Shown: one piece after another, positions 1-64,000 of the stretch
Layout of the letters: each line of letters begins with the position of its first letter
Numbering within the stretch: the stretch's first letter is position 1
Assembly: GCF_017355935.1 (NCBI RefSeq)
Contig: NZ_JAFIQT010000002.1
Coordinates: 682,001-746,000, forward strand
Reading direction: 5' to 3'
DNA length: 64,000 nt
Source of the DNA: Telluribacter humicola
GTDB lineage: Bacteria; Bacteroidota; Bacteroidia; Cytophagales; Spirosomataceae
Made by a program: the position numbers and the translations under genes
Notes under the pieces: model-generated
Database searches by the model: none
The model's input: only the letters and a program-made list of their open reading frames with translations
Told to the model about the DNA's origin: nothing

Positions 1-611
1 GCTCCACCCGATGCTCCTTCACCGATCACGATACAGATGACAGGTACCTTCAGCATGAACATCTCCTTGAGGTTGCGGGCAATAGCCTCGCCCTGTCCGC
101 GCTCTTCGGCCTCGAGACCGGGAAACGCACCCGGCGTATCAATGAGGGTAACGATGGGTTTGTTAAATTTCTCAGCCAGCTTCATCAGGCGCAGGGCTTT
201 GCGGTACCCTTCGGGATTGGGCATACCGAAGTTACGGTGCTGACGCTCTTTGGTATTGCGTCCTTTTTGCTGTCCGAGGAGCAGTACGCTCTGGCCGCCG
301 ATGTTGGCAAATCCACCAATAATGGCCGGATCGTCGCGGATCTGGCGGTCGCCGTGCAGCTCAATAAACTCATCGCACATGAGCTTGATGTAGTCGAGCG
401 TGTAGGGGCGATCGGGATGCCGTGATAGCTGAACGCGCTGCCAGCGGGTGAGGTTTTCAAAAATCTCTCTGCGAAGAGTAATAATACTGCTTTCTAAAGA
501 AGAGGTAGCCGTCGACACGTCAACATTGTTTTCCTCAGCCAGCTTTTTCATTTCTGCGAGCTTGCTTTCAAGCTCGGCAATAGGTTTTTCAAAATCGAGA
601 TACGTTCTCAT
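1..611 (-). CDS. accA: Acetyl-CoA carboxylase carboxyltransferase subunit alpha (partial)
   Basis: This is the N-terminal 203 codons of AccA; the C-terminus lies beyond the left edge of the window. AccA and AccD form the carboxyltransferase that moves CO2 from carboxybiotin to acetyl-CoA, the committed step of cytosolic fatty acid synthesis. Visible landmarks are the helical N-terminus ([18 protein letters not shown]), the [20 protein letters not shown] segment typical of AccA, ELHGDR, and the downstream DTPGAFPG and GEGASGG stretches that build the CoA pocket. The ATG gives the usual AccA N-terminus. The beta-CASP hydrolase gene lies upstream on the same strand, about 100 bp away across a small tandem repeat, so co-transcription is possible but unproven. 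Confidence 0.96.
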
Positions 612-642
612 AATTTAGGTTACGTCCGATACTTACAGATTC

Positions 643-694
643 GACCACTTCGGTGGTCCGACACTTCGGTGGTCCGACACTTCGGTGGTCCGAC
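643..694. repeat. Three 16-bp tandem repeats with a TTCG-loop hairpin
   Basis: The unit ACTTCGGTGGTCCGAC occurs three times head to tail. The first copy and its left flank form a perfect 6-bp stem (GACCAC / GTGGTC) closed by a TTCG tetraloop, a very stable RNA hairpin; a degenerate piece (CGGTCCGAC) follows. The array lies between the stop of the metallo-hydrolase gene and the start of accA, both minus strand. It has no T-run, so a classical intrinsic terminator is unlikely. It could be an mRNA-stabilising structure or a small intergenic repeat family. Confidence 0.8.
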
Positions 695-709
695 AACACA
701 ACGGTCCGA

Positions 710-2134
710 CTATAATTCAAAGGTTTGCCCGCGCTCGGGTATAGCTACCTCCTGGTAACCGGTTGAGTGCAGAGTATTCTGAAAATCAAGCATACTCTGG
801 TGTTCTCCATGGACCAGGAAGATCTTCTTCAAGCGACTGGCATCCTGGTTCTTTACAAATGTCAGCAGGTCTTCACGGTCTCCGTGGCCGCTAAATACGT
901 CAATTTTTTCTATATTCGCCAAGACCGGCATCTTCTTGCCCTTGATGATGATATTGTCCTGACCGTTGAGCAGGCGCCAGCCGAGGGTACCTTCCGAGGC
1001 ATACCCGATCATCAGGATAGTTGCGTACGGATTACCAATATTAGCCGCTACGTGCTGCTCTACGCGTCCTCCCTGCACCATTCCCGACGATGATATAATG
1101 ATGCACGGCTCGTTGTAGTTGGATATAGCACGGCTGGCATCGGTGCTTTCGAGGTAGATCAGGTTTTCGAAGTCAAAGAGCATATCATTATCCTCCTTAA
1201 ACTCCCGGGCTTCCTTGTTCATCAGCCGTACGTGCTTCTGGTACACCTTGGTACTACCATAGGCCAGCGGACTATCCGAGAATACCTTAATGGGGGGCAG
1301 GTTGTGCTCCACATACAAGCGATTGAGCGTATACAGCAGCGCCTGAGTACGGCCTACGCTGAATGAAGGGATGATCAGTCGCCCCGGTATCTCGACACAG
1401 GTACGCTGGATAACATCGGCCAGTGCTACTTCGGGTGAGCGTTTATCTTCGTGCAACCGGTTGCCGTAGGTACTTTCACAGATGAGGTAATCCACCTGTG
1501 GGACCGACTGCGGATCTAAAAGCAGGGGATAGTTTCTGCGACCAATATCTCCCGAGAAGCACAAGGTCTTTTTCTCCCCATTTTCCCAAACCTCAACATA
1601 AATATGAGCGGCACCCAGCAGGTGACCCGCCGGGATATAAGTCACGGCTACATGGTCGGCAATGCGGTAGCGCTGGCCAAAGGCCACGGGTACAAAGTTA
1701 TCAAGCGCTTCGTTTACCTGTTTTTCCAGAAAGAAATCCTTCGGTACTACCTTGGCTTTCTTGCCCCGCTTACGGTTGGTACTGCCATTCTGGGTATTCA
1801 GGCGCTTCTGGTGTAGCATGGCCGCATCCTTCAGGAGCAGAGCCGTCAGTCCGTAAGTAGGATCAGTACATACTACTCTTCCTTCAAATCCTTCTTTGTA
1901 CAGGTTGGGGATGTTACCGGAGTGGTCAATGTGGGCGTGGGTAAGAAGTACGGTATTTATCAGGGAAGCATCGAACGGGAAAACGCTTTTTTGTTGTTGA
2001 TAAAGTAAGTCTTTCTCTTTTTCGTCGCGATCAAAGTCGGAGCCACAGTCTATCAGGATGCGGTAGTCATCTACTTCCAGCAGATACATGCTACCGGTTA
2101 CCTGGCGGGTGGCTCCCCAAAACGTCAATTTCAT
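710..2134 (-). CDS. Metallo-beta-lactamase fold / beta-CASP RNA-metabolising hydrolase
   Basis: A 474-aa cytoplasmic zinc hydrolase of the beta-CASP group, the family that includes archaeal and bacterial CPSF-like nucleases acting on RNA. The metal-binding motif HAHIDH is at residues 66-71 with D29 just before it, followed by GHLLGAAH, a C-terminal HGE, and the beta-CASP insertion around SFSVGRTQALLY and SSSGMVQGGRVEQH. The end carries the RNA-specificity (RMMBL) region with FSGHGD. Length fits stand-alone bacterial members. It is not RNase J, which is longer. The substrate cannot be told from sequence. It is transcribed towards accA and divergently from the dacB-like gene. Confidence 0.9.
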   Translation of the reverse strand: MKLTFWGATRQVTGSMYLLEVDDYRILIDCGSDFDRDEKEKDLLYQQQKSVFPFDASLINTVLLTHAHIDHSGNIPNLYKEGFEGRVVCTDPTYGLTALLLKDAAMLHQKRLNTQNGSTNRKRGKKAKVVPKDFFLEKQVNEALDNFVPVAFGQRYRIADHVAVTYIPAGHLLGAAHIYVEVWENGEKKTLCFSGDIGRRNYPLLLDPQSVPQVDYLICESTYGNRLHEDKRSPEVALADVIQRTCVEIPGRLIIPSFSVGRTQALLYTLNRLYVEHNLPPIKVFSDSPLAYGSTKVYQKHVRLMNKEAREFKEDNDMLFDFENLIYLESTDASRAISNYNEPCIIISSSGMVQGGRVEQHVAANIGNPYATILMIGYASEGTLGWRLLNGQDNIIIKGKKMPVLANIEKIDVFSGHGDREDLLTFVKNQDASRLKKIFLVHGEHQSMLDFQNTLHSTGYQEVAIPERGQTFEL

Positions 2135-2192
2135 ATATATGGTTACTCAATATTATAGGTCTGATTTACCTAAACTTAAATGTCATTAACAT

Positions 2193-2209
2193 CAAACGAC
2201 ATTCGTTTG
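2193..2209. promoter_or_regulatory. 17-bp palindrome in a divergent promoter region
   Basis: CAAACGA-CAT-TCGTTTG is a perfect inverted repeat with a 3-bp centre. It sits in the roughly 200-bp AT-rich gap between two divergently transcribed genes (metallo-hydrolase and PBP4), where an operator would be expected. No regulator gene is adjacent, so which protein binds, if any, is unknown. Confidence 0.4.
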
Positions 2210-2330
2210 TTAAGTTAAGATGGTTCCTACAAAAGTACCAAAAACGGCGCAGTTTACCCCATGTTTATGGGGAGCAGGCAAGAAAATCGTATAACGGAGG
2301 AAAGAGGTACTCTACTATATACCTACTAAA

Positions 2331-3800
2331 ATGAAACAGCTTAGTCTTATTATATGGCTTTTGATTATTGATGCAACCCGACCCGATACCATTGATTCAG
2401 CAGCGCTGGACCAGTTTAAGGATGCGGTAGTAGAGTTGCAGAATAGCGAGCTGATGCGTCACGGCACTCTTTCAGTGTGTGTGAAGGAGGTGAGCTCAGG
2501 CAAGGTACTGTCGGCGATGAATCATCAGCAATCGCTGCCGTCGGCGTCAACCCTTAAACTAGTAACTACGGCCACGGCTTTGTCGGCATTAGGAGGCGAC
2601 TTTACGTATAAAACCTATTTGGAGTACGACGGGAAAGTGGAGAACGATACCCTCAAAGGGAACCTCTACCTGCGAGGTACCGGCGACCCCACCCTGGGCA
2701 GTGACCGGTTTAAGGGGTACCCCAGCGATGCGGCACTACTGCGGCGCTGGACCGAAGCGGTCAGGAAAGCGGGTATACGCTATGTACAAGGGCAGATCGT
2801 GGCAGATGCCAGCTACTTTGATGATCAGCCCCTGGCCGATAGCTGGATCTGGGGAGATGTAGGCAACTACTATGGGGCCGGGGTACGTGGACTTAACTTC
2901 AATGAAAACCTGTACCGGGTGTACTTCCGGCCGGGCCAGAACCAGGGCGACCCTACGGAGGTAATCGGTACATCGCCGTCAATGCCTTACCTGACCTTCA
3001 CCAACCGGGTGACTACGGGCGAAGCCGGATCAGGTGACCAGGTGATCATATACAGCAGCCCCATCGGAAATGGAGCCGTCCTGACGGGTACGGTACCCCG
3101 TGGTGTCGCCTCCTTCTCAGTCAAAGGAGCCATACCCGATGCCGCTTACTACGTAGTCTCAACACTTCAGCAGAGCTTGTTGAGTGACTCGATCAAAGTA
3201 GCGAATGACGCTGCCGTATGGAGTAGTGTACCTAATTCGCAGAATAACCGTACAGTGCTGGACACCTACACTTCACCCGCTCTGCGGGATATAACTAAGG
3301 AAACTAACTGGTGGAGTATCAACCTATATGCGGATGCCTTACTCAAGACCGCGGGGAAGCAACTGGCCGACCGCTCTGACTTTGATGGTGCGACGGAAGC
3401 AGTGGCAAACTACTGGCAGAAGAAAGGAGTAGACGTTAGCGGTTTTTATATCAAGGATGGTAGCGGATTGTCGCCTACTGGCTCACTGACTACCCAGAAC
3501 ATTACCGATATACTCAACGCGGCGGCCAAAGACAAAGCCTACAACGACTTCTATAGGAGTATAGCCGTGATGGGGCAGTCGGGAACGGTACGTAATATGG
3601 GGAAAGGTACCCGGGCGGCGGGTAATGTCCGGGCTAAGAGTGGTAGTATTGAAGGTACGCGTGCGTATGCGGGCTATGTCAACACCCGCTCCGGCGACCG
3701 GCTTAGCTTCTCCATCATCGCGCACAAGTACCAGCCTGAGAATAGTCGTCAGATCAGCCGGGAGCTGGTGCAACTGATGATCCAGCTGGCCAGCTTATAA
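2331..3800 (+). CDS. dacB: D-alanyl-D-alanine carboxypeptidase/endopeptidase (PBP4 type, peptidase S13)
   Basis: A 489-aa penicillin-binding protein of the S13 family, which trims D-Ala from or cleaves cross-links in periplasmic peptidoglycan. The three active-site motifs are present in order: SxxK as STLK (S73-K76), SxN as SIN near residue 328 within WWSINLYAD, and KSG near residue 435 within RAKSGSIEG. The long insertion between the first two motifs is characteristic of PBP4. The N-terminus is hydrophobic and probably a signal peptide, though it lacks a clear cleavage site. The gene stands alone on the plus strand and ends at a hairpin shared with convergent hslV. Confidence 0.93.
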   Translation: MKQLSLIIWLLIIDATRPDTIDSAALDQFKDAVVELQNSELMRHGTLSVCVKEVSSGKVLSAMNHQQSLPSASTLKLVTTATALSALGGDFTYKTYLEYDGKVENDTLKGNLYLRGTGDPTLGSDRFKGYPSDAALLRRWTEAVRKAGIRYVQGQIVADASYFDDQPLADSWIWGDVGNYYGAGVRGLNFNENLYRVYFRPGQNQGDPTEVIGTSPSMPYLTFTNRVTTGEAGSGDQVIIYSSPIGNGAVLTGTVPRGVASFSVKGAIPDAAYYVVSTLQQSLLSDSIKVANDAAVWSSVPNSQNNRTVLDTYTSPALRDITKETNWWSINLYADALLKTAGKQLADRSDFDGATEAVANYWQKKGVDVSGFYIKDGSGLSPTGSLTTQNITDILNAAAKDKAYNDFYRSIAVMGQSGTVRNMGKGTRAAGNVRAKSGSIEGTRAYAGYVNTRSGDRLSFSIIAHKYQPENSRQISRELVQLMIQLASL

Positions 3801-3801
3801 A

Positions 3802-3833
3802 AATACCTCCGGAACATTAGCCCCGGAGGTATT
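3802..3833 (-). terminator. Intrinsic terminator between convergent dacB and hslV
   Basis: An 11-bp perfect stem (AATACCTCCGG / CCGGAGGTATT). On the minus strand it is followed directly by a T-run (TTTTTATAA), so it should end hslV transcription efficiently; on the plus strand the tail is only weakly T-rich. Confidence 0.8.
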
Positions 3834-3847
3834 TGTGATGAATGGTG

Positions 3848-4387
3848 TTAGCTTATTTTTTCCAGCACCAGATTATGGTTGGTATAGATGCAGAGGTCGG
3901 CAGCTATGCTGAGGCCTTCCCGCACCATCTCTTCGGCTGTGAGCTGGGGAGCGTGCTTGTGTAATGCCAGGGCAGCGGACAGAGCAAAATTACCTCCGGA
4001 CCCGATAGCGGCTATGCCATTCTCGGGCTCAAGTACATCGCCGGTACCCGATATCACCAGTAGCTCCTCTTTACTGGCAACGATCATCATAGCTTCCAGC
4101 TTACGCAGATAGCGGTCGGTACGCCAGTCTTTGGCCAGCTCAATGGCGGCGCGCTTCATGTTACCGCCGTAGCCGTTCAGTTTTTCTTCGAATTTTTCCA
4201 GTAGAGTAAAAGCATCGGCCGTTGATCCGGCAAAGCCCACCAGAATCTTACCTCCCATGAGGGTACGTACCTTCCTGACGTTACTCTTGGCTACGGTATT
4301 TCCCATGGTAGCCTGTCCGTCGGCTCCGAGAGCTACGGTACCATTATGCAGTACACCCAGGACGGTAGTTGCGTGAATTTTTTCCAT
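3848..4387 (-). CDS. hslV: ATP-dependent protease subunit HslV
   Basis: The threonine protease of the HslUV (ClpQY) complex, a double hexamer in the cytoplasm that degrades proteins unfolded by the HslU ATPase. The N-terminus [12 protein letters not shown] gives the catalytic Thr after removal of a short propeptide, and [14 protein letters not shown]-like sequence, the [14 protein letters not shown] loop and the C-terminal [13 protein letters not shown] match the family. An in-frame ATG two codons upstream exists, but the internal start matches HslV length (179 aa) and propeptide. No hslU gene is adjacent, unlike in many proteobacteria. Confidence 0.95.
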
Positions 4388-4569
4388 GAACAAATGTATA
4401 AATAATGCGTATTTCTGAAAGATGTATCTACCTATAAACAGCTAGTATAACTACAAACCAGAGGCTAACGTTCAGGTTCTGGCGCCAGCTGACAGGCGGG
4501 TAGTACATCCTCGGAATGTTTCTCGCTCTGTATTAGTACATTTACGTTCAGGAAAAATAGCAGCCCGGG

Positions 4570-5079
4570 CTATACGTAGGCAGCTTGCATTTCGTCTGCA
4601 CTTGGCCCGTAGGGACCGGGGATAGGGATGTCAAGCAGGCGGAGAAATACACCCAGCTGGGCGCGGTGGTGGGCGTTCTGACCAAAAGCATGACGGATGG
4701 CTTCCCACTTCTCAAACTCGCCGTAGATGGTATCCCCGTCGCACAGGACCCATTCATTCCTGAGTATGTCGTCACTGGCGTTGGCCAAAGCAGCCTGTGC
4801 CTCCGACAGGCATTCATCAAATCGCTCTACCAGGGCTGTGGCGTCGGGGTAGTCAGCCGGATTGTAGGGACTTTCTGAGAAATCCCATTTGTCCTTGCTG
4901 ACGGCTATGGTGATCATTATGGGAATCTCGGCCAGATGCGTAGCCAGCGCCTTAATGGTCATGCTCTTGGGGTGAGGCTGCCAGTCCATCTTATCGGCAG
5001 GTACTATGGCAAGCATTTTGCGGGTTTGAACGGCTTCCTGTTCGAGTTCTTTCTGGTAGGCTTCGATAAATGATAACAT
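4570..5079 (-). CDS. DinB family protein
   Basis: A 169-aa protein of the DinB/YfiT four-helix-bundle superfamily, which includes metal-dependent thiol transferases and many members of unknown function. Metal-ligand histidines expected for the fold are visible: one in ATHLAE near residue 48 and a pair in NAHHRAQL near residue 137. It lies 54 bp downstream of a WYL-domain regulator on the same strand, and a regulator/DinB pair is a recurrent arrangement, so it is probably controlled by that neighbour. The substrate is unknown. Confidence 0.85.
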   Translation of the reverse strand: MLSFIEAYQKELEQEAVQTRKMLAIVPADKMDWQPHPKSMTIKALATHLAEIPIMITIAVSKDKWDFSESPYNPADYPDATALVERFDECLSEAQAALANASDDILRNEWVLCDGDTIYGEFEKWEAIRHAFGQNAHHRAQLGVFLRLLDIPIPGPYGPSADEMQAAYV

Positions 5080-5133
5080 AGCTGATCGTTTGTTTAGTTG
5101 ATGCTACAAAGATCAGGCAGGGGAGTGACAGCC

Positions 5134-6096
5134 CTATGTCAGCAGAGTTTCAGAAATTCTGAGCCGTACTTTTTCTACTTTATCCAGTACTAACTGTTTC
5201 AGTTCGGCGGGCTCTACGATATCGGCAGCTTCACCCAGCAGCATAAACCAGTACGCCATACCAGTCAGGCTGGTAGTTAGGAAGGTCATCTCGATCTGCT
5301 CCCCCCTATCGGTTTGTGAAACAAAGCCATGGTAGTAGTGCTGGTCGCCCAGGTACTTATAAGCCCGCTTATCCAGCCGGAGTACTACTTTATGCAGATC
5401 CTGCTGCCGCGAGGTTTCTTCTATGAAGTGCTGAAGGCTGGGGTGCTGGGTATGAAATCGTTCAGTAAGGCGCTGGATGGACTCCACCCGGTCCAGACGG
5501 AAGTTGCGGTAGGCCTGGCGAAGCCGACAGTAGGCAATAAGGTACCAGTAGGAGCCGTTGGCGTACGTACCTACTGGTTCGATGTCTCGCTCCGTCGTAT
5601 CCAGATGAGCCGTAGAGAAGTACCTGATCCGGAGTACGTTTTTGTGGAGGATACTGTTCAGGACCAGCTCGATGTGCAGGTTTTTGTGGCGGTCCTTAGG
5701 CAGGTAAGGATTCTCTACTACCTTAATATGCTGACTGACACTATCCAGCATCTCCTTCTCGCTGGTCCGCAGTACCGCCTTGATCTTGTACAGGGCCGAC
5801 TGGTACGAGGTACGGGTAGCGGTATCAGTAAGCTTATCTACCAGCTTCTCAGCTGTTACAAACGACATGGCCTCTTCGCTGGTAAAGTGTACCGGTGGCA
5901 GCCGGTATCCATCTATGATTGAATAGCCGATTCCGGCTTCACTGATCAGAGGCACCCCGGCCATTTCCAGCGTCCGGATGTCGCGGTATACGGTACGCAG
6001 GCTGATGCCAAAGCGGTCAGCTATATCCTGTGCCTTTACAATCCGTTTGGATTGCAGTTGTATCATGATGGCAGTAATGCGGTCGAGGCGATTCAT
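5134..6096 (-). CDS. HTH and WYL-domain transcriptional regulator (YafY family)
   Basis: A 320-aa DNA-binding regulator. The N-terminus (residues 1-60) is a DeoR-like helix-turn-helix, seen in AQDIADRFGISLRTVYRDIR. The WYL ligand-sensing domain covers roughly residues 135-220 (RIRYFST through SYWYLIAYCRLRQAYRNFRLDRV), followed by a C-terminal extension common in the family. A longer frame with 14 extra codons is open, but the internal ATG gives the normal start, MNRLDRI. WYL domains sense nucleotides or other ligands in characterised homologues. It probably regulates the DinB gene just downstream. Confidence 0.9.
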   Translation of the reverse strand: MNRLDRITAIMIQLQSKRIVKAQDIADRFGISLRTVYRDIRTLEMAGVPLISEAGIGYSIIDGYRLPPVHFTSEEAMSFVTAEKLVDKLTDTATRTSYQSALYKIKAVLRTSEKEMLDSVSQHIKVVENPYLPKDRHKNLHIELVLNSILHKNVLRIRYFSTAHLDTTERDIEPVGTYANGSYWYLIAYCRLRQAYRNFRLDRVESIQRLTERFHTQHPSLQHFIEETSRQQDLHKVVLRLDKRAYKYLGDQHYYHGFVSQTDRGEQIEMTFLTTSLTGMAYWFMLLGEAADIVEPAELKQLVLDKVEKVRLRISETLLT

Positions 6097-6173
6097 GGCT
6101 GGGCGGGTTAGGTGGTAGGGTAGTACCTTGTACTTCAAAAGTACCGGAATGGATGTACTTACTATCCTACAAA

Positions 6174-6204
6174 AAAGAGGGTTAAACGTAGTCTAACCCT
6201 CTTT
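6174..6204 (-). terminator. Intrinsic terminator after the PDH E2 gene
   Basis: An 11-bp perfect stem (AAAGAGGGTTA / TAACCCTCTTT) with a 9-nt loop. On the minus strand it runs into a further T-stretch. It lies about 20 bp past the E2 stop codon. Confidence 0.88.
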
Positions 6205-6223
6205 CCACTAGAATTTATTTTGC

Positions 6224-7885
6224 TTACACCAGCATGCTCATTGGCTCTTCGAGCAGCTTCTTCACGGTCTGTAGGAAGGCTGATCCGGTAGCTCCGTCCA
6301 CCACGCGGTGATCACACGACAGCGTTACCTTCATGACATTAACCGGGTAAGGAGTACCATCTTCTTTGAAAGCGGCAGTCTGCTTGATAGCGCCTACGGC
6401 CAGGATACAGGCGTCTGGTGGGTTGATGATAGCGGTAAACTCATCAATACCAAACATACCGAGGTTAGAGATCGAGAAAGTATTACCTTCCCAGTCCTTA
6501 GGCTGCAGTTTCTTGTCTTTGGCTTTACCGGCAAACTCTTTCACTTCACCCGAGATGGTAGAGAGTGTCTTCTTGTCAGCGTCACGTACTACAGGTACCA
6601 GCAGACCATCTTCAACGGCTACGGCTACCCCTACGTTGACATACTTATAGCGACGGATCTTATCACCCAACCAGGCCGAGTTCACAGCAGGGTGCTGCTT
6701 CAGCGCCAGGGCACAGGCTTTGATCACCATGTCGTTGAAAGATATCTTCGCCGGGCTAACACCATTCAGCACCGGACGCAGCTCCATGGCCTTGTCCATT
6801 TTGATCTCCATGGTCAGGTAGAAGTGCGGCGCGGTGAAGAGGCTATCGCTCAGGCGGCGAGCAATGGTCTTACGCATTTGCGATACCGGGATATCTTCGT
6901 AGTCACCCGCGGCAACCGGTTCGGGCGAAACGGCAGGAGCTTTGGATTCAGCATGCTTGGGAGCCTCGGCGGCGGCCGGAGCAGCCTGTTTGGCGGCAGG
7001 TACGAAGCTGTCAATGTCACGCTTCACAATACGACCGTTATCGCCGGAGCCGTTGATCTGGTTAATATCAATGCCTTTTTCTTCGGCTAGCTTGCGAGCC
7101 AGGGGAGACGCCTTGATACGGTCAGAGTCATTGGCAGACACCGTTCCCTGAGCGGAGGCACTTACCGTAGGTACTTCGGAAACCTTAGATTCTTTATCCG
7201 TAATGTCTTCTACGTCACTATCCGGTCCGGACTCCCCGTTTTCGCGGGCCAGCAGCGCTTCTACATTGGCGCCTTCTTCCCCAATGACAGCAATGATGCC
7301 ATTGACGGGTACAGCTTCACCTTCTTTAACGCCGGTATGGAGCAGGGTACCTTCTTCGTAGGCTTCCAGTTCCATCGTAGCCTTATCGGTTTCTACTTCG
7401 GCCAGTATATCACCTGATTTTACCTTATCACCTACTTTTTTCTGCCACGATACAAGCGTACCTTCTTCCATGGTATCACTCATTTTGGGCATGCGTACCA
7501 CAGTGGCGTTTATTTTTTCATTGGAAGCGGCTGGCTTTTTAGCAGCTGGAGCTACGGTTTCTTTCTCCTGCTTCACTTCCTCTACGGGTTCGCTCTGGGC
7601 TGAACTGCCATTGCTTCCACCTTCCAGCAGCACTTTGTAGTCTTCCCCGTCTTTGCCGACTACGGCTATGATACCATTAATAGGTACAGAAGCTCCTTTT
7701 TCTACACCAATATAAAGAAGGGTCCCCTCTTCGTACGATTCGAGGTCCATGGTAGCTTTGTCGGTTTCCACTTCGGCGAGAAGATCGCCGGATTTTATCT
7801 GATCACCTACTTTTTTGTGCCATTCGGCAATGACACCTTCTTCCATGGTGTCGCTCATCTTGGGCATACGGATTGCTTCTGCCAT
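6224..7885 (-). CDS. pdhC: Dihydrolipoyllysine acetyltransferase, E2 of the pyruvate dehydrogenase complex
   Basis: A 553-aa E2 core protein that carries acetyl groups on swinging lipoyl arms to CoA. There are two nearly identical lipoyl domains, at residues 2-76 and about 131-206, each with the lipoylated lysine in ETDKATM. Ala/Pro/Glu-rich linkers separate them from an E3-binding domain near residues 259-297 (ASPLARKLAEEKGIDI). The catalytic acetyltransferase domain fills the rest, ending with the active-site DHRVVDG (His about 526). The duplicated MSDTMEEG motif marks it as PDH E2 rather than 2-oxoglutarate or branched-chain E2. E1 and E3 are not adjacent. A clear terminator follows. Confidence 0.95.
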   Translation of the reverse strand: MAEAIRMPKMSDTMEEGVIAEWHKKVGDQIKSGDLLAEVETDKATMDLESYEEGTLLYIGVEKGASVPINGIIAVVGKDGEDYKVLLEGGSNGSSAQSEPVEEVKQEKETVAPAAKKPAASNEKINATVVRMPKMSDTMEEGTLVSWQKKVGDKVKSGDILAEVETDKATMELEAYEEGTLLHTGVKEGEAVPVNGIIAVIGEEGANVEALLARENGESGPDSDVEDITDKESKVSEVPTVSASAQGTVSANDSDRIKASPLARKLAEEKGIDINQINGSGDNGRIVKRDIDSFVPAAKQAAPAAAEAPKHAESKAPAVSPEPVAAGDYEDIPVSQMRKTIARRLSDSLFTAPHFYLTMEIKMDKAMELRPVLNGVSPAKISFNDMVIKACALALKQHPAVNSAWLGDKIRRYKYVNVGVAVAVEDGLLVPVVRDADKKTLSTISGEVKEFAGKAKDKKLQPKDWEGNTFSISNLGMFGIDEFTAIINPPDACILAVGAIKQTAAFKEDGTPYPVNVMKVTLSCDHRVVDGATGSAFLQTVKKLLEEPMSMLV

Positions 7886-7944
7886 ATTAATTCAGTAGTA
7901 TATTTAATTCAGAATTCTTATTTATTGGTCAGCCAAAAATACAA

Positions 7945-7970
7945 CAAAAGGACGAACGCTCGTCCTTTTG
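7945..7970 (-). terminator. Intrinsic terminator after lepA
   Basis: A 10-bp stem (CAAAAGGACG / CGTCCTTTTG) with a 6-nt loop, extendable past a bulge. On the minus strand it is followed by a T-rich tail. It sits between the lepA stop and the E2 start, so the two genes are probably separate transcripts. Confidence 0.8.
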
Positions 7971-7998
7971 CTGTTAAAATTGTCTATATGCCGATATA

Positions 7999-9786
7999 TT
8001 AGGTAATCTTGAGTACGGCCATGAAGGCTTCCTGCGGAATCTCCACGTTACCTACCTGACGCATCCGCTTCTTTCCTTTTTTCTGTTTTTCAAGGAGTTT
8101 GCGCTTCCGCGAGATATCACCCCCGTAACACTTGGCGAGTACATCCTTGCGCATGGCCTTAACGGTTTCGCGGGCAATAACTTTTTGTCCGATAGCCGCC
8201 TGAATAGCAATTTCGAACATCTGGCGGGGGATCAGTTCGCGGAGCTTTTCGCACAGTTTCTTTCCCCACTCGTAAGCTTTGGTACGGTGAACAATGGCCG
8301 AAAGAGCATCTACGCGGTCACCGTTAAGCATGATATCCAGCTTCACCATGTCCGATTCTTCGTAGCCGCTGAGCTCGTAATCGAGCGACGCGTAGCCGCG
8401 GGAGATGGTCTTGAGACGGTCAAAGAAGTCAAATACTACCTCGGCCAGGGGCATCGAGAACTGGAGCTCCACCCGGTCAGAGGTCAGGTAGATCTGGTTC
8501 TTGAGCATCCCGCGCTTGTCCATACAGAGGGTCATAATAGCCCCTACATACTCGGACTTGGATATGATCTGAGCATTGATGAAGGGCTCTTCGATCCAGT
8601 TGATATGGTTCGGCTCGGGCATTTCCGAAGGGGCACTCACTTTCAGTACTTCATCCCGCGTATTGATCACATTGAATTGTACCGAAGGAACGGTAGTAAT
8701 AACGGTCATGTCAAACTCACGTTCCAGACGCTCCTGTACGATCTCCATATGCAGCATACCCAGGAAGCCGCAACGGAAACCAAATCCCAAGGCTGCCGAG
8801 GTTTCAGGTTCCCATACAAGGGCTGCATCATTAAGCTGCAGTTTCTCCATGGCATCGCGCAGGTCTTCGTACTCGCTGGTCTCCACCGGATAGATACCGG
8901 CAAATACCATGGGCTTCACCTCCTCAAATCCCTTGATCATAGTAGGCGAGGGGCGGTGTATATGCGTAAATGTATCACCTACCTTTACCTCACGAGCGAC
9001 TTTAATCCCGGATATCAGGTAGCCTACGTCGCCGCACTCTACCACATCTTTGGGCTGTTTCTGCAGGCGGAGCGTACCAATTTCATCCGCGATATATTCC
9101 TTACCGGTCGCCATAAACTTTACCCGGTCACCCTTACGAACGCTTCCGTTCTTGATCCGGAATATTACTTCAATACCCCGGTAGGAGTTAAATACCGAGT
9201 CAAAGATCAGCGCCTGCAGGGGTGCTTCGGGATCGCCTTGCGGAGCCGGTACCCGATGCACAATGGCGTGCAGGATATCCTCAATACCGATACCTTCCTT
9301 ACCACTGGCGTGGATAATGTCCTCGCGGTCGCAACCGATCAGGTCCACGATCTGGTCTTTAACCTCCTCGGGCATAGCACCGGGCAGATCTATCTTATTC
9401 AGTACCGGTATGATCACCAGGTTGTGGTTGATGGCCAGGTACAGGTTGGAAATAGTCTGGGCTTCGATACCCTGAGCCGCATCTACCAGGAGTAAGGCTC
9501 CCTCACAGGCCGCAATGGAACGCGATACTTCGTACGAGAAGTCTACGTGACCCGGAGTATCAATCAGGTTGAGTGTATACTTCTCACCATCCAGCATATA
9601 GTCCATCTGAATGGCGTGGCTTTTGATGGTGATTCCCCGCTCACGTTCCAGGTCCATATCGTCCAGAAGCTGCGCCTGCATTTCGCGGTTGGTTACCGTT
9701 TTGGTAAATTCCAGTAGTCGATCGGCCAGGGTGCTCTTTCCGTGGTCAATATGAGCTATAATGCAAAAATTGCGAATATTTTTCAT
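7999..9786 (-). CDS. lepA: Elongation factor 4 (LepA), ribosome back-translocase GTPase
   Basis: A 595-aa translational GTPase that acts on stalled or mistranslocated ribosomes. The P-loop AHIDHGKST starts near residue 9, switch II is [12 protein letters not shown], and NKID gives guanine specificity. The domain order matches EF4: G domain, beta-barrel, two EF-G-like domains, then the LepA-specific C-terminus with the basic stretch [17 protein letters not shown]. An in-frame ATG six codons further upstream is open, but [16 protein letters not shown] is the conserved start. Confidence 0.97.
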
Positions 9787-9953
9787 GTATGTTGTTGTCC
9801 CCAACCCCGAGGGGGAGTTTTAAAGTACTTGACAGGGGTTTCCTATTTTAAGAATACAAAATTACACGCCTTACGGGGATTATAATAATAGGGCTGTATA
9901 ATTTATACGACTCATCATCCCTAAGTGCAATAACGTACCAGGGAGGCTTCCTG

Positions 9954-11189
9954 TTACATCTCGCTTACCCATTGCATCATAATAGCGGTAAGGTAGCCGG
10001 CGTAGGTACCTACGGCATAGCCCAGGATAGACAGCAATACCCCTACCGGGGCAAGTGAGGGATGAAAGGCCGCGGCGACAACCGGAGCCGAAGCCGAACC
10101 TCCCACGTTGGCCTGACTACCTACCGCCGCAAAGAAGAATGGAATCCGGAACAACCGGGCTACTCCTATAATAAAGAGGGCATGAATCAGCATCCAGACT
10201 AACCCAATGGCAAACAGGCCCGGATTGTCGGCTACGGCCCCCAGGTCCATCTGCATCCCAATGGTGGCTACCAGTACATATAAGAATACACTGCCCAGCC
10301 GGGAGGCCCCTACAAATTCGAGCCGGCGCAGGGGCGTTAGCGACAATAAGATGCCGATGATAGTTACCAGAGATACAATCCAGAAAAATGGAGAGGTAAG
10401 GCTGTATTTTTCCAGTTCAGGAAAGTTGGTCGCCAGGAAGGGCGTGATCTGCTCGGAGAGCCAGTGGGCCAATCCGGTTGCTCCGAAGCCTACCGCACCC
10501 AGGTACATCAGGTCACGGGTAGCAGGTATGCGCTGGTTAGAAAGTTCTATTTCTTCCAGCCGTTTCTGAATGGTCGTAATGTGGCTGCTGTCGGCCCGGA
10601 GCCGGGCGTCAATACGAGCGGTGTAACCCGCTGCGTAGATCAGCACGGCCATCCAGAGTTCGGCTACCAGTACATCTACCGCCACTACCTGCGAAAACAA
10701 CCGGTCGCTGGGAGTAAATACCTCCCGCAGAGCCGTCTGGTTGGCTCCGCCCCCGATCCAGCTACCGGCTATGGTGGCCAGGCCGCGCCATACCGCCTCG
10801 GACCCCTCACCACTTACCGTTTCGGGACTGACGGCACTCACAATCCAGAGGGCTATAGGGCCGCCAATCATGACACCTACGGTACCGGCCAGCATCATTA
10901 AGAGCGCCTGTGGACCCAGTTTCCACAAAGCCTGCCAGTCCATACCTAGGGTGAACAGTACCAGACAGGCGGGCAAAAAGTACCTGGATACGACGGGGTA
11001 GAGCTGCGAGGTAGCTCCATCGATGATACCCAGTGAATTAAGTACCCCCGGTATGAAGTAGCAGAGCAACAGGGGAGGAACAACGCCATAGAATCGCTGC
11101 CAGCCGCGCTGCGGGAGGGAGGCCGTATAAAATACCAGCGCCAGTATGAGCATCAGGATACCCAGTACTATAGCGTCATTCTGAATCAT
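9954..11189 (-). CDS. DUF819 family integral membrane protein
   Basis: A 411-aa polytopic membrane protein with about ten to eleven hydrophobic segments and an inner-membrane location. The hallmark segment GSWIGGGANQTALREVF near residue 145 and the late GSQANVGGSASAPVVAAAFHP repeat-like motif are typical of DUF819 (YjcL-like) proteins. Their inverted glycine-rich motifs resemble those of secondary transporters, but no substrate is known. It lies downstream, on the same strand, of the tRNA-like RNA gene, from which a strong terminator separates it. Confidence 0.88.
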   Translation of the reverse strand: MIQNDAIVLGILMLILALVFYTASLPQRGWQRFYGVVPPLLLCYFIPGVLNSLGIIDGATSQLYPVVSRYFLPACLVLFTLGMDWQALWKLGPQALLMMLAGTVGVMIGGPIALWIVSAVSPETVSGEGSEAVWRGLATIAGSWIGGGANQTALREVFTPSDRLFSQVVAVDVLVAELWMAVLIYAAGYTARIDARLRADSSHITTIQKRLEEIELSNQRIPATRDLMYLGAVGFGATGLAHWLSEQITPFLATNFPELEKYSLTSPFFWIVSLVTIIGILLSLTPLRRLEFVGASRLGSVFLYVLVATIGMQMDLGAVADNPGLFAIGLVWMLIHALFIIGVARLFRIPFFFAAVGSQANVGGSASAPVVAAAFHPSLAPVGVLLSILGYAVGTYAGYLTAIMMQWVSEM

Positions 11190-11309
11190 GAAGATAAAAT
11201 GGTAGAAACGGGTAAAGGCGCAAGATAGTCAAAGTAACAGACTTATAAAGTACCTACTGTACAGAGTACCCGGTATGGACGGAAGGAGCGACAAGGGCTA
11301 CAAAAGAAA

Positions 11310-11339
11310 ACACGCAGGTTTCAAAATGAACCCGCGTGT
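11310..11339 (-). terminator. Intrinsic terminator of the tRNA-like RNA transcript
   Basis: A stem of 10 pairs with one A/C mismatch (ACACGCGGGTT / AACCTGCGTGT read on the minus strand), then TTTTCTTTTG. It lies about 80 nt after the 3' end of the tRNA-like element and about 110 nt before the DUF819 start codon, so it should isolate the RNA gene from the membrane protein gene. A weaker hairpin (GCGAT/ATCGC, 11385-11398) with a T-rich tail lies between them. Confidence 0.75.
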
Positions 11340-11419
11340 CAAATTACACTTCATCAACAAACTAAAAACCAAATAAAACTACTTGCGATAACAATCGCTT
11401 AATAAGTTTTTCTTAGTGC

Positions 11420-11578
11420 TGTAGGAGGGGGATTCGAACCACCCACGGTGCGGTTAGCTGCGGTACAAAAGCTTGGTGGTCAACCCCAGTCGACTTGAGG
11501 CCGGCATTATACCGCGTTTATCCCGGACTCACCACCCCCGAGACAGGAGGGCATGGCTGCCAGTTTCATCATCCTACA
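11420..11578 (-). ncRNA. tRNA-like structured RNA with a giant variable region
   Basis: Read on the minus strand this 159-nt stretch has all tRNA arms in register: a perfect 7-bp acceptor stem (TGTAGGA / TCCTACA), U8, a 3-bp D stem (ATG/CAT) with class II-type loop AAACTGGCAGC, one spacer nucleotide, a 5-bp anticodon stem (CCCTC / GGGGG) with loop CTGTCTC (U33 present; nominal anticodon GUC), and a T arm with loop TTCGAAT and one T-stem mismatch. About 90 nt replace the variable loop and hold further pairings (TGGT/ACCA, GCGGTA/TACCGC, CCTCA/TGGGG). A real tRNA-Asp is class I with a 4-5 nt variable loop, so normal decoding is unlikely. CCA is not encoded. It has its own promoter and terminator. 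It is too short and differently organised to be tmRNA. Confidence 0.72.
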
Positions 11579-11640
11579 ATGTAGTCAAAAAACGTTTCAA
11601 TTCTGACCAGAACCGTTGTTCTTTCGTTGAATTGATGATA

Positions 11641-11672
11641 CAAATGTAAAGCGCTTCTCTGGAATATTAAAA
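11641..11672 (-). promoter_or_regulatory. Bacteroidota-type promoter for the tRNA-like RNA
   Basis: On the minus strand TTTT, a 20-nt spacer, then TACATTTG. The second box matches the -7 consensus TAnnTTTG exactly and the first matches TTTG at three of four positions with ideal spacing. The predicted start lies about 55 nt before the 5' end of the tRNA-like element. The region is shared with the divergent Lrp gene. Confidence 0.5.
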
Positions 11673-11757
11673 TATTTGCAGTAAAATTTCTTAAAATTTA
11701 GATAATTTTTAAAATTTGCGCCACATTGTTAGATGGTATCTAAATCAGGGTCCAAAA

Positions 11758-12231
11758 ATGAACAAAAATTTAGAAATTGACAATACTGACCTCCGAATTC
11801 TGGCCTTACTGATGGAAAACGCAGGATTGCCCTATACCGAAATCGGAAAAAGAGTATTTGTGTCGGGAGGAACGGTACACGTGAGGATGAAGAAAATGGA
11901 ACAGATGGGGATTGTGAAAGGCTCTCAACTGATCATTGATCCCGCCAGGCTGGGCTGGGACATTAATGCCTTTCTGGGTATATACCTGGATAAAAGCTCC
12001 CTGTACGAAGAGGTGGCCGAACAGCTTGAGCGTATTCCTGAAGTCGTCAATATCCATTATACAACTGGTATATACAGCATATTTGCCAAGATCGTATGCC
12101 GCGATACCGAACACCTGCGCGAGGTGCTGCACGATAAGATCCAGCGGGTACAGGGCATCCAGCGCACTGAGACATTCATCTCACTCGAAGAGCGGATCAA
12201 CCGGTCTATCCCGTTGAATGAGGAGCAATAG
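11758..12231 (+). CDS. Lrp/AsnC family transcriptional regulator
   Basis: A 157-aa regulator. Residues 5-60 form an AsnC-type helix-turn-helix (LRILALLMENAGLPYTEIGK, then VSGGTVHVRMKKMEQMGIV) and residues about 70-145 the RAM ligand-binding, oligomerising domain. Members usually sense amino acids and control transport or catabolism. The chosen ATG (MNKNLEIDNTDLRIL) fits the family; a longer open frame begins 14 codons earlier but adds no conserved sequence. It is divergent from the tRNA-like RNA gene and about 75 bp upstream of padR on the same strand. Confidence 0.93.
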   Translation: MNKNLEIDNTDLRILALLMENAGLPYTEIGKRVFVSGGTVHVRMKKMEQMGIVKGSQLIIDPARLGWDINAFLGIYLDKSSLYEEVAEQLERIPEVVNIHYTTGIYSIFAKIVCRDTEHLREVLHDKIQRVQGIQRTETFISLEERINRSIPLNEEQ

Positions 12232-12275
12232 GTAAACTTTTTTGCCGAGTAGAGTCGATATATACCGAATTCTTA

Positions 12276-12283
12276 TATATTTG
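12276..12283 (+). promoter_or_regulatory. -7 box and AT dyad upstream of the PadR gene
   Basis: TATATTTG is an exact TAnnTTTG -7 box 22 bp before the ATG. It overlaps a loose dyad (GATATATA, then GAATTC, then TTATATAT) that could be the autoregulatory PadR operator. No matching -33 box is seen at the usual distance. Confidence 0.4.
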
Positions 12284-12305
12284 TGTAGTAACAGGTAAAC
12301 CTATC

Positions 12306-12656
12306 ATGGAAAACAACGGAAGTAATGAGTACGTACGGGGTACTCTGAAAACCATAGTGCTGAACCTTCTGGCTGAGCGCGGGCGAATGTATGGCTATGA
12401 AATAACCCAGGAAGTAAAAGAACGGACAGATGGTAGCATCACCCTTACCTTCGGAGCCTTGTATCCGGTACTCCATAAGCTCGAGCAGGATGGACTGCTG
12501 CTAACGGAGTCGGAGGCCGTAGACGGACGGCTCAGAAAATACTACTCCCTCACGAACGAAGGCGCTCAGACCGCCCACACCAAGACCCACGAGCTGGAAC
12601 GGTTTATGGAAGCCATGAAGATGCTGATCAAGCCATCTAAACTGGCCCTTGAATAA
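12306..12656 (+). CDS. PadR family transcriptional regulator
   Basis: A 116-aa winged-helix regulator of the short PadR-s2 type. Visible features are the opening helix RGTLKTIVLNLLAERGRMYGYEI, the recognition helix and wing TFGALYPVLHKLEQDGLL and GRLRKYYSLTNEG, and a C-terminal dimerisation helix. PadR proteins usually repress a neighbouring operon and their own gene. The membrane protein gene 50 bp downstream on the same strand is the obvious partner. Confidence 0.94.
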   Translation: MENNGSNEYVRGTLKTIVLNLLAERGRMYGYEITQEVKERTDGSITLTFGALYPVLHKLEQDGLLLTESEAVDGRLRKYYSLTNEGAQTAHTKTHELERFMEAMKMLIKPSKLALE

Positions 12657-12706
12657 TACCAGGTAGTTATCATCTAGAATCGCACGTTATAAATTATACA
12701 CTGCCT

Positions 12707-13102
12707 ATGAAGTCTCTTAACGAGCAACGCCTGTATGAACTTCGCCGTTATCTGGAGAAGAGCGGTGTCGAGAGCAAACTACTGCCCGAGCTACTGGATC
12801 ATATGGCTAGTGAGGCAGAGGAGCTTCTGTGGGAGGGATATGCATTCGAACAGGTGAAGCAGGAGCTGTTTCAGGAGGCCAGTCCGCCCACTTTGAAGCA
12901 TCTGCAGATCGAGCATAAGCATCTGCTGGTGTCGGAGGCGTCGCTGACGGATATCGTATTCGAGAACCGGAACCGCCTCTACGGCGCTTATGTCCTTCGC
13001 CGCGAATACCCGAGCCATGTAATGATGGCCACGGTGCTGGGGGTTATTGTTTTCTCGATGATCTTTGTGCTGCCTGCCTTATTTCACTACTTCTCTGTGT
13101 AG
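12707..13102 (+). CDS. Small membrane protein partner of PadR with a TonB-like YGAY motif
   Basis: A 131-aa protein of unknown function. Residues 1-65 form a helical, charged domain (MKSLNEQRLYELRRYLEKSG, LLDHMASEAEELLWEG, FEQVKQEL) resembling the short soluble domains encoded beside PadR genes. Near residue 85 it has the motif FENRNRLYGAYVLRREYPSH, very like the N-terminus of Bacteroidota TonB proteins, followed by one transmembrane helix (about 105-128) and only a few residues. The periplasmic Pro-rich and receptor-binding parts of TonB are absent. It probably forms an operon with padR. Function is not assigned. Confidence 0.75.
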   Translation: MKSLNEQRLYELRRYLEKSGVESKLLPELLDHMASEAEELLWEGYAFEQVKQELFQEASPPTLKHLQIEHKHLLVSEASLTDIVFENRNRLYGAYVLRREYPSHVMMATVLGVIVFSMIFVLPALFHYFSV

Positions 13103-13284
13103 GCGGGCCCGTAATTCCACCACATACACGCTATTTTTACTACCATATACAAAATACCCTTTCTTAATCCTGATTATCCCCTGGATTTTTTTCTTACTTT
13201 GTAGTGTTCAAGTTGGATAGTAACCATAGCGTGAGTGCCCAATGACAGCAGGCACTCCGTACCAGACATACCCTTTTTAGATAC

Positions 13285-13824
13285 ATGTATTGCATTGTGG
13301 ATATTGAAACGACCGGAGGTATTAAAGGCCCTACGCGTATTATTGAGGTAGCTATTTATAAACACGACGGTCAGCAGGTAGTAGACGAATTTCATTCTCT
13401 GGTAAATCCGCTGACAAATATTCCCCCTTTTATTTCTCGCCTTACGGGTATTGAAGACAAGATGGTGCAGGATGCGCCCCTCTTTGCCGAAATAGCTGAC
13501 TCTGTTCGCTCCATTACTAAGGATGCCTGGTTTGTGGCCCACAATGTGCAGTTTGACTATAACTTCATCAAGAAAGAGTTTTTGTGGCTCGACGAGCACT
13601 ACCATCGTGAGCAGCTCTGTACTATTCGGCTGAGTCGCCGCCTACTGCCGGGCTACAAATCGTATAGTCTGGGGAATCTGTGTCAAAGCCTGGATATAGT
13701 ATTGAATGGCCGGCACCGGGCGGCCGGCGATGCGGCCGCTACGGTGACGCTGTTCGAGATGCTGCTTCGGCATGATGACCAGAGTCTGATCCCGAAGAAT
13801 ACCGAGCCGACACTCTTCCAGTAG
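13285..13824 (+). CDS. DEDDh 3'-5' exonuclease (DNA polymerase III epsilon-like)
   Basis: A 179-aa exonuclease domain protein. The DEDDh catalytic set is visible: D6 and E8 in VDIETTG, the second Asp in AHNVQFDYNFI near residue 94, and the His/Asp pair in NGRHRAAGDAAAT near residues 144-149. It is a stand-alone catalytic domain without the UvrC-like GIY-YIG half found in longer Bacteroidota versions, or the tau-binding tail of classical DnaQ. Likely roles are proofreading or single-strand trimming in repair. A strong bidirectional terminator follows. Confidence 0.9.
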   Translation: MYCIVDIETTGGIKGPTRIIEVAIYKHDGQQVVDEFHSLVNPLTNIPPFISRLTGIEDKMVQDAPLFAEIADSVRSITKDAWFVAHNVQFDYNFIKKEFLWLDEHYHREQLCTIRLSRRLLPGYKSYSLGNLCQSLDIVLNGRHRAAGDAAATVTLFEMLLRHDDQSLIPKNTEPTLFQ

Positions 13825-13843
13825 AAACAATTAGTTTTATAAT

Positions 13844-13878
13844 AAAGAAGCCCTCCCCGGTTTGGGGAGGGCTTCTTT
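13844..13878. terminator. Bidirectional terminator between the exonuclease and the adhesin cluster
   Basis: A perfect 15-bp stem (AAAGAAGCCCTCCCC / GGGGAGGGCTTCTTT) with a 5-nt loop, between convergent genes. The terminal A/T pairs supply U-tracts in both directions. Confidence 0.9.
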
Positions 13879-13899
13879 GTATTTGCGGTATTGAAGTAC

Positions 13900-15180
13900 C
13901 TACCTCTTGGCAGCCGTACGTACCCGCTTGATCGTAACCGGTACGCATATCTCGGCCGGACAACAATTTCCTTCCACCACAATGATCGGGCAGCAGGCAC
14001 CGGTAGAACATCCGGCATTGGTCGCGGTAAAGGTATATGTACCCGTAGAAGTTACCTTAAGGGTAGTACTATTGGCACCGGAGATGGAGGTACCATCTTT
14101 GAACCATTGAACATTGGTATAGGTACTGGCAATGCTCAGTTCCACGGCTTGTCCGGCACAAAGCAGGATAGGTGCTCCCGCGCAGGTTTGTCCGTAATCA
14201 TCTTCGTCAGGTATACCATTGTCAGGAGTGGAGTTGATATCTTCCTGATCGGCTTTGGATACCTCCGCCACATAGTACTGTATACCGGTGGCTACCACTT
14301 TGGTAGTAAGTGTCAGTACTACTGATTCACCAACCGCCAGAGAACCGATCGTCCAGATACCATTGGCGTAGCTACCCTGCGTAGAGCTGGAACCAGCTAT
14401 TTCTAATCCCGAAGGCAGAGCGTCTTTTACTTGTACTCCCGTAGCATTATCCGGACCATTGTTCTTTACCACAACCGTAATTTTGACGTTATCACCTACC
14501 TCCGGTAGCTTGTTATCCAGCGAGGTAGTCAGCACCAGGTCAATCTTCTTGGGCGCTTCCTGACATTGGGCCCCTGGACCAAGCATTTGTAAAAACTGCT
14601 CAGTAGGTAATCCGTTACCGCCGGATGACTGCCCAGAGCGGGAGTAGAAACTACATTCCACATTAAGGGAGTAAGCTTTATAAGCAGCTGCAATGAAGGG
14701 ATCACTCTTATCCAGGATTTCAACAGGGCCGGTGCAACCCGTGGTCTGAAATGAAAACAAAGCCACCGGTGTATTGGCCGTAAATTTCCCATAGCTGCTT
14801 TCACCAGGTTCTTTCCCTACGGAGCAGTAGTAGAAGTTCTTGTCGTAGGTATAGTTGGCGAACTTAGGGTGTGTGGCAGGGTTACCCAATATCGTCAGCG
14901 GCTTTCGCCAGCTTCCATGAATGCTGGTCAGGTTCTTCATCACGAAGTCCTTAGGTATTTTCAGTGTAACCTGTGCCGTACTTCCCATTTCGTCCGTGCT
15001 AGGGTTATTGGCATTGGGAGTATTATACATAGGGATTACCCAAACGGTATACGACTGAGTAGCCTGGTCAAAGGTTATCTGATACTTTACCTGATTCGTT
15101 GATAAGTCCTGAGCAAACGAACTGAAAGCCCCCAGTAAGAGAGAGCCGGCAAGTGCCATGATAAGGGTGAATTTTCTCAT
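13900..15180 (-). CDS. Secreted DUF11-domain surface protein (426 aa)
   Basis: Extracellular protein with a signal peptide (MRKFTLIMALAGSLLLGAFSSFAQ). Residues about 28-205 form a module also found in the next protein upstream (KYQITFDQAT, YTVWVIPMY, GSTAQVT, SYGKFTANTPVALFSF, SFYSRSGQSSGGN). Residues about 215-315 are a DUF11-type beta-sandwich (VGDNVKITVVVKNNGPDNATGVQVKDALPSGL). Next comes an Ig/PKD-like segment with paired Cys (QWFKDGTSISG), then a Cys-rich, basic tail (CCPAEICVPVTIKRV). No type IX sorting domain is recognised. It is the last gene of the adhesin block and follows a terminator, so it may have its own promoter. A surface or matrix role is inferred; no enzyme motif is seen. 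Confidence 0.85.
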   Translation of the reverse strand: MRKFTLIMALAGSLLLGAFSSFAQDLSTNQVKYQITFDQATQSYTVWVIPMYNTPNANNPSTDEMGSTAQVTLKIPKDFVMKNLTSIHGSWRKPLTILGNPATHPKFANYTYDKNFYYCSVGKEPGESSYGKFTANTPVALFSFQTTGCTGPVEILDKSDPFIAAAYKAYSLNVECSFYSRSGQSSGGNGLPTEQFLQMLGPGAQCQEAPKKIDLVLTTSLDNKLPEVGDNVKITVVVKNNGPDNATGVQVKDALPSGLEIAGSSSTQGSYANGIWTIGSLAVGESVVLTLTTKVVATGIQYYVAEVSKADQEDINSTPDNGIPDEDDYGQTCAGAPILLCAGQAVELSIASTYTNVQWFKDGTSISGANSTTLKVTSTGTYTFTATNAGCSTGACCPIIVVEGNCCPAEICVPVTIKRVRTAAKR

Positions 15181-15292
15181 TTCTGCTGGATATGAATTTT
15201 GAGCCTTAACTAGTAGTACCGACTCTCTTTCGCGTTTTGTGCATCTTCACCAAGGAAGTACACAGACATTGGGTGGTCAATATAAAGAAAGA

Positions 15293-15322
15293 ATGGGAGC
15301 AGCAGATAAAAACTGCTCCCAT
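15293..15322 (-). terminator. Intrinsic terminator after the 812-aa adhesin gene
   Basis: A perfect 10-bp stem (ATGGGAGCAG / CTGCTCCCAT) with a 10-nt loop. On the minus strand a T-rich tail (TCTTTCTTTATATTG) follows. It lies 11 bp after the stop codon. Confidence 0.85.
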
Positions 15323-15333
15323 CCAATAATTTA

Positions 15334-17772
15334 TTAGTTACTAGGCAACTGCTCCTGGATTACGAAGTTGATTTCAGGTGTAGTGTTACCCGGGTGGTTC
15401 TTAATAACGTTCTGGTAGATAAACTCGACGTCATTCTTAGTACCCTGGAAGATCACTTCACCATTCATGTTCACGTCACCGTTATGGTAGCCTTTCAGTA
15501 CGTAGTTCGGGAACTTGAACTCAGTATTGTCGGTAGCGTTGATAATCTGGTTGTAGATAACTTCAACGTCGTTTCCGGTACCCTGGAAGACTACCTTACC
15601 ATCGTTGATCGTATTACCTGCCCACATAGCTCTACCCTGGGTTACAACTACCTGTGCCTGATGGATAGCGTCGTTGGCTACCTGCACGTAAGTTGGAGTA
15701 CCTGCCTGACGGAAATCAACTACCGTTGGTGTTGGTGACAGTGCTTCGGCAGCAGCAGTCATTACGGCCAAGTGGTTGCGGTGCTTAATAGTCACATAGT
15801 AGCTACCCAGTTTGTCGGCTACAAACTCAACCGCTGAGGTACCATCTACGGCTACAACGTCACCGTCTCTCTGCAGAAGCGCTGAGCGGCTGAATACTAC
15901 TGTAGCAGGGGTGGTGGCATCGCGAAGTTCAACGAACACCCAGTCAACGATGTCGTCATCATCACCGGTAGCATCAAATATAGCAGTAGAAGCTACGCTT
16001 TCAGCGGCCGGACCTTTTCCTTGCTTAGGTGCCCAGGCTGCGTATGGTGATGCAGTTGGCAGTAAGCCTTTGGTACGTAGATCGTCACGCATCAAGCCGC
16101 CGCTGGTTACACCATAGAGAGCTCCCTGTAGGTATACTTTCGGACGCAGACTCAAGATATCATCAACACCTTTGATGGTGATGGTAACGGTAGCAGTGTC
16201 GCTGTTCGATACGCCATCAGTGATGAAGTAAGTAAAGGTATCAGTACCATTGTAGTCCAAATTAGGCATGTACTCAAATGAACCATCTGCGTTAACAGTA
16301 GCGGTACCATTGGCAGGAGCTGTCACCATCTTAACTACTGACAATCCGCTGTCTGGTGTATCGCTATCGGTATCGTTAGCTAGAATACCACGTGTAGGTA
16401 TTGTCAGTTTGGTATCTTCATCGGTTTCGTAGGTATCATTAACAGCCACCGGCGGATCGTTAACATAAATAGTTACCGTAGCAGTGTCCGATAGAGAAGT
16501 AGATTTCTCGATCAGAATATACCTGAGTGGTGTAGGATCGCTGGTGAAAGTAGGCAATGCCTGGAAGGTCAGTTTACCATCAGCAGGGTTATAGGTATAA
16601 GTACCCTCGTTAGCCACTGTGAATACATGTTGTACACCGGCTTGAGTAGTATCAATATCCGCGTCAGCCAGTGTAAAAGTAGCAGTACTTCCATCGGCTA
16701 GCTTGTCATTGTCAAGGATCGCCAGTACTACCGCATCACCAGGCTTGGATAGCTGGGCCTGATCTGTAGGATCAGCAGCGTTGGTATCGTTAACAGCCAA
16801 TGGTGGCAACTTGTCGTATTCAACTGTTACAGTAGCATCATCAAATAGTTCGGATGCCTTCTCGGTCAGTTTGTAAGTAATCGGCGTAGGATTGACTGTG
16901 AAACCTGGAATCGGATCAAAGGTCAGTTCACCCGTGGCCGGATCGTACGTCCAGGTACCTTCACCAGGTACTTCCATTACCACTTTTCCTCCTACTTCTG
17001 TGCTGTTGTACGTACCAGCGTTAGCACCGGAAGGAATAACTACTGACATGGCTATAGTTATTGAGTCAAGCTCAGGCACCTCGCTGTCGCTAAGTTTGTC
17101 GTTGGTCAGGATAGATACCACGGCATTTGCACCAGGCTTTATACCAGTAAGCAGGTCATTGGTAGCCACTGGCGGACAGTAAGCAGGCTTGCCATCCACA
17201 CCGATGTACTGCTCAAGAGGGACTATGTTACCACCGGCGGGTTGTCCCGAGCGGGAGTAAAAGCTACCTTGAATGTTGAGCTGGTAGGCAGTCTGGGCTT
17301 TGGCGATAAAGCTATCAGTGAAGGGCATAATTTCCACCGCACCGGCACAGGCACTACCCGTAAAAGAGAAAATAGCTACGGGCTCATTGGCTGTGAATTT
17401 TCCGTAGTTGGTCTCTTCGGGAGACTTGCCTATCGTATAGTAGCGGGACGTTCCCATGGGGGCAAAGTTAGCCTGGTCGCCTAGTTTAATCGGATTTTTG
17501 TCCCAGGTACCTTTGATGTCGGTTATAGCCAGGATATTAAAGGCCGCTGGCACTTTAATGGTTACCTGAGCTGTCGATCCGTACTCATCCTGGCTGGTAT
17601 TATGGCTGCTGGGGGTTGAGTACTGGGGTACCACCCATACCGTATACTTGGATTCGGCCGGGTCGTAAGTAACCCGGTACTTTACAGTATTGTCAGAAGT
17701 CTGAGCCCATACTGTTGTGGTCATTAAAAAGAGGAGGGCTATAAAAGACAGCCACAGTCGGAGGTGTTTCAT
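15334..17772 (-). CDS. Secreted cadherin-like multidomain adhesin (812 aa)
   Basis: Cell-surface protein. The internal ATG gives a good signal peptide (MKHLRLWLSFIALLFLMTTTVWAQ); a frame 18 codons longer is open but would spoil it. Domains in order: the N-terminal module shared with the 426-aa protein (about 25-205); three cadherin/VCBS-like beta-sandwiches with NDT and ND(S/T)D motifs (PPVAVNDTYETDEDTKLTI, GILANDTDSDTPDSG, YNGTDTFTYFITDG); and a C-terminal module of about 260 residues shared with the 2625-aa protein, with KVYLQGALYGV, DWVFVELRDA, SALLQRDGDVV and dockerin-like GDVNMNGEVIFQGTKND. The cadherin-like repeats suggest calcium-stiffened rods. It lies downstream of the 2625-aa gene in the same direction. 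Confidence 0.88.
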   Translation of the reverse strand: MKHLRLWLSFIALLFLMTTTVWAQTSDNTVKYRVTYDPAESKYTVWVVPQYSTPSSHNTSQDEYGSTAQVTIKVPAAFNILAITDIKGTWDKNPIKLGDQANFAPMGTSRYYTIGKSPEETNYGKFTANEPVAIFSFTGSACAGAVEIMPFTDSFIAKAQTAYQLNIQGSFYSRSGQPAGGNIVPLEQYIGVDGKPAYCPPVATNDLLTGIKPGANAVVSILTNDKLSDSEVPELDSITIAMSVVIPSGANAGTYNSTEVGGKVVMEVPGEGTWTYDPATGELTFDPIPGFTVNPTPITYKLTEKASELFDDATVTVEYDKLPPLAVNDTNAADPTDQAQLSKPGDAVVLAILDNDKLADGSTATFTLADADIDTTQAGVQHVFTVANEGTYTYNPADGKLTFQALPTFTSDPTPLRYILIEKSTSLSDTATVTIYVNDPPVAVNDTYETDEDTKLTIPTRGILANDTDSDTPDSGLSVVKMVTAPANGTATVNADGSFEYMPNLDYNGTDTFTYFITDGVSNSDTATVTITIKGVDDILSLRPKVYLQGALYGVTSGGLMRDDLRTKGLLPTASPYAAWAPKQGKGPAAESVASTAIFDATGDDDDIVDWVFVELRDATTPATVVFSRSALLQRDGDVVAVDGTSAVEFVADKLGSYYVTIKHRNHLAVMTAAAEALSPTPTVVDFRQAGTPTYVQVANDAIHQAQVVVTQGRAMWAGNTINDGKVVFQGTGNDVEVIYNQIINATDNTEFKFPNYVLKGYHNGDVNMNGEVIFQGTKNDVEFIYQNVIKNHPGNTTPEINFVIQEQLPSN

Positions 17773-17902
17773 AGAATAGTTTGTGTGTAGTTGTTCTTTA
17801 ATAAGCTGAGGAAAGTTGTTTGACATTCATTTGGTATTGCATAGAGTTAGTTATTCATGGTTATGATGCTGGGGGTACTATGGCACTTCCCCCCGGTATC
17901 TA

Positions 17903-20900
17903 TTATTTGGGGAGTTGTTCCTGGATGATGAAATTGTTTGCTGGTAATGTGTTGCCGGGATGATTTTTTATGATGTTCTGATATATAAATTCTAGGTCGT
18001 TCGTATTACCCTGGTAGATGACCTCCCCGTTGAGGTTGATGTCCTCCATGAGGTAGCCGGATTGTTTGTAATACGGGGCATTGAGGAGGTTACCGGCGGC
18101 ACCCATGATGCGGCGGCTGACCGCTTCTGTCTCATTGCCGGTACCTTGGTACACTACTTTGTCGTATTGCTGCGCGTTACCAGCCCACAGAGCTCTACCC
18201 TGTACGACCACCGCCTGCGACTGGTGGATCGGGTCAGAGGCTACTTTGACGTAGGTAGCCGTAGCGGGAGTACGGAAGTCTATGATTGTATTGGTCGGGG
18301 TAAGTGGCAGTGCCGAAGCCGTCATGGCACCCAGGTGGTTGCGATGACGAACCGCTATGTAGTAGGTAGTTCCGCTAGGGGCTGTTACTTCCAGGGGCGA
18401 TATGCCGTCCAGACCTACCACATCCCCATCGCGCTGCAGGAGGGCCGACTGGCTCTGTACTACCTGAGTCGGATCGGCTGCGTTGCGGAGTTCTACAAAT
18501 ACCCAGTCAACAATGGCGTCGCGTCCGGTTGTAGTTAGTACTGCCGCATCAAGTGCCGAAGCCGGTAGGGTAGCATTCCAGGTGCTGTATGGTGTCGTCG
18601 TCGGAAGTACTCCTTGTACGCGCAGGTCGTCACGCATGAGCGAGTCTACCGTTGTGTTAGCCGGGGAATCTGAGTAAGTCACACCGTAAAGGGCGCCCTG
18701 CAGGTACACGCGGGGCTGGTATTTTAACGCTCCTTCGATCGTGACTGCTACCAGTGCCGTATCACACACTACTCCGTTCGCCAAATCACAGATGGTATAT
18801 ATGAAGGTATCTTTTCCAGACTGGGTAGTACCGGCGGTATAGGTTACCTGACCCGTGGTGGAGTTGATGGTGACAGTACCTTTGGTGGGCTGTGTTGAAA
18901 TAGTGATGGTGACCAGAGCCGGGTCTATGGGGGTCACCTTGTTCAGGGTATCATTAGCCAGGATAGGGTAGGTAATGGTGCCACCGAGAGTCACTGTACC
19001 CAGGTTATCATAGGTAGCTGCAATTGATGAGCCGTACAGATCTACCTTGGTAGGTACTTCCTCTTTGGGATCCTCATCATTGTTCGGGTCAGGATCAGTA
19101 CCATCCGTTGACTTATCAGTGGTTTTGCCTCCCAAAGGACCGGTACCCTCGGCAGTGGCTATATTATACAGGGTAGCCGTGCCACCGGGTGTAATCACGA
19201 AGCTTACAAATACCGAGTCAACTGCTCCTACGGCCAGGGTCTGATTCGACGCCAGAATATTGGAGGTAGAGGTACCATCCCAGCTACCGTTGGCAAACAA
19301 GCTCCCTTCAATAGCGGTGTAGCTGGTTGGAGATACCGTACTGAACTGAGTAGCTATATCGTCAAATATTTTCAGGTCCTTAAGCTCTACGTTACCATAG
19401 TTCTGGAGGATGAAGCGTAGCGTGATCTCCTTGGTGGTAGGGGTCTTGTCGACTACACTGACTACACTCTTGGCTATACCGATCTTAGGATTCTCAAAGA
19501 GGGTAATCTTGGTAGGGGTATTGTTGTCGGAGGTTTTTCCATTCGCATCCGGATCTACGTTGGTGCCGTCCTCTGAGTAGTCGATAACATAGGTACCTCC
19601 GGGGCTTTGGGCTGTACCCACGGCTGAGTTCTCAAACGGACCACCCACTGCTCCGGGGGTAAGCGTTACGGTAAGCTGGATCAGCGCAAATTCATTCACC
19701 TGCAGGGTGCCGGTTCCGTTCAGTAGCTCAGGGGCTGCACTGGTACCATTATAGGTCGGGTTGGTAGCTAGTGTAGTGCTGGCGGGCTGTTGTGTAATGC
19801 TGTATGAATTTACGGTAAAGGACGAGGCGGCTGCAAATGTCTCGCTAAGGTTATCGACAATCTGAACATTATGAAGCGGTACGTTGCCGGCGTTCTCTAC
19901 CCTTATCTCATACGTAAAGGTGTAGGTGTTGTTATTGTTATTGTTATTAACCGGCGTACCTACTACCCGCTTGGCCAGACCTACCTGCGGAGATTCGGTG
20001 AATGTTACCGGCGTATCTTCGTTGTTATTGGTAGGATTTTCATCGTCGTCAGGATCTGTATCTGTGCCGGTCTGTGACTTATCGGTAACCGTAGTTCCTC
20101 CCGGCGATACGCCCGTTCCGGTAGCTGTGTTGTAGTACACACCCAGCTTGCTGCCCGGTGTTACCTGTACGGTCAGTGTAATAGTACCGGTGGCGCCGGA
20201 GGCCAGCGAACTACCTCCAGCCAGGAGTGAAGTGTTGGATGAACCATTATACGAGTTGTTTGTAACCAGCCCTGAGGTAGCCGACAGATTGGTAACCGCA
20301 AAGGTAGTAGCACCGCTAAAGGTATTGGACAGATCGTCTGTTACCTGGATGCTATTCAGAGGTACATTCCCCATGTTCTGTACCTTGATGGTATAGGTCA
20401 GGGAGTAGGTACCATTCTGGTTATTAACTGTGCTGGCTACTTCTTTGGCTACCCCAATCTTAGGAGCTTCGGTAAACGTAACCGGAGTAGGATCATCGTT
20501 ATCACCGGGGCCGTCATTTTCGGGGTCAACGTCCGTACCATCGGTTGAGGTGTCATTGACCGGCGTGTTGAATTGGCTGGTGGCGGTAGCAACCCCCAGG
20601 TTATTGTAAGGACCTAGGTTCGAGCCCGGTGAAACCCGGATGGTCAGTTGCACGGTTTGCAGTTCACCTACGGCCAGGGTATTGGTACCCAACAGCAGGT
20701 TGGTGTTGGTAGTGCCGTTGTAGGCATTGTTGACGGCCAGGTTGTCGCTGCTGATGCTGCTTACTACTACCGGATTACCACCAAATGTGGTAGAGAGGTT
20801 GTCGGTAATCTGTACATCTTTCAGCCCTACATCTCCGGTGTTCTTAACTGTAAACAGGTAGGTAAAGGTATAGCTGCCGTCGTTGTTGCTTACCGGAGTG

Positions 20901-23900
20901 CTCACTACCTGCTTCGCCAGACCTATACCCGGCTTCTCGGGGAAGGTAACGGGTGTATCTTCGTCGTTGTCCTTGGGATCATCGTTAGTATTGGGATCCG
21001 GATCGGTACCATCCTGCGACTTGTCGGTAGTAGAAGTATTACCGGGACCTTTTGCCGTAGCTATAGAGGTATTTTTGAAAGGTCCAAGGCCAACAGGGGC
21101 TACCGTCAGGTTCAGCGTGATGGTCTTGATCTCGTTGACCTGCAGCTCATCTGTTCCGGCCAGCAGGTTCAGGTTGCTGGTACCATTGTAGCCAGGGTTA
21201 ACACTTAATCCGGAGCTGGACGTTATGCTTTTAACGGTCATGGCCGTTGTGTTGAAGGCAGCTGCCAGATCGTCCGTAACCTGTACTTCTTTCAGGGGCA
21301 CATTACCCATGTTACGCACGGTGAAGGTAAAGGACAGATCATAGCTGCCGTTTCCGTTGCTGATCGGACCTGTGGTCAGTGCCTTTGCGATTCCTATAAG
21401 CGGCGTTTCGGCAAAGGTTACGGGGGTGTCATCGTCATTATCGGTAGGGGTATCGTTCTTGTTCGGATCGGGATCGGTACCATTCTGTGACTTGTCGGTG
21501 GTAGTTACGGTGCCGGAGTCCTTACCGGAGCCTACGGCGCTGTTAGTATAAGTACCTAGTTTCGCGCCAGGTACTACCGTAACCGTAAACTCTACTATTC
21601 CCATTTCACCCACCACCAGACTCTGTGAGGCGCCTAGCATGTTCTTGTCTGCGTTGCCGTTGAAGCCAGGATTAACGGTGAATCTCGCGCTGGTAATGTT
21701 ATTGACAGTAAAAGAGGTAGCACCCGCGAAAGTAGCCGTCAGGTCTTCGACTATCTGTACATTCGAAAGATTAGTCGTGCCCATATTCTTCACTCTGATC
21801 TGGTAGGTCATCGTGTAAGAGCCATTCTTGTTGTTGACAGGGGCACTGCTGATGGTCTTGGCTATTCCGACACATACATTCTCGACAATGAAGGTCTGTA
21901 CAGTAGTACATCCGGCATTATCCGTGATGGTAACGGCATACTTACCGGGGGCCAGGCCGCTGATATCTTCGGTAGTGGCTCCGTTGGTCCAGGCGTAGGT
22001 ATAGGGAGCCGTACCACCCGTTACAGTAATGTTGACCGATCCCTGATTGGGTACGTTGCAGGAGGTATTGGCAGCTACCCCCGTAAGCGTCAGAGCCGCG
22101 GGCTCTGTAATGGTAATCGAGGTGGTAGCGGTACATCCGTTGGCATCAGTTACGGTTACGCTATAAGTACCTGCATCCAGATTACTCAGGTCCTGAGTAG
22201 TGGTTCCGTTGGACCATTTGTAGGTATAAGGGGCGGTACCACCTGTTACAGTCAGGTCTATACTTCCGTTATCGGCTCCGTTACAGGTAGAATTAGTAGC
22301 GGTTCTTGTCAGGTTGAGAGCAGCAGCAGGCTGACTGACGGTGATACTTGTGGTAGTAGTAGCATTGACATTATCCTTAATCGTTACCGAGTAGGTACCG
22401 GCAGGGATGTTGGTCAGGTCCTGGGTAGTGGCTCCGTTGGACCAGGTGTAGGTATAGGGGGCAGTACCACCTATTACTTCCAGGTCAATTGTTCCGGTAC
22501 TGCTGCCGTTGCAAAGTACGTCAGTCTTAGTGATGGAGCTAACTTTCAAAGCAGCCCCGATGGTATTGACCGTAAACCTCATCTCTTTGGTACAGCCCGC
22601 CGCGTCAGTGACAATTACGGTGTAGGTACCACCTACCAGTCCGGTCAGGTCTTTGGTAGTAGTCCCGTTGGACCACAGATAGGTATAGTTAGGAGTACCT
22701 CCGCTTACGCTGATGGTGATAGTACCATTAGCTGAGTTGGGGGAGGTCTCATTGGTAACATTACCCGAAACAGTAATAGCGGTGGCCGGCTGGGTAATGG
22801 TAGCGTTACCCGTGACGGTACATCCGTTTTTGTCGGTTACCGTTACGGTATAGGTGCCGGGAGCCAGACCCCCCGGATCCTGTACGGAGGCGCCGTTGGA
22901 CCATACATAGGTATAGGGGGCAATACCACCGGTAATAGTGAGATCAATGGATCCGTTACTTACGCCAAAACAGGAAGCATTCTTCGGAGTAAAGGCTAAC
23001 TGCAGGGTATTCACTACGACATTTACGCATTGCTCAGCACTCTCACCGCACTCGTTGACCGATGTTACACATACGTTGTAAGAGCCGGGGGCTACGCTGC
23101 TCCAGTTGACGGTTAATTCGTTGGTATTGGCTCCGCTAACGACCACGGCGCCGGTAGGCAGCTTCCAGGTATAGCTGATGGCATCCTGAACGGCCGGAAC
23201 CGTCAGCGTACTGGGGCCGGAGGTACATACATACAGGGCAAAATCAACCGTAATGGTTACGGTAGCGGTTGCACACTTGGATGGGGTAGGGCAGCCATCG
23301 TCACATACCTGATAGGTAAATTCATCTGTACCGGTAAAGCCGGGACTAGGGGTATAGGTAATGGTGTTGTCTGAATTGACTACTGCAGTACCATACTTGG
23401 CCTTGACGGCAATAGTAGGTATCTGCAGGATACCATCGGCGTCGCTGTCGTTAGCCAGTACTGATATCACTACGGGGCGTTCGGTGGTAGTAGTGGCGAC
23501 GTCATTCTGAGCTACCGGGGCATCATTGGTCTGCGAGTACAGTACCGTTACCGTGGCGTCAGAGGTATAGCTGGCTGCATCCGTAACACGGTATACAAAG
23601 GTTACTGACTCGTTTTCGGCTATGGTACCCGGAGTAAACCGGATGGTATTGTCGGCATTGACCGTTACGGTAGCTTTACCTGCGGTAGGAGGCGTTACGA
23701 TAGAAACACTGTATGAGCCGGTGTGGGCAGAGAGGAAGCCCACTACGTCGGGATCGGTGTCGTTGGCCAGTACATTGATGTCAGTAGCTCCCTGTAAACA
23801 AGCCTTATCGCTGTTGGCCACTGGAGGTTCCTCCACATTAAATTCCACTGTACTGTTTAGGGTAGGTACAGAAGCCCCCAGGTTATCAACGGCGCCCTCT

Positions 23901-25780
23901 ACTCTGGCGGTGTTAGTGGCGGGGTCAACGTTACCGATGACCTTAAAAGTAACTGTAATGTTGCGGGTACTACCGGCGTTCAGCGTGCCGAGGTTGTTCC
24001 AGGTAATGGTACCTCCTGAAATATTATTAGGTGTTACTGATGCACTTACATACTGCAGATTAGTGGTCGTGTAAATATCCTTTAGTGGAAGGGTCGTAAT
24101 ATTCGACTGGCCGGTATTGGCAATAGCAATGTTATAAGTCACATTGGTACCCACTGTGATGGGGCCGGAGGCTGGTGAGCTACGGGTCTTGGTCACCGAT
24201 ACAGAAGGCGCTACTACTGTATAGTTCTTGGTAGAAGTATGCGTAACGGTTCCTTCGGTACCTTCCCGGGCAGTACCCAGGAGGGTATAAGTACCTGCAA
24301 CGGATGGCGTCCAGGTGTACTCATATATACGGGTACATCCAACCGTAGCCACCGAAGTAGGCGTTACGGTGGTGCTGCCACCACCCGATTGACTGATCTG
24401 CAGGCTCATGCCCGTGATGTCATTGACGCCGAAGGGATCGCTGACTACGGAGCGGATGTATACGGTACTGCCTACTGATGGCTGGCTTACTATCGAACCT
24501 CCCGAAGCATAGGCAGCACTATAGGCATCCATGCTGTTGATATTGATGTAGGTACTGGTGGGTAGTACGAGTTGAGAGGCTTTGGTGGTCGCGTCGTAGT
24601 CGACCGTGATACCTGTTCCCAGAAAGTCATTGGAAAGATCCAGCATGATGCTTTCTCCGGCCGGAATGGTGACCGGGCTGGTCAGAGTACCAGTCAGGGT
24701 TATCAAACCGGTAGTTGCATTCCAGCTAGCAACACTCCGCGTGAAGAAGGTAGTACTACCGTGTCGGAGAGTGGCGATAAATGGAAGCGTGTTAGTGGTG
24801 GCAACCGTACCAGTCGTTATTCTGGCATAGGCCGTAACGGTTATTGTCTGATTGGCCGGAATGGTAAAACTGCTGCACAGAGCAGGTGTCAGGGTAAAGC
24901 TGGCATCGGTGGATATCCCTTTTACGGCTACACCGATGTGCGCCCAGGACTGGCTTTGTCCACCACTCAGCGTCCAGGTCATACCGGATGTACCCGCTGT
25001 CGCCGTTTTGTAACTGGATACCGCACCAATGCTGTTGGTACTGGCGTTAAAGATGGACGTCTGACCGGCCCCGATGGTGTTGTTTTTGGCTCGGGTTCCC
25101 ACAACGTCTACTACAATATCCCCAAGTGCCGAAGATACGGATACTGAGGCTGGAGTGGTAGTGCCCGTAGCTGTTGTTACTGTTCCAAAGGGAGCCGAGA
25201 TATCCACGTTATTAATGAGCGCTACCCCCACTACTGCTTCCAGAAGCTGCCCGCTGGGCCAGTTGATGGTGACTGTACCGGCGCTAGTCACTGGGCTTAC
25301 CAGGTACCACAGCTCTGACTTGGCATCGGTTCCGGTAGTCAGGTCCCGGAGCTTGGTCAGTCCCACTCCTCCGAACGTCACACTCGATATAGCGTTATTG
25401 GCTCCGGGCGTGGAGGCGATCGTTACCAGGAGCAATCGGTTGACTCCGGTGGGAGTAAAGGTGCCGGTACTTGACAAGGTTCCGGCCGAGGTTCCACTGT
25501 TAGAAGTATTAAACGTACCGCTGGCCGTTACCTGCGCCGTATTCTTTAACAGCTCAATAGTAGGGGTAGAAGTGGTCGCTGTAGGAACTGTACGGCTGAG
25601 TAGGGAGGGGTTTCGGAAATAGAGTTGTTTATTGACCGTCTGGGCAAAGAGGTCAGCTGTGCTCACCAGCAGCAACGCCACCAGGGCTACAAGCTGAATA
25701 GTGCCTCGTACTAGTCTGTGCTGCCTTTGCCGGGATATGATAAGCGTAGAAATATTCATCAAATACTGTGCTTTTAACAT
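17903..25780 (-). CDS. Giant SprB-repeat / DUF11-repeat surface adhesin (2625 aa)
   Basis: The largest gene in the window. After a long signal peptide (ending LLLVSTADLFAQ; ATG at 25780 or 25759) come a beta-rich N-terminal region, a DUF11-like domain (near 540-640), two cadherin-like domains (near 650-840), a PKD-like domain, five SprB repeats of about 75 residues (near 930-1300; pattern NGSIDLTVTGGTAPYTYxWSNG ... GTYSVTVTDxxGCT), six repeats of about 155 residues starting (I/V)G(I/L/V)AK and ending in Asp-rich GTDPDPN..DDTPVTF (near 1300-2260), a cadherin-like domain, and the C-terminal module shared with the 812-aa protein. SprB repeats are known from the Flavobacterium johnsoniae gliding adhesin. 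Export by the type IX system is likely, but its sorting signal is not recognised. Confidence 0.9.
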   Translation of the reverse strand: MLKAQYLMNISTLIISRQRQHRLVRGTIQLVALVALLLVSTADLFAQTVNKQLYFRNPSLLSRTVPTATTSTPTIELLKNTAQVTASGTFNTSNSGTSAGTLSSTGTFTPTGVNRLLLVTIASTPGANNAISSVTFGGVGLTKLRDLTTGTDAKSELWYLVSPVTSAGTVTINWPSGQLLEAVVGVALINNVDISAPFGTVTTATGTTTPASVSVSSALGDIVVDVVGTRAKNNTIGAGQTSIFNASTNSIGAVSSYKTATAGTSGMTWTLSGGQSQSWAHIGVAVKGISTDASFTLTPALCSSFTIPANQTITVTAYARITTGTVATTNTLPFIATLRHGSTTFFTRSVASWNATTGLITLTGTLTSPVTIPAGESIMLDLSNDFLGTGITVDYDATTKASQLVLPTSTYININSMDAYSAAYASGGSIVSQPSVGSTVYIRSVVSDPFGVNDITGMSLQISQSGGGSTTVTPTSVATVGCTRIYEYTWTPSVAGTYTLLGTAREGTEGTVTHTSTKNYTVVAPSVSVTKTRSSPASGPITVGTNVTYNIAIANTGQSNITTLPLKDIYTTTNLQYVSASVTPNNISGGTITWNNLGTLNAGSTRNITVTFKVIGNVDPATNTARVEGAVDNLGASVPTLNSTVEFNVEEPPVANSDKACLQGATDINVLANDTDPDVVGFLSAHTGSYSVSIVTPPTAGKATVTVNADNTIRFTPGTIAENESVTFVYRVTDAASYTSDATVTVLYSQTNDAPVAQNDVATTTTERPVVISVLANDSDADGILQIPTIAVKAKYGTAVVNSDNTITYTPSPGFTGTDEFTYQVCDDGCPTPSKCATATVTITVDFALYVCTSGPSTLTVPAVQDAISYTWKLPTGAVVVSGANTNELTVNWSSVAPGSYNVCVTSVNECGESAEQCVNVVVNTLQLAFTPKNASCFGVSNGSIDLTITGGIAPYTYVWSNGASVQDPGGLAPGTYTVTVTDKNGCTVTGNATITQPATAITVSGNVTNETSPNSANGTITISVSGGTPNYTYLWSNGTTTKDLTGLVGGTYTVIVTDAAGCTKEMRFTVNTIGAALKVSSITKTDVLCNGSSTGTIDLEVIGGTAPYTYTWSNGATTQDLTNIPAGTYSVTIKDNVNATTTTSITVSQPAAALNLTRTATNSTCNGADNGSIDLTVTGGTAPYTYKWSNGTTTQDLSNLDAGTYSVTVTDANGCTATTSITITEPAALTLTGVAANTSCNVPNQGSVNITVTGGTAPYTYAWTNGATTEDISGLAPGKYAVTITDNAGCTTVQTFIVENVCVGIAKTISSAPVNNKNGSYTMTYQIRVKNMGTTNLSNVQIVEDLTATFAGATSFTVNNITSARFTVNPGFNGNADKNMLGASQSLVVGEMGIVEFTVTVVPGAKLGTYTNSAVGSGKDSGTVTTTDKSQNGTDPDPNKNDTPTDNDDDTPVTFAETPLIGIAKALTTGPISNGNGSYDLSFTFTVRNMGNVPLKEVQVTDDLAAAFNTTAMTVKSITSSSGLSVNPGYNGTSNLNLLAGTDELQVNEIKTITLNLTVAPVGLGPFKNTSIATAKGPGNTSTTDKSQDGTDPDPNTNDDPKDNDEDTPVTFPEKPGIGLAKQVVSTPVSNNDGSYTFTYLFTVKNTGDVGLKDVQITDNLSTTFGGNPVVVSSISSDNLAVNNAYNGTTNTNLLLGTNTLAVGELQTVQLTIRVSPGSNLGPYNNLGVATATSQFNTPVNDTSTDGTDVDPENDGPGDNDDPTPVTFTEAPKIGVAKEVASTVNNQNGTYSLTYTIKVQNMGNVPLNSIQVTDDLSNTFSGATTFAVTNLSATSGLVTNNSYNGSSNTSLLAGGSSLASGATGTITLTVQVTPGSKLGVYYNTATGTGVSPGGTTVTDKSQTGTDTDPDDDENPTNNNEDTPVTFTESPQVGLAKRVVGTPVNNNNNNNTYTFTYEIRVENAGNVPLHNVQIVDNLSETFAAASSFTVNSYSITQQPASTTLATNPTYNGTSAAPELLNGTGTLQVNEFALIQLTVTLTPGAVGGPFENSAVGTAQSPGGTYVIDYSEDGTNVDPDANGKTSDNNTPTKITLFENPKIGIAKSVVSVVDKTPTTKEITLRFILQNYGNVELKDLKIFDDIATQFSTVSPTSYTAIEGSLFANGSWDGTSTSNILASNQTLAVGAVDSVFVSFVITPGGTATLYNIATAEGTGPLGGKTTDKSTDGTDPDPNNDEDPKEEVPTKVDLYGSSIAATYDNLGTVTLGGTITYPILANDTLNKVTPIDPALVTITISTQPTKGTVTINSTTGQVTYTAGTTQSGKDTFIYTICDLANGVVCDTALVAVTIEGALKYQPRVYLQGALYGVTYSDSPANTTVDSLMRDDLRVQGVLPTTTPYSTWNATLPASALDAAVLTTTGRDAIVDWVFVELRNAADPTQVVQSQSALLQRDGDVVGLDGISPLEVTAPSGTTYYIAVRHRNHLGAMTASALPLTPTNTIIDFRTPATATYVKVASDPIHQSQAVVVQGRALWAGNAQQYDKVVYQGTGNETEAVSRRIMGAAGNLLNAPYYKQSGYLMEDINLNGEVIYQGNTNDLEFIYQNIIKNHPGNTLPANNFIIQEQLPK

Positions 25781-25814
25781 CGTCAGGAGGGTTGGAAGGG
25801 TAGCCCCACTCAGT

Positions 25815-28301
25815 TTAGTTTTTCATGATATAGCTAGGGGTGGCAGGTGCCTCTCTGGGAGTGGCGGAGTAGCAGGTAGCAGCGCTTACACATCCTACAT
25901 TATCAGCTGCTACACATATCTGCCCCGGGGTGGTGCTATTCCAGCGTACGGTCAGGCTACCGGTACCTTGGCCGCTAATGATGGTGGCATTGACAGGTAC
26001 TGTCCAGGTATAGGCCAGGGTGACTGATGCATTGGTCACCGAGTATATGACATCTTCGCCGACACAGGGCTTCGGTTTATTGGCCGTGATAGCCGTTGGT
26101 GCCGCCGGTGTACAGTTGCCATCCTGGCAGTCAGTCAATCCATTGCCGTTGTTGTCAATACCATCGTTACAGATTTCGGGCTCCCATATCTGAGTAGAAG
26201 CGGTACCGGTACAGCCTCTGGTATCGGTGATAGTTACTGAGTAGGTATTGCGGGTCAGAGCGGTGAGGTCTTCGGTGGTAGCTCCGTTGGACCAGAGGTA
26301 GGTATAGCCGGGCGTGCCTCCGGAGGCGGTCAGGTCGGCACTACCGGTGGCGATGGCCGGATCGGGATTGGTGTCGTCGGTTTTAGTAATAGTACCTGTA
26401 ACGGCCGCAGGCTGCGATACAGTGACCGGAAGTGCAGTAGAACACCCATCCGCATCTTTTACGGTGACGGTGTAAGTACCCGCCAGCAGATTGACGATAT
26501 CTTTAGTGATGTTGCTGTTGGACCAGGAGTAGGTAAAGGGGGCTTTACCCGTTACCCCCAACGTGATCGAACCATTGTTTGATCCGAAGCAGGTAGCATT
26601 GGTGGTAGTAGGGGTAATGGTGGCAGTAGTACGGCTGCCTACGGTGGCGGAGCCATTGATGGTACAACCGACCGCATCAGTGACGAGTACATTATACGTA
26701 CCGGGCGACAGGCCGCTTATATCTTTGGTAGTAGCACTATTCGACCAGGCGTAGCTGTAAGGAGCGGTTCCGCCGGTAATAGCCAGTTTTATGGAACCAT
26801 CATTCCCGTTACAGGCTACCTGAGAAGTGGCCGTAGGCGTATTCAGGAAAGGCTTGGTCGGGTCGTAGGTAACGGTGACACTTTTCTTCGGAACGTGGCA
26901 GGAGTTAGGCAGGGTTACATCCAGTACGTAGGTGCCTGGCTTACTTACCGTAATCGTTCGCTGGTTAGGATTGGAATCAATCTTGCCATCTACGGTTGAC
27001 CACGTATAAGTTACGTCAGATCGGTCAATGTCTGTCGATAGGGTAGTGGTCAGGTTATTACAGGATAGTAGCGCGTTACCTACTATGATAGGATCGATGG
27101 TAGGCTGTCCCCACTTATAAGGCCCGGCAAAATCTTTGAGCTGAGCCGTGAAGGAAGCGGATGCACGGGATTTTACAATAAAGGTATGCAGGGGGAACAG
27201 ACAGGGGTCCAGACCCGAAAGGCTGGCGTGGTCCATACCAAACTTGGTGAGGTTGATACCTACTTCAGCCACTGAGAAAGAAATATAGGAGGTCCCCCAG
27301 GCGTTGGATTTGGTGCCCTTGGTACCCCAGGGCGGAGCCGCCGGATTCTGACCATCCTTATTTACAATTCCTACCGCATCGGTATTGCCAGGCAGAGGTT
27401 CAATGGTAGCGTAGCCAAAAGGCGAGCCGGTGTAGGGGCCGTCGAAGCTGCCGCCCCAGGTGAATGTCTTGGGTGTGATGGAGTTATAAACGGCCCGGCT
27501 CACCCATACTCTAACTTCTATATTGGCGTTTTCACCTCCACCTGTCAGCGAAACGTTAAAAATAAAATCTCCTACCTTGGTGATATTACCCTGCGCATCA
27601 AACTGAAAGGCTGTATGTCCCAGGTCAGGTCCACCGGAACTGAAGCCGCTACCGGGTGTGTACGATATGCTTTTAGCAAAAAACTCAAAGTCCATGTAGG
27701 CGTCTCCACCAGGTTCGGCCCGGTTGATCAGTCCGAAAAACCAAAGGTCATCCTTACCGGTATCAACGTCCCGTACCATGTGCCCTCCGATGTCCAGCAG
27801 GTCATTCTTACCCAGTACGTTGGCTGGTCCGGGGCTCCATATGGCCGGATCTTCCCCATTCTTACTGGCCGTAGTGTATGAAGTCTGGTCGATGCCACCG
27901 GTACCTCCAAAAAGGTCCCGCGCCCATACGGCATCAATCAGCAACTGTTTCTTAGTACCTGATGCATCCACATAGCTGCTCATGTTGCCATTCATCCGGC
28001 GCTCGTAGATAGGGTTAGCGCTGGTTTGCAGCAGGGTAGTTATGGTCGAAGGGGTGGTTTCATTAATGACTCCCCGGCCCGTAGTTCCTTTGAACCAGTC
28101 CACGGTACCGGCGGCGGGTGTGCCTGCTCCATACTCTATGATACCGGAGTATACGCCCGCATCCACTCCGAAGTTGGCTCTTACGGCACCATTCTGGAGG
28201 ATCTGGGCCCGGGACTCCTGCTGAGTGAGCAGCCCGAGGGCTCCCGACAGGATAAAATACAGATAATGATAACGAGTTAAAAAGAGGTAGAATTTCTTCA
28301 T
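25815..28301 (-). CDS. Secreted SprB-repeat protein with a MopE-like metal motif (828 aa)
   Basis: First gene of the adhesin block. A signal peptide is followed by a roughly 380-residue N-terminal domain, without recognised family, that contains GGHMVRDVDTGKDDLWFFG and SGGPDLGHTAFQFD. A PKD-like segment comes next (about 400-480), then three SprB repeats (about 490-705; GTAPYSYAWSNSATTKDIS and similar), the short motif CNDGIDNNGNGLTDCQD near residue 715, which matches the metal-binding motif named after MopE, and a last PKD-like domain with paired Cys. Only 34 bp separate it from the 2625-aa gene, so the two are probably co-transcribed and deployed together. Confidence 0.87.
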   Translation of the reverse strand: MKKFYLFLTRYHYLYFILSGALGLLTQQESRAQILQNGAVRANFGVDAGVYSGIIEYGAGTPAAGTVDWFKGTTGRGVINETTPSTITTLLQTSANPIYERRMNGNMSSYVDASGTKKQLLIDAVWARDLFGGTGGIDQTSYTTASKNGEDPAIWSPGPANVLGKNDLLDIGGHMVRDVDTGKDDLWFFGLINRAEPGGDAYMDFEFFAKSISYTPGSGFSSGGPDLGHTAFQFDAQGNITKVGDFIFNVSLTGGGENANIEVRVWVSRAVYNSITPKTFTWGGSFDGPYTGSPFGYATIEPLPGNTDAVGIVNKDGQNPAAPPWGTKGTKSNAWGTSYISFSVAEVGINLTKFGMDHASLSGLDPCLFPLHTFIVKSRASASFTAQLKDFAGPYKWGQPTIDPIIVGNALLSCNNLTTTLSTDIDRSDVTYTWSTVDGKIDSNPNQRTITVSKPGTYVLDVTLPNSCHVPKKSVTVTYDPTKPFLNTPTATSQVACNGNDGSIKLAITGGTAPYSYAWSNSATTKDISGLSPGTYNVLVTDAVGCTINGSATVGSRTTATITPTTTNATCFGSNNGSITLGVTGKAPFTYSWSNSNITKDIVNLLAGTYTVTVKDADGCSTALPVTVSQPAAVTGTITKTDDTNPDPAIATGSADLTASGGTPGYTYLWSNGATTEDLTALTRNTYSVTITDTRGCTGTASTQIWEPEICNDGIDNNGNGLTDCQDGNCTPAAPTAITANKPKPCVGEDVIYSVTNASVTLAYTWTVPVNATIISGQGTGSLTVRWNSTTPGQICVAADNVGCVSAATCYSATPREAPATPSYIMKN

Positions 28302-28874
28302 GTGGGTTTACTTACTGGTCAATCACATCAATAAAATAGAGGGCATAAGCCAGTGCTTATGTATGTATAGGCTATTGAAACAAGGGATGATATGTGGCAA
28401 ATGAGCGATGGGTGTGGATGGGGGAGTTCCAGAGGGAGCTGCATGCATTGCGTTCCGGAAAACCAGCTGCGAACCTGTGCAAAGGCAGGTAATGGCAGTC
28501 AGTCTGGTAAAGGCTGTAGTAGGCCACGGTGTTATATAGTTGTGTGTGTGTGCTGATTAAATTACTGGTTGCAATGGGTACTTGCCTGTACAGGTACACA
28601 TCCCTTGGGGAGCAATAACTGTACCGAATTTGTTGCTGTATGAGCAGCCAAGGGTGATTCTGCCGAAAAAACAGGCTAAAAGGCTGGAATACAAAAATCT
28701 GATACTTGCAGGTAGTGGATATAGAACACGCTCGTCCGATAGTCAGGAAGAAGCGGTATATATTGTACAATACTTATACCAATCTTGCCCGGAGGGGACG
28801 GTAAAAGCTTTTTTTTGGCTTATTGGAATGGTTTTTTAGGAGGTATAGCTTCACACTAATCATTCATCCTGACT
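28302..28874. other. Intergenic region upstream of the adhesin block
   Basis: No convincing gene. It should hold the promoter of the 828-aa gene. A perfect 7-bp inverted repeat CATAAGC-CAGT-GCTTATG (28344-28361), about 43 bp before that ATG, could be an operator or a leader hairpin. A (GT)n tract lies near 28540. A 132-codon open frame on the minus strand has unlikely composition and is not accepted. Confidence 0.5.
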
Positions 28875-29048
28875 ATGAAATCTTACCTGAATTTACTTCT
28901 CCTTGTGCTACTTAGCTTAGGACTAACCAGCTGTGACTTCATCGGCACCATATTCAAGGGCGGTGTCTATGTAGGAGTTATCATGGTCATCCTGGTGATC
29001 GTGGCGGTCATCTGGCTTTTTGCAAAATTCATGGGAGGCAAGCGGTAG
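28875..29048 (+). CDS. Small lipoprotein with one transmembrane helix (57 aa)
   Basis: A 57-aa protein starting MKSYLNLLLLVLLSLGLTSC: a lipoprotein signal with lipobox LTSC (Cys20). A short linker (DFIGTIFKGG), one very hydrophobic helix (about residues 31-52) and a basic end (KFMGGKR) follow. Similar tiny proteins are common in Bacteroidota, often with misleading names in databases; the function is unknown. The gene stands alone, convergent with the desaturase gene and separated from it by a hairpin. Confidence 0.75.
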   Translation: MKSYLNLLLLVLLSLGLTSCDFIGTIFKGGVYVGVIMVILVIVAVIWLFAKFMGGKR

Positions 29049-29078
29049 CCGGTAGTACCGGGGCCTGAAAATAAAAAA

Positions 29079-29100
29079 GCTCCCTTAGATATAAGGGAGC
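29079..29100 (-). terminator. Intrinsic terminator after the desaturase gene
   Basis: A perfect 9-bp stem (GCTCCCTTA / TAAGGGAGC) with a 4-nt loop. On the minus strand TTTTTTATTTT follows, making it a strong terminator for the desaturase; on the plus strand the tail is weak. Confidence 0.85.
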
Positions 29101-29139
29101 CAAAATTATAAACGGGTACTACGGTATGGCCTGATAAGG

Positions 29140-30252
29140 CTATCCGATCGCCTCATTGATATCCGGTAAGGTACCAAAGCGCTGCAGTGTGGCGATGTGC
29201 GAGCGTAATGCCTCTCCAAAAGTTTCGTTTTCCATGTAGGTAAGTCCATACTCCTCGGCGGTCTGCTTTACAATCGGTGCTATGGCCGGGTAGTGTACAT
29301 GGCAGATACGCGGGAAAAGGTGGTGCTCGATCTGGAAGTTAAGGCCGCCTACATACCAGGACAGCCACCGGTTCTGACGCGAAAAGTTAACCGTAGACTG
29401 CAGCTGGTGGATAGCCCAGTCGTTTTCGATAATGCCCTGGTCGTTGGCGAGCGGGTGGTGAGTACCCTCCACCGTGTGCGCCAGTTGGAACACCACCGTC
29501 AGGATCAGGCCCGCCGCGAAGTGCATCAGCAGAAATCCCGACAGTACTTCCGAAAATGGTATAGAGAAGTACACGACCGGTACGGCCAGCATAACCGACA
29601 GATACATTACTTTCAGGGCGATCAGTCTTACCAGTAAAGACAGGTTTTCGGTCCGGGTCTGGGTATTGACTCCAGATCTGATAAAAGATACGTACTGGAT
29701 AAAGTCCTTTGCTATTACCCAGTAGAGGGTAAGAATGCCATAAAAAAAGAAGGCATAGATCCACTGGAATTTATGAATGGCGCGGGTGGTGGTATGCGGA
29801 GACAACCGAACTACCAACCGGTCCTGAATATCTTCATCCATGGGTACTACGTTGGTGTAGGTATGGTGCAGTATGTTGTGCTGCAGTTTCCAGTTCAGGA
29901 CACCACCTCCCACCAGGTTCAGCGTGTAGCCCATGAGTTGGTTCACCCTGGAGTTAGCCGAGTAAGCGCCGTGGTTGGCATCATGCATCACACTCATACC
30001 GATACCGGCTACGCCCAGCCCCATTACCAGCCACAGTACCATACTCAGTGCAAAGGGAGGATTAAAAGCCAGCAGGGCTACAAATGGTAGTACATAAGCG
30101 GCTAACAGCACTACCGACTTGAGGATCATGGTGCCGTTGGCGTGTTTGGATTGCCCTGTATCTGCAAAATGCTGATCAACGCGCTTTCGAAGGGTGTTGA
30201 AGAATTGATTTTTGTCTTTGCTGACAAACTTTACCTGACCTTTACGTACCAT
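29140..30252 (-). CDS. Membrane fatty acid desaturase (acyl-CoA/acyl-lipid type)
   Basis: A 370-aa integral membrane di-iron desaturase that inserts a double bond into fatty acyl chains. The three histidine boxes are present: HDANH near residue 89, HNILHH near 123, and the front-end-like (Q)IEHHLFP near 309. Four or more hydrophobic segments lie between them. The QIEHH form of the third box resembles delta-6 / linoleoyl-CoA-type enzymes, but there is no fused cytochrome b5 domain. Regiospecificity cannot be read from sequence. Such enzymes adjust membrane fluidity, often in response to cold. Confidence 0.9.
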   Translation of the reverse strand: MVRKGQVKFVSKDKNQFFNTLRKRVDQHFADTGQSKHANGTMILKSVVLLAAYVLPFVALLAFNPPFALSMVLWLVMGLGVAGIGMSVMHDANHGAYSANSRVNQLMGYTLNLVGGGVLNWKLQHNILHHTYTNVVPMDEDIQDRLVVRLSPHTTTRAIHKFQWIYAFFFYGILTLYWVIAKDFIQYVSFIRSGVNTQTRTENLSLLVRLIALKVMYLSVMLAVPVVYFSIPFSEVLSGFLLMHFAAGLILTVVFQLAHTVEGTHHPLANDQGIIENDWAIHQLQSTVNFSRQNRWLSWYVGGLNFQIEHHLFPRICHVHYPAIAPIVKQTAEEYGLTYMENETFGEALRSHIATLQRFGTLPDINEAIG

Positions 30253-30466
30253 GGAGGGAGGAGCTGTGTTAGTTGTTCATTGATTGTGGGGCAAAATTAC
30301 AAATAGAATGAACAAACTGCTGAATGATCGAACCTACCTGAAAGCCAATTTCAAATATAACGGTAAAGGCCGGATAAAGTGTATATTGAGGCAAGATCCT
30401 GTTACTGCTGGGGTAGCCCGGTGACCGGGAGAATAAGAAAATTTTCAAAAAAAGTTGAGGCTACTA

Positions 30467-30497
30467 TTGCGTATCTAAAAACTACCGAACATATTTG
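30467..30497 (+). promoter_or_regulatory. Bacteroidota-type promoter for tRNA-Ala
   Basis: TTG, a 20-nt spacer, then CATATTTG (seven of eight matches to TAnnTTTG). The predicted transcription start is about 20 nt before the first tRNA base. Confidence 0.55.
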
Positions 30498-30525
30498 CAC
30501 TCCGTTTGGGACACCAAGCAACCAC

Positions 30526-30599
<74 letters not shown>

Positions 30600-30602
30600 C
30601 CT

Positions 30603-30637
30603 AAATGCCCTTCCTGATATCAGGAAGGGCATTTTTT
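30603..30637 (+). terminator. Intrinsic terminator after tRNA-Ala
   Basis: A long perfect stem (AAATGCCCTTCCTGA / TCAGGAAGGGCATTT) with a 2-nt core that opens to a small loop, followed by more T and then TGTTGTTTTT. It starts 3 nt after the tRNA. The next 290 bp, up to the AT-rich gene, show nothing convincing. Confidence 0.92.
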
Positions 30638-30929
30638 GTTGTTTTTATTACCTTCTTCAGTAGGCATATTCGGTGACACTAATTCTTTTAGTACCGAACA
30701 TAATAGATGTATAGAATATCCTATCGACTCGAAAGCTGAAAATCCAAGTATAGCAGTGTCAGGAAGTACTTCAGGCTTACTAGGGCGGTGTCAGCTGCGG
30801 AAGGGTATGGGTCAGCTTATTTTGGCTGAATTTCAGGTTCAGGTACGAAAGGTCAGTAGCTAAGGGGTCAATCATCTAGTAGTTTTTTAGGGCAAAACTC
30901 TTTGATTTGCATTGCCCTCAAAGGACTAA

Positions 30930-32837
30930 ATGATAATACCAATGTCTACCCCACTAGAAATTACTTCTGAAACTCTAAATTCTATTTTGCTTGGAAATCA
31001 GAGTGTTAGCCATGGTATGTATAAGCATAATATTAAAATTAATACTGAACAATCAACAATACGTATTTATTCTGTTGATTTTAAAGATGATCTGACAATA
31101 TCGTATGCTAGTTCAAATTTTAGGAATATTTTATTTTATAGTGTAAACTTTAAAAACGTTCAAGTATTGGATGCGCAATTAAATGGGGCGCGAGTTTTGA
31201 ATGTGTTTGAGTGTAATTTTAAGCAGTTGACACTTGGAGATATTGCAAGTTTGAATGTTAAAGTTGAAGAGCTAAGAGACATTGGTTCGATACTTGTAAA
31301 AGGAAATATCACTAAACTGCAAATAAGAGGTGGTAATTTATCAAAAATCGATTCTTTGATTTTTGATTGTAGTAACAATCCAAGTTGGTCTTCAAGAAGG
31401 GTTACTCTACCTGTTTCAATAAACAGGGTTGAGCATATTGACGTTTTCAGCGTCAAAGATATGCTAGTGCAGCTTACTTTTACTGAATGCTATATAAAAC
31501 ATTTTATATATCAGCCATTGCAATCTGATCATATTTTAATCAATGGTAGTGTTATAGATGAAATGCGTGTTGGATCACTAATCGATAATATACGAGTAGA
31601 GAACTCTACGATTGGAAGCCTTGAAATGACTGATGTAACAGTTCCTACATCTAATATAGGTCCTCCAATTAAGAATGTGATACATATGAATAATGTTAAG
31701 GTAGGTAATCTTATATGTAATAATGTGATTTTACATACGTTGACGATCGATGGCTATTCGCATATAGGTCATATCTCATTAGTAAGCGGGAAAGTCGATA
31801 ATGTTTCAATATCACCTATTAGGATTGGTCTAATTGCACTGGTAGTTGATAAGTTTAAATTTGATAAATTTGAGCTTAAAGGGTTATCAGATAGACAATT
31901 AAGGGTTGGTAGCTTGCTTATTTCAGACGGGGTTTTGTTAAAGGGAGTAAGCGTTGATAGAGCGATTATGGAATTAAGGGATTTCTCAATCTCGAATTTT
32001 TCTATACATGAATTTATAAATCAGTCATATATATATGTAACTAATGTAAGTGTAAATGAGTGGCCTTTAAGAGGGGAAGAGTCTGTTTTCGATGAGTTGA
32101 GTTGGGATAACAGAACTTCTTTACCCTTTATTAACGAAAGGAGTAAAGATATATTTGAAGGGGTTGAAATTAATTGTGACCACCAGCAACTATTGTTTGT
32201 AAACTCTGATTTAGGTAAAATAAACTTTATTACAAGTGATTTTTCCTTAATGAGCCTAAACATAAGAGGATCGAAGATTAATGAGATATATCTATCCGGC
32301 TCAAAGTTACCTAGGAAGGTAATAGGTGATGCAGATTCAAGACAGGTAGGGTACTATCAGTTAAAAAAGGTTGCAGAGAATCAAGGGGATTCTGTTCAAG
32401 CATTGAACTATTTAGCAAAAGAGTTAGATGCACACTATGATGTAGTTTCAGAACGTAAAAAGATAGATAGGGAGCGTATTACCTTGTTTCTAAATAAGTA
32501 CTCGAATGAGTTTGGTACAAACTGGGTGAAGGCATTACTGTGGGTTCCATTAGTGTCTGTGCCATTATATGTCCTATACGTGTGCTCATTAGGTTATTAC
32601 CCAACTTTTAAGATGTTTGGAAAATATTTTGAGAACTTCCTGAAAATATACCCATCCTTCTTTGAATTCTTATCCCCAGTTCATAAGGTTGATTTTTTAT
32701 CGGCACATTTACTTGGGGAAGATTATAATATAAGTGCAAACGGTTTGGCTATGTTTATTGACTTCATAGGGCGTTTAGTTAATGGCTTCATTATTTATCA
32801 ATTCATCCAAGCCTTTCGGAAGTATGGTAAAAAGTAA
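30930..32837 (+). CDS. Beta-helix repeat protein with C-terminal membrane domain (635 aa)
   Basis: Unrecognised by name. The first 450 residues have short, regularly spaced hydrophobic strands (FKDDLTI, NFRNILFYSVNFKNV, ARVLNVFECNFKQLTL and many more), as in a right-handed beta-helix related to pentapeptide-repeat proteins. A linker near 470-500 (RQVGYYQLKKVAENQGDSVQ) and a segment NKYSNEFGTNWVKALLWVPL lead to hydrophobic segments at about 530-550 and 600-625, ending RKYGKK. I recall similar architectures among Bacteroidota pentapeptide-repeat membrane proteins, but no activity. Base composition is clearly more AT-rich than the neighbours, suggesting transfer. A start 4 codons later is also possible. 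Confidence 0.75.
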   Translation: MIIPMSTPLEITSETLNSILLGNQSVSHGMYKHNIKINTEQSTIRIYSVDFKDDLTISYASSNFRNILFYSVNFKNVQVLDAQLNGARVLNVFECNFKQLTLGDIASLNVKVEELRDIGSILVKGNITKLQIRGGNLSKIDSLIFDCSNNPSWSSRRVTLPVSINRVEHIDVFSVKDMLVQLTFTECYIKHFIYQPLQSDHILINGSVIDEMRVGSLIDNIRVENSTIGSLEMTDVTVPTSNIGPPIKNVIHMNNVKVGNLICNNVILHTLTIDGYSHIGHISLVSGKVDNVSISPIRIGLIALVVDKFKFDKFELKGLSDRQLRVGSLLISDGVLLKGVSVDRAIMELRDFSISNFSIHEFINQSYIYVTNVSVNEWPLRGEESVFDELSWDNRTSLPFINERSKDIFEGVEINCDHQQLLFVNSDLGKINFITSDFSLMSLNIRGSKINEIYLSGSKLPRKVIGDADSRQVGYYQLKKVAENQGDSVQALNYLAKELDAHYDVVSERKKIDRERITLFLNKYSNEFGTNWVKALLWVPLVSVPLYVLYVCSLGYYPTFKMFGKYFENFLKIYPSFFEFLSPVHKVDFLSAHLLGEDYNISANGLAMFIDFIGRLVNGFIIYQFIQAFRKYGKK

Positions 32838-32846
32838 TAAAGGTTG

Positions 32847-32993
32847 TTAAACCCGCTGCCCCTTCAACAACACAAACCGATCCCACACACTCTGCTTCAC
32901 CAGCCCAGTCTTAGTCCAGGCCATGGAGGCATAAAAGCGACGGCTGGATAGTTCGCTCCACAGGCAGAAGCCGGATACCAGTGGGCATTTTAT
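32847..32993 (-). pseudogene. Gene remnant, 3' end only
   Basis: A 48-codon open stretch on the minus strand with host-like codon use but no start codon near its beginning (it is bounded upstream by TAG). It reads like the C-terminus of a protein (CPLVSGFCLWSELSSRRF, then WDRFVLLKGQRV). Parent family not recognised. It fits a decayed gene in the accessory segment. Confidence 0.3.
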
Positions 32994-33062
32994 CTAATAT
33001 TTAAAAGGCAGAAAGGAGCAGCAAACTATACCCAGTAGAATATTTCACAGATACCCCTACTC

Positions 33063-33290
33063 CTAATCTATCGGAAAGAAATTCAAAGGGGACCAGAAGG
33101 CTACTTCAAAGGGGATTCTCTCTTCATCGCCTACTTCATCAATTAATCGGAAGAAGCCGCCTTCATATTTATCATGGTAGTAAATGGCCGGCTCGAACTT
33201 CATCCCTGTCCGATTGATTACAATGACCAGTTCCATATTCCATGGTTTTTTCTCTTCAATAGTATACCATGTAACTCTTTTTTGAATCAT
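33063..33290 (-). CDS. Small hypothetical protein, possibly DUF551-like (75 aa)
   Basis: A 75-aa open frame with plausible protein sequence. The order WYTIEEKKP, then V-I-V hydrophobic strand, AIYYHD, and a final FWSPL resembles the short DUF551 fold (WISVEDRLP ... VLVYL ... A.Y ... HWMPLP) common in phages and islands. No operon partner; gene remnants flank it on both sides on the same strand. Confidence 0.45.
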   Translation of the reverse strand: MIQKRVTWYTIEEKKPWNMELVIVINRTGMKFEPAIYYHDKYEGGFFRLIDEVGDEERIPFEVAFWSPLNFFPID

Positions 33291-33315
33291 TGGAACGGCA
33301 ATCTAGGTTACTCTA

Positions 33316-33447
33316 CTAAGTAAAGGGCTTAAAGTTACCCCTGGCACTAATCATTCGCAACTCTAATACACCACCGAGCGGTCTTCTGAGTAGCAGGGAG
33401 TCTTTCTCTACCACTTTTACTGTTCCTGACAGCAGCCAGGCCCCAGT
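33316..33447 (-). pseudogene. Gene remnant in accessory segment
   Basis: A 43-codon open stretch (contains WLLSGTVKVVEKDSLLL and LELRMISARGNFKPF) bounded upstream by a stop and lacking a start codon at its beginning. Its composition is protein-like. Another frame just upstream reads VAYLRELGPG, so a frameshifted longer gene is possible. Family not recognised. Beyond it, up to the sigma-54 promoter, the sequence shows only a 7-bp hairpin (CAGGCAG/CTGCCTG, 33515-33536). Confidence 0.25.
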
Positions 33448-33776
33448 TCACGCAGGTATGCTACTGTACCCACTAGTAGTTATCTGGTATGTTCTCAACT
33501 CAACCGGTGAAAGCAGGCAGGCAAAAGGCTGCCTGGTCAGTACTGTGAGTATGGCTTATACAAGATATAAGGACCAGATTCAGTACTGGTTGCCTTCAAC
33601 TAATTCATAAAAACTTTGCCAGAACAAAGAGCTGATTTATCATCAGAATAATATTGAAATAATTGATGGTAATGGCCTGTCAATCAATTATTTGCCTGTA
33701 TTAATTTTTCAATCAAGTTGAATGCTGGATTATCATATGTCACCTTTATGAATAATTTTTAGAGAAAAATAAAAGT

Positions 33777-33792
33777 TGGCACGCCACTTGCT
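33777..33792 (+). promoter_or_regulatory. Sigma-54 (RpoN) promoter
   Basis: TTGGCACGCCACTTGCT matches the -24/-12 consensus (TGGCACG-N4-TTGCW) essentially perfectly, with GG and GC separated by exactly 10 nt. The predicted start is near 33803, about 50 nt before the ATG of the 47-aa lipoprotein gene. Sigma-54 promoters need an AAA+ enhancer-binding protein; no such gene is in the window. Confidence 0.8.
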
Positions 33793-33852
33793 TTATGTTA
33801 CTCAATCTGTGAAAAGAGTACCATCAATACCCCTCCCTAACTATCAATTATT

Positions 33853-33996
33853 ATGAAGAAGTTGACTTTGTTATTATTAGTGGCATTAGTTGCATTTGTG
33901 GCGGCATGTAGTACAATCAGTACTGATAAGGCCGAAGCTCACGAAGAGCCCCTCGAGAATGTAGATTTTGATTTGAGCAGCGCAGGTAATTTCTAA
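33853..33996 (+). CDS. Tiny lipoprotein driven by sigma-54 (47 aa)
   Basis: A 47-aa protein. MKKLTLLLLVALVAFVAAC is a textbook lipoprotein signal with Cys19; mature part is only about 29 residues, acidic (STISTDKAEAHEEPLENVDFD) and ends SSAGNF. Spacing to the sigma-54 promoter upstream and a very strong terminator 43 bp downstream define a monocistronic unit. Function unknown. The clean promoter-ORF-terminator layout argues that it is real and possibly highly expressed under particular conditions. Confidence 0.75.
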   Translation: MKKLTLLLLVALVAFVAACSTISTDKAEAHEEPLENVDFDLSSAGNF

Positions 33997-34039
33997 GCTG
34001 ATCGCAATAGTCAGATTAAAGTAGTCATTTATAGTATAG

Positions 34040-34079
34040 ATGAGGCACGCATGGGTATCCATGCGTGCCTCATTTTTTT
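34040..34079 (+). terminator. Strong intrinsic terminator after the tiny lipoprotein gene
   Basis: A perfect 15-bp stem (ATGAGGCACGCATGG / CCATGCGTGCCTCAT) with a 4-nt loop, followed by an unbroken T-run. The next 320 bp, to the AraC-type regulator, hold no gene I can support. Confidence 0.95.
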
Positions 34080-34397
34080 GAGCCTGTACATAACGTCCCC
34101 TCACCTCCGGTACTTCCGGGCTGCCTTAGCCTCCCCGAAGGACAGGTACTAAGAAACAGGAACGCCCGGGGGGATGAGTGGTTTGTACATGCAGGGTAGG
34201 CTTAGGAATACAGGAGCCGGTCATAAGCGCTCTCTTACTACCACTAGTATGTCCCGATCTGAGAATTCCTGCTTGAAATCTGGGAGAGCAGGAGGGGAGG
34301 AGTACTATTAAAAAGAAAGCCCCCATCCGTTTGAGGAGGAGACTTAGTTAAGTACCTATTTATAATTATTGGCCCGTTGTAGTAAGGCCTAACCCGG

Positions 34398-35273
34398 CTA
34401 GGGGATCAGTGTATCATCGGACTTTTTGGTGAGAGAGTTTCTGAATTCGTTGGGAGTCATACCATAGTACTTCCTGAACAGCTTGTTGAGGTGGCTGCCA
34501 TCCGTAAATCCAAACTCGTAGGTAATCTGCGAGACGCTGAGACTACTGTAGAGAAGGCGGTTTTCGATCAGCTTGAGCTTGTACTTCATGATGTACTGCT
34601 GGAGCGACTCCCCGGTCTGGTCCTTGAAGAGGGTACTCAGGTAGCTGGCCGAATAGTTGAACCGGGCTACCAGCTGTTCGATGCGGAGCTGCTCAGGCTG
34701 CCGTATGTGTTGCCTTATGTACAGGACTATCTCTTCGATCAGGCGTTTGCTTCGGGTCTCTTTGCGTGGGACCAGATCCTGCTGTACCATGTTGCGGGCC
34801 AGTATACCCAGGATGGCCTTCATAATCCCATTCATAATAAGCTCGTACGATCCCTCCTCCCGGTGGGTGTACTCATGGATCAGTACCGTCAGCAGGTGTT
34901 CGAGTAGTGCTTTCTGCTCACTATCGGATACGACCGACCCCCTCGACTGGTAGGGCGAATGAAGCAGTGACTCTACCGTCCGGATCCAGCCGGGTGACTT
35001 GGGCTGGCTGTGGTCTTCCAGGAATACTTCGGTAAACCGGATATAGCAAAAATGGGTGTGTGCCTCTATATCGAAATAGTGGTAGTCTTCCGGTCCCAGC
35101 AGGAAAACATCACCCGTGGCATAGGAGAATATATTGTCATTGATACAATGCTTTCCCCGGCCTTCCCGGATAAAAATAATCTCAAAATAGCTGTGATTAT
35201 GTACCGGATGTTGCCACTCATCGGCTTCAAATACATAAATATTAAAGGGTTCGTACTGGATGTAGCGCTTCAT
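34398..35273 (-). CDS. AraC family transcriptional regulator
   Basis: A 291-aa regulator. The N-terminal cupin-like sensor has HNHSYFEIIFIREGRGKH and GDVFLLGPEDYHYF (about residues 22-70); two C-terminal helix-turn-helix motifs (about 195-285) include YSASYLSTLFKDQTG and ITYEFGFTDGSHLNKLFRKY, ending with the family signature GMTPNEFR. It is divergent from a DUF1080 glycoside hydrolase gene across 130 bp, so control of that gene in response to a sugar is likely. The sensor ligand is unknown. Confidence 0.93.
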   Translation of the reverse strand: MKRYIQYEPFNIYVFEADEWQHPVHNHSYFEIIFIREGRGKHCINDNIFSYATGDVFLLGPEDYHYFDIEAHTHFCYIRFTEVFLEDHSQPKSPGWIRTVESLLHSPYQSRGSVVSDSEQKALLEHLLTVLIHEYTHREEGSYELIMNGIMKAILGILARNMVQQDLVPRKETRSKRLIEEIVLYIRQHIRQPEQLRIEQLVARFNYSASYLSTLFKDQTGESLQQYIMKYKLKLIENRLLYSSLSVSQITYEFGFTDGSHLNKLFRKYYGMTPNEFRNSLTKKSDDTLIP

Positions 35274-35402
35274 AAGGGGTATCTACCGATTTGCAGTGGA
35301 TTATTACAACAAGACTTGTACATCGCTTTTCTACTTTTGACCTATACTTATCCAATCAATCAAAGGTACTATTTGTACCGGCACATTAACCTGTTCATGT
35401 TT

Positions 35403-36506
35403 ATGAATAAACCAATCAATCTTCTTTCTGCATTTTTTGCTGTATTACTGCTTCATACAGGCTCCCCTGTTCAGGCTCAGAGTGCAGCTGCGTGGCAGAG
35501 CCTGTTCAACGGAAAGGACTTCACCGGATGGGGTACCTACCTGGTACCGTCCAGATCGGCCGCCGATCAGACCCCCATCGGACTCAATAAAGATCCGCAC
35601 GGGGTATTCAAAGTGACGGACGGGATGATCCATGTTTCCGGTCAGGATTGGGGCGGGGTATTTACGGAGCAGTCATACGGCAACTACCACCTCCGTTACC
35701 TGGTGAAGTTCGGTAAAAAGAAATGGGCGCCGCGCGAGAATGCGGTCGCCGACGGAGGGCTGCTCTTTCACTGCTCGCTACCGTATGATTACGGCTCCAA
35801 GTGCTGGATGCGCAGTATTGAGATGCAGATTCAGGAAACGGATATCGGAGATTACCACAACGTAGGAGCGGGGGTACCACTGCTGGCTTTTACACCGGCC
35901 AAAGACGACGCCGATGATGTCAATCAGTACAATCCCTATTCACCCCTCAAGCCTACGGATAAGCGGGTGTTTCGCTCGGGCAACTTTGAAAGTAAACCCG
36001 ACGAGTGGACAACCGGTGAACTGGTGGCTCGCGGAGCCGATGCGGTATTCATCGTGAATGGATTTGTGGTGAACCGGTTGTATAACATCTACCGCGATGA
36101 TCTGCAGCAGCAGACTACCAGCGGGCAGATCCAGTTCCAGAGCGAAGGCGCTGAGCATTTCCTGAAAGACATCGAGCTGCGCCCCGTCCGCTTTGAACAA
36201 AAGGGAAGTCCTATATTGGTAAGTACCCGTAAGGATATACAGGTGTCGGACAAAGGAGCGCAAACCATCGAAATAGAAAACCAGGGCGAGGAAGTTGAAC
36301 TGATAGCGGCCGAACTGATCGGTAAGCAGCTGGAGCAGTTTGATGTAAAGCTGCCGAAGTTCCCGCTTACCCTCAAGAAGGGCGAAAAGCTAAAGATACC
36401 CGTCCAGGCCAGAGCCGGAAGTACATCGGGCAATAACGTCAAGTTCAGACTTGAAACCGTGCTGGGACCGGTCAATGACTTTGCAGTAAACCTGAAGGTT
36501 AAGTAA
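35403..36506 (+). CDS. Secreted DUF1080 (3-keto-disaccharide hydrolase-type) protein
   Basis: A 367-aa protein with signal peptide (MNKPINLLSAFFAVLLLHTGSPVQAQ). The DUF1080 jelly-roll domain fills residues about 30-250: it opens with the diagnostic SLFNGKDFTGWGTY and contains LRYLVKFG, GGLLFHCS, SIEMQIQETD and QIQFQSEGAEHFLKDIELRPV. DUF1080 proteins include enzymes cleaving 3-keto-glycosides. A second beta-domain of about 100 residues follows. The longer open frame upstream overlaps the divergent regulator and has no signal peptide, so the ATG in MNKPIN is chosen (MFMNKPIN is an alternative two codons earlier). Probably controlled by the adjacent AraC protein. Confidence 0.9.
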   Translation: MNKPINLLSAFFAVLLLHTGSPVQAQSAAAWQSLFNGKDFTGWGTYLVPSRSAADQTPIGLNKDPHGVFKVTDGMIHVSGQDWGGVFTEQSYGNYHLRYLVKFGKKKWAPRENAVADGGLLFHCSLPYDYGSKCWMRSIEMQIQETDIGDYHNVGAGVPLLAFTPAKDDADDVNQYNPYSPLKPTDKRVFRSGNFESKPDEWTTGELVARGADAVFIVNGFVVNRLYNIYRDDLQQQTTSGQIQFQSEGAEHFLKDIELRPVRFEQKGSPILVSTRKDIQVSDKGAQTIEIENQGEEVELIAAELIGKQLEQFDVKLPKFPLTLKKGEKLKIPVQARAGSTSGNNVKFRLETVLGPVNDFAVNLKVK

Positions 36507-36534
36507 CTGTAAGATTCAGTGAGTAGTAAATCAG

Positions 36535-36563
36535 TGAGGGGTACCGGTTTCCGGTACCCCTCA
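36535..36563 (+). terminator. Intrinsic terminator after the DUF1080 gene
   Basis: A perfect 13-bp stem (TGAGGGGTACCGG / CCGGTACCCCTCA) with a TTT loop; the tail is short and only moderately T-rich. It lies between convergent genes and may act in both directions. Confidence 0.75.
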
Positions 36564-36606
36564 TTTCTGCAATCGATCTATTTTTGTTTTCAAGGTATTC
36601 AGGTCA

Positions 36607-37005
36607 CTACGCGGCGCTCAGTAGTTCTTTGAGGCGGCTGATGGAGATGGGCTTGATGATATATTCCGACACTTCCTTGTAGCTTTTGGCCCTTTCGAGG
36701 TCTTCCGGGTCAATGGATGAGCTGATCATGTAAATGGTGATATTCTTGCTGATGTTGCTCTTTAGCTTTGCAAACTCATTCAGGAAGTCCCAGCCATTCA
36801 TAATCGGCATGTTGATATCCAGGAGTATGATCTCGGGTAGTACGGTGTTATCGTGGAGATTATCAGAAATATGTCGGATGGCCTTTTCTCCATCTTCAAA
36901 AACCATCAGATTATTGCACAGCTTATAGGTTTCAATGATCTTGGATAGCCCGAATACATAGATATGGCTATCGTCGATAATATAGGCCGTGTTAATCTTG
37001 TTCAT
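36607..37005 (-). CDS. Single-domain response regulator (CheY-like)
   Basis: A 132-aa stand-alone receiver domain. Acidic pocket D11/D12, phospho-acceptor D63 in LLDINMP, and K118 in IIKPI are all in place. There is no output domain. Its start overlaps the stop of the histidine kinase gene upstream by one base (TGATG), so the two are translationally coupled and it is very likely the kinase's partner. The AYIIDDSHIYVFGL opening is typical of Bacteroidota receivers paired with PAS kinases. Confidence 0.93.
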   Translation of the reverse strand: MNKINTAYIIDDSHIYVFGLSKIIETYKLCNNLMVFEDGEKAIRHISDNLHDNTVLPEIILLDINMPIMNGWDFLNEFAKLKSNISKNITIYMISSSIDPEDLERAKSYKEVSEYIIKPISISRLKELLSAA

Positions 37006-38501
37006 CAGAATGTTATTTGGTACGTAGATCCACTGTCGGGTATAGCCCTGACATCTATAGCTACCCCCAGGGCTTCCACCTGGCTTTTGGTAAGGTACTG
37101 GCTGATCCCCTTCGCCTCCGTACTTGCGCCAAAGGTCTCATAGCGGGTAAACAGGTCAGTTTCAAACTTGGATTGATCCATACCTACACCATTATCAGTT
37201 ACTGTAAGGACGGGTCTGTTATTAGTAAGGGAGGTACTTATGCGGATCACCGGCGAACGCTCGGGGTGGCGGTACCTGATAGCGTTGAGCACGAGGCTTA
37301 GCAGGATACTCTGTAAAAAGGAGGGATTGGTAGTAATGGTCGTACACTCAAGGTTGTCTTCTACAATCTGTACCTGATGTTCCTGTATTTCGTCATTTAG
37401 GGCTTCCTTAGTGAGTTGTATATACTCCGGGAAATCAATAGGCTGTTGCTCCGGGTTTATGTCCTGCTGTACGTAGATGACCTCATTGAGCTGGTTGATG
37501 GTCTGATTAAGTTCAGCGGATATGTGCTCAATAAAAGTGAGTATCCGATTTTTTTCGTCTTCACTGTTGCTGATCTTCATTACTTCCAGCATCATTTCCA
37601 GATTACCGGCGTGCGATCGTAAGTTATGCGAGACGATGAAGGCAAAGTCGAGCAGGCGGTTGTTTTGCCTGGAAATGGTATGGAGGGAGTCCGTAAACTG
37701 GATCTCTCTCAGCTTTTGCGCATGGATATCCTGTACGGTACCTCTGAATCCGGTCATCTGACCCTGTACATCATTTAGGGGTTTACCGGCTACGCGTACC
37801 CAAACCTTCTTTTGTTGCCTTGTAATCAGCTGCAGCTCGAGATCAAAAGGTGTTTTCCCATCGTAGGCACTGGTAAACTTTTCCCTGATGGTGCGCTGCG
37901 AGTCGGGGGTAAAGTGCGCTATAACCTCCTCCACCTCTACATCCTGGCCATTGGGTAAGCCAAAAATATCGTACATGGTACTGGACCAGTTTAGCTCGTG
38001 CCGGGCCAGATTATACTCCCAGCCCCCAACTCGGGCGAGCGTCTGGGTTTCTTCCAGTAGCTGCCTGCTTCGTTCGAGTTCCTCCAGATTCCTTACCTGT
38101 TGATCAATATTGATAGCAGTACCTACCATATATACCGGATTACCGGCCTTATCGAACTTAGCCTGGCCGGTCGTTTCGAACCAGCGGTAGCTACCACTCT
38201 TATGCTTCAGCCGAATCTTATGCTTATAAGGCTGATGATGATAGATATGATTGTTCTGGGCCTGACTAATCCGGTGGCGTTCATCAGGGTGCAGAAGTAC
38301 AGTCAGAAAGTTTTCGTTGGTTGCTTCAATCTCCTGGTCGTCATACCCGAGCAGTTCATAGAAGCGTTTGCTCCACCACTCCTGTCCGGTCTGGATGTTC
38401 CACTCCCACACGCCCGCGTTGATCCCCTCAACAAGTAGGGAAAGCGTCTCGCTTGCGTTTTCCAATAAACCGGAAGTATTCATATAGTTACTCGTCTCCA
38501 T
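37005..38501 (-). CDS. PAS-domain histidine kinase
   Basis: A 498-aa cytoplasmic sensor kinase without a transmembrane segment. Two PAS_3-type domains with PAC motifs cover about residues 20-135 and 150-275 (WWSKRFYELLGYDDQE, LHPDERHRI, RFRGTVQDIHAQK-like end). The dimerisation helix has the phospho-acceptor His near residue 294 (FIVSHNLRSHAGNL). In the ATPase domain the N box (LVLNAIRYRHPE) and G1 box (DNGVGMD) are intact, but the usual GLGL of the G2 box is replaced by AKGISQYLTK. It is transcribed with the receiver gene. Confidence 0.93.
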   Translation of the reverse strand: METSNYMNTSGLLENASETLSLLVEGINAGVWEWNIQTGQEWWSKRFYELLGYDDQEIEATNENFLTVLLHPDERHRISQAQNNHIYHHQPYKHKIRLKHKSGSYRWFETTGQAKFDKAGNPVYMVGTAINIDQQVRNLEELERSRQLLEETQTLARVGGWEYNLARHELNWSSTMYDIFGLPNGQDVEVEEVIAHFTPDSQRTIREKFTSAYDGKTPFDLELQLITRQQKKVWVRVAGKPLNDVQGQMTGFRGTVQDIHAQKLREIQFTDSLHTISRQNNRLLDFAFIVSHNLRSHAGNLEMMLEVMKISNSEDEKNRILTFIEHISAELNQTINQLNEVIYVQQDINPEQQPIDFPEYIQLTKEALNDEIQEHQVQIVEDNLECTTITTNPSFLQSILLSLVLNAIRYRHPERSPVIRISTSLTNNRPVLTVTDNGVGMDQSKFETDLFTRYETFGASTEAKGISQYLTKSQVEALGVAIDVRAIPDSGSTYQITF

Positions 38502-38781
38502 GGAGATACTTGCTGCCTACACCTGCTTCACTATTAGTACTAGTATCAGTATAGTATAAACAACCTATAATTTTGCAGACTTAAATGTATTTACTTAGGC
38601 AATAGTGCAACAGAAATATTCGATGAACAGTACCATTTTCGGTATTATTGGTTTAAGTCGGGTAAAAATCGGTAACATACTACAGTACTTTTCCATACCC
38701 GTTCAACTACACCATCTGGTAGAAAGATTAAGAGCTACCGGTAGTTCTGAAAAAGACCCTTTCGTATTGAATCATATCTTT

Positions 38782-38789
38782 TATATTTG
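38782..38789 (+). promoter_or_regulatory. -7 box of the peroxiredoxin gene
   Basis: TATATTTG matches TAnnTTTG exactly, about 60 bp before the start codon. A TTTC about 19 nt upstream could serve as a degenerate -33 box. Confidence 0.4.
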
Positions 38790-38849
38790 CGTTTACATAG
38801 TCTATAAGTTATATAGATTAATCTTTCCAAACTTCAAACCTACACAACT

Positions 38850-39485
38850 ATGTCACTACGCTTAGGAGATGTTGCCCCTGATTTTGACGCTAATACCACC
38901 CAGGGTACCATCCGTTTTCATGAATGGCTCGGCAATAGCTGGGGAATGCTTTTTTCACATCCGGCCGATTTTACCCCTGTATGTACCACTGAGCTGGGCA
39001 AAACGGCCCTTCTTCAGGGTGAGTTTGAAAAACGTAACGTAAAAGTAATAGCTGTAAGCGTAGATGACCTGGAGTCGCACAACCGCTGGATACCGGATAT
39101 TAATGAGGTAACCGGCTCGGATGTAAACTTCCCGATCATTGCGGACGAAGGCCGTAAGGTAGCCCAGCTGTACGATATGATTCACCCCAATGCCAGCGAA
39201 AAAGCAACCGTTCGTTCGGTATTCATCATTGGTCCTGACAAGAAGATCAAACTGACACTGACGTACCCTGCATCGACGGGTCGTAACTTCAACGAGTTGC
39301 TCCGCGTTGTAGACTCGCTGCAGCTCACGGCTACTCACTCGGTAGCTACCCCTGCCGACTGGAAAGACGGAGAAGATGTGATCGTAGTACCTGCGGTTAG
39401 TACCGAGGATGCCGAGAAGAAGTTTACAAAAGGTCTGCGTATTGTGAAGCCATACCTGCGCTACACGCCTCAGCCTAATAAGTAA
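38850..39485 (+). CDS. 1-Cys peroxiredoxin (Prx6 type)
   Basis: A 211-aa thiol peroxidase that reduces H2O2 and alkyl hydroperoxides in the cytoplasm. The peroxidatic Cys45 lies in HPADFTPVCTTELG; the conserved Arg and the extended C-terminal dimerisation domain (PADWKDGEDVIVVPAVS, KKFTKGLRIVKPYLRYTPQP) mark the Prx6 subfamily. No resolving Cys is visible, consistent with a 1-Cys mechanism. Monocistronic, with promoter and terminator. Confidence 0.96.
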   Translation: MSLRLGDVAPDFDANTTQGTIRFHEWLGNSWGMLFSHPADFTPVCTTELGKTALLQGEFEKRNVKVIAVSVDDLESHNRWIPDINEVTGSDVNFPIIADEGRKVAQLYDMIHPNASEKATVRSVFIIGPDKKIKLTLTYPASTGRNFNELLRVVDSLQLTATHSVATPADWKDGEDVIVVPAVSTEDAEKKFTKGLRIVKPYLRYTPQPNK

Positions 39486-39521
39486 TCTGGCTTTTACGTA
39501 GCCGGATTTATATTATATATG

Positions 39522-39550
39522 GCCCTTCTCTTTATGAGAGAAGGGCTTTT
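39522..39550 (+). terminator. Intrinsic terminator after the peroxiredoxin gene
   Basis: A perfect 10-bp stem (GCCCTTCTCT / AGAGAAGGGC) with a 5-nt loop, followed by TTTTTA. Confidence 0.92.
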
Positions 39551-39634
39551 TACTTAAGTACCCGAAAGCAGGTATGATGATTTACTGATACTGTGTCAAT
39601 CATATTTGTAGGCTATTTGTATTTTTGTGGCGGT

Positions 39635-40438
39635 ATGGCGCGTAAAGCACAACAATTTAAAACGAATAAAGAACCCGATAAAAAACCTCTTCCGCTGATG
39701 GGGTGGGGAATTATAGTAGGAATAGGCTTGCTGATCGGGGGCATAGCCTGGTGGATGAGCCATCGCAACGAGAACCAGTGGAGGCACGTCCAGCGGTTCG
39801 GGATCAGGCTACCTATGCGCTATCCTTTACATGGCATTGATGTGTCGCACCATAATGCCCGTATTGACTGGGATAAGCTGAAGGCTGTAAAGTCTGAAGG
39901 GGTCAAAGTTGACTTTGTATACATCAAAGCAACCGAAGGAGCCACCCACGCCGACCGCCAGTACGTGCGCAACTGGAAAGAAGCCCGTCGGGTAGGTATC
40001 CGGAGGGGAGCCTATCACTTTTATAACCCCAGAGTATACTCAAGCCTGCAGGCCGACAACTTTATAAAGCGGGTCAGGATGGAGGAAGGGGACCTGCCTC
40101 CGGTACTTGACCTGGAGATTGAGGCCGGTAAGCCAGCCGATATCATCATTAAAGGTGTGAAGAACTGGCTTACTATCATAGAAAATCATTACGGAGTAAA
40201 GCCTATTATCTATACCAACGAGCACTTTTACCAGAAGTACATAGCCGGCAACTTTGATGAGTACCCACTCTGGCTGGCCGGCTATTCCCGCACTCACCTC
40301 GATGACCTGGCCGAAAACGCTCATGTACTTTTCTGGCAGCACAGCGAAAGAGGGTGGGTAGATGGTGTAAAAGGCTACGTTGACTTCAACGTATACCTGC
40401 ATGATGTGGAAACCTGGGAGGAAGTAGGAAAAAACTAG
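39635..40438 (+). CDS. Membrane-anchored GH25 lysozyme
   Basis: A 267-aa muramidase-type glycoside hydrolase. A basic N-terminus and one hydrophobic helix (GWGIIVGIGLLIGGIAWWM, about residues 22-41) anchor it to the inner membrane. The GH25 TIM barrel follows: GIDVSHHNARIDW, VYIKATEGATH, RGAYHFYNP, and the catalytic LDLEIEAG; IIYTNEHFY and the late VDFNVY strand complete it. GH25 enzymes cleave the beta-1,4 bond after N-acetylmuramic acid. The ATG chosen follows a -7-like CATATTTG; an upstream in-frame ATG would add 14 residues with no conserved features. rluF follows 48 bp later. Confidence 0.92.
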   Translation: MARKAQQFKTNKEPDKKPLPLMGWGIIVGIGLLIGGIAWWMSHRNENQWRHVQRFGIRLPMRYPLHGIDVSHHNARIDWDKLKAVKSEGVKVDFVYIKATEGATHADRQYVRNWKEARRVGIRRGAYHFYNPRVYSSLQADNFIKRVRMEEGDLPPVLDLEIEAGKPADIIIKGVKNWLTIIENHYGVKPIIYTNEHFYQKYIAGNFDEYPLWLAGYSRTHLDDLAENAHVLFWQHSERGWVDGVKGYVDFNVYLHDVETWEEVGKN

Positions 40439-40486
40439 AGGAGCGGGAGGTGCTACTATGAGCCCTTCTCTTATATAAAGAATACA

Positions 40487-41272
40487 ATGGCAGAAGAAAG
40501 CGCATCATCAACCCGTTTGAATAAATTCATTAGCGAAACTGGATTCTGCTCGCGTAGGGAAGCCGATAAGCTCATCGAACAGGGGCGGGTGACGCTCAAC
40601 GGCCGGAAGGCGGTGCTGGGTGATAAAGCTTCCGATCAGGACGATGTTCAGATCAATGGGAAGCCACTGAAAGCGAAGCGGAAGTCGGAGGTATATATCG
40701 CCTTTAATAAACCGGTAGGTATTACCTGTACGACGGAGCGGCACATCAAGGGAAATATCATTGATTACATCAAGCACCCGGAACGCATCTTTCCTATTGG
40801 TCGCCTGGACAAACCCTCTGAGGGACTCATCTTCCTGACCAGCGACGGCGATATTGTCAACAAGATACTGCGGGCGGGTAATAATCACGAGAAGGAGTAT
40901 GTCGTCACGGTAGATAAGCCCATCACGCCGGAATTCATAAACCGCATGCGTAACGGTGTACCTATCCTGGATACGGTCACGCAAAAGTGCTACGTCCGGA
41001 AGGAGAGCAGCTACGTGTTTACCATCATCCTGACCCAGGGCCTCAACCGTCAGATCCGACGGATGTGCGACTACCTGGGCTATAACGTTACCCGCCTGAA
41101 ACGGGTCCGTATCATGAACGTAACTCTGCATAACCTACCCGTGGGGAAATGGCGCAACCTTACCGCAGCCGAAATGGAGGAGATCAACCGCATGGTGGCT
41201 ACCTCGACCAAGACCGAGGAAGGCTCTTACCTGTTCGCCCAGCGTGGTGAGGATCTGGAAGCTTACGACTAG
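40487..41272 (+). CDS. rluF: 23S rRNA pseudouridine synthase RluF-like
   Basis: A 261-aa RsuA/RluB/E/F-family enzyme. An S4 RNA-binding domain at residues about 9-65 ([27 protein letters not shown]) precedes the catalytic domain with the active-site Asp in [14 protein letters not shown], plus [15 protein letters not shown] and LKRVRIMNV. The [12 protein letters not shown] and [20 protein letters not shown] sequence matches RluF better than RluB. RluF modifies U2604 of E. coli 23S rRNA, so the site here is inferred. It may share a transcript with the lysozyme gene. Confidence 0.93.
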
Positions 41273-41362
41273 CCAGATGCGTAGGGGGCATGGCAGATGT
41301 ATCCTGCTGAGGTAGTATTTATGGGCTGGTTCATGCTTTGTTGATCTAACAATTCCGGAATC

Positions 41363-43114
<1,752 letters not shown>

Positions 43115-43319
43115 TGGGTAAAGGAGGAAAGGAGAAAGGAAGGAAGGGTGAAAAAGGAGTTTCGATTGTCGATTTCGGATTGTCGATTCCAATAGGTACA
43201 CGGCCGCGATTCTCGATTAGATAATCATACATTCTGCAACCGCTGTGGAAAGTACTCCTCCAGCGAACCATCGTAAGTAATAACTTTCATTCACTCATTC
43301 ACCACTCTCTCATTCACCA

Positions 43320-44843
43320 TTAAAAAGGCGTTTCCTCGGCTATGCGTTTACGAAGGAATTGGCTGATGTTGACTTTGGGCTGGCGGCACAGGTATACCTG
43401 CGTGCCCCGCTCCCGGGCGTAGGGGTTGGTGATGCGGCCTACTTCTTTAATGTCGGCAAACAGAGCGGGGATGTCTTCGCCCAGTTCGTCATTTACATAG
43501 ATAAACTCCTGTATATCTTTATCGAGGAGCCTGGGTGCCCAGTACAGGAAGCTTTCATTAAAACACATGGGTTCGGGTAGGTTATACCTGCTGCCTATAA
43601 TGGTGACGGCACCGGCCTGTCCGTAGTTTTCGCAGTAGATGAGTGTCTGGCTTTTGTCCTGCGTTTGCTGATACGCTTTGTCAACTATAGTGGTGAGCTC
43701 TTCCCAGCCAATCATGTCCGCGTAGTCCTGCGGGAGAGGATGTACGGTACCATCCTCAAAACGTCGTCCGAAGTCGATCCCGAAGTTTTCCTCCAGTCCG
43801 TTAAAGTAGGCTACCAATCCTTTTGTACCAAATACTGGCAGACCCAGTGGCAGCAGGGGAAGCGTCACCAGAATCATCAGCACGGGTAGGCCTATACGAG
43901 TAAGGGGTGTTTTCAAAACCCGCTCCCAGAATATAGTACCGCAGGAAATCAGTAAGGGGAATACTCCGGCGGTATAGTAGCTTTTGCCTTGTACCGAAAA
44001 CAAAACCGCCACCACCAGCAGGGCACTCATCGCTACCGCTTTGAAGCGACGCATGCGCAGCATGTACACTACACCGGTAATGACCAGGGGCATGGCAGCA
44101 AAGGGCATCAGTACCTGCTCTACCAGAAACGCTACCCGATCTACGTGAGTGAGTTGGGTAGTTTCCAGCGCATTCATGTGCTGAGTTACCGGTAAGCCAT
44201 GTGCAAACTGCCAGATCAGGTTAGGTAGTACTACAACAAACCCAAGCAGCAGAGCGCCCACAAAATGCTTGCTTTGCAGTATAATCCGTCGTCTTGATAG
44301 GAGCAGGGAGGTAATCAAGCAGAAAATCAGCAGCAGGATCAGGTACTTATTTAAGAAGCCCAACCCGGCCGTAGCACTCAGGAAGTACAGGTACCGGGGG
44401 GCGTCGGTGTTGAGATACCGGATAAACCAGTAGTAGCAGAGGGTCCAGAAAAAAATATCCAGAAATACCGGCTGGTACAGAAAGTACGCCCGGAGCATCA
44501 GGGGAGGGACGATCATACCTACTGCCGCTAACTTCATGGCGTATTTGCGACCGCCCAACTGCTGAGCCAGAAACGCCCCCAGTACTACCATGACACCACT
44601 CATCAGGGCAGGTACCAGCTTCACCGCAAAAAGTGAATCGCCCAGCAGAGACTGGATCAGCCAGGACAGCAGACCTACCAGCGGAGGTACCGAAGCGTAG
44701 CCCCAGGCCGGATGCTTGCCGAGTGAAAAGTAAAGAAGTTCGTCGCGGTGGTACCCGAGATTATTAAAGAATACAAGGTGTAGCGCTACGCTGATTAACG
44801 CCAGTAGCCAAACTAACCAGGGGAGCCTGACGGGAGTATGCAT
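43320..44843 (-). CDS. GT39/ArnT-like membrane glycosyltransferase
   Basis: A 507-aa polytopic membrane protein of the dolichyl-phosphate-mannose / ArnT superfamily, which transfers sugars from lipid carriers. Typical features are the first periplasmic loop with NNLGYHRDELLYFSLGKHPAWGYASVPPL and the LYQPVFLDIFFWTLCYYWFIRYL segment, about ten to twelve hydrophobic helices, and a soluble C-terminal domain of about 140 residues with CENYGQAGAVTIIG. The internal ATG (MHTPVRLP) precedes the first helix; the longer frame has no support. Sugar and acceptor are unknown. Divergent from pgi. Confidence 0.88.
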   Translation of the reverse strand: MHTPVRLPWLVWLLALISVALHLVFFNNLGYHRDELLYFSLGKHPAWGYASVPPLVGLLSWLIQSLLGDSLFAVKLVPALMSGVMVVLGAFLAQQLGGRKYAMKLAAVGMIVPPLMLRAYFLYQPVFLDIFFWTLCYYWFIRYLNTDAPRYLYFLSATAGLGFLNKYLILLLIFCLITSLLLSRRRIILQSKHFVGALLLGFVVVLPNLIWQFAHGLPVTQHMNALETTQLTHVDRVAFLVEQVLMPFAAMPLVITGVVYMLRMRRFKAVAMSALLVVAVLFSVQGKSYYTAGVFPLLISCGTIFWERVLKTPLTRIGLPVLMILVTLPLLPLGLPVFGTKGLVAYFNGLEENFGIDFGRRFEDGTVHPLPQDYADMIGWEELTTIVDKAYQQTQDKSQTLIYCENYGQAGAVTIIGSRYNLPEPMCFNESFLYWAPRLLDKDIQEFIYVNDELGEDIPALFADIKEVGRITNPYARERGTQVYLCRQPKVNISQFLRKRIAEETPF

Positions 44844-44968
44844 TGAGCAATAAGTGTGTATGGTAGATGCGAATATACAAAATCTGTTAAAAGCTCCTAA
44901 TAAATCCTGTAAACAGCTACTTTTGCAATACACAATCGTCCGAAGTTCAGGTTGTACTCATAGATTAG

Positions 44969-46645
<1,677 letters not shown>

Positions 46646-46667
46646 AAGTACCTATCATATATTTTTT

Positions 46668-46720
46668 AAAGCCGCTACTCGGAAGCTATTTAAATAATTG
46701 TAGCTTCGTGTAGTGGCTTT
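46668..46720 (+). terminator. Two-tier hairpin terminator after pgi
   Basis: An outer 11-bp stem (AAAGCCGCTAC / GTAGTGGCTTT, one G-U pair) encloses an inner perfect 7-bp stem (GAAGCTA / TAGCTTC). The tail ATCTTCTTAT is moderately T-rich. Confidence 0.65.
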
Positions 46721-46734
46721 ATCTTCTTATAGCT

Positions 46735-48615
46735 ATGCGATTCCTGTATGGTATTCTTTACTTACTCATTAGTATACCTCTGGTAGGCTATGCCCAGGTT
46801 ACTGTGACCTTTCCTACGTCACGAGCCGTTTTTCAACGGGATAATTTTAATAAAACCACCGTAAATATTGGCGGCTATTATTCAGATTGTGTAGATAGAG
46901 TAGAAGCCCGATTTGTACCCCGTGTGGCTGGACAAGGTGTGGAGGCACCTCTGGGAGGGGGCTGGCAGGCCATTCATCATACTCCATCGGGTGGACAGTT
47001 CTATGGTTCTATGGTGGTGCGTGGTGGCTGGTACGAGCTCCAGGTACGGGCGATCCGTGATGAAGCGGTGGTGGGGCAGGATGTGGTAGATCGGGTAGGA
47101 GTGGGAGAGGTGTTTCTGGTGGCAGGGCAGTCCAACGCGTCAGGAGGAGATGGCTTGCCCAGTGGCCCCGGAGCCGCAGACGATCGTGTCAACAGCGTAG
47201 ACTTCCAGAATCTTAGTCAGCAGGGCCCTATCAGCTATGCCAACACACAGTTGCCCTGCCCGGTTTTTGTGCATCTGGATCAGGAAACCAAAACGGCTCC
47301 CTTTGGTAGTTATGCCTGGTGCTGGGGGGCATTCGGGGATCGTTTGGTGAGTAAACTCAATGTGCCGGTTATGATATTCAATGCTGGCTGGAGTGGTACA
47401 GGTATACGCAACTGGCGCGAGTCCATTGATACCCAGTTCTCCTCCGTTAGTTTTTTTGGCTATCCTTATCCTCCCGGAATGCCGTTTGGCCATCTGAGGC
47501 TGGCCCTCAACTACTACATAGCTCAGCAGGGCTATCGGGCGGTTCTGTGGCACCAGGGAGAGTCGGATAACTATGAGCAGCGTTCCCGCGAAGACTATCG
47601 GCATGATCTCAGACAACTCATCCTCAATAGTCGCTCGCTGAGTGGTAAACCGGATCTGGCCTGGGTAGTGGCCAGGGCTTCCCGATTTACTGTAGACGGT
47701 ACCTCCCGTATATGGCCACCCGTCATAGATGCACAGAACGATGTGATTGGGCTGAATAGCTCTGATGCGGCTGTGGCCTTAGCCCATGTTTTTCCCGGTC
47801 CCGAAACTGACCCGATGGTAGGGAGCGCCTACCGGACCAGCGACGAAATTCATTTTACCAGTACTGTACAGATCGCGCTGGCTCAGGCCTGGGTTGATCA
47901 GCTTCCTGCTGCTTTTTTTACGGGTGGATCTACTCCCTATCTGCCCACTCCACCTCCTTCCCTACTTGCTAGCTGTGGGGGAGACAATGCCCTCTCATTT
48001 AGTGCGCCTTCGGGCTGGACTTCCTACCAATGGTACGCGGAGGCTGACTGTAATCAGGTACTGAACGATCAGCCACAGTGGACAGGTACCACGGGTACTT
48101 ACCGGCTCAAAGCAAAGGATGCTCTCCACAATACGGTTTTCTCCCCGCGGGTACGGGTACCAGCCTCTACGGCTACCACGGTGTCAACCAACGGAGATCG
48201 TACTGTAGCGGCGGGGGGAAGTATTGTACTGGAAGTAGTGGCAACTAACGGATGTAATTTTAACTGGAGCGGCCCGCAGAGCTTTAGTAGTACCTCCCGC
48301 AATGTCACTATTCCCAATGCGACTACTGCAAGGGCTGGTACCTATCAGGTAAAGGTAACGAACAGTTATGGCTGCCAGGCCCAAACCGCCCTGAACGTAT
48401 CAGTGATAGCCAGCGTAGAAACCATAGCCAGCGGCAACTGGAACAGTACAACTACCTGGTCGTGCGGTTGTGTACCGGGTATAGATACAGAGGTAGTGTT
48501 GAACGCCGGACATACTATAACTGTTGATGGGGTACTAACCCATGCTAAAATGCTCCGGTTAAATGGTGGTCAGCTGGAAGTCAAGAATGGCGGGAATGTA
48601 CAGTTTAATCAGTAG
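46735..48615 (+). CDS. Secreted SGNH carbohydrate esterase (SASA/DUF303 type)
   Basis: A 626-aa secreted protein with signal peptide (MRFLYGILYLLISIPLVGYAQ). The esterase domain of the sialate O-acetylesterase group has the nucleophile Ser in VAGQSNASG near residue 131, the HQGESDN block near 272 and the catalytic Asp/His in DEIHFT near 370, so deacetylation of acetylated glycans is likely. An Ig-like domain (about 410-560) and a segment SGNWNSTTTWSCGCVPG ... AGHTITVDG, like the G8/beta-solenoid segments of Bacteroidota surface proteins, follow. No sorting tail is recognised. Confidence 0.88.
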   Translation: MRFLYGILYLLISIPLVGYAQVTVTFPTSRAVFQRDNFNKTTVNIGGYYSDCVDRVEARFVPRVAGQGVEAPLGGGWQAIHHTPSGGQFYGSMVVRGGWYELQVRAIRDEAVVGQDVVDRVGVGEVFLVAGQSNASGGDGLPSGPGAADDRVNSVDFQNLSQQGPISYANTQLPCPVFVHLDQETKTAPFGSYAWCWGAFGDRLVSKLNVPVMIFNAGWSGTGIRNWRESIDTQFSSVSFFGYPYPPGMPFGHLRLALNYYIAQQGYRAVLWHQGESDNYEQRSREDYRHDLRQLILNSRSLSGKPDLAWVVARASRFTVDGTSRIWPPVIDAQNDVIGLNSSDAAVALAHVFPGPETDPMVGSAYRTSDEIHFTSTVQIALAQAWVDQLPAAFFTGGSTPYLPTPPPSLLASCGGDNALSFSAPSGWTSYQWYAEADCNQVLNDQPQWTGTTGTYRLKAKDALHNTVFSPRVRVPASTATTVSTNGDRTVAAGGSIVLEVVATNGCNFNWSGPQSFSSTSRNVTIPNATTARAGTYQVKVTNSYGCQAQTALNVSVIASVETIASGNWNSTTTWSCGCVPGIDTEVVLNAGHTITVDGVLTHAKMLRLNGGQLEVKNGGNVQFNQ

Positions 48616-48620
48616 AAGCT

Positions 48621-48791
48621 ATGTGTATCAATCTGAAAACATTCAACGAGTCGTTCCGGAAGTGGTCCGAAGAAAATGAGCAGGAAGGCTTCCCCTATGC
48701 CTGGCCTCAATCCGATGACCAGGAGCCGGAAGAAGCTGTGGAAACCACTGAACAAAAAATTTCAGGAGGGAAGTCCTCTCCTGATCTATGA
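48621..48791 (+). CDS. Small acidic hypothetical protein (56 aa)
   Basis: A 56-codon frame beginning 5 bp after the esterase stop: MCINLKTFNESFRKWSEE, then an acidic stretch rich in Glu, Gln and Pro. Tight spacing suggests translational coupling with the esterase. No domain or signal is seen and no family is recognised, so it could be a chance frame. Confidence 0.4.
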   Translation: MCINLKTFNESFRKWSEENEQEGFPYAWPQSDDQEPEEAVETTEQKISGGKSSPDL

Positions 48792-48817
48792 ATATAAGTT
48801 GTATAACCTACGCTGGT

Positions 48818-49198
48818 TTAGACCCCTTGTTGGGATAGATCAGCGTATTTGTTTAGTAGTATGTATAATATATATCCCAATAGCACGCCTCCTGCATCGG
48901 CTACGATGTCCCACAGGTCAAAGCTTCGGTCAAAGGGGAGCATCTGCTGATAAAATTCAATTAAAATTCCAAATAGAAGCCCAACTGCCGCCACTATTGC
49001 AGACTGTCTGGGCTTTAGGAGAGTCCAGAGTAGGGTCCAGCCACTGAACATACCGACATGCACAATCTTATCAAAATAGGTGACTGGTGCATCTGGCAAA
49101 TCCTTGCCCGGCCAGGTGCAGGCTACCAGGATCAGAAATGTCCAGAGCCAGGCGGGCCAGCGGTGGCGGGAAAACCAAAAGATTAAAGAGGCAAGCAT
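48818..49198 (-). CDS. VanZ family membrane protein
   Basis: A protein of about 126 residues with four predicted membrane helices. The VanZ-like signature is visible: WPGKDLPDAP, FDKIVHVGMFSGWTLLW, GILIEFYQQMLPFDRSFDLWDIVADAGGVLLG, with the conserved Asp-Lys-His, Glu-Gln and Arg-Asp-Asp positions. VanZ gives low-level teicoplanin resistance in enterococci; most homologues have unknown roles. An in-frame ATG at 49261 would add 21 residues, but a TAAATTTTG -7-like sequence overlaps that start, favouring the shorter form. Confidence 0.85.
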   Translation of the reverse strand: MLASLIFWFSRHRWPAWLWTFLILVACTWPGKDLPDAPVTYFDKIVHVGMFSGWTLLWTLLKPRQSAIVAAVGLLFGILIEFYQQMLPFDRSFDLWDIVADAGGVLLGYILYILLNKYADLSQQGV

Positions 49199-49286
49199 TT
49201 CAGATAAGGTTACTGGTCGGATTATGCAGTCAATATACACTTTTCGTGCCCGTTCGGCCAAAATTTAACCGCAAGTTATCATTTGG

Positions 49287-49463
49287 TCAGGCAATAGATA
49301 TCAAAAAGTACAGGACCAGGAAGAAGACTACAACAAAGAAAAGCCCGGCTATGATGTCGTTATAATCTTTGTCTTTTCTGATAAATACTTTATAAATAGC
49401 CCAGATAATGAATATGGTAGACAGCAAAACACCCGTAGCAACATAAACCGTATTAGTACCAGT
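49287..49463 (-). CDS. Small membrane protein frame lacking a standard start codon
   Basis: An uninterrupted 58-codon frame reading like a real small membrane protein: TVYVATGVLLSTIFIIWAIY, then KVFIRKDKDYNDIIAG and a second hydrophobic helix ending LISIA. It has no ATG or GTG; TTG at 49427 would give 46 aa. Either a TTG (or rarer) start is used or the 5' part is lost. It lies between VanZ and a terminator on the same strand, in an otherwise empty gap of about 380 bp. Confidence 0.4.
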   Translation of the reverse strand, partial: TGTNTVYVATGVLLSTIFIIWAIYKVFIRKDKDYNDIIAGLFFVVVFFLVLYFLISIA

Positions 49464-49520
49464 TTACAGTAGATAGGTTGATGTACTTAATATACGACTG
49501 ACCCGGCTAAAATGAAATAA

Positions 49521-49550
49521 GGCCGCTTTAACACCTACGTCAGAGCGGCC
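49521..49550. terminator. Terminator-like hairpin beside the Bcr/CflA gene
   Basis: A 7-bp GC-rich stem (GGCCGCT / AGCGGCC) with a 16-nt loop. On the plus strand CTTTTTATAG follows, on the minus strand TTATTTCATTTT, so it can act in either direction. It lies about 30 bp past the transporter stop. Confidence 0.6.
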
Positions 49551-49581
49551 CTTTTTATAGTAGTATACTCAATATAGCTGA

Positions 49582-50790
49582 TCAGGCTGCGGCTTCTACA
49601 TTACGGCCTGAAGCTTTGAATTTCTGAACCAGTAGGAGGGTAAAGCTGGCGATGGCGCAGAAGGCCATAACACCGGCCATAGGTAGGGCAGTACCGTTGT
49701 GCAGGTAGCTTACCATAGCTGATGCCAGTGCCCCGAATATCAATTGGACAAAGCCCATAAAGGCCGAAGCACTACCAACATTACGAGTAATGGGCTCCAG
49801 GGTAAGGGCCGAGGTGTTGGGAGTCAGGAAGCCCAGGGCAAACAGGTACAGAAATAACAGGGTCAGGAATCCTATCCAGGGCAGCGAGTGCGTAGCAACT
49901 CCGGCTATCATCAGAAAACCAATTATGCTTATACTCAGCGCTGACAGTTCGGCTATCCGGGCCGTGGTGGAGGTACGCAGACAGAGGCGATTGAACTGAC
50001 TACCCGCTATGTAGCCTAGCGCGTTAAAGCTGAACAACCATCCGTACTGTGTATCTGTAAAATGGAAGAGATCCATATAGATGAAAGGCGACCCCGCTAC
50101 GTAAGCGAATAAGCCTCCAATGGCAAAGCCTCCGGCCATGGCATAGTTCAGGAAAGCCGGTTCTGTGAGCACTATCCAGTATTCGCGCAGTACAGCGGCC
50201 GGGCGTAGCGTTACGGAAGGGTCAGGTTGGCGGCTCACCGGCAGGAAGAAATACACGGCCGCCAGCATAAGTCCGCTGATCACTGCCAGGAAGGCAAATA
50301 TATACCGCCAGCCTAGTGAGGCTACGATCAGGCCACCCATGGTAGGGGCGATGAGCGGAGCTACTCCCATGATGAGCATCAGCGTAGAAAAAACCTTGGC
50401 GGTATCGGCCGGAGGGAACAAGTCCCGCACTATGGCGCGTCCGGCCACCATACCGGCGCATCCGCCCAAGGCAAGCACCGCCCGCAGGGCAATCAGCCAG
50501 TGTATAGTCGGAGCCAGGGCGCAGATAACGGCTGCCACTGTGTAGAGCGACAGACCAAAAAGGAGGGGAGCCTTGCGACCAAAACGATCTATGATGGGTC
50601 CGTAGAACAACTGACCTACACTTATTCCGATAAAGTAGCTGGTCAGCGACAGACCTACATCGGCTATACTAACATTAAGATCTTTGGCAATAGCCGGAAA
50701 GCCCGGCAGGTACATATCTATGCTAAATGGTCCCAGTGCCGACAGTACCCCCAGGAGCAAAATTACCTTGTTTAACTCCTTCTTGCTCAT
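49582..50790 (-). CDS. Bcr/CflA family multidrug efflux MFS transporter
   Basis: A 402-aa inner-membrane proton antiporter with 12 predicted helices. Family marks include FSIDMYLPGFPAIAKDL at the first helix, the MFS loop motif GPIIDRFGRKAPLLFG, and RALGGCAGMVAGRAIVRDLF-like sequence in helix 4. Homologues export bicyclomycin, chloramphenicol or other drugs; the substrate here is unknown. The internal ATG (MSKKELNKV) is chosen over an upstream one nine codons away. Confidence 0.93.
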   Translation of the reverse strand: MSKKELNKVILLLGVLSALGPFSIDMYLPGFPAIAKDLNVSIADVGLSLTSYFIGISVGQLFYGPIIDRFGRKAPLLFGLSLYTVAAVICALAPTIHWLIALRAVLALGGCAGMVAGRAIVRDLFPPADTAKVFSTLMLIMGVAPLIAPTMGGLIVASLGWRYIFAFLAVISGLMLAAVYFFLPVSRQPDPSVTLRPAAVLREYWIVLTEPAFLNYAMAGGFAIGGLFAYVAGSPFIYMDLFHFTDTQYGWLFSFNALGYIAGSQFNRLCLRTSTTARIAELSALSISIIGFLMIAGVATHSLPWIGFLTLLFLYLFALGFLTPNTSALTLEPITRNVGSASAFMGFVQLIFGALASAMVSYLHNGTALPMAGVMAFCAIASFTLLLVQKFKASGRNVEAAA

Positions 50791-50907
50791 GTGTTTGTTG
50801 ATGTGGATAAATACCAATTTTTGTTACTGCAAAATTAGCCGGAAATGCTTGAAAAATAGCTATATAATGCTAACGTTAAATTGTACTTATCCAATAACGT
50901 GCTTGTG

Positions 50908-51291
50908 CTATACCTCGTAGAACTCAATCGGGAGTCCATCCGGATCAGCAAAGAAGGTGAAGCGTTTTTGGGTAAATTCATCCGTGCGGATAGGCTCAGA
51001 TTCAACGCCTTTGCTGGTAAGATGGGCTATGGAGGCTTCCAGGTCTTCCACCGCAAAAGCCAGATGACGTAGCCCGGCTGCTTCGGGTCGGGAGGGGCGG
51101 GAGGGGGGATTGGGAAAAGAAAACAGCTCAATGATGTAGTGACCGTTGAGAGCCAGATCCAGTTTGTAAGATTCCCGGGCTTCACGGTATACTTCCCTGA
51201 TGATGGTTAAACCTAGAATATCGGTATAGAAAGCCTTGGACCGGGCATAGTCAGAACAGATAATAGCAATGTGGTGTACGTGGCTGAGCAT
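50908..51291 (-). CDS. VOC family protein (YaeR/GloA2-like)
   Basis: A 127-aa vicinal-oxygen-chelate protein. Two beta-alpha-beta-beta-beta units supply metal ligands: His in HVHHIAIIC near residue 5, Glu in YIIELFSF near 55, His in LRHLAFAVED near 73 and Glu in PIEFYEV at the end. The sequence SDYARSKAFYTDILGLTIIREVYR matches the YaeR / SMU1112c group, which resembles glyoxalase I but lacks a proven role. A longer frame exists upstream; the ATG giving MLSHVHHIAI fits the family. Confidence 0.9.
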   Translation of the reverse strand: MLSHVHHIAIICSDYARSKAFYTDILGLTIIREVYREARESYKLDLALNGHYIIELFSFPNPPSRPSRPEAAGLRHLAFAVEDLEASIAHLTSKGVESEPIRTDEFTQKRFTFFADPDGLPIEFYEV

Positions 51292-51501
51292 GGGTGAATG
51301 AAGGATTAGGAACTGGATCGGCAACAGGCCCGAAGAAAGCAACTGGCATGTCGGCTTCAAATATAGCCAAAACACTGGCACAGAATTATAGCTTTATTGG
51401 AGAAGCAAGTAACGGAGGTAGGGGATAGTACCCCGTGCCACACCTCCGGCCACTGCTTTATAAGACTTAACTATTGCATTAAAAACTTACTGTTATCTAC
51501 T

Positions 51502-51783
51502 ATGAAAGCCATTTGGAATAATAAAGTATTAGCCGAGAGCGACGAGACCATGGTGATTGAAAACAATCACTACTTTCCGGCCGAGTCAGTAAAAAAAGAG
51601 TACTTTAAGGAGTCTGATACCCAGACCGCCTGTGTATGGAAAGGTACTGCTTCGTACTATGATGTTGAGGTGGATGGGGAAGTGAACAAGGATGCCGCCT
51701 GGTACTATCCTAATCCAACCGATAAGGCCAAGCCGCTGAAAGACATGGTAGCCTTCTGGAAAGGGGTGGAAGTTACGGAGTAA
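51502..51783 (+). CDS. DUF427 domain-containing protein
   Basis: A 93-aa single-domain protein. KAIWNNKVLAESDETMVIENNHYFP, ESDTQTACVWKGTASYYDVEV and AAWYYPNPTDKAKPLKDMVAFW span the whole DUF427 fold, a small beta-tent with no established activity. The longer open frame is ignored because the conserved domain begins at this ATG. BCCT transporter gene follows 43 bp downstream. Confidence 0.92.
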   Translation: MKAIWNNKVLAESDETMVIENNHYFPAESVKKEYFKESDTQTACVWKGTASYYDVEVDGEVNKDAAWYYPNPTDKAKPLKDMVAFWKGVEVTE

Positions 51784-51826
51784 CTCACTATATTGGTCAG
51801 TTCACTCAACCGATCCAATCTCCCTG

Positions 51827-53365
51827 ATGCCTACCCTCCGTCACCGTGTATTCTGGCCGCCTTTCCTTATTCTGATTCTGGTAGCTGCTTATAGCTTACT
51901 TGACCCGGCCCGGATGATAGAAAGCATAACTGCTCTGAATAGCGCCATGATGGATGGGTTTGGGTGGTTGTTTTCGCTGGGAGCTCTTTTCTTTTTTGCA
52001 CTATGTATAGTGGTGTACCTGTCCCCCTTAGGTGAAGTGCGTATCGGAGGGGCTGATGCACTACCTATATTGGACCGGTGGCGATGGTTTGCAATTACAC
52101 TCTGCACAACCATCGCCACCGGTATTTTATTCTGGGGTACGGCCGAGCCTCTTTTTCACCTGCATGCTCCACCGGCCAGTCTGGGTATACAGCCTGGTAG
52201 CCACGAGGCCGCACTTTTTGCGGTGTCGACCATGTACATGCACTGGTCGCTGATCCCCTATGGAATCTACACCCTGGCCGGAGTTACGTTTGCCCTTTGC
52301 TACTACAACCTTCGTCAGCCGTTTAGTCTGGGCTCTATGCTGTACCCGGTGCTGGGCGAAGGAGTACATCGTTCGGTAGGCGGTCTGATCGATGCTATCT
52401 GTCTGTTCTGTCTGGTGGCCGGTATGTCGGCCTCGTTAGGTGCGGGCATACTCATCCTGTCCGGAGGTTTGCAGCAACTGGCTGGTATTCCCTCTACTAT
52501 TACTACACTTGGACTTATAGCCCTTAGTATTATTACCTGCTTTATACTATCGGCGGCGAGTGGCCTGTTGCGGGGGATACGTATCCTATCGGAGATCAAT
52601 GTTTCGATATTTATTCTATTGGCTGTATTTATGCTTATAGCCGGACCGACGGGTTATATGCTGGCTTTTGGCGCGGAGGCCCTGGGCGAATATGTACTCC
52701 ATTTCTTTGAGCGGAGCCTGATCGGCACCATAACTGATGATACCGCCTGGGCCAAAAGCTGGACCCTCTTCAACTGGACCAACTGGCTGGCCTGGACGCC
52801 CATTACGGCCCTGTTCCTGGGGCGTATTGCCGTGGGCTACACCGTACGGGAGTTCATTCACTTCAACCTGCTCTTTCCGGCCCTGTTTGCCTGCGTCTGG
52901 ATCATGATATTCAGCGTAACGTCTATTCAGATAGACATGGCAGGAGTAGGCTCGCCCCTGTACCAGGTTGTCAGCCGGGAGGGAGGAGCCAGTCAGGTCA
53001 TCTTCGAAATCCTGGCGCGACTGCCCCTGTCCACACTTACCAGTTTTATCTTTCTCGGTACGGCCTTTCTTTCGTACGTAACCGCGGCCGACTCCAACAC
53101 GGCTGCTATGAGCGACATCAGCGTGTACAAGACGGGTAATACACACGTAGAACCTCCCTTACCAGTAAAAGTAGCCTGGGGAGGGCTCATTGGTCTGATC
53201 GCCTGGGTGATGGTATCGTTTGCCGGGGAAGGTGAGAACAAGGGGTTGGATGGAGTACGTATTCTCTCTAATCTGGGAGGCTTTCCGGCTCTAATCCTGA
53301 TGCTGCTGGTAGCCTGGGGTATTATAAAGCTGATGCTGAATCCGGAGAGGCTTAGAGATAAGTGA
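51827..53365 (+). CDS. BCCT family transporter
   Basis: A 512-aa secondary transporter of the betaine/carnitine/choline family with about 12 helices. Conserved features include TGILFWGTAEPLFHL, the MYMHWSLIPYGIYTLAG segment, GLLRGIRILSEINVSIF and the glycine-rich AGMSASLGAGILILSGG stretch. In place of the aromatic box Trp-Gly-x-x-x-Trp at HWS-LIPYG the second Trp is absent, so a quaternary-amine substrate is not assured. BCCT proteins import osmoprotectants or exchange trimethylammonium compounds. A weak hairpin (TAGCCCCA/TGGGGCTA, 53523-53554) lies downstream. Confidence 0.9.
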   Translation: MPTLRHRVFWPPFLILILVAAYSLLDPARMIESITALNSAMMDGFGWLFSLGALFFFALCIVVYLSPLGEVRIGGADALPILDRWRWFAITLCTTIATGILFWGTAEPLFHLHAPPASLGIQPGSHEAALFAVSTMYMHWSLIPYGIYTLAGVTFALCYYNLRQPFSLGSMLYPVLGEGVHRSVGGLIDAICLFCLVAGMSASLGAGILILSGGLQQLAGIPSTITTLGLIALSIITCFILSAASGLLRGIRILSEINVSIFILLAVFMLIAGPTGYMLAFGAEALGEYVLHFFERSLIGTITDDTAWAKSWTLFNWTNWLAWTPITALFLGRIAVGYTVREFIHFNLLFPALFACVWIMIFSVTSIQIDMAGVGSPLYQVVSREGGASQVIFEILARLPLSTLTSFIFLGTAFLSYVTAADSNTAAMSDISVYKTGNTHVEPPLPVKVAWGGLIGLIAWVMVSFAGEGENKGLDGVRILSNLGGFPALILMLLVAWGIIKLMLNPERLRDK

Positions 53366-53583
53366 GCTTACGACTACATATGTGCTGCGGGTTGGGTAAA
53401 GGAAGGAAAGCTAAGGTACAAAGAAACCATAGTAACAGGATTTGCTCAGCTACCGGAGGCTTTTCTGGGTTTGTTTTCGGGCAAGAACAAAGGCCAAATG
53501 CTGGTCAGGGTATAGCATTATCTAGCCCCATAACTATATAAAATTTTGGGGCTATTGGCAGAATAATTTAGACACGAAGTTTG

Positions 53584-54294
53584 TCAATGAGCCTTCATAG
53601 TTTTAACTGGAGTAAGTGGGATAAGAACTACTTTTCGGAATTCTACCTCAGCGCCCTCTGCCTGAAGTGCTATCTGTCCTTTTTGGGCTGTAGCATTCCA
53701 ACCCATATTTACTGTATCATCATTGACCCAAACAGTAATTGCATCATTAAGACATTGAATTTTCATAGTATTCCATTCGCCAACGGGTTTTTCTGAGCCA
53801 TCGGTCAGGTTGGGTATGCGGCGTAGCTTGTCCCCGTTAACACCCCATTTTTCGCGGGGGCCACGTCTTTTTTCCATGTCAGGTACTACTATGTCTTCCT
53901 CTATACACCAGAAATCACCGGCGTTCTGGTGCATCATCTGTATTTCAATGGACTTGGGAAACATATCATACAATGCCCGGGGTGTGGAAACATGTACCAA
54001 AGCGCCGCAGTTACCGGGCTTACCTGCAAAGCGATACTCCAGCTCTAAGCGGTAATTTTGAAAACTGGAATCAGTAATCAGGTGACCGCCGGGAGTACCC
54101 AGGCTTACCAGCATTCCGTCGCGTACGATAAAGGGATTGCGGGCATTAGGGTTCTTGTCTTGCTCCGGTACATCGGTATGCCAGCCTTTCAGGTCTTTAC
54201 CGTTGAAGAGGCTTTTGGTTTGGGCTTGTACAGGAGAAAGCGAGGTAAAAAAGCTGGCGGCTACGAAGGAGGCCGCTACTACAAATTTATTCAT
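53584..54294 (-). CDS. Secreted DUF1080 (3-keto-disaccharide hydrolase-type) protein
   Basis: A 236-aa protein: signal peptide (MNKFVVAASFVAASFFTSLS, ending VQAQ) and a single DUF1080 jelly roll starting TKSLFNGKDLKGWHT and ending GQIALQAEGAEVEFRKVVLIPL. The intermediate GALVHVSTPR and SIEIQMMHQN strands are also typical. It is shorter than the other DUF1080 protein in the window, without the extra C-terminal domain. It is divergent, across 150 bp, from a PQQ dehydrogenase gene and so probably belongs to the same sugar-oxidation module. Confidence 0.92.
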   Translation of the reverse strand: MNKFVVAASFVAASFFTSLSPVQAQTKSLFNGKDLKGWHTDVPEQDKNPNARNPFIVRDGMLVSLGTPGGHLITDSSFQNYRLELEYRFAGKPGNCGALVHVSTPRALYDMFPKSIEIQMMHQNAGDFWCIEEDIVVPDMEKRRGPREKWGVNGDKLRRIPNLTDGSEKPVGEWNTMKIQCLNDAITVWVNDDTVNMGWNATAQKGQIALQAEGAEVEFRKVVLIPLTPVKTMKAH

Positions 54295-54445
54295 GATGGT
54301 CTATTGGATTTTGAGCATGTCTAACAAAGCTAGGTATGGTCCGGTACTACTATCATACTAAAAGATAATGTGGTAGACTTGACTCTCCTTCTCCTTTATA
54401 TACCAAATGTGGTATTGCCCCTTTACGACCACTAAGCTCTGTTTC

Positions 54446-56593
54446 ATGCTTCGAAATCTTCTATACTTACTAAGTCCGGCGGTACTGATGTTTACACTAC
54501 TAAGTATACATTCAGAGCCCATAGGAAATGATAGTCAATTAGATATTGGCAAGAATGGCCACGATTGGCCGGAGTACAACGGCGGCCCTGACCGGAACCA
54601 TTATTCTCCGCTGACCCAGATTGATACCAGTAACGTATCAAAGCTCAAAGTAGCCTGGGAGTATGCTTCGGGCGGAGCGGATACCATACGAAACACGACG
54701 CAGATGCAGAGTAATCCTATTATCATCAATGGGGTACTTTATGGCGTTTCGGCCGGTTCGCAGGCTTTTGCGCTGGACGCCGCCACGGGACGTGAACTCT
54801 GGAAGACTAACATCACCGATGAAACCTTCAGCATGACCAGCCGGGGCGTTACCTACTGGACCGATGGCAAAGCCAGTCGTATTTTCTTTGGGTATGGCTC
54901 CTACCTGTACGCTTTGGATGCCCGTACGGGTAAGCCTGTTAGTACTTTTGGAACCGCAGGAAAGATCAACCTGAGGGATGGACTTGAACGTCCCGGTGCC
55001 GATGACTATGTCATATCCAACACACCGGGTGTTATCTATAAAGACCTGATCATCATGGGTACGCGCGTGAACGAAAGCGCCGCTGCCCTTCCCGGTGATA
55101 TCCGCGCCTACGATGTTCGGTCGGGGCGCATAGTATGGACATTCCGCACGGTACCACGCCCTGGTGAGTACGGCTACGATACCTGGCCAAAAGACGGGTA
55201 TAAGAACGTAGGAGCGGCCAATAACTGGATGGGCATGGCCATTGATCGCAAGCGGGGTATTGTGTATGCGCCTACGGGGTCGGCGGCTTTTGATTTCTAC
55301 GGCGGCAACCGGCACGGCTCCAATCTGTTTGCTAACTGCCTACTGGCGCTGGATGCTGCTACCGGCAAGCGGCTGTGGCACTTCCAGACTGTTCATCACG
55401 ATATCTGGGACCGTGATATACCGGCTCCGCCTAACCTTTTTACGGTAGTTCACGGTGGTAGAAAAATTGACGCTGTATCCGTATTGAGCAAACAGGGCTT
55501 TTTATTCGTATTTGACCGGGTAACGGGTAAGCCGCTGTTTCCTATTGAAGAACGGGCATTTCCGGCTTCGGATATACCCGGTGAACAGGCCTGGCCTACC
55601 CAACCCATTCCCCTTAAACCCACGCCCTTTACACGCCAGAGCTTTACCGAAAAGGATCTAAGTCCTTTACTGTCAGCAAGTGAGCGGGAGGAGATACTGG
55701 TAGAGCTACGAAAAGCTAAAACCGGTCAGCCCTTCATTCCATTGGGTTGGGAACGTACTATATTCTTTCCCGGTACCGATGGAGGACCGCAGTGGGGAGG
55801 TGCCGCGGTGGACGAAAATAGTATTCTGTATGTGCCGGCCAAGGAAAATCCGGTGTACTCGGCTATCAAAGACGCTCCCAAACAGCAGGGAACTACGGCC
55901 TCAGTGACAGGTAAAAAGCTCTATGAGGTAAACTGCGGGGCCTGCCACGGAGCTACCCGGGAGGGAAGTCATGATGGTACCTATCCTTCTTTACTCAACG
56001 TATCTGCCCGTAGCAATGAGCCCGCGGTGCATCAGTTACTGGGTAAGGGGAGAGGCATGATGCCTGCTTTTACGCACCTTAAGGAAGCGGAGCGGAAAGC
56101 CATAGTAGACTTTCTGTTCGGGAAGGAATCTGCCGTAGCCTCCGAAGCAAAGCCTACCCGTACTATGGTACCTTACTCGCACACGGGGTATAACCGTTGG
56201 TACGACTCCAAGGGCTATCCCATTAGCCAGCCGCCCTGGGGTACCCTCACGGCTATTAACATGCATACGGGTGACCACCTCTGGCAAGTACCTTTGGGTG
56301 AATACCCTGAGCTTACGGCGCAGGGAGTACCGCCTACCGGCACCGACAACTACGGAGGAGCGGTAGTCACGAGGGGAGGGCTCCTGTTTATCGCAGCCTC
56401 CCGCGATGAGCAGATCCGGGCCATTGACCGCCGTACTGGCAAAACGCTCTGGCAGGCACCGCTACCCGCCGCGGGTTATGCTACCCCCAGTACTTACTCC
56501 GTCAATGGCAAACAGTACGTGGTAATAGCCTGTGGGGGTGGAAAACTGAAAACCAGGTCCGGGGATAAATACGTGGCCTTTGCACTACCTTAA
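54446..56593 (+). CDS. PQQ-dependent sugar/alcohol dehydrogenase with embedded cytochrome c
   Basis: A 715-aa periplasmic quinoprotein with an N-terminal hydrophobic signal (MLRNLLYLLSPAVLMFTLL). The eight-bladed propeller shows tryptophan-docking motifs (LDAATGRELWKTN, YDVRSGRIVWTF, LDAATGKRLWHF, INMHTGDHLWQV, IDRRTGKTLWQA) and the NWPEYNGGPDRNHYSPL-like opening of glucose-dehydrogenase-type enzymes. A heme c domain with CGACH (near residue 495) and the distal Met in GMMPAF is inserted before the last blades (about 488-560), giving intramolecular electron transfer. The sugar isomerase-like gene starts 18 bp after its stop. The substrate is not known. Confidence 0.93.
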   Translation: MLRNLLYLLSPAVLMFTLLSIHSEPIGNDSQLDIGKNGHDWPEYNGGPDRNHYSPLTQIDTSNVSKLKVAWEYASGGADTIRNTTQMQSNPIIINGVLYGVSAGSQAFALDAATGRELWKTNITDETFSMTSRGVTYWTDGKASRIFFGYGSYLYALDARTGKPVSTFGTAGKINLRDGLERPGADDYVISNTPGVIYKDLIIMGTRVNESAAALPGDIRAYDVRSGRIVWTFRTVPRPGEYGYDTWPKDGYKNVGAANNWMGMAIDRKRGIVYAPTGSAAFDFYGGNRHGSNLFANCLLALDAATGKRLWHFQTVHHDIWDRDIPAPPNLFTVVHGGRKIDAVSVLSKQGFLFVFDRVTGKPLFPIEERAFPASDIPGEQAWPTQPIPLKPTPFTRQSFTEKDLSPLLSASEREEILVELRKAKTGQPFIPLGWERTIFFPGTDGGPQWGGAAVDENSILYVPAKENPVYSAIKDAPKQQGTTASVTGKKLYEVNCGACHGATREGSHDGTYPSLLNVSARSNEPAVHQLLGKGRGMMPAFTHLKEAERKAIVDFLFGKESAVASEAKPTRTMVPYSHTGYNRWYDSKGYPISQPPWGTLTAINMHTGDHLWQVPLGEYPELTAQGVPPTGTDNYGGAVVTRGGLLFIAASRDEQIRAIDRRTGKTLWQAPLPAAGYATPSTYSVNGKQYVVIACGGGKLKTRSGDKYVAFALP

Positions 56594-56611
56594 CTTTACA
56601 CCTGCCTGTCT

Positions 56612-57514
56612 ATGCAATTTGATCGAAGAAAATTTCTGAAAGCAGTACCCCTGGGGGGAGTAGCCATGGCAGCGAGTTTGAAAGAGGCCGGAGGAGTACC
56701 CTTGACTCATACTGCCAACCCCTCTGCCCATATCAAGCTCAGCTGTAACTTATATTCATTTAATGATCCGCTTCGTAAAGGAGAGATGACGCTGGGCGAT
56801 GTACTCCATTACTGCTCGGATCTGGGGTTTAATGCTGTTGATCCAACCGGGTACTATTTTCCCGGCTACCCTGAGGTACCACAGGATGACTATGTCTATG
56901 AGATCAAGAAACAGGCCTTCCTGCTGGGGTTAGATATCAGTGGTACCGGCGTCCGGACGGACTTCTCGTCTGCCGATAAAAGCAAGCGGGAGGCGGATGT
57001 GGAGCTGGTACGCAGGTGGGTAGACGTAGCTGCCAAAATGGATGCGCCGGTACTGCGTGTATTTGCCGGTAAGGGAGTGCCGGAGGGGTACGCCGAACGG
57101 GAGGTAATGGACTGGGCGGTGGATAGTATCAGGCAGTGCGTGGAGCACGGAAAACAGAAAGGCGTGATGATCGTACTGCAGAATCACAACGAGCTGCTCA
57201 AGACCGTAGACCAGGTACTCTACATCCGAAACAAGATCCCCTCCGACTGGTTGGGTATCAACCTGGATATTGGTAGCCTTAGGGCAGGGGACCCGTATGA
57301 AGAGGTAGCCAAACTGGCTCCTTACGCCTATACCTGGCAGATCAAGGAGAATGTGTACCGCAACGGCAAGGAAGAAAAGACAGACCTGAAGAAGATCATC
57401 CAGATTATCAGGAATGTGGGATATCGGGGGTACATTCCATTAGAAACCCTTTCGGGCGATCCACGGGTGCAAATTCCGCGTTTTCTGGCGGAGGTACGGG
57501 AGGCTATGCGTTAA
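56612..57514 (+). CDS. Sugar phosphate isomerase/epimerase-like TIM barrel protein, exported
   Basis: A 300-aa xylose isomerase-like barrel. The N-terminus has DRRKFLKAVPLGGVAMAA, a twin-arginine-type signal, so it is probably exported folded with a bound metal. Metal and catalytic residues are visible in IVLQNHNEL, INLDIGSL, WQIKENV and IPLETL. Such exported barrels accompany DUF1080 proteins and oxidoreductases in Bacteroidota and some act in 3-keto-sugar metabolism. The 18-bp gap to the PQQ dehydrogenase gene indicates an operon. Confidence 0.9.
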   Translation: MQFDRRKFLKAVPLGGVAMAASLKEAGGVPLTHTANPSAHIKLSCNLYSFNDPLRKGEMTLGDVLHYCSDLGFNAVDPTGYYFPGYPEVPQDDYVYEIKKQAFLLGLDISGTGVRTDFSSADKSKREADVELVRRWVDVAAKMDAPVLRVFAGKGVPEGYAEREVMDWAVDSIRQCVEHGKQKGVMIVLQNHNELLKTVDQVLYIRNKIPSDWLGINLDIGSLRAGDPYEEVAKLAPYAYTWQIKENVYRNGKEEKTDLKKIIQIIRNVGYRGYIPLETLSGDPRVQIPRFLAEVREAMR

Positions 57515-57564
57515 CAGCCTCCCGTCCGGTATATTGGGTAAGAAAGTATAGTTTTATTTCATAC

Positions 57565-57966
57565 CTACGATTTAGGATACTCAACAAATACCTTAGCCAG
57601 CGAAGCGGTCAGGGCATCGATAAATGAAGGCTTGGTCATAAAATCCGTAGCTCCGAGTTGTTTGGTCTCGAGTACATCTCTGGGCTCCGACGAAGTGGAG
57701 TAGATTATAATCGGCGTGTGGTCTAGGCGCTCAATCTTCTTCAGCTCGGTCAGGCACTGCTTACCGTTCATACGGGGCATATTCAGATCCAGGAATATGT
57801 ACTCCGGCACGAACTCTGAGTTTTTGTTCAGCTTCTGTATGGCATCGAGTCCATCATCTGCTGTCACGCAGTGAATGGTCGGATCCACCTTATTCAGCGC
57901 CAGGGCAAAAATTTCCTGATCGTCCTGATCATCATCGATCAAAAAACAGGTAATGGGGGTAGGCAT
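57565..57966 (-). CDS. Single-domain response regulator (CheY-like)
   Basis: A 133-aa stand-alone receiver. Acidic pocket D11-D13, phospho-acceptor D60 in FLDLNMPRMNG, Thr/Ser in IIYSTSSEP and Lys in FMTKPS are all present. It lacks an output domain and no kinase gene adjoins it, so its partner must be encoded elsewhere. IDDDQDDQEIF is typical of the Bacteroidota receivers similar to Rcp1. Confidence 0.93.
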   Translation of the reverse strand: MPTPITCFLIDDDQDDQEIFALALNKVDPTIHCVTADDGLDAIQKLNKNSEFVPEYIFLDLNMPRMNGKQCLTELKKIERLDHTPIIIYSTSSEPRDVLETKQLGATDFMTKPSFIDALTASLAKVFVEYPKS

Positions 57967-58404
57967 ATTTTGAGTGTTGGCTGGTAGTCCTTAACAGTGT
58001 AAAGTTACATGTAAATCAGAGAAATAAAATTGGCTGTTGCTGCACTTTTGAAACCTAATTTCGCACCATTTCATACTAGCTAGCGTGGATGGACAGAAAG
58101 CAGTCATAGAGCTATAAAAGACTATCTGCGATGGATAGAATCTACCCAAGGACCCTAAGAGTCATTGCAGTAGTACTGAATGAACAGGAAGAAGGACAGA
58201 CTCTATATTTCTTCCTTACTAAACCTGACTAACATATTGTAGCAGTAAATTTTTTTCCATCGTATAGCGTTAAAGTACCCGTTATAGCCTGATCTGAAAA
58301 GGTATTAAAAAGACTTTTTATATCAGGCTTTTTACTTTCCTAAAGCAGTAGCACCAAAACCAGCGATGTGTAACTTTTGTTTGACCCTGATTCAGCGGAT
58401 ACTT
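57967..58404. other. Intergenic gap with a terminator-like hairpin
   Basis: No gene that I can support firmly. A 33-codon frame (58131-58232, plus strand, MDRIYPRTLRVIAVVLNEQE...) reads plausibly but is short. At 58287-58328 a 7-bp stem (GCCTGAT / ATCAGGC) with a long loop is followed by TTTTTAC on the plus strand, which would suit the 3' end of a short transcript from this gap. Confidence 0.35.
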
Positions 58405-59565
58405 TTAAAGCTTTTCCAGAGCTTGCTCCAGATCCCTGATCAGGTAATCGGCATCTTCCAGTCCAATGTATATGCGGGCCATGCGGTGGCGCTCATTGGA
58501 CGCGTCAAACTCCTCGGGAGGTATACCAGCCGCCTGCGGCAGGATCAGCGATTCGTGGCCTCCCCATGAAACCGCCACCAGAAAATGCTTCAGCGCGTAG
58601 GTGAAGGTTTCGATTCGCTCAGCGCTATCCGCTTTTAGCTGCACGGTCAGCAGGCCACAGGCTCCGGTCATTTGCTTGCGTGCCAACTCCAGCTGTGGGA
58701 AATCCTCGTCCAGCGGAAAGAATACCCGTTCGATCTTGGGATGTTGTTTGAGATAGGTGAGTACTTTTTGGGTACTCTGGCTGATACGCTCCAGGCGCAT
58801 AGGTAGGGTACGCAGTCCGCGCAGCAGCAGCCAGGCGTTAAACGGCATAATACCCGAGCCGGTATTCAGCAGCTGTTCGTTAAATATTTTAGCCAGCATT
58901 TCCTTAGTACCCGTCAGTACGCCCGCCACGGTATCGCTATGTCCGCCGATGTACTTGGTGGCCGACTGCAGGCTCAGGTCTATGCCCAGGGTGTGAGGTT
59001 TCTGGTGCAGAGGAGTACAGTAGCTGTTGTCAATGATGGTGATGATGCCCCGGCTCTTTGCCAGCTTCGCTAGGGCTTCCAGGTCCTGCAGCTCGTAGGT
59101 AAGGGTGTTGGGCGACTCCAGGTAGATCAGACGCGTTTCAGGACGCAGAGCTGCCTCAAAGTTTTCGATGCGGGTACCGTCGACATAGGTAGTACTGACG
59201 CCAAAGCGGGGGAGTATAATGTCAAACATCCGGTAAGCCCAGGTATAGGGCTTCTCCACCGATACGATATGGTCACCTCCTTTAACGTTGGCCAGTACGG
59301 CGCAGAATATGGCGGAGGCACCGCTGTTGAATACCAGAGCGTCTTCGGCCTCGTCGAGGGCCGCCAGTTTTTTGCGTAGTATATCTACCGTTGGATTCAC
59401 CCCCCGGGAGTATACATAGGTAGACATTTCGTCCTGAAAGGCACCACGCAGATCAGCGAAGGAAGTGAACGCGAAGTTACTGGTCTGGATGATAGGAGGG
59501 GCTACCGCATTGAAGTACGCTGAGCGGTCTTCGCCCAATTCATTAATAATATACGAAAGGTCCAT
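58405..59565 (-). CDS. Trans-sulfuration family PLP-dependent enzyme
   Basis: A 386-aa Cys/Met-metabolism enzyme (cystathionine gamma-synthase / beta-lyase / gamma-lyase group). The PLP-binding Lys lies in SATKYIGGHSD near residue 202; the phosphate-binding NSGASAIFC, YSRGVNPTVDILRKKLAALDEAEDALV and IDNSYCTPLHQKP stretches are typical. The C-terminal VSWGGHESLILPQAA supplies the carboxylate-binding region. Which reaction it performs cannot be told from sequence. The upstream leader contains a stable hairpin that might be regulatory. Confidence 0.9.
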   Translation of the reverse strand: MDLSYIINELGEDRSAYFNAVAPPIIQTSNFAFTSFADLRGAFQDEMSTYVYSRGVNPTVDILRKKLAALDEAEDALVFNSGASAIFCAVLANVKGGDHIVSVEKPYTWAYRMFDIILPRFGVSTTYVDGTRIENFEAALRPETRLIYLESPNTLTYELQDLEALAKLAKSRGIITIIDNSYCTPLHQKPHTLGIDLSLQSATKYIGGHSDTVAGVLTGTKEMLAKIFNEQLLNTGSGIMPFNAWLLLRGLRTLPMRLERISQSTQKVLTYLKQHPKIERVFFPLDEDFPQLELARKQMTGACGLLTVQLKADSAERIETFTYALKHFLVAVSWGGHESLILPQAAGIPPEEFDASNERHRMARIYIGLEDADYLIRDLEQALEKL

Positions 59566-59693
59566 GCCGGATGGGTGTGACAGGGTTAGTTAAGAACAGG
59601 ACATAGTCAGGAGCCGAACCACCGGCTTCCCGGCCTGCAAGATAACCAAGCCATGCCTAATCATCGTAGGGAGTAGGACTAAATACTCTGAAA

Positions 59694-60731
59694 TTACTGT
59701 ATGTGCAGTTCGGCTTCCTTTCGCTCGAAGTCCATAACCTGATCTTGGGTAATGATGCCAACCTTTACTGAATGTAGTATGGCTTCGCTGCTGTGGCGGA
59801 AATAGCAGGTATCTACTCCCAGTCCGCTGATGGTTTCCATATGCTGCGTGATTACCTGCTTCGGCGAACTTTCGGTTTGCCGGATATACACCGCCCGAAT
59901 ACTCATCGGAAACGTTTTGCAGATTACTTCGTAGATGTGCGGGTCGCGCTGCGAATCATCACCCAGCAGAATAAATTTCAGGTGGGGATAAAACTTAATG
60001 ATATTCCGGATCTTACGCTCTTTATGATCGTGTGACCCTCGACCGGTCATTAGGAAATCTCCCAGACTATCCTTCACACTTTTGAGCTTGAGTACCGCTT
60101 TGGGGAGGCCGTTGTAGTGCGTGAAGCGAACTATAAATTCGTACAGGTTCCACTCGCTGCTGGATACAAAGAAAAACGTATTACCTTCGGTGTCACTCTT
60201 TTCGCGTCCGGCGAAGCTAAGCAGGCGGTAGTGTTTAACAACATCTTCAAAAGGCATCCGTGACTCCACATTTTTAGTTAACATTACGTAGAGTTTTTTC
60301 AACAAGTGCCCGCTGTATGAGATCAGAAAGGTATCATCAATATCCGATATAATAGAATAAGCACCTTCATAAGGAACTAACAACTCACCCTTGCGGCTGA
60401 AACTATGCTTTTCACCATCAACCTCATCCTCAAAACAGACCTCGTAGTTGTGCCAGCCGCAGTCCAGCGGCTGCTGCAGAGGCAGGTTAAATTCGAAAAA
60501 GCCGTCTTTGAGGGTACGGGTCTCTACTTTTATATCGCCAAACTTAAGGATCACACGAGCGTTGGCAATAGTTTTTATAGTAAAAAGCTGTAGTATAGAA
60601 TTGATGTACTTGAATCCCTTCCGGTCGTACAGATCCTTGGCCGAAGGATATCTCCTGAAGGCATGTCCGAATACAACCATTTCGTTAGGGTTGGCGTAGC
60701 CGCGGTAGAGTTTAAGTTCACATTTTTTCAT
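59694..60731 (-). CDS. App1-type phosphatidate phosphatase (DUF2183)
   Basis: A 345-aa protein with an N-terminal beta-domain of about 125 residues and a HAD-like App1 catalytic domain. The DxDxT motif is DIDDT near residue 132, followed by VSSSEWNLYEF (motif II), TGRGSHDHKERKI with the conserved Lys, and ILLGDDSQRDPHIY (motif IV). Yeast App1 dephosphorylates phosphatidate to diacylglycerol. There is no signal peptide, so it is cytoplasmic or membrane-associated. It is divergent from a diacylglycerol kinase-like gene only 54 bp away. Confidence 0.9.
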   Translation of the reverse strand: MKKCELKLYRGYANPNEMVVFGHAFRRYPSAKDLYDRKGFKYINSILQLFTIKTIANARVILKFGDIKVETRTLKDGFFEFNLPLQQPLDCGWHNYEVCFEDEVDGEKHSFSRKGELLVPYEGAYSIISDIDDTFLISYSGHLLKKLYVMLTKNVESRMPFEDVVKHYRLLSFAGREKSDTEGNTFFFVSSSEWNLYEFIVRFTHYNGLPKAVLKLKSVKDSLGDFLMTGRGSHDHKERKIRNIIKFYPHLKFILLGDDSQRDPHIYEVICKTFPMSIRAVYIRQTESSPKQVITQHMETISGLGVDTCYFRHSSEAILHSVKVGIITQDQVMDFERKEAELHIQ

Positions 60732-60785
60732 GCATTCATAAATTCGTTACTGACTTTTTGATACCTACCATAACAGTAAAAGAAT

Positions 60786-61676
60786 ATGCCATCGGAAGAG
60801 AAGGTGCTGCTCATTGTTAATCCTATATCAGGTAACCTGGAAAAAGAGGACATTGTTGATTTGGTTGAAAGCCACTGTAAGACTTCCAGCCGGCAGTTGG
60901 AAATATACACAACTACCGGCAAAAATGATCTTCAGTCTATCATCAGGTTATTAGATGAATACAAGCCTTCGCGGGTATTGGTGGCGGGCGGTGATGGTAC
61001 CATCAGCTTAGCAGCTCATGCGCTGGAGGGTAGGGAGGCGGTGATGGGTATCCTGCCGGCGGGCTCATCCAACGGGCTAGCTACCAGCTTTAACGTACCT
61101 ACTGATTTTATGGAGGCGCTTGATGTAGCATTGAGTAGTAAGGTAGCCCGCATAGATGGTGTCCGGATCAATGGGGAAATAAGCCTGCATCTGAGTGATC
61201 TGGGGTTGAATGCCTTGCTCGTTAAGAACTTTGAAGAAGGTGATACCCGCGGACAATTAGGCTATGCTAAGGAGGTCATAAAGACGCTGACTGAACACGA
61301 AACGTTCAGAGTCAGAATCCGTACTGCGGAGGAAGTACTGGAAACCGAGGCGGTGATGGTAGTGATTGCCAATGCCCAAAAGTACGGTACCGGCGTCGCG
61401 ATCAATCCCTACGGCAATATTCTTGATGGTTTGTTTGAAGTAGTTATAGCCAAAAAGTGGGATGTAATCGAGCTGGTCAAGCTCATAGCGGGTAGTACCG
61501 AGTTTGATCCGGAGGTGGTAACTATGTTTTCGGTGACCCATGCTGAAATTGAATGCCTGGACCAGGAAGTGGACTTTCAGATTGACGGCGAATACAAAGG
61601 GCAGGTCCGGAAAATAACAGCACAGATGATCCCCCAACTCCTGTCAGTAGCCATACCGGAGCCACAGACGGTATAA
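60786..61676 (+). CDS. Diacylglycerol/lipid kinase family protein
   Basis: A 296-aa lipid kinase of the DagK/YegS superfamily. The nucleotide-binding motif VAGGDGTIS at residues 67-75 and the PAGSSNGLATSF glycine-rich loop are intact, as is the C-terminal beta-sandwich ending DGEYKGQVRK. It probably phosphorylates diacylglycerol or another lipid alcohol. Paired divergently with the App1-type phosphatase, whose presumed reaction is the opposite one, it suggests a phosphatidate/diacylglycerol balance, though that is inference. Confidence 0.9.
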   Translation: MPSEEKVLLIVNPISGNLEKEDIVDLVESHCKTSSRQLEIYTTTGKNDLQSIIRLLDEYKPSRVLVAGGDGTISLAAHALEGREAVMGILPAGSSNGLATSFNVPTDFMEALDVALSSKVARIDGVRINGEISLHLSDLGLNALLVKNFEEGDTRGQLGYAKEVIKTLTEHETFRVRIRTAEEVLETEAVMVVIANAQKYGTGVAINPYGNILDGLFEVVIAKKWDVIELVKLIAGSTEFDPEVVTMFSVTHAEIECLDQEVDFQIDGEYKGQVRKITAQMIPQLLSVAIPEPQTV

Positions 61677-61696
61677 TCTGATAGCCCGGTAGTACA

Positions 61697-62056
61697 CTAT
61701 ATTTTTTCCAGCGTTTCTCTGGTCAGTTCTCCTTTGGTGTCACCCGTATTCAGCGTGGTGGCCGGTTCAAATAGCATTACTGACACTTCCTGCTCAGCAA
61801 CCGGCCGGTGTTCGACTCCTCGTGGGACGATCAGGAACTCATTTTTGCCCAGCTCCACCGTCCGGTCACGGAACTCCATCTGGAAACTGCCTTCCAGTAC
61901 ATAGAAGAGTTCATCCTCGTGGTCGTGCTTGTGCCATACAAATTCTCCCTTAAACTTCACCAGCTTTACGTGTTGCCCATTGAGTTCACCCACTATGCGT
62001 GGATTCCAATGGTCAGAGAAAAGGGCTAATTTATCAGTGATAGTTATTTTATCCAT
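61697..62056 (-). CDS. Cupin domain-containing protein
   Basis: A 119-aa single-domain cupin. Motif 1 (VWHKHDHEDELFYVLEGSFQMEF) gives two His and a Glu, motif 2 (PRGVEHRPVAEQEVSVMLFEP) the last His, so a metal-binding site is expected. No enzyme subgroup can be assigned. Its 3' end faces the lipid kinase gene, only 20 bp away. Confidence 0.92.
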   Translation of the reverse strand: MDKITITDKLALFSDHWNPRIVGELNGQHVKLVKFKGEFVWHKHDHEDELFYVLEGSFQMEFRDRTVELGKNEFLIVPRGVEHRPVAEQEVSVMLFEPATTLNTGDTKGELTRETLEKI

Positions 62057-62313
62057 GGTAAAAAACGGTGTTTATAGCTTTCGGATAGCATTTTTATATA
62101 CCTCCGGCTTATGACTACACAACAAAACTTAATCCAGGTATAAGTTTCAAAAATAAGGCAAAATCCGGTAAGACGGGGTTCATATCAGATTATTAGTAGG
62201 TGGTAAGGTAAATACTACTCATTTTATAGTATAAAAGCCCGTATTTTAGCTCTATTATCATTAAGGTCCTGGTACTGCCCGGATCAACAAGTCTTGTATA
62301 AAAGTAATCATTC

Positions 62314-64000
62314 ATGATTTCCAAAAAAGTACTACGAAAACCGATACCCATCATGGCATTAACGGCCATGGTAGTGGTGTCATGTATGAAGCTTTCGCCT
62401 TCGGGTTCGAAATCATCCGCACTCATCGTCAAGGAAGATCCCGCTCAGGCGCGTCAGCGGGCCAAAGAGATTCGGGAAAACACACCCATCAAACTGGCTG
62501 ATGGTCTCAAAGTAGATCTGTGGGCGACTGACTCGCTGGCTCCGGACCCTATCGCGATGTCCATCGATGACAAGGGCAGGGTATATCTGACCCGTACCAA
62601 CCGGCAGAAGAATTCAGAGTTTGATATCCGGGGACACGTCAACTGGATGACGCCATCCATCGGTCTGCAATCGGTGGAGGATCGTCGGGCATTTCTGCGC
62701 AGTACCTTCGCTCCCGAAAAAAGCAAGGAGAATGAGTGGCTCAAAGACCTGAACGAAGACGGCTCCCACGACTGGCGCGATCTGGCGGTAGAGAAAGACG
62801 AGGTATGGCGCCTGGATGACACCAATGGCGATGGCCTGGCCGATGTTTCCATGCGCATCCTGAGCGACTTCTTCACCGAGGTGACCGATGTGGCCGGTGC
62901 TCTGCTGGTACGTGCGGAGGATATGTTTGTAGGGATAGCGCCGGATATGTGGCGACTCAAAGATACCAACGGCGACGGAGTTATAGATGAGAAAACCTCC
63001 ATCAGCCACGGGTACGGCGTACACATAGGTTTTGGTGGTCACGGTATGTCTGGTGCCATTGAAGGACCCGATGGACGTATCTACTGGGGGATCGGTGATA
63101 TCGGAGCCAACATCACCACCAAGGATGGTGTGAACCATAAGTACTCTAACGAAGGGGTCATAGTACGCTCAGAACCAGACGGTAGCAACTTTGAAGTATT
63201 TGCCCACGGTTTGCGCAACACCCACGAGTTTGTATTCGATGAATACGGCAACCTGATTACTTCTGACAACGACGGTGACCACCCCGGTGAAAGCGAGCGT
63301 CTGGTACACTTGGTGGATGGCTCGGATACCGGCTGGCGTACCAACTGGCAGTTCGGTAAGTACACCGATCCCCGTAATAACTCCTATAAGGTGTGGATGG
63401 ATGAGAAGCTGTACACTCCACGCTGGGAAGGTCAGGCAGCCTATATACTGCCTCCCATCCAGAACTTCCACAACGGCCCTACCGGTATGGTATACAACCC
63501 CGGTACTGCTTTGGGTTCGGAGTGGAAGAACAAGTTCTTCCTGGTGGAGTTCGTCGGGAATCCCGCCCGTTCGCCCATCTGGTCGTTTAGCCTGAAGCCC
63601 AAAGGAGCCTCCTTTGTGCTGGACAAAGAGAAGGAAGTACTGAGCGGTATACTGCCTACCGGTATTCGTTTCGGTCCGGATGGAGCCTTGTACGTAGCTG
63701 ACTGGCTAAACGGCTGGGATACCAAAAACGCCGGACGTGTATGGCGACTGGACGTGAGTGATACTAAAAATGATATGAAGGACCTGCGTGCTCAGACCAA
63801 ACAACTGATGCAGCAGGACTACTCAGCACAATCAGAAGACAAGCTACTTACCCTGCTTTCGTATCCGGATATGCGCATTCGTCAGAAGGCGCAGTTTGAA
63901 TTGGTGAAGCGTGGCAAGAAAGGTTCTTTGATTCTGAGCAAAGCCACCGCTCAGACCGGTGATCAGATGGCTCGTATTCATGGAGTCTGGGGCCTGGGAC
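62314..64000 (+). CDS. PVC-type heme-binding / membrane-bound dehydrogenase-like lipoprotein (partial)
   Basis: The first 562 codons of a large gene running off the right edge. The N-terminus (MISKKVLRKPIPIMALTAMV, then VVSC) is a lipoprotein signal with lipobox VVSC. The next 450 residues form a sugar-dehydrogenase-type propeller (KLADGLKVDLWA, GRVYLTRTN, GHGMSGAIEGPDGRIYWGIGD, AHGLRNTHEFVFDEYGNL, GIRFGPDGALYVADW), followed by the start of a HEAT-like region (LLSYPDMRIRQKAQFELV). Family members usually continue into a cytochrome c domain and DUF1080 or ThuA partners. It probably works in periplasmic carbohydrate oxidation like the PQQ enzyme in this window. Confidence 0.88.
   Translation, partial: MISKKVLRKPIPIMALTAMVVVSCMKLSPSGSKSSALIVKEDPAQARQRAKEIRENTPIKLADGLKVDLWATDSLAPDPIAMSIDDKGRVYLTRTNRQKNSEFDIRGHVNWMTPSIGLQSVEDRRAFLRSTFAPEKSKENEWLKDLNEDGSHDWRDLAVEKDEVWRLDDTNGDGLADVSMRILSDFFTEVTDVAGALLVRAEDMFVGIAPDMWRLKDTNGDGVIDEKTSISHGYGVHIGFGGHGMSGAIEGPDGRIYWGIGDIGANITTKDGVNHKYSNEGVIVRSEPDGSNFEVFAHGLRNTHEFVFDEYGNLITSDNDGDHPGESERLVHLVDGSDTGWRTNWQFGKYTDPRNNSYKVWMDEKLYTPRWEGQAAYILPPIQNFHNGPTGMVYNPGTALGSEWKNKFFLVEFVGNPARSPIWSFSLKPKGASFVLDKEKEVLSGILPTGIRFGPDGALYVADWLNGWDTKNAGRVWRLDVSDTKNDMKDLRAQTKQLMQQDYSAQSEDKLLTLLSYPDMRIRQKAQFELVKRGKKGSLILSKATAQTGDQMARIHGVWGLG

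Follow-up and report, generated by a model that had tools for sequence, protein, structure and literature searches.

A window of 64,000 nucleotides of the Telluribacter humicola genome, the whole stretch of DNA analysed here, encodes on its minus strand a tRNA-like RNA of 162 nt, counted to the base after C74 (11417..11578), which was delimited by sequence, conservation and covariation. The RNA is a member of a previously undescribed, widespread family absent from Rfam 15. Judged by its sequence, it appears to join the anticodon loop of a tRNA-Asp to the first base pair of a tRNA-Asn on a body unfit for decoding. We propose, with a probability of roughly 0.75, that it is a tRNA dedicated to asparagine synthesis and not to decoding, serving AspRS and GatCAB as the carrier on which asparagine is formed. 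Co-occurrence with gatB, replacement by a GatB-AspRS fusion and an AsnC-like neighbour all point to this role.

Architecture and covariation of the RNA

All tRNA arms occur in register on the minus strand, as the earlier note had read from the sequence of this window alone. The 7-bp acceptor stem TGTAGGA/TCCTACA pairs 11578-11572 with 11426-11420 and is followed by U8. The D arm (ATGAAACTGGCAGCCAT, 11553..11569) is of class II type and resembles that of tRNA-Leu, with a D loop GGCAG that lacks U20a; sequence and covariation support both this arm and the T arm (11427..11444), which has the loop TTCGAAT and one bulged base in its stem. Between them, the alignment of 128 copies defines an anticodon-type arm CCCTC-CTGTCTC-GGGGG (11535..11551) with the loop C32 U33 G34 U35 C36 U37 C38 (11546-11540). 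The 3' acceptor strand continues into encoded G73 and C74 (11418..11426), as judged from the same alignment and from the tRNAs of the organism's own genome. The remainder of the CCA is not encoded after C74, which is also the case for most tRNA genes of that genome.

An enlarged variable domain, seen in both sequence and covariation, replaces the variable loop. The earlier note had put its length at about 91 nt and suspected internal pairings; the helices are borne out and the length is 87 nt (11447..11533). The domain comprises a closing helix GGTG/CACC, an inner 3-bp helix, an internal loop GATAAA/CTAA, a distal stem and a GACCAC motif. The internal loop (GAUAAA/CUAA in the RNA) is conserved and the distal part is variable. 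Across the family the variable region measures about 35-125 nt, except in one 78-nt copy (L150 1337-1414, genome G071) that has no variable domain, has the loop CUAUCUC and comes from a genome without GlnRS. A group I or other intron within a tRNA was rejected as an explanation of the domain, because the insert of about 35-125 nt has covarying helices of its own and is absent from one copy. Pairing between the GUC anticodon and the GAC of the GACCAC motif is only suggestive: GUC is found in 66/66 copies with the motif and 56/62 without it (p = 0.011), and is retained in two phage copies whose motif is broken.

Standard tools do not recognise this structure. ARAGORN reported only a tRNA-Ala in the window, and its intron-mode calls of tRNA-Ser/Arg in a few copies are spurious, as they ignore the conserved stem. 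An Rfam 15 search of the window, with the tRNA and tmRNA models named in the earlier note, returned no match for the tRNA-like RNA even at E = 1; short forms of the RNA were likewise unmatched. A tmRNA or tmRNA replacement was rejected, given the missing match to the tmRNA model and the presence of the genome's own tmRNA elsewhere. Energy folding was by itself uninformative (z -0.18) and recovered neither the D arm nor the T arm.

Comparative evidence for the fold is strong. When 128 distinct copies were aligned to the covariance model, a procedure that biases the alignment towards that model, 95.2% of cells were paired and two-sided changes numbered 625 versus 155 +/- 17 in shuffles. Every helix covaries, and compensatory changes, which the earlier note had proposed as a check, affect 23 of the 30 base pairs in the arms and variable domain. 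An alignment of 25 copies by sequence gave 94.3% paired cells, with two-sided changes in 19/30 pairs and 84 cells (22 in shuffles).

A -7 type promoter box TAnnTTTG (TACATTTG, 11641..11648, minus strand) precedes the RNA. The box is present in 62/77 copies, mostly about 70 nt upstream of the RNA, versus 6.6 expected in shuffles. Downstream, the sequence contains an intrinsic terminator hairpin (11309..11340, minus strand). The earlier note had described a promoter and a terminator framing one transcript of about 330 nt. Both elements are there, and between the tRNA-like RNA and the terminator is a separate, invariant 31-nt element on the same strand (TTTGGTTTTTAGTTTGTTGATGAAGTGTAAT, 11343..11373), recognised by its near-invariance across the family. 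It occurs as a single copy in most genomes of the family, including ones that do not have the tRNA-like RNA, and is probably an independent small RNA. The transcript is probably two units rather than one.

Identity elements and decoding

Aspartate identity depends strongly on G73, G34, U35, C36 and C38, and amidation by GatCAB is determined by U1-A72 and opposed by G1-C72 and U20a (PMC9976931; PMC6523644). The family carries both sets. U35, C36, C38, G73, C74 and G2:C71 are present in 128/128 copies and G34 in 122/128, the other six having A, C or U. Of these, G2:C71 likewise counts as an AspRS determinant. On the 5' acceptor strand (11572..11578, minus strand), where U1 and G2 are nearly or fully invariant, U1:A72 occurs in 127/128 copies; U20a is absent. 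These invariant AspRS and GatCAB identity elements contrast with acceptor pairs 3-7, which covary. The same conservation picture emerged from 86 host copies that had not been picked by sequence pattern. Further Asp determinants, G10 and G1-C72, are mostly or wholly missing.

The RNA shares with tRNA-Asp the loop CUGUC with C38, G73 and G2:C71, and differs from it by U1-A72, a pyrimidine at 37, the large variable domain and the Leu-like D arm. In the same genome tRNA-Asp has the loop CTGTCAC and G1-C72, and tRNA-Asn has U1-A72. U1-A72 and G73 link the RNA to tRNA-Asn, from which C36, C38 and the variable domain set it apart. It shares covarying cloverleaf arms with canonical tRNAs, but not their variable region of 4-24 nt, their U33 with purine 37 or their recognition by tRNA models.

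Position 37 is a pyrimidine (U or C) in 128/128 copies and U33, counted by the earlier note among the canonical features and present in the window copy, is kept in only 102/128; a function in decoding is therefore unlikely. The anticodon GUC of most copies would suit a variant of tRNA-Asp that has an unusual variable arm and still decodes, but an ordinary tRNA-Asp is present in the genome and in several of the phages that carry the RNA. Together with pyrimidine 37 and the 26/128 copies that lack U33, this makes such a variant very improbable. The earlier note's suggestion of a non-translating tRNA mimic that serves as a substrate of tRNA enzymes gains support from the invariant AspRS/GatCAB elements, pyrimidine 37, the dispensable U33 and the tRNA-like ends of copies in phage arrays. 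Its puzzle, a GUC anticodon on a class II body, is in keeping with a role outside decoding.

Distribution, GatCAB and the GatB-AspRS fusion

T. humicola has a single copy. The BLASTN comparison advised in the earlier note matched 72/99 relatives, so the RNA is conserved beyond this strain; identity within the taxonomic family is 72-97% along the whole length. True members score at least 84 bits with the covariance model and ordinary class II tRNAs in the genomes at most 62 bits, the sole intermediate score (70.7 bits) being that of the 78-nt copy in G071. The model found members in several families within the order and the class, and also in a single family belonging to a different class of the phylum. 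A conserved 29-nt pattern matched bacterial genomes in at least 119 stretches; the matches listed are Bacteroidota such as Dyadobacter, Spirosoma, Algoriphagus, Cyclobacterium, Flammeovirga and Saprospiraceae. Tandem copies, up to six, also exist. No description of the RNA was found in the literature outside subscription journals.

In the window's class the RNA co-occurs with GatCAB, whose presence was scored by gatB alone. Of 98 genomes sampled there, in counts that ignore phylogeny, 38 have RNA and gatB, 57 have neither, 3 have gatB only and none has the RNA only. Thus gatB accompanies the RNA in 38/38 genomes, and the RNA is absent from 57/57 genomes without gatB. Both states occur within each of the families f23 and f24, indicating that RNA and gatB changed in step more than once. 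AsnRS was found in 40/40 genomes tested and GlnRS in 25/28 tested RNA-bearing gatB genomes (missing in G071, G088 and G367), so that GatCAB should be mostly dispensable for translation in RNA-bearing genomes. GatCAB of the RNA-less genomes G061, G062, G066 and G139 is explained by their want of GlnRS, which leaves it needed for Gln-tRNA. G010 and G039 have GlnRS and gatB and no RNA was found in them, possibly owing to assembly gaps. In gatB-bearing genomes outside the window's class the RNA is mostly absent. Where GatCAB is retained alongside AsnRS and GlnRS, a function in making asparagine has been suggested for it, and 18 genera, some of them Bacteroidetes, lack AsnA and AsnB (PMC4206432).

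Six genomes of the window's family without the RNA have gatA in an operon with a GatB::AspRS fusion of about 1100 aa (for example L406 2657-5959, L408 3027-6347 and L409 5453-8767). This divergent, AspRS-fused gatB is their only one, and a stand-alone AspRS is also present. In five of the six genomes the fusion is on the same stretch as the 31-nt element, and in 4/6 it ends about 100-150 nt before it; about 4.4 kb of other genes intervene in G034, and in G015 the two are on different contigs. No description of the fusion appeared in the literature searched. Separately, the RNA-less genomes G249 and G295, of another family, have a divergent gatB that scores like the fusions of L406-L411.

In their anticodon-binding domain the fusions read RDHG, versus RDKG, RNKG, RDMG or RNAG in 15 stand-alone AspRS. 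We take histidine at this position to mark the non-discriminating AspRS of Pseudomonas; therefore, the fusion probably uses tRNA-Asn directly, and by the same motif the stand-alone AspRS looks discriminating. That exactly AspRS and GatB are fused, and at the same locus, would also be expected if the RNA merely joined AspRS and GatCAB in a transamidosome, with ordinary tRNA-Asn as the molecule amidated and the fusion replacing the bridge in the RNA-less clade; the large variable domain could serve such an assembly. We consider a scaffold of this kind unlikely, since the stand-alone AspRS lacks the RDHG of all fusions and hence probably does not charge tRNA-Asn, the acceptor-end U1-A72 (127/128), G73 and C74 are invariant though a scaffold would not need them, and a 78-nt copy without variable domain exists. 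A carrier that is itself charged and amidated remains our preferred reading.

Phage carriage, the AsnC-like neighbour and the proposed role

The 29-nt pattern also matched 81 stretches in viral contigs, and the covariance model found the RNA in all 80 viral loci searched, two of them truncated by a contig end. Terminase, portal, PhoH-like and thymidylate synthase genes are present on these contigs. Many phage copies sit inside dense tRNA arrays with spacers of 3-4 nt, and spacers this short support the assigned ends of the RNA. Of the 80 viral stretches, 12 contain a tmRNA as well, 9 contain a tRNA-Asp distinct from the RNA, and 30 are free of other tRNAs. A 636-kb phage record gave one weaker match. 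Viral copies also vary in structure: L287, L290, L318, L340, L361 and others have hairpin insertions in the D loop, and L285, L295, L316, L334 and others have differing palindromes (TGCA, GGCC, CATG, AGCT, GCGCGC, GTGCAC) at one position after GACCAC in the variable domain, a recurrence in sequence that suggests a hairpin or RNA dimerisation.

Divergent from the RNA lies a gene for an AsnC-like regulator (11716..12231, plus strand, start codon uncertain), assigned by profile models and neighbourhood. It belongs to the Lrp family, and in the seven proteins tested AsnC outscored every other NCBIfam model by about 90 bits, with scores below its curated cut-off. Among 191 loci examined it was divergent from the RNA in 104/104 where it was detected; the remaining neighbours (RluD-type, acyl-CoA ligase, SufB) are lineage-specific. 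Farther along the window, weak Thr_leader matches on both strands (13778-13919) are probably a G+C-rich bidirectional terminator.

A divergent regulator and a standalone RNA gene flanked by a promoter and a terminator of its own would also befit an RNA that, charged or uncharged, reports aspartate/asparagine status or titrates AspRS, and so controls the AsnC-like gene or others without being an intermediate of biosynthesis itself. Carriage by phages, including the 30/80 stretches with no other tRNA, and tandem copies suit an abundant working RNA instead, and retention of the RNA follows gatB; a regulator is accordingly a distinctly remote prospect. The arrangement resembles asnC-asnA of E. coli, where AsnC is likewise divergent from an asparagine-making gene, except that its partner here is an RNA and not asparagine synthetase A.

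In the proposed pathway of asparagine synthesis, the RNA would be transcribed divergently from the AsnC-like gene, trimmed like a tRNA and completed with CCA. Ordinary AspRS is predicted to charge it with aspartate through the tRNA-Asp set G34 U35 C36 C38 G73, and GatCAB to amidate the bound Asp to Asn through the tRNA-Asn-type U1-A72, in place of which true tRNA-Asp has G1-C72. Pyrimidine 37, the dispensable U33 and the large variable domain would keep Asn off Asp codons, and Asn would then be freed or passed on. The outcome would be that reached elsewhere by a non-discriminating AspRS and GatCAB on tRNA-Asn, with no need of such an AspRS. We also lean, if only slightly, towards a broader view of the RNA as a dedicated cofactor of amino-acid biosynthesis: controlled by AsnC, it would take the place of asparagine synthetase and be interchangeable with the GatB-AspRS fusion, and phages would carry it as an auxiliary RNA gene to raise asparagine supply, a benefit that we infer.

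The pathway of Deinococcus, Thermus and Bdellovibrio likewise employs AspRS and GatCAB to convert Asp to Asn while RNA-bound, with U1-A72 as amidation determinant and GatCAB kept despite AsnRS and GlnRS (PMC4206432). Its carrier is a decoding tRNA-Asn and it requires a relaxed AspRS, whereas the family described here would provide a separate, non-decoding carrier with an Asp anticodon loop. Like tmRNA, the RNA is tRNA-like and carried by some phages, but it retains an anticodon arm and does not match the tmRNA model. Other tRNAs have non-translational roles, among them tRNA-Gly of Staphylococcus, used for the cell wall, and tRNA-Other of Bacillus cereus. These too are tRNA genes for a non-ribosomal role, and differ in amino acid, pathway and architecture.

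If the proposal is correct, a cell can carry out tRNA-dependent amino-acid synthesis with a carrier kept wholly out of decoding; an accurate AspRS is then enough, and mistranslation does not arise. The proposal would also account for the retention of GatCAB by some bacteria that have both AsnRS and GlnRS, a question raised previously (PMC4206432). The new RNA family has members in phages, and in one clade a protein replaces it at its locus.
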